Source: a virus
Strand: one strand, 5' to 3'
Length of the DNA stretch: 25,741 bases
Virus record (IMG/VR): IMGVR_UViG_3300030109_006383
Location: 1-25,741 of that record
A model generated the notes under the pieces. It was not told the DNA's origin, ran no database searches, and was given only the letters and a program-made list of their open reading frames with translations. Position numbers and translations under genes: made by a program. Shown in pieces: positions 1-25,741 of this stretch (positions are counted from its first letter, which is position 1; each line of letters begins with the position of its first letter).

Positions 1-232
1 TCGGAATCTCCAACTTGTCCCAGTTCCTCAAGTTTCCTTTCGGCGTAATCACCACCAACGCATCGATCTTGCCTTCATCAAAAAGTATTGCAGCATTGTC
101 CAACAACACTTTGGACTTGCCCAAACCCATTTCCAAAAAGTACGCATACTCTTGGCGGTGCACGGATCGCTGTAAGCTTTTTATTTGGTGCTCGTAAGGC
201 GTTGTTTTAAAAGGGTATTCTTCAAAGTTCAT
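1..232 (-). CDS. SNF2/DEAD-like helicase, N-terminal fragment (runs off left edge)
   Basis: This is the first 77 codons of a gene with no stop before the window edge. The start ATG (230-232) overlaps the TGA of the upstream gene as ATGA, which implies translational coupling. The protein begins with a Q-motif-like stretch (TPYEHQ, residues 11-16), then a Walker A loop EMGLGKSK (34-41), then a motif Ia-like ITPKGNLRNW (62-71). This order and spacing is that of superfamily 2 helicases and fits the SNF2-like group best because of the MGLGKS loop. Phage members of that group are thought to remodel or unwind DNA during replication, recombination or restriction evasion. Walker B and the C-terminal helicase domain lie outside the window, so the exact subfamily is an inference. 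A truncated pseudogene cannot be excluded. Confidence 0.85.
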   Translation of the reverse strand, partial: MNFEEYPFKTTPYEHQIKSLQRSVHRQEYAYFLEMGLGKSKVLLDNAAILFDEGKIDALVVITPKGNLRNWDKLEIP

Positions 233-711
233 GTCCACCACTCCGGTTTTTCTCTACCTTTTTCCCATTTCGCGTAGGTTTTTTCATTGATGCAGTAGTT
301 TCTGTACGCCTTGACTGGATCTTCGTCTTTGTATTGATCCGGCATGGCCTGTGCAATGGGAGTCATGCCGTTTAAAGGTATGTTTCCTGGAATCTGTGCC
401 AAAGCAGTAAACAGTTTGTCCACGCTTTTGTGTGTTTTGCCGTAACGAAAACTGTATTCATCGCCCAAAGCCAAGAAGTGTTTGTACAGCCACCTGTAAT
501 TACTGTGCGTTGCTCTGGTCCAAATCGTGCAAGGGTGATTTAGATAAGCTTTCTTGTAAAGACCCACCTCGTCTGCGTATTCATCGCCGTCCAACTCTCG
601 GTGCGCGGTGCACAACATTTGAGCCGTTTCAAGGGGCATCTTGACCAACATCTTATCAGGCTGTGCTTGGGCTGATTGTATTGGACAACTGTCAAAGTAA
701 AAGATGTTCAT
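229..711 (-). CDS. Conserved phage protein of unknown function, 160 aa
   Basis: The frame is open up to 786, but the ATG at 709-711 is the likely start. It overlaps the TGA of the upstream gene as ATGA, and the 25 extra upstream residues are Arg-rich and would lie inside that gene. The protein starts MNIFYFD and contains KMPLETAQMLCTAHRELDG, NHPCTIW, DEYSFRYGKTHK, AQAMPD and DPVKAYRNY. I recognise this pattern from a widespread family of phage proteins usually left as hypothetical. The invariant-looking His, Asp and Tyr residues suggest a catalytic or nucleic-acid role, but I cannot assign one. There is no signal peptide or membrane segment. It is co-transcribed with the SNF2-like gene downstream. 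Confidence 0.85.
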   Translation of the reverse strand: MNIFYFDSCPIQSAQAQPDKMLVKMPLETAQMLCTAHRELDGDEYADEVGLYKKAYLNHPCTIWTRATHSNYRWLYKHFLALGDEYSFRYGKTHKSVDKLFTALAQIPGNIPLNGMTPIAQAMPDQYKDEDPVKAYRNYCINEKTYAKWEKGREKPEWWT

Positions 712-995
712 TCTTCTGCCTCCTCTTCCACGTCGTCGTATCCAACAATCTCTCTGGGATGAATGGCATCGTATTCCTTTAACCAAGATTCTTCCTGTGC
801 AGTCAAACGCCGACCGTATCTTTCGTGGTACGCACCCAACTGCTGCTGAAATCGAAGCAATTCATCCAAGTGATACGTTGTGAACACCGGAAGATCAAAG
901 CTCAATATAAACTCCTCCAGTTCTTGGTGCGCTTCGCTGAAATACTTGTTTTCTGCAAAAGCTTTTTGAAAGTCTTTTTTAGTTGCTTCACTCAT
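708..995 (-). CDS. Hypothetical acidic protein, 95 aa
   Basis: The ATG lies at 993-995 and overlaps the end of the upstream gene by 8 bases. The stop overlaps the next gene's start as ATGA. The protein is mostly helical in composition and ends in a strongly acidic tail (YDDVEEEAEE). I do not recognise the family. No transmembrane segment, metal site or DNA-binding motif is evident. The tight overlaps on both sides are the main support that it is a real gene of the left operon. Small acidic phage proteins in early operons are often host-interaction or DNA-mimic proteins, but that is only a possibility here. Confidence 0.75.
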   Translation of the reverse strand: MSEATKKDFQKAFAENKYFSEAHQELEEFILSFDLPVFTTYHLDELLRFQQQLGAYHERYGRRLTAQEESWLKEYDAIHPREIVGYDDVEEEAEE

Positions 996-1179
996 AGAAA
1001 CTCTCCCGAAGACGCTCCTCTGCGATCTTTACTTTAATGTCGTCTCGTTCATCGTCTGCATGAAGGCTATGTTCCTTGGCCAATGTATTTATTTTGTCGT
1101 CCAATAAACCTTTCTCGTCTTCATCGTCTATGTCTTGATAGATCAACTCCATGACGTAATCGTAGTAGTCATTACTCAT
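988..1179 (-). CDS. Small acidic hypothetical protein, 63 aa
   Basis: The frame is open back to 1233, but that outermost codon is TTG and the extension overlaps the upstream gene. The ATG at 1177-1179, one base after the upstream stop, gives MSNDYYDYVMELIYQDIDD and is preferred. The product is rich in Asp, Glu and Lys, predicted all-helical, with a tyrosine-rich N-terminus. No family is recognised. It overlaps the following gene by 8 bases, so it is probably translated by coupling within the left operon. Confidence 0.7.
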   Translation of the reverse strand: MSNDYYDYVMELIYQDIDDEDEKGLLDDKINTLAKEHSLHADDERDDIKVKIAEERLRESFYE

Positions 1180-1180
1180 A

Positions 1181-1492
1181 TCAATACCCGTCTTTATTGT
1201 TGACGCTAAAAACAAACGAAGCTCTTTCATCAAAAGAAAGGTGTCTTTTTACATACTCAGAATTTTCATAGTCAATAATAGGATGCCCGTATTGGTTTTT
1301 GACCATTCTTCCATTTTTGTGTTTTTTGTAAACAGGGTCCAGTTCACGATATTCCACTTCCACGATACCTTCCGATAACACACAGTTCTCGGAGAAAATA
1401 TCCAAGTTTACATCCATCTTGTAGTTTTCTTTTAAATACAGCTCAAGGGCTTCTACGACTTCATAATAATGTACTTTAACTTCTACGCTCAT
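1181..1492 (-). CDS. Hypothetical protein, 103 aa
   Basis: The chosen start is the ATG at 1490-1492, which overlaps the upstream TGA as ATGA. The frame extends to 1522, but this would add ten residues inside the upstream gene. The product is soluble, with alternating strand-like and charged segments (SVEVKVHYYEVVEALELYL at the start, then VEYRELDPVYKKH). No known motif, signal peptide or membrane helix is seen. It is part of the left minus-strand operon, with the next gene starting 1 base beyond its stop. The function is unknown. Confidence 0.72.
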   Translation of the reverse strand: MSVEVKVHYYEVVEALELYLKENYKMDVNLDIFSENCVLSEGIVEVEYRELDPVYKKHKNGRMVKNQYGHPIIDYENSEYVKRHLSFDERASFVFSVNNKDGY

Positions 1493-1752
1493 TGTTTTTC
1501 CCCAATAGAAACGCTTAAACATTTTTGTAATATATTGTTATTGGTTTCTTTATGTGGATTTTTAGGCAGATCAAATATTTCTCCATTTTCAATGTCCACA
1601 ATCTTTTGATCCTTGAACCTAAATGGGCTATCGTCCGCATGGTAAACCGTAATGAGATCATGCATATCATTGCTTTCTGCATATATTTCCATACAACCCA
1701 CCTTAATTCTTATGTGGTGCTCGTTTTGTTCTACTTTGCATTCATCTTTCAT
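1489..1752 (-). CDS. Hypothetical protein, 87 aa, first gene of the left operon
   Basis: The ATG at 1750-1752 is preceded by a GAGAAG Shine-Dalgarno-like stretch about 5 bases upstream. A sigma70-like promoter ends about 35 bases upstream. The product has a hydrophilic N-terminus, then IRIKVGCMEIYAESND, which reads as a beta-hairpin, and no membrane segment. No family is recognised. As the promoter-proximal gene of an operon leading to a helicase, it may be an early-expressed protein, but no function can be inferred from sequence. Confidence 0.75.
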   Translation of the reverse strand: MKDECKVEQNEHHIRIKVGCMEIYAESNDMHDLITVYHADDSPFRFKDQKIVDIENGEIFDLPKNPHKETNNNILQKCLSVSIGEKQ

Positions 1753-1787
1753 TGTTCTTCTCGTGTATAAAATTAATTTGTATGGGA

Positions 1788-1816
1788 AGTATAGTTGTCT
1801 TAATATTATAGGTCAA
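1788..1816 (-). promoter_or_regulatory. Sigma70-like promoter driving the left operon
   Basis: On the minus strand TTGACC (1811-1816) is followed after exactly 17 bases by TATACT (1788-1793). This is close to the consensus TTGACA-17-TATAAT. Transcription would begin near 1781 and give a leader of about 29 bases before the ATG at 1752. The location at the only divergent gap in the window supports it. Confidence 0.65.
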
Positions 1817-1873
1817 GCTTTTTATAAGTCTTAAAATAAATTTGCTTTTGGTCCGTGTTTCGTTTACCATCGT

Positions 1874-1902
1874 TTTACAAATCACACTAACGGTTATATA
1901 GA
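1874..1902 (+). promoter_or_regulatory. Sigma70-like promoter driving the replication operon
   Basis: TTTACA (1874-1879) is followed after 17 bases by TATAGA (1897-1902), matching 5 of 6 and 4 of 6 consensus positions. Transcription would begin near 1909, giving a leader of about 58 bases that contains the two alternative hairpins. The -10 box lies inside an inverted repeat, so the promoter is probably controlled by a DNA-binding protein. Confidence 0.55.
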
Positions 1903-1908
1903 AACCGT
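1890..1908. promoter_or_regulatory. Inverted repeat over the rightward -10 box, candidate operator
   Basis: ACGGTT (1890-1895) and AACCGT (1903-1908) form a perfect 6-base inverted repeat with a 7-base spacer. It encloses the -10 hexamer at 1897-1902. A dimeric repressor bound here would block polymerase. No regulator is encoded next to it. The arms differ from the AT-rich palindrome upstream of the small regulator at 8466, so the binder is unknown. Confidence 0.45.
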
Positions 1909-1919
1909 ATAAACAAAGT

Positions 1920-1960
1920 GACCAGAAGACTGCGGGGTTTTCTGGTCGCACACCAGAGGA
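1920..1960 (+). promoter_or_regulatory. Leader RNA with two mutually exclusive hairpins covering the ribosome binding site
   Basis: GACCAGAA (1920-1927) pairs perfectly with TTCTGGTC (1940-1947). Alternatively TCTGGT (1941-1946) pairs with ACCAGA (1952-1957) across a 5-base loop. That second stem extends by two G-U pairs and one A-U pair through 1958-1960 and so covers the Shine-Dalgarno AGAGGA at 1955-1960. The two stems share one arm and cannot coexist. The first leaves the start at 1967 open and the second closes it. Confidence 0.45.
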
Positions 1961-1966
1961 AATAGA

Positions 1967-2545
1967 ATGAAGAACGAACCAATCGTAGACCTTTTTGAAA
2001 AGGCGACCGAACGCAAAGTCACTAAACTAGACGACTCCCAACTTAAATCCTTGAGCGAAAGCATTGACCAACTGCTTCGAATTGGCGGAGAAATCGGCAA
2101 CACCGAGGAACTGCTCCGCAAACTCAGAGAACAATACCGACAGCTTTCCGAAGAAGCGCTTCCAGAAAAACTTGCGCAGATCGGCATGAAAGAACTGCGT
2201 CTGGAAGACGGTTCTAAGATCACAATAGATAATTTTTATTCCACTCGCATCACCGAGAAAAACAAAGAAGCCGCACACCAATGGCTGCGCGACAACGGCC
2301 ACGGCGACATCATCAAGAACGCTGTTACGGTTTCTTTCGGAAAAGGTGAAGACGAAATGGCCCTCGAACTCATGGAAGGGCTACAAAATCAAGGACACCT
2401 GCCTACGCAAAAGGAGGCTGTCCACCCATCCACCCTCAAAGCGTTCGTTAAAGAACGAGTTGAAAGTGGCGACACTGCGTTCAATCTCGACGTACAGAAA
2501 CAATTTTCTTTGTACAAAGGGAAACGGACGAAAATAACTAAATAA
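1967..2545 (+). CDS. Coiled-coil phage protein of unknown function, 192 aa, first gene of the replication operon
   Basis: The ATG is preceded by AGAGGA six bases upstream. The N-terminal half (about residues 20-75) is Leu/Glu/Lys/Gln-rich with heptad-like spacing, suggesting a coiled coil. The C-terminal half has strand-like patches (LEDGSKITIDNFYSTRI) and a basic end (YKGKRTKITK). Proteins of this shape sit just upstream of the ssDNA-binding gene in several marine phages, so a role in replication or recombination is plausible. I do not recognise a catalytic motif. It lies 23 bases before the next gene and shares its transcript. Confidence 0.85.
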   Translation: MKNEPIVDLFEKATERKVTKLDDSQLKSLSESIDQLLRIGGEIGNTEELLRKLREQYRQLSEEALPEKLAQIGMKELRLEDGSKITIDNFYSTRITEKNKEAAHQWLRDNGHGDIIKNAVTVSFGKGEDEMALELMEGLQNQGHLPTQKEAVHPSTLKAFVKERVESGDTAFNLDVQKQFSLYKGKRTKITK

Positions 2546-2568
2546 TATAAATAAGAAAGGAAGAAAAA

Positions 2569-3345
2569 ATGGCTACGAAAAAGCAAGATAATATGTTGTC
2601 TCTTTTTGAAGACAACGCAGGTGCCGGTATCGGCGAAATTAGTGCGGATGATTTAGCGACTCCGCGTATCTCCATAGTGCAGGCGATGAGTCCGCAAATT
2701 AAGAAATCAAGTCCAAAGTACAGTCCAGACGCCAAAGTTGGCGACATGATGTTCACGGCAACCAATACGTTCGTGGACGGCGATGAAGGCATACGCTTTC
2801 TGCCGGTTTTCTATGATCGAAACTACGTTGAGTGGAAAATGGGACGTGAGGGCTTTGTTGGAGTACACCCACTAAACACGCCACTGATGGCACAAACCAC
2901 AAGAGACGCGAGCTACAACGACGTACTGACCAAACCCGATGGAAGCACTACGATTTTGCAGAACACTGCAAATCACTACGGCTTTGCTGAAATCAACGGT
3001 GAGCTACAGCGTTGTGTCATAAACATGTCCCGTTCACAACTTAAAGTTTCGAGAGCGTGGATTGGTTTAATCAACGGAACACGAATGAATGGCGCCAAAG
3101 GAGACTTTACTCCTCCGTCATACTCTCATTGGTATGTGGTAAGAAGCGTAGAGATTGAAGGCGCTAAAGGTTCTTACTACAACTTTGCGGTTACGCAAGA
3201 ACGCCCGTTGAATAACAAAGAGGCGGAGCTTTTTGAAGAAGCACAAGAGTTTTCTTCGTTTTGTGAAAAAGGCGGGATGCAGCCCGTACTACCCAGAGCG
3301 GAGCAGAACGCACAAGCAATAGAGGACCAGTCTACAGATTGGTAA
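2569..3345 (+). CDS. Probable phage single-stranded-DNA-binding protein, 258 aa
   Basis: The ATG follows a GGAAG ribosome binding site. The protein has a short disordered N-terminus, then a region of mixed strands (IRFLPVFYDRNYVEWKMG, about residues 74-92; later a second beta-rich part around residues 170-215). It ends in an acidic tail with a terminal aromatic residue (DQSTDW). An acidic C-terminal tip ending in an aromatic is typical of SSB and gp2.5-like proteins, where it docks partner replication enzymes. Its place between the leader gene and the primase agrees with that role. The OB-fold itself cannot be shown by eye, so the assignment is an inference from composition, tail and context. 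Confidence 0.6.
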   Translation: MATKKQDNMLSLFEDNAGAGIGEISADDLATPRISIVQAMSPQIKKSSPKYSPDAKVGDMMFTATNTFVDGDEGIRFLPVFYDRNYVEWKMGREGFVGVHPLNTPLMAQTTRDASYNDVLTKPDGSTTILQNTANHYGFAEINGELQRCVINMSRSQLKVSRAWIGLINGTRMNGAKGDFTPPSYSHWYVVRSVEIEGAKGSYYNFAVTQERPLNNKEAELFEEAQEFSSFCEKGGMQPVLPRAEQNAQAIEDQSTDW

Positions 3346-3361
3346 ACAAAAACTGCTAGCG

Positions 3362-3406
3362 CAAGGGTCTTTCTATACCTATGGTAAACCCCCAGAGAGG
3401 CCCTTG
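3362..3406 (+). promoter_or_regulatory. Intergenic hairpin before the primase, possible pseudoknot with its ribosome binding site
   Basis: The 13 bases at 3362-3374 pair with 3394-3406 with two G-U wobbles, enclosing a 19-base loop. The loop ends in CCCCC (3389-3393). The primase Shine-Dalgarno contains GGGG (3415-3418), which could pair with it in an H-type pseudoknot. There is no T-run after the stem, so it is not a standard terminator. The gap between the two genes is 78 bases, unusual in an otherwise tightly packed operon. Confidence 0.45.
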
Positions 3407-3423
3407 TCAGCAAAGGGGCATAA

Positions 3424-5022
3424 GTGAAAGAATTAGCAGTAGAATTTATGGAAACATTCGCCGGATTGGAAAGAGCGTATGGTATCTATGAAATTCGCGG
3501 CACCAAACAAACAGCGAAAGGCACGAAGAAAGACGGCAGAGGACGAACACTGCAAGAACCCCTGTCCCTGGTCCACTGGCAGAATCACTTAAACGGACAA
3601 ACCTCCATTGGTGTCATACCCATCACTGACGACGAAACCTGTCAATGGGGTTGCATAGACGTTGACGAATATCCGGTTGACATCGATCACCTACAAAAAC
3701 TCATTGCAGACATGTCACTGCCCTTGGTCCCCTGTATGACTAAATCGGGCGGAGTACACTTGTTTTTGTTTACACAGAACCCTGTGCCTGCATACAAATT
3801 TAAAACCAAGCTCGAAGAGATTGCCGCCGCCATGGGGCGCACACAAGACGAGATCTTTCCCAAACAATACCAATGGGCCAAACAACTGCCCAAGGAAAAA
3901 CAAACAGGAAACTGGTTGAACATGCCTTATTTTGGTGGACAAGAAACCACACGCTACGGAATAAACAAACAAGGAGAAACACTGTCTCCCGAAGAATTCA
4001 TCCAAGTTGTTAAGAAAGCCGCAATTACGGAACAACAGCTTGACAAACTAAAACCCATAAAGAAAAGCCGAAAGGCTAACGGGGAGGGCTCGAAAGAGTC
4101 TTTCTGGGACCAAGCGCCGCCGTGTTTGGTACACATGAAGCTAAACGGGATACCTGAAGGCACCCGCAACGACGCTCTTTTCTCTTACGGGGTACTCTTT
4201 AGAAAGATGCACCCTGAAAGCGATGAGTGGCGCGACAAACTTCAGGAAGTGAACAAAGCAGCGTGTCACAAGCCCCTGTCACACTCTGAGTTGAACGCTT
4301 TAATGAATAGTTTGGAGAAGTCCGACTATCGTTATAAGTGTACCACACCTCCTTTGGTAAACCATTGCCAAAGCGGCGTTTGCGTTACAAAAAGGTACGG
4401 CATTGATGCCTCTGAAAAAGAGGTGGCTTTGACTGGACTTAGAAAGTATCTGACGGACCCTCCCTTATGGCACCTAGACATAGAAGGACAAACCTTGGTC
4501 CTCGAGACGCGGCAACTTCACAACTTTTCTTTGTACCAACAACGGTGCATGGAAGTGCTCAATGTTTGCCCACCTGATTTAAAAAAGAAAGACTGGGTGA
4601 TGAAACTCAACACGCTTTTGCAAGACGTACAAGAAATTGAGGTGCCACCGGATATGACAAAGGCGGGCTTGTTGCAAGATGCGATCATAGAGTTTTGCAA
4701 AAACACAGAGTCTTCTGCTCGAGTGGCCGTTGCCGCAGGGGCTGTTTATAGAAGCGAAGAAACAAAACCACAAGAATGGTGGTTTCGTGGGCGAGATTTG
4801 GTAAAGTATATTAAGGACTTCAAAAACATGAAGACCATAAGAGACGCAGAGATTTTTAACGAGTTGAAGGAACTGGGGGCTCACACGGCGACGAAATATA
4901 TTGACAAGGGGGCCGGCGCTACTTCCATCTGGATTCTCGAGACACAAGAAGAGTCTAACTTAAACGTCAGTGCGAAAGATTTTAAGCTCAACAAACCCAA
5001 AAAGGATTGGGAAGATGAGTAG
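3424..5022 (+). CDS. Archaeo-eukaryotic-type (AEP) primase, 532 aa
   Basis: The start is GTG with AAAGGGG just upstream. The N-terminal domain carries the AEP catalytic pattern: motif I CIDVDEY with Asp79 and Asp81, motif II SGGVHLF with His112, and a motif III region GNWLNMPY (162-169). The middle domain has GIPEGTRND (242-250) and four cysteines (Cys234, Cys306, Cys315, Cys320) ending in the pattern HC-x4-C...YGI. That is seen in AEP primases with a zinc or Fe-S-type C-terminal module. The last 200 residues are unassigned and probably mediate helicase or polymerase contacts. The enzyme would make primers, and possibly extend them, at the phage fork. Its closest relatives are likely the TOTE-like or phage primase-polymerases. 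The 3' end overlaps the helicase start. Confidence 0.85.
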   Translation: MKELAVEFMETFAGLERAYGIYEIRGTKQTAKGTKKDGRGRTLQEPLSLVHWQNHLNGQTSIGVIPITDDETCQWGCIDVDEYPVDIDHLQKLIADMSLPLVPCMTKSGGVHLFLFTQNPVPAYKFKTKLEEIAAAMGRTQDEIFPKQYQWAKQLPKEKQTGNWLNMPYFGGQETTRYGINKQGETLSPEEFIQVVKKAAITEQQLDKLKPIKKSRKANGEGSKESFWDQAPPCLVHMKLNGIPEGTRNDALFSYGVLFRKMHPESDEWRDKLQEVNKAACHKPLSHSELNALMNSLEKSDYRYKCTTPPLVNHCQSGVCVTKRYGIDASEKEVALTGLRKYLTDPPLWHLDIEGQTLVLETRQLHNFSLYQQRCMEVLNVCPPDLKKKDWVMKLNTLLQDVQEIEVPPDMTKAGLLQDAIIEFCKNTESSARVAVAAGAVYRSEETKPQEWWFRGRDLVKYIKDFKNMKTIRDAEIFNELKELGAHTATKYIDKGAGATSIWILETQEESNLNVSAKDFKLNKPKKDWEDE

Positions 5023-6553
5023 GACGTTCCGTACAATCAAGTATTTTGGACCCCCTGGAACCGGCAAAACCACTACACTACTTCGACAAATAGAGCAACA
5101 CCTAGACCAAGGAGTTGCTCCCGATCAAATTGCATTTATTTCTTTTTCTGTAAAAGCTGCAAATGAGGGGAAAGAACGGGCTCGAATGCGTTTTGGTTTA
5201 GACAAAGACGAATTGGTTTATTTTTGCACCAGCCACGCGTTTTGTAAAAGAGCCATGGGAATCACTCGAGTCATGGAAGGTGCTGATATTAAAGAGTTTT
5301 TAGAAAACTATAGTTTTCCCTTGACACAACACTATCACGGCAACACACGCAAGTCTTTGGAAGCCATGTTGGAAGACCCTTATTTTCAAATCATTGAAAA
5401 CGCCAAATCAAACTGCAACAGCGTCGGCGTAGAGCGACTTAAAACAGGGTTGAAACAAAGACAGAAAGTTGTGCCGTCTATGTTAGAACTGATTGATCGT
5501 GCGTGGGCACAGTACCGAGAAGAGCAAGGAATCTTCTCTTTTGCCGACATGATTCTTGAATTTATCAACAAAGGACGCGTTCCTCCTCTGCAAGTATTGG
5601 TGGTGGACGAGGCTCAAGACTTGGCAGAACTGAACTGGCGTCTGATAGAAAAGCTCATGTCCGTGGTCCCCGTTTCTTACATCGCGGGCGACGATGACCA
5701 AGCCATTTACGAATGGAACGGTGCACGTCCGGATCGGTTTATTGCCATGCAAGGAAACACCACGGTCCTCGATCAGTCGTTTCGAGTGCCCATACAGATA
5801 CACAAGGTGGCCGAGAAGATTGCCGGACGAATCAGTAACCGACAAGCCAAGACGTATTTACCCAGACCCGAAGAAGGCAGTTTAGAGCATTTGCATTCCG
5901 CAGAGTTCTTGCCTTTGGAAGAAGGAGAGTGGTTGATTCTTGCGTCTTGCGATTACATGTTGGACAAAAACCGCAAGCATCTGATTGATAAAGGCATTCC
6001 CTTTTCACACAACACCTTTCGTTACATTCCTTTTCCAATGATTCAAGCCATCGACGGGTGGAAAAAATTAAACAGAGAGCACACTAAAATTACAGTGGGG
6101 GAACTGGAAACGGTTTACAGATACCTTACAAAGAACGAAGTCAGAAGAGGGTTTTTATCTGCTCCAGGAAAAGAAGAAGACAAACAAAGAACGCTTTCTA
6201 AAAAAGAAGTGGTCAGCGCCTTCGGTCTTGCCGAAGAGTGTTTGGGGCGCTCATGGGAAGAACAGTATGCGAAAAAGATCAACGAAGAACGAAGAGCATT
6301 TATTAAAAAAGCATTTAAAAACAATGAAGATTTATACGGTGAACCGCGTGTTGCTTTATCGACAATACACAAAGCAAAGGGGGGAGAGGCAGACAATGTT
6401 GCGATATTGTTAGACCTATCCCCCGCACAAAAGCTTAACGCTGTTCTTAATGCAGACAGTTTGCATCGACAATTTTATGTCGCGGTGACTCGAGCAAAAG
6501 AAAATCTTTTCCTTATTAACGCACAAAACGAGAGTTTAAAATATGGCCTTTAA
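5015..6553 (+). CDS. UvrD/PcrA-like superfamily 1 DNA helicase, 512 aa
   Basis: The ATG at 5015 overlaps the end of the primase by 8 bases and has AAAGGA just upstream. The frame extends to 4970, but the extra 15 residues lie within the primase and are not needed. All core SF1A motifs are visible: Walker A GPPGTGKT (12-19), Walker B VVDEAQD with Asp198-Glu199, motif III GDDDQAIYEWNGA, motif IV-like QSFRVP, motif V STIHKAKGGEAD and motif VI YVAVTRAKE with Arg493. It should be a 3'-to-5' ATP-driven DNA translocase. It is shorter than UvrD (about 720 aa) because the accessory domains are reduced. No DnaB-type hexameric helicase is seen, so this may be the fork helicase. It overlaps the polymerase by 11 bases. 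Confidence 0.93.
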   Translation: MSRTFRTIKYFGPPGTGKTTTLLRQIEQHLDQGVAPDQIAFISFSVKAANEGKERARMRFGLDKDELVYFCTSHAFCKRAMGITRVMEGADIKEFLENYSFPLTQHYHGNTRKSLEAMLEDPYFQIIENAKSNCNSVGVERLKTGLKQRQKVVPSMLELIDRAWAQYREEQGIFSFADMILEFINKGRVPPLQVLVVDEAQDLAELNWRLIEKLMSVVPVSYIAGDDDQAIYEWNGARPDRFIAMQGNTTVLDQSFRVPIQIHKVAEKIAGRISNRQAKTYLPRPEEGSLEHLHSAEFLPLEEGEWLILASCDYMLDKNRKHLIDKGIPFSHNTFRYIPFPMIQAIDGWKKLNREHTKITVGELETVYRYLTKNEVRRGFLSAPGKEEDKQRTLSKKEVVSAFGLAEECLGRSWEEQYAKKINEERRAFIKKAFKNNEDLYGEPRVALSTIHKAKGGEADNVAILLDLSPAQKLNAVLNADSLHRQFYVAVTRAKENLFLINAQNESLKYGL

Positions 6554-8402
6554 AACATTTCAACCCCCCACAGAGTGGACTCCACCCGATACTTTTCCGG
6601 CACAAAGAATACTCGACGCCGATGAGATTGCAATCGACACCGAAACCAGAGACCCCTCTTTAAAAGAGAAAGGTCCAGGCTATGTTCGCGGCGACGGAGA
6701 GATCGTGGGAGTCTCCATTGCAATAGACGGCTACGCCGATTATTTTCCTTTTGCTCACGAAGCAGGATTTAATTTTCCAAAGAAGAGAGTCTTGGAATTC
6801 GTAAAGGACGTGCTGTCTGGAGACCAAGACAAAATCTTTCACAACGCCATGTACGACGTGGGTTGGCTAAAGAAGGAAGGCGTTGAAGTCAAAGGAAGAG
6901 TCATTGACACCATGGTTGTTGCGCCTTTGGTTAATGAAAACATGTATTGGTACACGCTTAATTCTTTGGGCATGGAATATTTGCAAGAGGGCAAGTCCGA
7001 GGCTGAACTCAGACAAGCCGCCGAAGAGTGGGGCATTGATCCGAAAGCAGAAATGTGGCGTTTGCCTTCTTCTTATGTCGGCACCTATGCAACACAAGAT
7101 GCAGCACTGACGCTTAAACTTTGGAATCATTTTAAAATTCATTTGGAAGAACAAAATCTTTGGAACATTTTTAACCTAGAGACAGATTTGTTTCCTGTTT
7201 TGTTTAACATGAAGATGACGGGAGTACGAGTGGACCTAGAACGAGCAGACAAACTAAAGAAACAACTGCTTGCCAAAGAGAAAAAGACGTTAAAAGAAGT
7301 GGAAAAGGTTTCCGGTATTAAAGACATAAGAGTTTGGGCGGCAAACGACGTGGCACAAGTCTTCGATGCGTGTGAAATTCCCTACAACCACACGGCCAAA
7401 GGTTCGCCAAGTTTTACCAAAGCGTTTTTAGCCAATCAAAAACACCCTGTTGCACAAATGATTATGCGTATACGCGAGCTAAACAAAGCCCACAAAACAT
7501 TTATAGACACGATCATTAAACACGCACACAACGGGCGGATTCACGCAGACGTCAGACAACTTAAAGGAGAAACGGGTGGAACAGTGACCGGAAGATTGTC
7601 CATGTCCAACCCGAACCTGCAACAAGTTCCTGCTCGAGACAAAGAGATCGGTCCTTTGATTCGTTCTTTGTTTCTTCCGGAAGAAGGACAGAAGTGGTGT
7701 TCGGCGGATTTTTCACAACAAGAGCCTAGAATACTGACTCACTTTGCCTATCGTTCTCAATACGAAGGGGCAGACACAATTGCAGAGGCTTACATTAACG
7801 GAGAGGCAGACTTTCACCAAGAGGTTGCCGATCTGGTGGGCATTGATCGCAAGACAGCCAAAACCATAGGGCTTGGAATCATGTACGGCATGGGCAAAGG
7901 AAAGCTTGCCGACCAGTTGGGCGTAGACGTTGAAGAAGCAAGCGACATTCTAATGCGTTTTAATACCTATGCGCCATTTGTTCGTCAAATGGCGGACACA
8001 GTGATGCGAAGCGCAAGCACTCGTGGCTACATTAAAACTTTGCTTGGACGACGGTGCCACTTTGATATGTGGGAACCGCGTCAATACGGCACCGGAAGGC
8101 CCATGAAGTACAAAGAAGCCATGCACGAGTACAACGGAGAGATCAAGCGTGCTTTCGTTTATAAGGCCCTGAACAAATTAATCCAGGGTTCGGCCGCAGA
8201 CATGACAAAGAAAGCCATGTTGGACTGCTACAACGCTTCCTATAAGCCTGTATTGCAGGTACACGACGAGCTTGTTTTTTCTGTGTCTAGTGAGGAAGAG
8301 GTAAAAGGCATTGCAGAGATTATGGAAAAGGCACTCAGGCTTGAGGTGCCGAACAAAGTTGATGCGGAACTTGGAGAAAATTGGGGCGATTCTATGTCCT
8401 AA
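6543..8402 (+). CDS. polA: Family A DNA polymerase with 3'-5' exonuclease domain, 619 aa
   Basis: The 3'-5' exonuclease domain has Exo I DTE (Asp32, Glu34), Exo II FHNAMYDVGWL (Asp105) and Exo III YATQDAALTL (Asp186), so proofreading should be intact. The polymerase domain has motif A SADFSQQEPRI (Asp389), motif B RKTAKTIGLGIMYGMG (Arg436, Lys440, Tyr448) and motif C VHDELVF (His574-Asp575-Glu576). There is no 5'-3' exonuclease domain, as usual for phage enzymes. The motif B residue equivalent to E. coli Phe762 is Leu444 (codon CTT at 7872-7874). It is the replicative polymerase of the module and overlaps the helicase by 11 bases. No inserted DnaJ-like zinc domain is present, unlike the HMO-2011 type. 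Confidence 0.97.
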   Translation: MAFKTFQPPTEWTPPDTFPAQRILDADEIAIDTETRDPSLKEKGPGYVRGDGEIVGVSIAIDGYADYFPFAHEAGFNFPKKRVLEFVKDVLSGDQDKIFHNAMYDVGWLKKEGVEVKGRVIDTMVVAPLVNENMYWYTLNSLGMEYLQEGKSEAELRQAAEEWGIDPKAEMWRLPSSYVGTYATQDAALTLKLWNHFKIHLEEQNLWNIFNLETDLFPVLFNMKMTGVRVDLERADKLKKQLLAKEKKTLKEVEKVSGIKDIRVWAANDVAQVFDACEIPYNHTAKGSPSFTKAFLANQKHPVAQMIMRIRELNKAHKTFIDTIIKHAHNGRIHADVRQLKGETGGTVTGRLSMSNPNLQQVPARDKEIGPLIRSLFLPEEGQKWCSADFSQQEPRILTHFAYRSQYEGADTIAEAYINGEADFHQEVADLVGIDRKTAKTIGLGIMYGMGKGKLADQLGVDVEEASDILMRFNTYAPFVRQMADTVMRSASTRGYIKTLLGRRCHFDMWEPRQYGTGRPMKYKEAMHEYNGEIKRAFVYKALNKLIQGSAADMTKKAMLDCYNASYKPVLQVHDELVFSVSSEEEVKGIAEIMEKALRLEVPNKVDAELGENWGDSMS

Positions 8403-8420
8403 TATATGTTGTATATATTA
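8400..8420. promoter_or_regulatory. Perfect 8-base inverted repeat, candidate operator of the RHH gene
   Basis: TAATATAT (8400-8407) and ATATATTA (8413-8420) are exact inverted copies separated by GTTGT. The repeat begins in the stop codon of the polymerase gene, overlaps the expected -35 region and lies 46 bases before the regulator's start. Arc/CopG-type proteins usually bind such short palindromes next to their own promoters, so autoregulation is the simplest reading. A stem made only of A-T pairs is too weak for a terminator. Confidence 0.5.
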
Positions 8421-8438
8421 AGGGACTTGTATTATAAT
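8409..8438 (+). promoter_or_regulatory. Likely sigma70-like promoter internal to the replication operon
   Basis: A perfect TATAAT (8433-8438) stands 18 bases after a weak -35 (TTGTAT, 8409-8414, matching TTG only). Transcription would start near 8445 and the regulator's ATG is at 8466. The weak -35 overlaps the palindrome, fitting a repressed promoter. Confidence 0.45.
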
Positions 8439-8465
8439 CTATCAGATAAACCATGAGGAGAATTT

Positions 8466-8612
8466 ATGAACACTGATAAATGGAAAAGCGTAGCGATACG
8501 AAAAGAAATCGTAGAGCTGGCTAGAAAAATTGGACTCGCAACAGAGCGTCCAACCAGTAATGTGTTTGCACAAGCCATTAAAGAAATGGCCGCAAAAGAA
8601 AAAATAAAGTAG
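8466..8612 (+). CDS. Ribbon-helix-helix (Arc/CopG-like) DNA-binding protein, 48 aa
   Basis: This short gene starts at ATG 8466 after a strong GAGGAG site (8454-8459) and ends with TAG at 8610-8612. The product reads as a strand (KWKSVAIR, residues 5-12), a first helix (EIVELARKIG, 14-23) and, after TERPTS, a second helix (NVFAQAIKEMAAKEK, 32-46). This is the size and layout of a ribbon-helix-helix repressor, which binds DNA as a dimer through the N-terminal strand. It would be a transcription regulator, probably of its own promoter and the downstream nuclease, and could bear on the lysis or lysogeny choice as Arc and Mnt do in P22. It starts 63 bases after the polymerase and ends 5 bases before the nuclease. 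Specific targets are inferred. Confidence 0.72.
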   Translation: MNTDKWKSVAIRKEIVELARKIGLATERPTSNVFAQAIKEMAAKEKIK

Positions 8613-8617
8613 GTGCC

Positions 8618-9304
8618 ATGAAGCACGACATTTTATTTGAGTCTCCGTATGAGTACGCAGAACTGACTCAAGAAACAGAGGACGGTCGACGTCTTTATGT
8701 TTATGGCGAAGAAAGGTTGCCCTCCGTGACCACTATTTTATCTGGAACAAAGAAAGGCGACAGCATAAAGCAGTGGATTGAAAAGGTCGGACAAGAAGAA
8801 GCGGATCGTATACGCAACGAAGCCGCGGCTCGAGGTACCGAAATGCACGAGATACTTGAAAGACAATTGAAAGAAGGCAACATTTGGGACTATTATCCAG
8901 AAACTCCCGACAAGAAAAAAGCTTATAAAATGGCTTGTACCATCATGGACCAAGGCTTTCCTTCCATCGACCAAGTATACGGTTGTGAAGTGCCTTTATA
9001 TTATCCAGGAAAATACGCTGGCACCGCGGATGTAATCGGGAAACATTTAGGCGAAGAAGCCATCATGGACTTTAAGCAAACCAACATACCCAAGAAAAGC
9101 AGACGCTATGTCTGGGACTACTTTCAACAACTTGCCGCTTATGCAACGGCGCACAATGCACTACACGGCACCGAAATCAAGAAAGGCGTGATTATGATGT
9201 GCTCAGTAGATTGTTTCTATCAAGAGTTTGTTTTAGAAGGCAGAGAATTTGATCGAGCCGTGGACGCTTGGAACGACAGAGTGGCCCAGTTTAGTCTTTT
9301 GTAG
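8618..9304 (+). CDS. PD-(D/E)XK nuclease of the RecB/Cas4-like superfamily, 228 aa
   Basis: The ATG follows the regulator's stop by 5 bases. The core motifs are visible in order: GTEMHE with His77, CEVPLYY with Glu124, GTADVIG with Asp138, MDFKQTN with Asp151 and Lys153, and QQLAAYA (170-176). This is the full active-site pattern of RecB-type exonucleases. The few cysteines (107, 123, 195, 199) are not arranged like the Cas4 Fe-S cluster, so it is more like the phage recombination exonucleases. It probably resects double-stranded ends for recombination or host DNA breakdown during replication. Its last 14 bases overlap the 3' end of the opposing giant virion gene, so the two operons converge without a spacer. 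Confidence 0.88.
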   Translation: MKHDILFESPYEYAELTQETEDGRRLYVYGEERLPSVTTILSGTKKGDSIKQWIEKVGQEEADRIRNEAAARGTEMHEILERQLKEGNIWDYYPETPDKKKAYKMACTIMDQGFPSIDQVYGCEVPLYYPGKYAGTADVIGKHLGEEAIMDFKQTNIPKKSRRYVWDYFQQLAAYATAHNALHGTEIKKGVIMMCSVDCFYQEFVLEGREFDRAVDAWNDRVAQFSLL

Positions 9305-12300
9305 AATACGCTTCAATTAATTCTTGCTCGGAAAAAATAGGTGTTCGAGCAGTAATGTCTTGGTTCTTTTTGTTTTCTTCAAACTCTACTGCTTTTTGAA
9401 CCACTCCTTGCCACGTCCACGCAATCGGTTGTTCTGCCCACTTGTTGTAGGACAATTTTTCTATTCTTGCCGCCAAAGTGCCAACACGTTCATCTATTTC
9501 TTGGTTAGACAAAAGATCTGGATTTTTTGCTTGCACGTTTCTAAGTTCAGCATCATAAGCTTTTATAAAACTGGAAATGCTTGTTGGTACATACAACGGA
9601 TTGTCGTTGCGGTCCGGTATGATGTTTGCTCTGTCCGCTTTTCGTAGAGATTTGATACGATCTTTTTCTGCAAGATAATTAAATGTTTCAGCAGGGGAAG
9701 TACCGAGAATGGGTGCCATCCAATGAATATCTAAACGCAAATCTCTCACTTGTTCAAAATGTTGTCGTTGCAACTCGTCGTAAGCTGCGACCATCGCCGG
9801 CATGTCGTCGTAACCCAGTTCGCGGCCCTCGGCTCTATAAAAAACACCTTTGGCCCACGATTCGCTGGTGCTCAATGCGTTGTTAAAACCAGAAATTTTA
9901 TAGTCGTTGATGATTTCTTTGGGAGAAATTTGATCTGTTTTAAACCCAAAAGTATAAGCCAGAGAACGCAAAAGATTTCTTTCTCTGCCTTTCTTGTCCA
10001 AAGACTCTTCCCCTGTAAGCACCAATGCTTTTGCTAGATCAAGACTTTCGTGGAAAATTTTTGGCGACACAGTGCTAATAAAACGCGTACCTTTGTCTTT
10101 CAATTGTATCCACCAAGGCGCATTTGGATCTGTGTAGGGTTTGCCTGTTTCTCGATCTTTTCCGCTAATAAATTCCAACACCGCTCTTTTCATAATCTTT
10201 TCATCGGTGTAGCTTGATCGCACGTTCTTTAAAGACTGCATAAGTGTGTCCCAAAGTTTGTCCGAAGCTTCTTCTCCTAAATACGCATCGGTGGCAAGGT
10301 ATTTTAACAACAACCTAGAAGGCTCAGAAATTAGTGTAAAACCGTCCGTGTGTGAAAAATCATACACTTCAAGCGTGCCATCCTCGTCGGCGTCTGATAC
10401 AAAAAGAAGATTGTTGTTGACCGACCACTCCGCAACAAAACGAGACAACGCTTGAGGAGCAATTAATGCAGTCGCCCCAACACCAATTCCTGCAACTTTG
10501 GCTGTTTTCCCTGCAAACCGTAAAGCGGTAGCAGCCGCCAAAAATGTTCCTGGTCCGACCATCCAAGCGGCATTGGATGTTCCACGCATGGCTGCTCTTT
10601 TTTGCAAACGAAACTTTAAACCAGCATCAACCGCGGGATCGCCCGAATGTGCTAACTGGTGTTCAAGCAACGCGGTCTTCATAGCGTTTGCTTGGCTTGT
10701 TATTACCGCAGTGTTAAAACCGGGGAAGTTAGAAACCAAGCCCAGTCTCAAAGCATCGAGAATGTTTGGCAGTCGATTGTAGTTTGGAATGTTTCTTCGA
10801 GTAAGAAACGAAGCTCTGGCATGAATGGCTTTTTGTAAATTCTCGGCAGGCGTGCTTTCTGAACGCGTTACTTTTCGACCGCCTTGCTCAACAACTAACT
10901 CAGAAATCATGTCAAACAGATCGTCCATTTGTTGCTCGGACAAATTTTGTGTGCCCTCGGGGACAAATACTCTAAGACCCGATTCTCTTTCTCCAAGATA
11001 GTTCATTATTTTAGGTATGTCGTCGGCCAGTTGGTAAAGTTCTTCCGCTGTGCGTAAGCCTCTTTGTGTTCCACGTTTGGCTTTTTCAACTCTGTCAACA
11101 GAACTTTCTTCTAAAAAGTCAGTGAACTCTTGCCAAGTTGCCATACCCTGCATTCTGTCGAGCATTGCTTTTCGTTCTCCAAGCATTACACTTGAACCAA
11201 TAATTCCTTCTCCAACAATAAAATCCAGTTCCGCTGAAGACATGTCTCCAAATTGTTCTTTGATGTATTGTGCCGCTGCACGCGGATTTTTGTATGCCTG
11301 CCAGTTACCCGACATCATGGGGAAAAACATCGCACTTTGAAAGTTTCTGCTCTGTGTTTTTACCGAAAGATTTAAGTAAGCAAGAGAAATGTACCCCATA
11401 GACCCCTGTGCACTTAAATAAGGTTGTTTGAGTGGATTAAGAAGCGCGGGCATCTCGTTTAAATAACGACGCAACGGACCGTAACCCATCGTTTTCATAA
11501 TCGCTTGTGCCATCGCAGGTGTTGTAAAGAAACCGTTAAGAGGGTTTAGTACATCACCAGGGATGGTAATTTCTGTATTGTACCGTGGTGTCTCTCGACG
11601 AGAAAGAAAACGTGTTGCAGGCGCGTTGCCAATCTCTGCAAGCTCCAATAAATATTCCGTTACAGCAATAAACTGTTCTTGCTTCATTGCGGTCATTTGC
11701 GCTTGTGCCCAAGACTCAGTGACCTCGCCCAAAGCTTTTCTTACCTCGCTTGGAATGTCGGCTCTTTTTTGTTTGAGTTGAGGCAGCATCAAAGTTTCTC
11801 CCCCTGTTTCCGCTGTCAGGTAAGGTGGAGTAAACTCAAACATAGACACAAAAAGCTCTGCTCTTTGTTGTCCTGTCCCACTGTATAAAATATCCAAGTC
11901 TCTCTCAGCCTGCTCTGTGGCCTCTTCCATGTTTGCACCTAATCCTTGCTTTTGTGCATAAATTCCTGCCAACTGCTCGACCGCAGCTTTGTGCTGATCT
12001 TTTTCTCTTTTTGTAGCGGTTAGCCTATTGGGAGGACGCCAATCAGGGAAAACGTACGCACCAAAAATTCTTCCCATGTAACGCTCAATTGCATCTTCCA
12101 ACATGGCCACTTTTTCTTTGGTGTACACTGTGCCTTCCGGATCAATCTTTTTAACCAAATCAATAATCCGTCTTGAGTTTTTGCTGATTCTTTTTCTTCC
12201 TTTTACAATCGCATCAACCAACTCTCCTTGGCCCAGTCGTCTCAATTCTTTTTGTGCTTTTTGATTTCCCCTAAACGCTTTTGCAATCAGTTCTTTAAAA

Positions 12301-15017
12301 CGATCCATGGTTGTCATCGGGTCAAGATAAGCCTCTCCAGACTGGTAAATCACGCCTTTGTCTTCCATCGTGGCTTTTATTTTTACCAAACCCTGTTCAA
12401 TGTTTTTTTCTAAAGTTTTTTGAATGTTTGCAATGTCTCTGAATATGCGATTGATTTGCCTTTCTGACAATCTGCCCTTGGCTATCGGTCCTTCGGGCCC
12501 TGTTTGCAACTCTTCCATGATTGTTGGACGCACGCCTCTCGGACGAAACAAACTTTTAAAACGATCATAGTAAAAAGCGGCCACTTCGGGGACGCCTCCT
12601 CTTACGAGGAGTTCTCTTGTTCTAACTGGAGACATTCCTGGATCTTTCATCATTTGAACCAATGCCCGTGATTGTGTGCCCGGTTCCCACAACGCTTGGA
12701 AAGTTTTGCCGTCCATTTCAATTGACGGCAACAACACCTCGCTTAAATTTAATGTTCCTGTAAGCGGATCAACAAACTCTATTGCGTCGTACTCTCGGTA
12801 AAACACTTCTCCGGTCAATGGATCTTTCAGTGCTCTCTCACTAAAGTCTCCTGTTCCAGCCATATCATAAAAGTACAACCGAATCGTAGAGTCAAACGGA
12901 ATGTTTTTAAAAGAAACTTGCGGCATTGCTTCCTTTTCATCTTCGGGAAGGTCTTCTCGAAACACCTGTTCTTTTTCCGCTGTGGGTCTATACACAACAA
13001 CATTGTCTCCAAACTTATATGGAATTATTTTTTCCCGTATTGTTTTGATAAAACTTTTAGGAGCAAAGAAACGACTGTTGACACCGTAAGGGTTCTGCAA
13101 ATTTTCTGGAAGATCGGGCAATTGCAACACAGGGTTTTGAGAACGCTCAACGATGGCATCTATTCTTGCTTGAATTTCTGCAATCTCTTGGTTGGTTTTT
13201 AGTACCTTCTGGTTATAGTCTTCTCGTTCTATTTTTCCTTCGGCAACTTTGTTGTCCAAACGCGAAAGAGCCACACGTTTGTTTAAAAGATTTTTTGATT
13301 GTGTGACCAAACGTCGAAGGTCTTTTTGCATTTCTTTGATGACCAAAGGAGCATTTTTATCTACGGTGCCCTGAGAAGTAAATCCAAGGTCCGCCATCTT
13401 TTGTGCCGTTGTGTTGTACGCCGTAACAATTCGGTCCGCGATTTGCGGATCAATAAGCTCGTCATACAGTTTTTGTATAGACGCATTATAGAAACCCGTT
13501 TTTCCTTTTTGGTTTTGTGCTTCTGGAGTATTTTCTAAAGCAAGGACGCCTTCATCAATCTCGTAAGGTGTGTACTCAACAGGTTCTAATCGTTGAACCC
13601 CGGTCCCCGGTCCTTCCATTTTGATTTCCGATAAGAGGGTTGTCTTTTCTTGGTTGAGTTCCTCGGTGATTTGTGCGTCTTCACTGTATTCAAGCTCTTC
13701 TTCAATTTCTCTTAATCGTTTTAAACGCTCGTCGTTTCTTTCAAACTCAGCGCGTGTTTGTTCAATACGGTTCACCTTTTGTTCGGCTTCAAGTATTTGT
13801 TTGTCTATTTCTTCAAGGGCCGTTGCTTGTTTTTTCTTGTCTTCTTTAAGCGTAACGTCGGTCAATATGCCTTCTCTTTGTTTTGAAAGCTCGTTTAAGT
13901 TTTGCACCGCTTCAGTTTGCGCTTCTCCAAGAAGAGCCAAACCCTGTCCAATTGTTTGTTCTGTTTCAATGTTTGGAAACAGTTCCAACTGCTCCGTTAT
14001 CGGCGGGTTTAAGGTCTCTTGTATTTCTTTGTCCGACAAACCGTAATCAATCATTTTAGCGGTAGCGACTTGCATACCCCCGGCTGTGAGTGTTGCAAAG
14101 AAAGTGATTACGGCACGTTTCTTTTTAAGTTCACCAAGAAGCTGTTCTTTTTGTACTCCGTCTAAATTTGGATCGTTTTCAATGGCCAATCTTTCTTTGT
14201 CCAAATCAAAATAATAGGCGTTAATGTTTTGTAGATACGTGGCTGCCTGTTCTCCTGCAATGTCTTGAAAAAGAAACTTGAGCGCGTTTACGGAGAATCT
14301 TCCGGCCGTATCTTTGGCGCCGGGAAATAATTTTAAAAGCGTTTTGGCAGGAATTATTTCGGTCGCGCCTTCAATAAACCCATCTATTCCACCATAAATA
14401 AATGCGTCTTTGTGCGATAAACCTTCGGCTCTTCCACTTGTATAGCTGTCGCCAGCCGTAAGCAAAGACATACCAGTAATCATTACTGTTGGATCTCTTT
14501 TAAAAATGCTTGCCGCCAATAACGGTGCCATCATAGAAAAACTTATTACACCGCTTCTGATTCCTTGTTGAAGAGTGTTCAAGTCTTCGGGGTTGAGGTC
14601 TTCAACACGCCTAATGCCTTCGTTAATTTGTTTAAGAAGCACCGTTGCTTCTGCGTCGATTTGTTTGTTTAGCTCTTCTCGTTCTTCAAGTGTTTTAGGC
14701 GCATAATAACCGCCCCCTGGGCCCACTACACCATATCGCATACTTTCCAAAGTGTTTAATTTTGCGGCATCTCTGGTGTTTTTAAACACTTGTCCGATTT
14801 GAGGACCAATGCCTTCAAAGGTTTCTGCAACGGCGGTGCTAAAAGTTTCATCTGCCTGTGCTCTCGCTTCATACGCCGCACCTACCGAATCAAGCCAAGA
14901 CTGTTTCCGTTGTCCGCGGACATCGAGTACATCTTCTTCGGGTGGGGGAGGAGGCTGTGTTTCAGTGCCTTTCGGAGCGTATGCCTCGAGAAGTTCCTCT
15001 TCGGAAAAAATAGGCAT
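9291..15017 (-). CDS. Giant internal virion or ejection protein (large polyvalent type), 1908 aa
   Basis: The ATG at 15015-15017 has TAGGAG upstream and lies 2 bases after the previous stop. Parts in order: short motif PIFSEEELLEAY (2-13); a PPPPP linker (22-26); a hydrophobic Gly/Ala-rich region (156-190); a long charged coiled coil (371-465); a long middle section rich in Arg/Lys/Glu; an Ala/Gly-rich hydrophobic stretch (1488-1525) of the kind found near the C-terminus of large polyvalent phage proteins; an EF-hand-like loop (1542-1553); and the same short motif again at the very C-terminus (1893-1908). Giant proteins with hydrophobic segments next to podovirus tail genes are usually internal core proteins that are ejected and form the DNA channel, like T7 gp16. 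No lysozyme or peptidase motif is recognised. Confidence 0.75.
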   Translation of the reverse strand: MPIFSEEELLEAYAPKGTETQPPPPPEEDVLDVRGQRKQSWLDSVGAAYEARAQADETFSTAVAETFEGIGPQIGQVFKNTRDAAKLNTLESMRYGVVGPGGGYYAPKTLEEREELNKQIDAEATVLLKQINEGIRRVEDLNPEDLNTLQQGIRSGVISFSMMAPLLAASIFKRDPTVMITGMSLLTAGDSYTSGRAEGLSHKDAFIYGGIDGFIEGATEIIPAKTLLKLFPGAKDTAGRFSVNALKFLFQDIAGEQAATYLQNINAYYFDLDKERLAIENDPNLDGVQKEQLLGELKKKRAVITFFATLTAGGMQVATAKMIDYGLSDKEIQETLNPPITEQLELFPNIETEQTIGQGLALLGEAQTEAVQNLNELSKQREGILTDVTLKEDKKKQATALEEIDKQILEAEQKVNRIEQTRAEFERNDERLKRLREIEEELEYSEDAQITEELNQEKTTLLSEIKMEGPGTGVQRLEPVEYTPYEIDEGVLALENTPEAQNQKGKTGFYNASIQKLYDELIDPQIADRIVTAYNTTAQKMADLGFTSQGTVDKNAPLVIKEMQKDLRRLVTQSKNLLNKRVALSRLDNKVAEGKIEREDYNQKVLKTNQEIAEIQARIDAIVERSQNPVLQLPDLPENLQNPYGVNSRFFAPKSFIKTIREKIIPYKFGDNVVVYRPTAEKEQVFREDLPEDEKEAMPQVSFKNIPFDSTIRLYFYDMAGTGDFSERALKDPLTGEVFYREYDAIEFVDPLTGTLNLSEVLLPSIEMDGKTFQALWEPGTQSRALVQMMKDPGMSPVRTRELLVRGGVPEVAAFYYDRFKSLFRPRGVRPTIMEELQTGPEGPIAKGRLSERQINRIFRDIANIQKTLEKNIEQGLVKIKATMEDKGVIYQSGEAYLDPMTTMDRFKELIAKAFRGNQKAQKELRRLGQGELVDAIVKGRKRISKNSRRIIDLVKKIDPEGTVYTKEKVAMLEDAIERYMGRIFGAYVFPDWRPPNRLTATKREKDQHKAAVEQLAGIYAQKQGLGANMEEATEQAERDLDILYSGTGQQRAELFVSMFEFTPPYLTAETGGETLMLPQLKQKRADIPSEVRKALGEVTESWAQAQMTAMKQEQFIAVTEYLLELAEIGNAPATRFLSRRETPRYNTEITIPGDVLNPLNGFFTTPAMAQAIMKTMGYGPLRRYLNEMPALLNPLKQPYLSAQGSMGYISLAYLNLSVKTQSRNFQSAMFFPMMSGNWQAYKNPRAAAQYIKEQFGDMSSAELDFIVGEGIIGSSVMLGERKAMLDRMQGMATWQEFTDFLEESSVDRVEKAKRGTQRGLRTAEELYQLADDIPKIMNYLGERESGLRVFVPEGTQNLSEQQMDDLFDMISELVVEQGGRKVTRSESTPAENLQKAIHARASFLTRRNIPNYNRLPNILDALRLGLVSNFPGFNTAVITSQANAMKTALLEHQLAHSGDPAVDAGLKFRLQKRAAMRGTSNAAWMVGPGTFLAAATALRFAGKTAKVAGIGVGATALIAPQALSRFVAEWSVNNNLLFVSDADEDGTLEVYDFSHTDGFTLISEPSRLLLKYLATDAYLGEEASDKLWDTLMQSLKNVRSSYTDEKIMKRAVLEFISGKDRETGKPYTDPNAPWWIQLKDKGTRFISTVSPKIFHESLDLAKALVLTGEESLDKKGRERNLLRSLAYTFGFKTDQISPKEIINDYKISGFNNALSTSESWAKGVFYRAEGRELGYDDMPAMVAAYDELQRQHFEQVRDLRLDIHWMAPILGTSPAETFNYLAEKDRIKSLRKADRANIIPDRNDNPLYVPTSISSFIKAYDAELRNVQAKNPDLLSNQEIDERVGTLAARIEKLSYNKWAEQPIAWTWQGVVQKAVEFEENKKNQDITARTPIFSEQELIEAYSTKD
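9328..9341 (-). repeat. 14-base direct repeat, copy at the 3' end of the giant gene
   Basis: The plus-strand sequence TCGGAAAAAATAGG is identical to 15001-15014. It encodes the PIFSE core of the motif near the protein's C-terminus. The surrounding codons for the rest of the motif differ although the amino acids agree. Confidence 0.8.
10359..10394 (-). other. EF-hand-like loop within the giant virion protein
   Basis: These 12 codons encode DADEDGTLEVYD (residues 1542-1553). Asp is at loop positions 1, 3 and 5, Gly at 6, Leu at 8 and Asp at 12, where Glu is usual. This matches the calcium-binding loop pattern closely, but flanking helices are not obvious and the fit could be chance. Confidence 0.35.
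15001..15014 (-). repeat. 14-base direct repeat, copy at the 5' end of the giant gene
   Basis: This is identical to 9328-9341 and encodes the PIFSE core of the N-terminal motif of the giant virion protein. The two copies are about 5.7 kb apart in the same orientation. Confidence 0.8.
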
Positions 15018-15019
15018 AC

Positions 15020-16804
15020 TTATACTCCTAGATCATCTATCATTTCTTGGGTTATTTTTCTCTCTTTGCCGTCTTGCAACCTCACTGTGTCACCAACACC
15101 AAGAAACCCCTGCATAATTAATCCATCAATATAGTTATTAATCTCACCCATCTCAATGTTCATCGTCCCAAAGTCAAGGGTTTTAGGAGCAGAAGGCGCT
15201 GTTTGAGTTATTGGAGCACCGCCAGCCTGTGCTTGCATGTATTCTGTTACGACATTCGAGAAGTTAGGATCTGTTGGAACAATGATTGACCCATGAAACT
15301 CGATTAAAGGCGCAAATTCTTGTTCAAACATTTTTACCTTTTCGGCATAGCCCATCGTGCCACCGCCAGGTCCTTCGTAGTTTTTCCAAGAAGCGTCCGC
15401 TAATTTTACAAACTCAGAGACTCGTGAATTTATGTCGCCTTTTCCAGAACCAATGCCCAGTGCTTGTTCCGCTACTCTTTTTTGAAGCGTTGAAGAATTT
15501 GGATCTTCCATAACACCCAACCAATATTGGTCCGTGCGCCATGTGTCCGTCATGTTTTCGTCCCCAATCTGTTTAGCCAGAATGTCTCCGGTTTCTGTAA
15601 GGGCTTGTTTTTCTATTCCCCCAGTGGTGCTTAACAAGGTGTTTGACAATTGGTCTTCTATCTTTTGTCCTTGTTGATAGACTGCTCGCAACATAGCGGC
15701 ATCGCCTTGAAGCAGTGCTTGCTGTTCGGCTTGTTTTAGTTTTTCAATTTCCATTTCATATTTAAGAACGGCTTCCTCTCCGGCAAGGCCTGCCCTTTCC
15801 GGTATCATCTTCATGGCGGACAAATACTTGCCTCCCATGGTGGAAAGCGCTGGCGAAATAGGAGACTCATAACTCGCTTTTCTTTTTGCAACGGATCTAA
15901 CTTTTTCCGTTAAATCTTCTAACTTGCTCCAGTCTGTTTTAAATTCTGCACTAAACTCACCGGCTCTTATTTTATCATCAAGATCGGCTTGCCTATTTCT
16001 GGCAGCTTCGGCTTCCGCAACTCTTCTTGCTTCTATTCTTTCGGTTGAGGTTCTGCGGTTTCGTTCGATAATGGACAACGGATCATCGTCTTCCTCTTCT
16101 ACAGGTTGTACTCCCGTTGGTCCGGTTCCACCAAACATTTTCTGCACCGCTTGATCGGCCATATCCATAGGCATATCCATAGGCATATCCATAGGCATAT
16201 CCATAGGCATATCCATAGGTTGTTCTTGTGCCGGCGGAGCGCTGACTATCATCCGTGCTTTTTCTAGGTAACTTTGTGCCACTTCTGCGGGAATAAGGTC
16301 TACTTCTTCGGGTAAGTTCATGGCTTCTTTGACCGTTGCTTCAGCTTGTCCTTCCATTACTTCAATTTCATCGGACAAAATCATTTCCATGTCTTGCATA
16401 GGCATTCCGCCCGTTGCCATCTGTGCTTGCATGATTGACATGGCTTCATCAAATTTTTGGTCAAAGATCGACATGGCTTGTTGCTTTGCCAATTCAAGTT
16501 TGTTTTCTTTGACTTCCGGCTCTGCGGACATTTCTTCTTCCAACCCAGCAACAATGCCTGCATCCGTTACTTTAGGAGCGCCAAAGTTTCCTTCTGGAAA
16601 AAACCCTGCGCCGCCAATACCGGAACCGGTCATTTCATTAAGGGGTTCACCCATAAACTCTGCTGGACTAAAAAGATCCGGTGAAACCGAAGCAATGCCC
16701 ATTGGACCTGGACCACTGCCTTCTTGCATACGAGGCATTGGCACCATGCCGCCTATCTGCATGTTCACTGCATTTCTAAACATAGGTCGTTTGTTCCAAG
16801 TCAT
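15020..16804 (-). CDS. Probable internal virion or ejection protein, Met-rich with PMDM repeats, 594 aa
   Basis: The ATG at 16802-16804 overlaps the upstream stop as TAATG. The first 220 residues are disordered-looking and rich in Met, Gly, Pro and acidic residues. They include five tandem PMDM units (196-215) and a VEEEDDD patch. From about residue 235 to 400 it is highly charged and helical (ERIEARRVAEAEAARNRQAD; YEMEIEKLKQAEQQALL). The C-terminal third is globular (WRTDQYWLGVMEDP; VGDTVRLQDGKERKITQEMI). There is no signal peptide or catalytic motif. It sits directly before the giant ejection-type protein and after the Gly/Gln-rich protein, so it most likely belongs to the internal core or tail proteins. 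The function is by context only. Confidence 0.72.
   Translation of the reverse strand: MTWNKRPMFRNAVNMQIGGMVPMPRMQEGSGPGPMGIASVSPDLFSPAEFMGEPLNEMTGSGIGGAGFFPEGNFGAPKVTDAGIVAGLEEEMSAEPEVKENKLELAKQQAMSIFDQKFDEAMSIMQAQMATGGMPMQDMEMILSDEIEVMEGQAEATVKEAMNLPEEVDLIPAEVAQSYLEKARMIVSAPPAQEQPMDMPMDMPMDMPMDMPMDMADQAVQKMFGGTGPTGVQPVEEEDDDPLSIIERNRRTSTERIEARRVAEAEAARNRQADLDDKIRAGEFSAEFKTDWSKLEDLTEKVRSVAKRKASYESPISPALSTMGGKYLSAMKMIPERAGLAGEEAVLKYEMEIEKLKQAEQQALLQGDAAMLRAVYQQGQKIEDQLSNTLLSTTGGIEKQALTETGDILAKQIGDENMTDTWRTDQYWLGVMEDPNSSTLQKRVAEQALGIGSGKGDINSRVSEFVKLADASWKNYEGPGGGTMGYAEKVKMFEQEFAPLIEFHGSIIVPTDPNFSNVVTEYMQAQAGGAPITQTAPSAPKTLDFGTMNIEMGEINNYIDGLIMQGFLGVGDTVRLQDGKERKITQEMIDDLGV
16161..16219. repeat. 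Tandem repeat, 12-base unit, five copies
   Basis: The plus-strand unit ATATCCATAGGC is repeated five times with the last base changed in the fifth copy. It encodes PMDM in the 594-residue virion protein. Perfect repeat units suggest recent slippage expansion. Confidence 0.9.
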
Positions 16805-17766
16805 TATTGTAGTCCTAAAGCTTCGAGCAATTTGTTAAGTAAAACGTCTTGCCCATCCACACTTCCGTAGTTAGTGGTAATGCCTGTGCCCATGGTCTTA
16901 GGCAGCATTCCTTGAATTAATTTGCCTAAAGCACCCAATCGAGCCAACGGTTCTCCTGCCAATCCTTGCGCTGTTTGGAACTGAGCGCCAAGTCTTTGAT
17001 CGGCAATGCCTCGGGCTTGTCCGCCCAAAGTGTTCATCATATTAATTTGATTGGTCAGCATGTTTTGTCCCATTTGTCCTAGGCCCGCGATTCCTTGTCC
17101 AAGTTGTCCGTACATACCGGCGCCTTGCATACCCATTTGCCCTGCTTGTTGCATTCTTCTTTGCTGGTCTTGAAAAGCGTTCATGGCTTGTTGCTGTGCT
17201 TGAGAATATCCTTGTGATCTCAATTGCCCGGCTGTGCCTGACATGCCTTTGCCCAATTGATTAAAACGTTCTTGTGCCATCAGTCTTCCACGACCGCCAC
17301 CAAACGCTCCGGAACCCACTGCACCAGACCTTGCTTGCATGTCTTGTTGTGCAAAGTTTTTATATACATCATCGAGACTTCTTTGCACCACTTGATCTTC
17401 ATAAGGATTAAAGAAAGCTTGGCCCATGTTTGGGTTGTAGCCTTGTGCACCAGCAAAACCCGCTTGCATTCCTTGACCCAACATTCCAAGCCCTTGTCCG
17501 TAAGCCCCGGCTCCTTGTTGCAGGTAAGGCTGAAATCCACCTAAACCAGAAGTTAAATTTCTGGCTTGCATTTCATAAGGGTCTAGTCCTGAGAACTGTT
17601 GTGTTGGAATGGGTGTGGGTTGTCCTGCCCAATTCCAAGCATTGTCGAGGAAACCTCGTCGCATTTGCTCAATCCAAGGCGGCTCAAAAGCAATTGTGGA
17701 CCCCGGTCCTTGAGTAGATGTAGTGTGTGAACCGCCGTGTGTTAGTCTTAAAAGATCATCCACCAT
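16804..17766 (-). CDS. Gly/Gln/Met-rich probable ejection or tail protein, 320 aa
   Basis: Both ends overlap neighbours as TAATG. The N-terminus has PPWIEQMRRGFLDNAW, then a Gly/Gln-rich region (about residues 65-115). Next comes FFNPYEDQVVQRSLDDVYKN followed by QARSGAVGSGAFGGGRG (about 118-162), and then a long Gln/Met/Gly-rich helical part to residue 270. The NPY-x2-QVV...GAFGGGR arrangement is one I recognise from podovirus-like DNA ejection or tail proteins of marine phages and prophages. Low complexity with small residues fits an extended or channel-forming protein that refolds on ejection. It lacks membrane spans, cysteines and catalytic motifs. It is likely made together with the two following large proteins. 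Confidence 0.75.
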   Translation of the reverse strand: MVDDLLRLTHGGSHTTSTQGPGSTIAFEPPWIEQMRRGFLDNAWNWAGQPTPIPTQQFSGLDPYEMQARNLTSGLGGFQPYLQQGAGAYGQGLGMLGQGMQAGFAGAQGYNPNMGQAFFNPYEDQVVQRSLDDVYKNFAQQDMQARSGAVGSGAFGGGRGRLMAQERFNQLGKGMSGTAGQLRSQGYSQAQQQAMNAFQDQQRRMQQAGQMGMQGAGMYGQLGQGIAGLGQMGQNMLTNQINMMNTLGGQARGIADQRLGAQFQTAQGLAGEPLARLGALGKLIQGMLPKTMGTGITTNYGSVDGQDVLLNKLLEALGLQ

Positions 17767-18806
17767 TAGCCCATCCCCTCTAAACTTTTCATTATGCTGT
17801 ACATTTTCTTTGCTCCCTGTCTAACGTCACCGCCGCCCATGTTTTGAACCGCTTTGCGTGTGAACACAAACTCATCGGGCTCTAAAAGTGCTGGAACCAC
17901 GTCGCCGTGACCTTTTGCATTCATAATACCACCACTTTGACCGCCTTGCACTTTCTCAACGAAAGGCTTTCCAATTCTGTGTGTGGCTGCCGGAATGCCT
18001 TGTTGCCCGACCGGAATGCCGTAATCTTGTCCTTGTAAATAATTCGGGCCCATTCCAGACAACTGCATGTTCCCTGTAAACGGATTGGCTTTTTCAAAAT
18101 CACTCATCGCTGCCCCTTGTCCGGTGGGCACCTCGTATTCAATCGCGTCCAACGCACCTTTGATTCCTTTGCCTTTAAGGAAAAGCTCTATTAAATCGCT
18201 TATATTGCCATCTTGTCCAAAAATACCGGACAAAACATTGCCTGCACCCGTGCCTGTAACACCAAAAAGGTCCGAAAGAAACGGTCCGATGCCCAACCCA
18301 AACATGCCGCCACCGTCGTTTGGTTGCCTGCTATCGGGAGTAACTTTTGCCCATTTTCCGTTAAGAATAACGTAAATGGCGTCACCTATGTTTGCTATTT
18401 GTCCTTCAGGATAATCACTGGCATCAGGGAGATTTGCTCCGTCCATCAAAACTATTGGTTCTGTTACTCCTGTATCTGTGCCGCCGGGTGTTTCTGTGCC
18501 GCCGGGTGTTTCTGTGCCGCCGGGTGTTTCTGTCCCTGGTTCCGGCGCTTCACCGGGGAACTGTTGGTTGTAAAGCCACCAAAGCGTCCATTGCGTCATG
18601 TCGGCTTCATCGCCCGCAAAAGGATCGTAGTTTTCTTGCCCGGCAGGTACCCCCAAGCTAAACTGTGCAAACAGTTTTCCCAAAAATTCACGGCGTGCTT
18701 TTTCCTCTGCGGTCTCGCCTTCGCCCTGAGAACCAAAAATATTTATGTACCAAGGAGAACCACCTTCTTCTAAACGCATTATTCCTGAACGCATCATACT
18801 AACCAT
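17766..18806 (-). CDS. Probable tail or internal virion protein with conserved PALLEPDEFV motif, 346 aa
   Basis: The first ATG (18804-18806) is only 2 bases from a strong AGGAGG, while the ATG at 18795-18797 (Met4) is 11 bases away. The true start is therefore uncertain by a few codons. The N-terminal part is acidic. Residues 91-108 are three GTETPG units and form a flexible linker. The last 47 residues carry HGDVVPALLEPDEFVFTRKAV, a motif common at the ends of phage tail-tape, tail-associated and internal proteins, followed by GAKKMYSIMKSL. The gene overlaps its upstream neighbour by 8 bases and its downstream one by a single base. It is expected to be a virion protein with a role in the tail or ejection apparatus, assigned from motif and context. 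Confidence 0.72.
   Translation of the reverse strand: MVSMMRSGIMRLEEGGSPWYINIFGSQGEGETAEEKARREFLGKLFAQFSLGVPAGQENYDPFAGDEADMTQWTLWWLYNQQFPGEAPEPGTETPGGTETPGGTETPGGTDTGVTEPIVLMDGANLPDASDYPEGQIANIGDAIYVILNGKWAKVTPDSRQPNDGGGMFGLGIGPFLSDLFGVTGTGAGNVLSGIFGQDGNISDLIELFLKGKGIKGALDAIEYEVPTGQGAAMSDFEKANPFTGNMQLSGMGPNYLQGQDYGIPVGQQGIPAATHRIGKPFVEKVQGGQSGGIMNAKGHGDVVPALLEPDEFVFTRKAVQNMGGGDVRQGAKKMYSIMKSLEGMG
18481..18534. repeat. Tandem repeat, 18-base unit, three copies
   Basis: The plus-strand unit CCGCCGGGTGTTTCTGTG occurs three times, with the last base changed in the third copy. It encodes the hexapeptide GTETPG in the 346-residue virion protein. The near-perfect identity suggests recent expansion. 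Confidence 0.9.
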
Positions 18807-19638
18807 CGCCTCCTGATCCCGGAAGAAGTTCTCCCGTCTCTTCGTAATTTGCCATAAGTTCGTCTATATTATAAGGAACGCCACGCGAATCGGCAAAGCT
18901 GTCCCAACTTTCTTTCATTACACTACCTAACCCCATGTTTTTTTCTTTCATTTTGTTTGCAAAGTATTCAGGGGAATATTTTGATTTAAAATCAGCCGCC
19001 AGTGCTTCGGCCACTTCAAGAGGAATCCCCAAGCTTTCTACCCAATAAGCCGGATCATATTTCATTGCAGCGTTCCTTACGGCTCTTTTATATGCTTTTT
19101 GTTCTTTAACTCGTGCTCTTTGTGTTCCTCTCATGGCAGCGTTTCTGCCTTTAACGGATTTAGTGCTGTCTCCTCCCGGAGCGTTGTAGACACCACTGAA
19201 CATTCTTTGAAGAGCCATGTTTGTGCTGGGTCCTGCTTCTCTAAAACGCTGTGCCGTTTGGGAACTTGTGTTTCCTCCAGAAAGAAGATCTTGAATAAAC
19301 CTTCCGTACGCTTCACGAATAGACTGGCTTCCTGCAACCGAACCCGGGTCAATTGATTTAGTCACTCCTACACCTTGTGGACCTACATTAATACCGACAG
19401 AACCAGGAGACGACCCAGAAAAACCACCAAACCCTGGAGGCAGAGAAGCTATCCCTGATACAGGAATATTTACTGCTCGATATGGTCTATTGCTTTTTGC
19501 CACCGGTCCTCCGTTTTTGTAGCCTTTATACCCTGAAGCATACGCTGCTTGGGCTTGCTTTTGTGCTCCGGCTTTCGTCGGATAAGTCTTTCCAGACTTT
19601 CCCCACTTGTAGCCTCCGCTTACTTTTCTGATAGGCAT
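18799..19638 (-). CDS. Basic virion-associated protein, 279 aa
   Basis: The frame is open to 19743. The ATG at 19636-19638 overlaps the upstream stop as TAATG and gives the family-typical start MPIRKVSGGYKWGKSGKTYP, followed by TKAGAQKQAQAAYASGYK. That opening is common on small phage proteins. A glycine/proline/serine-rich linker follows (about residues 60-110), then a helical, charged C-terminal half containing AMRGTQRARVKEQKAYKRAVRNA. The positive charge suggests DNA or membrane contact. Position in the late operon points to a tail or internal protein. No enzyme motif is seen. Confidence 0.7.
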   Translation of the reverse strand: MPIRKVSGGYKWGKSGKTYPTKAGAQKQAQAAYASGYKGYKNGGPVAKSNRPYRAVNIPVSGIASLPPGFGGFSGSSPGSVGINVGPQGVGVTKSIDPGSVAGSQSIREAYGRFIQDLLSGGNTSSQTAQRFREAGPSTNMALQRMFSGVYNAPGGDSTKSVKGRNAAMRGTQRARVKEQKAYKRAVRNAAMKYDPAYWVESLGIPLEVAEALAADFKSKYSPEYFANKMKEKNMGLGSVMKESWDSFADSRGVPYNIDELMANYEETGELLPGSGGDG

Positions 19639-19964
19639 TATAGTATAGGAACCGTGGTTGCACCGTTTGTTGATACGGTTAATTTTCCAAGCTGTCCTGC
19701 GGCTTTCACGCCTTTTCCGTCCGGCGCGTATAATGTTTGCCACTTGTATCCATCAAAAACTTGCAGGCTGTCTTCCGTCAAGTTCCAGATAATGTCCCCG
19801 CGACTAAACAAATTTTGGTCACGAGTAGTATTAGTATACTGATAAGTCGCTGTAGGATCAAAGCCTTGTAGGTTTAATTCTAAGATTCTTACCAATCTGT
19901 TGAATAAATCCGAATCAACGTCTCCCATCGCTGTGGGCAAACGCGTGTCTAATAATCTTGCCAC
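19638..19964 (-). CDS. Small tail-region protein, 108 aa
   Basis: The start is GTG (19962-19964), preceded by GGAGAAGG and overlapping the upstream stop as TAGTG. The protein opens with ARLLDTRLPTAMGDVDSD and has LFNRLVRILELNL helices and a beta-rich middle (LTEDSLQVFDGYKWQTLY). This type is regularly found just after the gp10-like hub gene in marine phages, so a tail accessory or hub-plug role is likely. Catalytic or membrane motifs are lacking. The one-base overlap suggests it is made in step with the hub protein. Confidence 0.72.
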   Translation of the reverse strand: MARLLDTRLPTAMGDVDSDLFNRLVRILELNLQGFDPTATYQYTNTTRDQNLFSRGDIIWNLTEDSLQVFDGYKWQTLYAPDGKGVKAAGQLGKLTVSTNGATTVPIL

Positions 19965-21850
19965 TACCTTCTCCCGTCGGGTCTAGTGTTTAGTCTCATG
20001 TCCCCCAATCGCCAACCCACACCTAATCTTTCTCCTGTGCTTGCATCATCATCGGATTCTAGCCGCACCACTGCTTGTCGTGCCCTTCCTCTTAAATCAA
20101 CTTTCTGGGTACTTTGTGTAACTTGGCTTGTGCTTTTGGTTGTTAGGCTTTCATTGGGATAATTTCTAGTCTTTAGCACAAAATTAACCACTTGATCTGA
20201 ACCGCCGTCACCGAAAAAACGAACATCTGGAATTGCGTTTTGTACTTGTGTGTACGCATTTCCTATGCCGTCCAATGAAAAGTCCGCTGACTCAATGTAC
20301 ACGTTGTCCATGGGCGTTCCGTCATTGTCGTTTCCGGTTTCGTGTTTGTATATATAGTTACTGGTATCGGTGCCCGTGGCCCTCGGATAAGGTTGCACAC
20401 CTTCATCCAACCAAGCAAAACGAGTCAATTGTCCGTAATACCAAATTTGTTCTTGATAATTAAAAACCACATAACGATCTATTTCCGTAGAACTTCCAGA
20501 AGGGTAGAACCAACCGACTTCGTTAAACTGTCGATTCAAATAACCAAACACTTTAAACGATTGACTTTGATTGAAATCATTAAAGACATAATTGTGCACG
20601 GAACAAGGCACTCTTGAAACCGTACCGTTATAATTATAAAAACCAGAACGGTCCATCCAATATACTCCCGCCGGAGTGTTTACCGGAGCTTTGGGAGAAA
20701 CCATACCAACGCCTGAATTAATTAAGTTTGCACCAAACGTGTATGGAGGACCAATAAACTGAATGCTGTACAACGCATCGTCTGTCCAAACCAAAGTTTC
20801 TTGACGAGAACGAAGTGCGCCTACAATTTGTGTTCCCGCCGATAATCTTAAAGAACCCGCGGTGTTTGTTAGACTCGGCTCCCATTCGTTAATGTTTTCC
20901 TGATCGCACCAAGCAATAAACATAGGATCAATGGCTCCTGTTCTGGCTGTGCCCGCATCGTTTAAAGGATCTGCACCCAAACAAAGAACGTGTCGATCAA
21001 TATCACTGACCAATGTTTGCAACGCCAATGTAGGAGGCAAGTTGGCTCCTAGAGCAGTTAAACTGAGAGCACGAACACTTGTCCCGTTGTTCTCGGTCCA
21101 ATAAAAAATACCACCGGCTCTTGGATTAATAATGAGGTCTTCACCAAAATTATCCTCGGACCAAAGCCTTAACTGATTGTTAAAGGCAAGCGCAGAAGCA
21201 TCGCCATATGTGCCGTCTCCCCACATTCCTGCTCCGTAACCGGAACCAGAAACATAATCATCGAGCCCTACGTTAATCTGATAAGCACCAACCACACTTG
21301 ACCCACCGTTCCCAGAGTCGTTTGCGTTTGCTGTAACGGTTGCACCGTCGGTGTCTTTGGCTTCAATGGTGTAACTGTTCGCGTTTACAACCGTTGCTAT
21401 TTGATATTCTTGGTTTAAAACATTGGCAGTGATTAATCCGCCTAAAGTAGCGGCACCGCTAAAGGTGACAAAATCGTTTTTGCTCGCACCGTGAGACGTG
21501 TCTGCCACGGTGATGGTCGCATCGCCGTTTGTTGCTGAAAATGTAACGTCTCCAGCAGAGGTTGTGGCTCGTATTGGGGTAATGTCGTAAAAATTGTCCC
21601 CTTCTTTGACGTAGTATTTAAGCGTCGTGCCCAAACTTAAATATTTTGTAGTTGCTAAAGACACCCATGCGTGCAAAGACCGAGCAGTACCTAAATACGT
21701 CGAGGTTTGTTCTTTTTCCCAGCCCCCTATTTTTTCAGGGAAACTTTTACGAAAACGAACCAAATTGGAATCAAACCACCCGCCTTGAGCAGAAAACGCC
21801 GTTCCTTCTCTATTGACTCCGGGCTTAAGTTTAAATGTAGCGTAGGGCAT
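19964..21850 (-). CDS. Tail hub / packaged-DNA stabilization protein, P22 gp10-like, 628 aa
   Basis: The ATG is at 21848-21850. The N-terminus (MPYATFKLKPGVNREGTAFS, then WFDSNLVRFR and GGWEK) and the many short beta repeats (LSLGTTLKYYV, LVWTDDALYSIQFIG, GVYWMDRSGFYNYNG) are the hallmark of the phage stabilization / gp10 hub family. This is a beta-propeller-like ring that closes the head-to-tail channel after DNA packaging in P22-type podoviruses. Residues about 95-190 form an inserted Thr/Ala/Gly-rich immunoglobulin-like beta domain. The C-terminus is Arg-rich (GRARQAVVRLES). It is the main reason to think the virion has a short tail. No frameshift is seen. Confidence 0.82.
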   Translation of the reverse strand: MPYATFKLKPGVNREGTAFSAQGGWFDSNLVRFRKSFPEKIGGWEKEQTSTYLGTARSLHAWVSLATTKYLSLGTTLKYYVKEGDNFYDITPIRATTSAGDVTFSATNGDATITVADTSHGASKNDFVTFSGAATLGGLITANVLNQEYQIATVVNANSYTIEAKDTDGATVTANANDSGNGGSSVVGAYQINVGLDDYVSGSGYGAGMWGDGTYGDASALAFNNQLRLWSEDNFGEDLIINPRAGGIFYWTENNGTSVRALSLTALGANLPPTLALQTLVSDIDRHVLCLGADPLNDAGTARTGAIDPMFIAWCDQENINEWEPSLTNTAGSLRLSAGTQIVGALRSRQETLVWTDDALYSIQFIGPPYTFGANLINSGVGMVSPKAPVNTPAGVYWMDRSGFYNYNGTVSRVPCSVHNYVFNDFNQSQSFKVFGYLNRQFNEVGWFYPSGSSTEIDRYVVFNYQEQIWYYGQLTRFAWLDEGVQPYPRATGTDTSNYIYKHETGNDNDGTPMDNVYIESADFSLDGIGNAYTQVQNAIPDVRFFGDGGSDQVVNFVLKTRNYPNESLTTKSTSQVTQSTQKVDLRGRARQAVVRLESDDDASTGERLGVGWRLGDMRLNTRPDGRR

Positions 21851-21866
21851 TTTTATATAATAACCT

Positions 21867-22307
21867 TTATTTTTTAACTAGACTACCACCAAAATACATG
21901 CCAATGATGGCCGATACTAGGTTTGTGTCTAGCTGTGTTATAACCAGTCCTTGAAATGTAATCCATTCAAAAACTTCTCTTCCTTCTTTAAAAAACCAAA
22001 ACCCCGGGTTCCAATTCGTATACCCAACCGTTACATCCACATCCGGATAAAATACTGCAACCAATTTTGGTAGCAACACGATTGCAAAGATAGAGGCCAA
22101 AGCAATGATTCTTCGTGTCCATGCAAAACCTTTGTCTTTTAGTCCGTGGTCCAAGGATTGTTTACGAGCTTTCATTTCAAACTCACCCCTTGTTATAAGA
22201 AGCTTTTGCTCTTCGGCTTTTGCCTTACGACTTTGTGCCCATATACTCAGTAAACTACTCAACAAAGTTGAGCCAAGCATGGTGATTATCTCAAACGGAA
22301 AGCCCAC
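21867..22307 (-). CDS. Small membrane protein, candidate holin, 146 aa
   Basis: The start is GTG (22305-22307), two bases before the preceding stop codon in the reading direction. The protein has an amphipathic N-terminus (FEIITMLGSTLLSSLLSIW), a charged Lys/Glu/Arg-rich coil, and a hydrophobic span (WTRRIIALASIFAIVLLPKL, about residues 63-82). It ends with a further hydrophobic part (LVSAIIGMYFGGSLVKK). The same layout, with FAWTRRIIAL and a GYTNWNPGFWFF segment, occurs in a family known to me from marine phages, where it is usually annotated as a membrane protein or holin. It could form the lysis pore. No endolysin is seen nearby, so the lysis role is inferred. Confidence 0.72.
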   Translation of the reverse strand: MGFPFEIITMLGSTLLSSLLSIWAQSRKAKAEEQKLLITRGEFEMKARKQSLDHGLKDKGFAWTRRIIALASIFAIVLLPKLVAVFYPDVDVTVGYTNWNPGFWFFKEGREVFEWITFQGLVITQLDTNLVSAIIGMYFGGSLVKK

Positions 22308-22308
22308 T

Positions 22309-22686
22309 TCATACTTTAGGTTTGGAACTATTTGTATAGAGTCCGAACCAAGCGGCCCCAGCGCCTACAACAATTGATATTAACCCCGATTGTTCAAAAC
22401 TGGGTTCCGGCAAATCCATGAACCAAAAAGTTGTGTAGTACAAAAGATACATATACACACCTAAAAAACATCTAGGTATGATTCTCCAAGAGTCTATGGC
22501 TTGTGCGACAAAGATAAACTTTTGATAAGGGTTGTCGTTCTTCTCGTCTTCTAAAGTTCTTATTTTATCTTTAAGCGCAGAGTTCTCTTGAAGCATCTCC
22601 ATAAACTTAGACAAGTCCATCTCAACTTCATTGCGAGACATGTCGCCACCGAATCTACTGCTTGGATGATATTGATCGTCGCCCAT
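22309..22686 (-). CDS. Two-span membrane protein with coiled-coil N-terminus, 125 aa
   Basis: The ATG at 22684-22686 lies one base after the upstream stop. A second ATG 15 codons in (22639-22641) is also possible. After a polar start the protein has a coiled coil (FMEMLQENSALKDKIRTLEDEK, about residues 28-49). Two hydrophobic spans follow (about residues 70-90 and 104-121). It overlaps neither neighbour but is separated from both by only one base. It may act with the candidate holin as an antiholin or inner-membrane partner, but structural use in the virion is also possible. The family is not named. Confidence 0.7.
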   Translation of the reverse strand: MGDDQYHPSSRFGGDMSRNEVEMDLSKFMEMLQENSALKDKIRTLEDEKNDNPYQKFIFVAQAIDSWRIIPRCFLGVYMYLLYYTTFWFMDLPEPSFEQSGLISIVVGAGAAWFGLYTNSSKPKV

Positions 22687-22687
22687 A

Positions 22688-23053
22688 TCAGTTTGCCAAT
22701 GGATTGTCGTTCATGTTTTTTAAACTGCGTACATCGTCATACATAGAATCAACACTTGCATTGATACCAGCAACACTTGTTTGCAATGCAACAATGTCGT
22801 CTTTAATAGGAGACAAGTCTTCTGTTTCTATGTTTAACGATTTAATCTGTTCGCCAACCGCAACCACTTGTTTGTCCATAACCGCAACTTCGTCAGCAAG
22901 CGCGTCTATTTCGTTAATGTAACGAGCCATCTTAGATTCTAAATTAGTAATTCTATTAACATAGCCCGCACCTGTATAACCGAAACCAGCCAAGGTACTG
23001 ACAATACCAGCAAGGGCTATGAGTTGAGTTGTTTTATTTTGAAACCAATCCAT
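22688..23053 (-). CDS. Membrane-anchored coiled-coil protein, 121 aa
   Basis: The ATG at 23051-23053 has a strong AGGAGG upstream. An N-terminal hydrophobic segment (LIALAGIVSTLAGFGYTGAGYV, about residues 11-32) acts as a signal anchor. It is followed by a long coiled coil to the end (residues 35-115) with regular Ile/Leu/Val spacing. Short N-in membrane anchors with a periplasmic coiled coil resemble inner-membrane spanins of phage lysis cassettes, but there is no matching outer lipoprotein in view. This is the first of three adjacent small membrane genes, probably one functional block. Confidence 0.72.
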   Translation of the reverse strand: MDWFQNKTTQLIALAGIVSTLAGFGYTGAGYVNRITNLESKMARYINEIDALADEVAVMDKQVVAVGEQIKSLNIETEDLSPIKDDIVALQTSVAGINASVDSMYDDVRSLKNMNDNPLAN

Positions 23054-23061
23054 TTTTCCTC

Positions 23062-23292
23062 CTAATAATATTTAGTAACTTTTCTTCTGTCGTCCATCAC
23101 TGCGCCACAAGCTTTTGCAATTCCTGATCTTACAGGGCCCCCAATTTGCATTTTCTTAACCGCTGAGTCTTTAAGTGCTTTAGCGGTTGGAGCGCCTTTA
23201 GAACCAGGCTTTCTCATTTTTTCACCTGAACCCGCTTTTATTCTTTTTCTTTTAGCGTGGATGTTATCCCACAATCCTTTTTGTTTTGCCAT
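23062..23292 (-). CDS. Small basic phage protein, 76 aa
   Basis: The frame is open to 23358. The ATG at 23290-23292 gives the family-like start MAKQKGLWDNIHAKRKRIK, followed by AGSGEKMRKPGSKGAPTAKAL, a pattern I know from many phage and prophage mini-proteins. The product is Lys/Arg-rich and has no membrane segment. Two Cys-free basic blocks are followed by a more hydrophobic C-terminus ending in TKYY. The start lies one base after the upstream gene. The function is unknown; it may bind nucleic acid or a virion protein. Confidence 0.75.
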   Translation of the reverse strand: MAKQKGLWDNIHAKRKRIKAGSGEKMRKPGSKGAPTAKALKDSAVKKMQIGGPVRSGIAKACGAVMDDRRKVTKYY

Positions 23293-23293
23293 A

Positions 23294-23575
23294 TCAACAC
23301 TTCCATCTTCTTCTAGCAGCTTTGCCTCTTTTACCCGTCCATCCTTTTGACCGAGCACAAAAAGACTTACGTCGTTTTGCGGCTTTGCTGCCTCTTTTAA
23401 CTTTCCCTGTAACCGCGGTCTTTAACTTTGATCCAGGATTCTTTTTTCTATAGGCTTTGACTCCTTTTTTAGTCATGCCCGCGCCCTTTTTAGTAGGACG
23501 GTAGTTCGCACCTTTTCCTTTCGTGGTGCGTCTTATTGACTTCGTTTTTCTTCTACTTTTTCTTTTTGCTGCCAT
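23294..23575 (-). CDS. Highly basic protein with KSFCARSKGW domain, 93 aa
   Basis: The chosen start is the ATG at 23573-23575. The open frame back to 23593 would need a TTG start. No clear Shine-Dalgarno is visible, so coupling to the overlapping upstream gene is likely. The first 50 residues are almost all Lys/Arg/Gly/Thr. The C-terminal half contains GSKAAKRRKSFCARSKGW and ends in WKC. This short cysteine-containing domain recurs in many marine phages and large DNA viruses as a domain of unknown function (I believe DUF6321-like, not verified). The charge suggests DNA or RNA binding. Two Cys residues may bind metal or oxidise. Confidence 0.75.
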   Translation of the reverse strand: MAAKRKSRRKTKSIRRTTKGKGANYRPTKKGAGMTKKGVKAYRKKNPGSKLKTAVTGKVKRGSKAAKRRKSFCARSKGWTGKRGKAARRRWKC

Positions 23576-23711
23576 GCGTTTTTTGAACACCAAAACTAGC
23601 GTAAAGACTTGCGCCTTTATGCGGTTTATATTTGCCCGTATGTTTCATTAACTTAGGGGCCCCTCTTTTTTGTTTCATCCAATGAAACCCTTTTGGTGCT
23701 TTTACTTTCAT
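23553..23711 (-). CDS. Small basic phage protein, 52 aa
   Basis: The ATG (23709-23711) overlaps the TGA of the large adhesin gene as ATGA. The reading frame runs to TAG at 23553-23555. It overlaps the next gene by 23 bases. The product opens with VKAPKGFHWMKQKRG and continues with APKLMKHTGKYKPHKG and ASLYASFGVQKTH. Residues are mostly Lys, His, Gly and Pro. I recognise this as a tiny conserved protein often found beside virion genes in uncultured marine phages; its function is unknown. Conserved overlaps and the family pattern support it as a real gene despite its length. Confidence 0.75.
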   Translation of the reverse strand: MKVKAPKGFHWMKQKRGAPKLMKHTGKYKPHKGASLYASFGVQKTHGSKKKK

Positions 23712-25741
23712 AATTGTGGTTGCATGTCCATTAAATCTTTTATTCCAGTCAAACTTTGACCATATAGCCCAACAAAAGCAGAGTTATTGTCCGGTATGGA
23801 TACATTACCATAAATTGCTTTCGGTGTGTACCAGTTGGACGCATCGTCAAGCGTTACTTGCCTGTACGCATTAAACCCTGGAACATAGCCCATGTAGGCA
23901 ACAAGTTGACTGGAATCGGCATATTCTCCGGTTTCCTGTTGTTCTTGTTCTATTTCTTTTTGCTGGGTTTTTATGTTTTGTGCCACGATTTGATTGGCAA
24001 TTTGGTCGGCTTCACTTTCCACTGTGTTTTCCGAAACAGCCGTATCTATTTGGCTTTGCATGTCTTGCGTTTCGCTGGTTGTGTTTTGTCCTCCCGCAAC
24101 AACAATCTCTACAGAACCCGTGGTTGCACTTTCTGAAGATCCTCCTGTGTCACTAACACTTGTGGTATCAGAAGAAACAGTTGTTGAGCTGTCCGTGGTC
24201 CCCGGTCCTTGGTCCGCCGTTGTCGTTCCTTGGTCCATGGTTTCTCCTCCGCTAAAAGAAGAAGCGCTTACATCGGAGGCACTCATGGACAGTATTTCTT
24301 GAGTTTGTTGAGCGGAACTTGCCACTTGAGCAGAGATACTGGGCGAACTGTCAATGCTTATTGTGCCTCCAGAAACAGAAGAACTTACAGCGGAACTTTG
24401 AGAACTGGCGACTACTCCACCGGAGGCAACAGAATTTCCTGTTGCGTGCGATGATGTTCCAGCAGTTGTACCACTGACGCTGTTGCTTGCGGCCCGAATG
24501 GTGTTGGCTACAACATTTAGTTGTTCTGCTCTTTTGTTGTCTTTTTTGTCTTCGTTCTCCGCGACAACAGTTTCGATATTCTCATCTCGATCTTGTATCT
24601 CTTCCTCAACTGTTTCTGCATCCTCCAGTTCTCCAACTTCATCTTCAACCGATTCAGCAAGTTCTTCTTCGTGTTCAATCCATTCCTCCAATTCTTCTAT
24701 GGTTTCAAATTCTAAAAACTCTATTGGCTCTTCTTCAATATAGTCTTCTATGTGTTCTTCGTGTTCAAAGTGTTCCAGTAGAAAATCTTCTAATATAGGC
24801 AGATCGTAGTCTGTTTCATAATATTCTTCTACCAACAATATTTCTTCATATAACTCTTCTATATAAGGCGCTTCTTCGATATAACTTAACGGAATAAAAA
24901 CTTCTTCCGGCAACGCGTCAAATTCTTCTACAAAAGGTTCAAGATATTCTTCTTCAAATAAAATGTATTCTTCTTCAAAATATAATGTTTCTTCGTAATA
25001 AAGTTCTTCTTCAAAGTAGTAATCTTCCTCTATCCCCTGTAACTCAGCAGTGTATACAAACTCTTCTTCAAAGTAATAATCTTCTTCGTAATACGATTCA
25101 GTGTATCCATACATGTCTTCTTCATAATCATCGTACCCATACATATCTTCTTCGTAATAGGTATTTTGTTCAAAAGTCTCAACCATGTATCCCGGACACG
25201 CAGGCGAATATTGAGCGTCATACGAACACTCATAATCAAATAAATCGTCCCAATAGTTAGGGCACTGAGTAGAATACAGTCCATCTAAATCACACTGTTG
25301 AGTTAAGTACGCTGCTTCATATCCTGAACAAGCGGTGTTATTCAAGGGGTTACTGCAATCCAAAGCATTGCCAGAACCTAGACCATATAAGCTACCCCCA
25401 TTTTCTAATAATGTATTAAATGAAGTGTTATTCCAATCGGTATTAACGCAAGTGCCAACAACATTTGTAGTTCCTACACCACACTCATCGTGAAACAAAT
25501 AGGTGTAAGTTTGTTGCGATGTGCCTTGTTCCCCTATCAATACGTCGTGGTTTATTATGTCTAGCCCACCGTATCTAAACTCAAAGCTGTCGTCTGACTT
25601 CCACAATATGACTTCAAAACTATTGTCAGAACCACTGCGGTTGTATTCTCGTAGGTTGTACCATCCAAAGACAGTTTTATCTGTAAAGTTCCTAGCAAGA
25701 ACACTGGAGCCGTTGTCTCGTATTAAATCAGTCCAGAAAGG
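23708..25741 (-). CDS. Large adhesin-like virion protein with Cys repeats and Glu/Tyr-rich stalk; 5' end outside window
   Basis: The frame has no stop up to 25741; the TTG at 25604-25606 is an internal Leu. 677 codons lie in the window. In order from the edge: a nidogen-like beta domain (FGWYNLREYN; NSFEVILWKSDDSFEF; QTYTYLFHDE); a region of eight cysteines with CDLDGLYSTQCPNYW and CSYDAQYSPACPGY repeats; a stalk rich in Glu, Tyr and Phe of about 210 residues (24542-25174); a Ser/Thr/Gly-rich linker of about 145 residues (24062-24496); a charged coil; and a compact C-terminal piece with YVPGFNAYRQVTL and NWYTPKAIYGN. The layout suits a surface fibre or receptor-binding protein, with the C-terminus fixed to the virion. 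Cys repeats like these occur in marine phage and bacterial surface proteins. The role is inferred from domain order. Confidence 0.75.
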   Translation of the reverse strand, partial: PFWTDLIRDNGSSVLARNFTDKTVFGWYNLREYNRSGSDNSFEVILWKSDDSFEFRYGGLDIINHDVLIGEQGTSQQTYTYLFHDECGVGTTNVVGTCVNTDWNNTSFNTLLENGGSLYGLGSGNALDCSNPLNNTACSGYEAAYLTQQCDLDGLYSTQCPNYWDDLFDYECSYDAQYSPACPGYMVETFEQNTYYEEDMYGYDDYEEDMYGYTESYYEEDYYFEEEFVYTAELQGIEEDYYFEEELYYEETLYFEEEYILFEEEYLEPFVEEFDALPEEVFIPLSYIEEAPYIEELYEEILLVEEYYETDYDLPILEDFLLEHFEHEEHIEDYIEEEPIEFLEFETIEELEEWIEHEEELAESVEDEVGELEDAETVEEEIQDRDENIETVVAENEDKKDNKRAEQLNVVANTIRAASNSVSGTTAGTSSHATGNSVASGGVVASSQSSAVSSSVSGGTISIDSSPSISAQVASSAQQTQEILSMSASDVSASSFSGGETMDQGTTTADQGPGTTDSSTTVSSDTTSVSDTGGSSESATTGSVEIVVAGGQNTTSETQDMQSQIDTAVSENTVESEADQIANQIVAQNIKTQQKEIEQEQQETGEYADSSQLVAYMGYVPGFNAYRQVTLDDASNWYTPKAIYGNVSIPDNNSAFVGLYGQSLTGIKDLMDMQPQL
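24542..25174 (-). repeat. Acidic, tyrosine-rich low-complexity stalk in the adhesin
   Basis: Imperfect peptide repeats such as YEEDMYGY (twice), EEDYYFEEE (twice) and LYFEEEY/LFEEEY are spread over about 210 residues with runs of Glu. At DNA level the TTCTTC-rich unit repeats with small changes, as in 25008-25031 versus 25063-25084. This suggests growth by slippage or unequal recombination. Confidence 0.85.

Follow-up and report, generated by a model that had tools for sequence, protein, structure and literature searches.

A putative exported phage adhesin with an acidic, aromatic-rich stalk belongs to a widespread three-gene module

Why would a phage encode a protein in which cysteine repeats run into a long stalk of glutamate, tyrosine and phenylalanine? 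Few viruses are as abundant as the phages that infect SAR11 and other ocean bacteria, and most of their genes have no assigned function. The protein considered here belongs to a virus of marine bacteria and comes from a 25.7-kb virus record (IMGVR_UViG_3300030109_006383), all 25,741 nucleotides of which make up the window that was analyzed. Its open reading frame, gene B, occupies 23708-25741 on the minus strand and encodes 677 residues; it is open at the window end and cut on its 5' side. The loss, estimated from the relative L005, amounts to about 105 residues including the signal peptide, and this copy ends before both the signal peptide and the neighboring gene A. The first-pass annotation had singled out 24542-25483, which corresponds to residues 87-400 of the frame and covers the Cys repeats and the Glu/Tyr/Phe stalk. 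The features of the region are the following.

23708..25741, minus strand: gene B, putative exported modular adhesin, 677 aa, cut at the window edge
25445..25741, minus strand: C-terminal half of the RemA/NIDO-like beta head, aa 1-99 (profile against RemA; AF2 model of L005)
25187..25444, minus strand: Cys-repeat neck (GYxxAYLTQQCxLxxLY..CPxYW..), aa 100-185 (helical in AF2, pLDDT ~80)
24548..25186, minus strand: acidic stalk rich in aromatics, aa 186-398, predicted disordered, with a net charge of -88
24945..24994, no strand: 21-nt tandem repeat within the stalk, shorter by one unit in L003
23930..24547, minus strand: Ser/Thr/Gly/Asn-rich linker, aa 399-604
23711..23929, minus strand: conserved C-terminal tail (GEYAD..YMGYVPGFNxY..WYxxxxIY..DNxxAF..), aa 605-677
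23294..23593, minus strand: basic DUF6321 protein between B and C (Pfam PF19846, 2.9e-10)
23062..23358, minus strand: second small basic ORF between B and C
22688..23053, minus strand: gene C, N-terminal membrane helix and coiled coil, ending in DNPLAN
22309..22686 and 21867..22307, minus strand: two small hydrophobic-helix genes beside C, possibly holin-like judging from sequence only

Is gene B peculiar to this phage? Scanning IMG/VR with the window B fragment recovered 64 related loci. Complete relatives, of about 600-970 residues, supply what the window copy lacks, a signal peptide and the N-terminal half of the head, and their parts follow one order: signal peptide, RemA-related head, Cys-repeat neck, acidic spacer, Ser/Thr linker and a tail of fixed length (73-76 residues in all aligned relatives). 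Pairwise identity averaged over 60 aligned members is highest in the head (0.58) and neck (0.56) and falls to 0.43 in the tail, 0.38 in the linker and 0.35 in the stalk. Scans of B against Pfam, PHROGs and NCBIfam gave nothing above cut-off, a weak NIDO match aside, and no family in the libraries searched covers the whole of B. Queried by tblastn against 50,697 phage records, the window B had no match at 1e-5 and the B of L024 none at 1e-3, while PADLOC matched neither B nor A to known anti-phage defence families. A BFVD search with the B model found two uncharacterized phage proteins (E 1.9e-14 and 3.6e-4). The nearest polymerases to that of the window phage are those of 023Pt_psg01, DSL-LC04 and HTVC023P, at ~50-53% identity. 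Elsewhere in the window, 9291-15017 encodes a 1908-residue protein, possibly an internal or ejection protein, that has no Pfam or PHROGs match.

The adhesin-like nature proposed by the first-pass annotation finds support in the head. Family profile A3 matched RemA (8gl6_D) with an E-value of 4.6e-14, profile positions 9-157 aligning with RemA residues 9-170; the B of L043 also matched the Pfam NIDO family at E 1.7e-4 and 22.1 bits, under the 25-bit cut-off. The title of a reference cited in PMC8986121 describes RemA of Flavobacterium johnsoniae as a mobile cell-surface lectin, and by homology the head of B is a putative binding domain. PDB fold searches with the whole B model, weakened by its disordered stalk, produced no significant match: Foldseek gave E > 0.3, and the best VIA-align hits (Z 5.3) were carbohydrate-active enzymes. 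We do not take this as a sign of a new fold. In the AF2 model of L005 the head reaches a pLDDT of ~90 and the neck ~80, in line with the earlier view that the domains flanking the stalk are folded, and the tail is helical. The neck cysteines (C255-C287 of L005) are retained in 55-56 of 56-57 relatives. Head and neck together show a dN/dS of 0.04-0.07 where it could be computed, and the low value in the head favors a conserved target over an arms race.

Is the stalk itself maintained? In the window its 213 residues are 42% Asp/Glu (Glu 34%, Asp 7.5%) and 19% Tyr/Phe/Trp (Tyr 12%, Phe 6%), with 73 Glu, 16 Asp, 26 Tyr, 13 Phe, 1 Trp, 1 Arg and 0 Lys. The aromatics are concentrated in the first half and fall to zero at the end. 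The longest run of the window B free of Lys and Arg extends for 328 residues, across which trypsin has no cleavage site, so standard proteomics may have missed much of the protein. Purifying selection acts on the stalk gene: its dN/dS is 0.13 against L002, a 99% copy, and 0.17-0.23 against L003, L004, L005 and L009. In the 60 aligned members the stalk holds D/E at 0.39 +/- 0.03, aromatics at 0.14 +/- 0.03 and Lys/Arg at 3%, and its length ranges from 115 to 333 residues (mean 213); these lengths were taken from the alignment because automatic segment end-points shortened some stalks, for example those of L015 and L105. An acidic block, defined as an 80-residue stretch with at least 40% D/E, is present in 85/85 complete NIDO-head relatives, its sequence and length varying. 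A composition held while the sequence drifts matches the expectation for a disordered spacer. The unusual segment is thus real and kept by selection, as had been supposed, and a frame error or chance ORF was rejected given the unbroken single frame, the low dN/dS and the acidic block in every relative with the same head. The suggestion of an ordered, aromatic-lined stalk fared less well, since AF2 predicts residues 294-440 of L005 to be disordered (pLDDT ~30). The imperfect repeats are mostly at the protein level, with few repeats in the DNA. The exception is the 21-nt tandem at 24945-24994 (2.4 copies), by which the window and L002 exceed L003 by exactly one in-frame unit of 7 codons; slippage thus alters stalk length, as the first-pass annotation had anticipated. 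Several relatives (L010, L018, L039, L040, L061, L065 and others) carry a conserved module, EEDMWYDEEYDEWLDPNDPCYENxCEGFTDADWYELDVEQFGQEQVDEW, in place of the initial part of the stalk.

What, then, does the stalk contribute? Other B proteins carry Pro-rich spacers (L134, L140, L153, L155), and that of L172 has about a dozen Cys repeats instead of an acidic stalk; the L172 protein (6459-8597) carries 32 Cys in all. Because these related proteins with other heads bear Pro-rich or Cys-repeat spacers, the stalk is best read as a probable exchangeable spacer. Acidity appears confined to some lineages and aromatics mainly to the NIDO-head lineage, and spacers of other chemistry in the same gene position imply that the system needs neither. 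With the chemistry swapped and the tail kept, the role of the spacer would be reach, perhaps charge, rather than a specific aromatic surface. Tail profiles tie the NIDO-head B to the Pro-rich group (A4-A5, 97%) and the Pro-rich group to the pelagiphage B (A5-A6, 79%). Direct comparison of the tail profiles of NIDO-head and pelagiphage B was not significant, and the link between them runs through the intermediate family together with synteny. As to whether the stalk can be replaced without effect on its flanks, a point raised at the outset, the Pro-rich and Cys-repeat spacers beside a related tail in the same position suggest, in part, that it can; the NIDO-head relatives are all acidic.

Gene B has constant neighbors. 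Gene A lies directly upstream in 45/45 B-anchored loci with enough sequence, and gene C within ~1 kb downstream in 55/55; when loci were anchored on A, 59/59 viral contigs had C no more than 600 nt from B, as against 8 of 2655 control positions. The 79% relative L003 has an A gene that overlaps B at its start. Of the two partners the window shows C alone, separated from B by 654 nt in which two small basic genes lie; A is beyond the edge. The very basic DUF6321 gene adjoins the very acidic stalk gene here and lies upstream of A in L005, a difference in position that indicates loose linkage; its product is a possible candidate for the basic partner that the first-pass annotation envisaged. Gene A has at least 582 matches in viral contigs but matches only 26 stretches when 84,980 species genomes are searched, almost all of these in metagenome-bin contigs, and by this disparity it looks like a phage gene. 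Only through gene A was the B family connected to cultured phages: the order A-B-C recurs in HTVC033P, HTVC115P, HTVC023P, HTVC202P, Baldr, Mosig and uvMED Votkovvirus S28C10. Their B proteins have another head, twice annotated as carbohydrate binding, and an acidic spacer with few aromatics, and several end in an FYxxKDIYxxQ tail. In the Roseobacter phages CRP-207 and CRP-810 an A-like gene is followed by a different gene. Module-bearing phages include podoviruses and a myovirus of SAR11 and many uncultured phages. The module was also seen in very large phage contigs of 167-332 kb (L153, L155, L156, L158). A literature search found no description of the A-B-C module. Its parts (signal peptides, lectin-like heads, coiled-coil partners) are of known kinds; their combination and spread appear undescribed in the literature and libraries searched.

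The product of gene A starts with a signal peptide, followed by a Thr/Asn repeat and then a domain whose cysteines are invariant (SQDLC..DENCERxKL..GMKVAAVAxLCQDxRVFxAM..AGTPCP). PHROG 20531, of unknown function, matches 63/63 A-domain proteins scanned and covers gene A alone. The repeats can be long, reaching 100% N/T/S over 60 residues (L005:4578-5705 and others), and the domain after them is predicted to form a beta-hairpin with strands partly alternating polar and apolar residues. A model of the A domain had no significant match in the PDB, again not taken as a sign of a new fold; its hairpin strands span 29-37 and 42-50, with weak alternation and a model confidence of ~60. On this model, A could conceivably form an oligomeric beta-hairpin pore. 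The C-terminus is hydrophobic and of membrane type in 20/91 A proteins; A ends in such a helix in L134, L142, L145, L153, L155, L158, L164-L167, L171, L174 and L075, and in marine NIDO-B lineages mostly in a basic, Cys-containing tail. Nearly all C proteins end in an NPL motif (NPLAN, NPLAG, NPLNDVE), an invariant terminus suggestive of a role in docking or processing. Applied to C, the positive-inside rule places 30 proteins N-in and 20 C-in, with 23 ties; with the counts split in this way, the coiled coil of C may be cytoplasmic. That coiled coil, which is charged, gives weak matches to many unrelated families, and PADLOC returned weak coiled-coil matches only.

Where would these proteins go? 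A signal-peptide-like start was found in 84/88 B proteins and 86/88 A proteins, as against 28/283 of the remaining large ORFs in those loci. The calls come from a hydropathy rule, not from SignalP, and the choice of start codon is biased toward signal peptides, for which reason the same rule was run on the other ORFs as a control. At the sequence level, export and the domain architecture have good support; the exact job set out below is a proposal. A lipobox was present in only 1/136 B proteins, which sets them apart from spanin-type outer-membrane lipoproteins, and no outer-membrane export signal was recognized in B.

We tentatively favor, at somewhat less than even confidence, the reading that the phage encodes in B a modular adhesin, exported by Sec, which forms an envelope-anchored tether with A and C. 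Sec would export A and B from the host cytoplasm, the step with the best support, and the tail of B would then dock to A, to the membrane protein C, or to both. The acidic spacer, a polyanion replacing the Pro-rich spacers of its cousins, would carry the head from the inner membrane through the periplasm, and the head would grip a conserved glycan of the envelope or surface. Were the complex produced late, it would tether or destabilize the envelope at lysis; alternatively, the head might be displayed on the dying cell after the outer membrane opens. The best reading of the site of action is accordingly the periplasm or the surface, around lysis. Late expression is suggested by one feature, the place beside lysis genes: in 106 loci, lysozyme-type genes were matched in up to 40 and spanin-type genes in up to 18.

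Could B instead shield the infected cell? Exported B might cover a host receptor on the cell or its debris, blocking progeny and rival phages, as Llp of T5 does with FhuA. Sec export, the adhesin head and the difference in heads among phage lineages are all compatible with such masking or superinfection exclusion. Set against them are the missing lipobox and outer-membrane route and a head that is strongly conserved rather than diversifying. Receptor-masking proteins, moreover, usually have no need for two obligatory partner genes, and we consider this explanation unlikely. We give similarly little credence to B being a fibre or spike of the particle whose head binds hosts or other particles. 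Its layout of head, spacer and tail with exchangeable heads does resemble receptor-binding proteins, and the place of the module between structural and lysis genes in some loci would suit it; yet the signal peptides divert A and B from cytoplasmic virion assembly, and a tail-fibre-like gene in L015 and an annotated tail fibre in S28C10 are encoded separately. More doubtful still is a lysis device in which A-B-C bridges the inner and outer membranes and aids rupture in the manner of spanins. The module does lie near lysis genes, and C, a small protein, combines a membrane helix at its N-terminus with a coiled coil and weakly matches Rz-like spanins (phrog_739, 2.6e-4); however, L015, L019 and L024 have a separate spanin-like pair (assigned by eye), B is no lipoprotein, and the coiled coil of C weakly resembles many unrelated families. 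That the stalk is neutral low-complexity drift with no function of its own is highly improbable, for its lower identity than the head (35% against 58%), variable length and slippage are outweighed by the maintained acidity and scarcity of Lys/Arg, the acidic block in all relatives and a dN/dS well below 1.

Returning to the exported tether, the wider proposition is also possible, if more speculative: A-B-C may be an undescribed, very widespread envelope device, composed of a head-swappable exported adhesin with an exchangeable spacer and two dedicated partners, that serves lysis, release or the capture of neighboring cells. If true, phages of this kind spend resources on an adhesive device that they secrete, besides their virion fibres. 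The three genes make a definite, testable unit of two exported proteins and a membrane partner, and they are present in several cultured pelagiphages.

How does this arrangement compare with known systems? As in TonB, a low-complexity spacer joins a membrane-associated end to a folded end, and a B homolog from spring water is annotated "transport protein tonB"; the order of parts differs, and the Pfam scans gave no TonB domain match. Two-component spanins (Rz/Rz1) share with C a small membrane protein with a coiled coil, and a location in the lysis region is common to them. The module differs in having three genes and an adhesin head on a B that is not a lipoprotein, and some of the phages that bear it carry a spanin-like pair as well. 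RemA, a 1436-residue gliding adhesin of the bacterial cell surface according to references cited in PMC8986121, is homologous to the head of B, which is also weakly related to NIDO; the phage protein has none of the other RemA parts and brings its own neck, stalk and tail. The pelagiphage "putative carbohydrate binding domain containing protein" (HTVC033P gp45; uvMED S28C10 BAQ94057) has a different-looking head, far fewer aromatics and no Cys-repeat neck, but it occupies the same slot between A and C and shares the signal peptide, a head, an acidic spacer and, in pelagiphages, a tail of the FYxxxxIY type.
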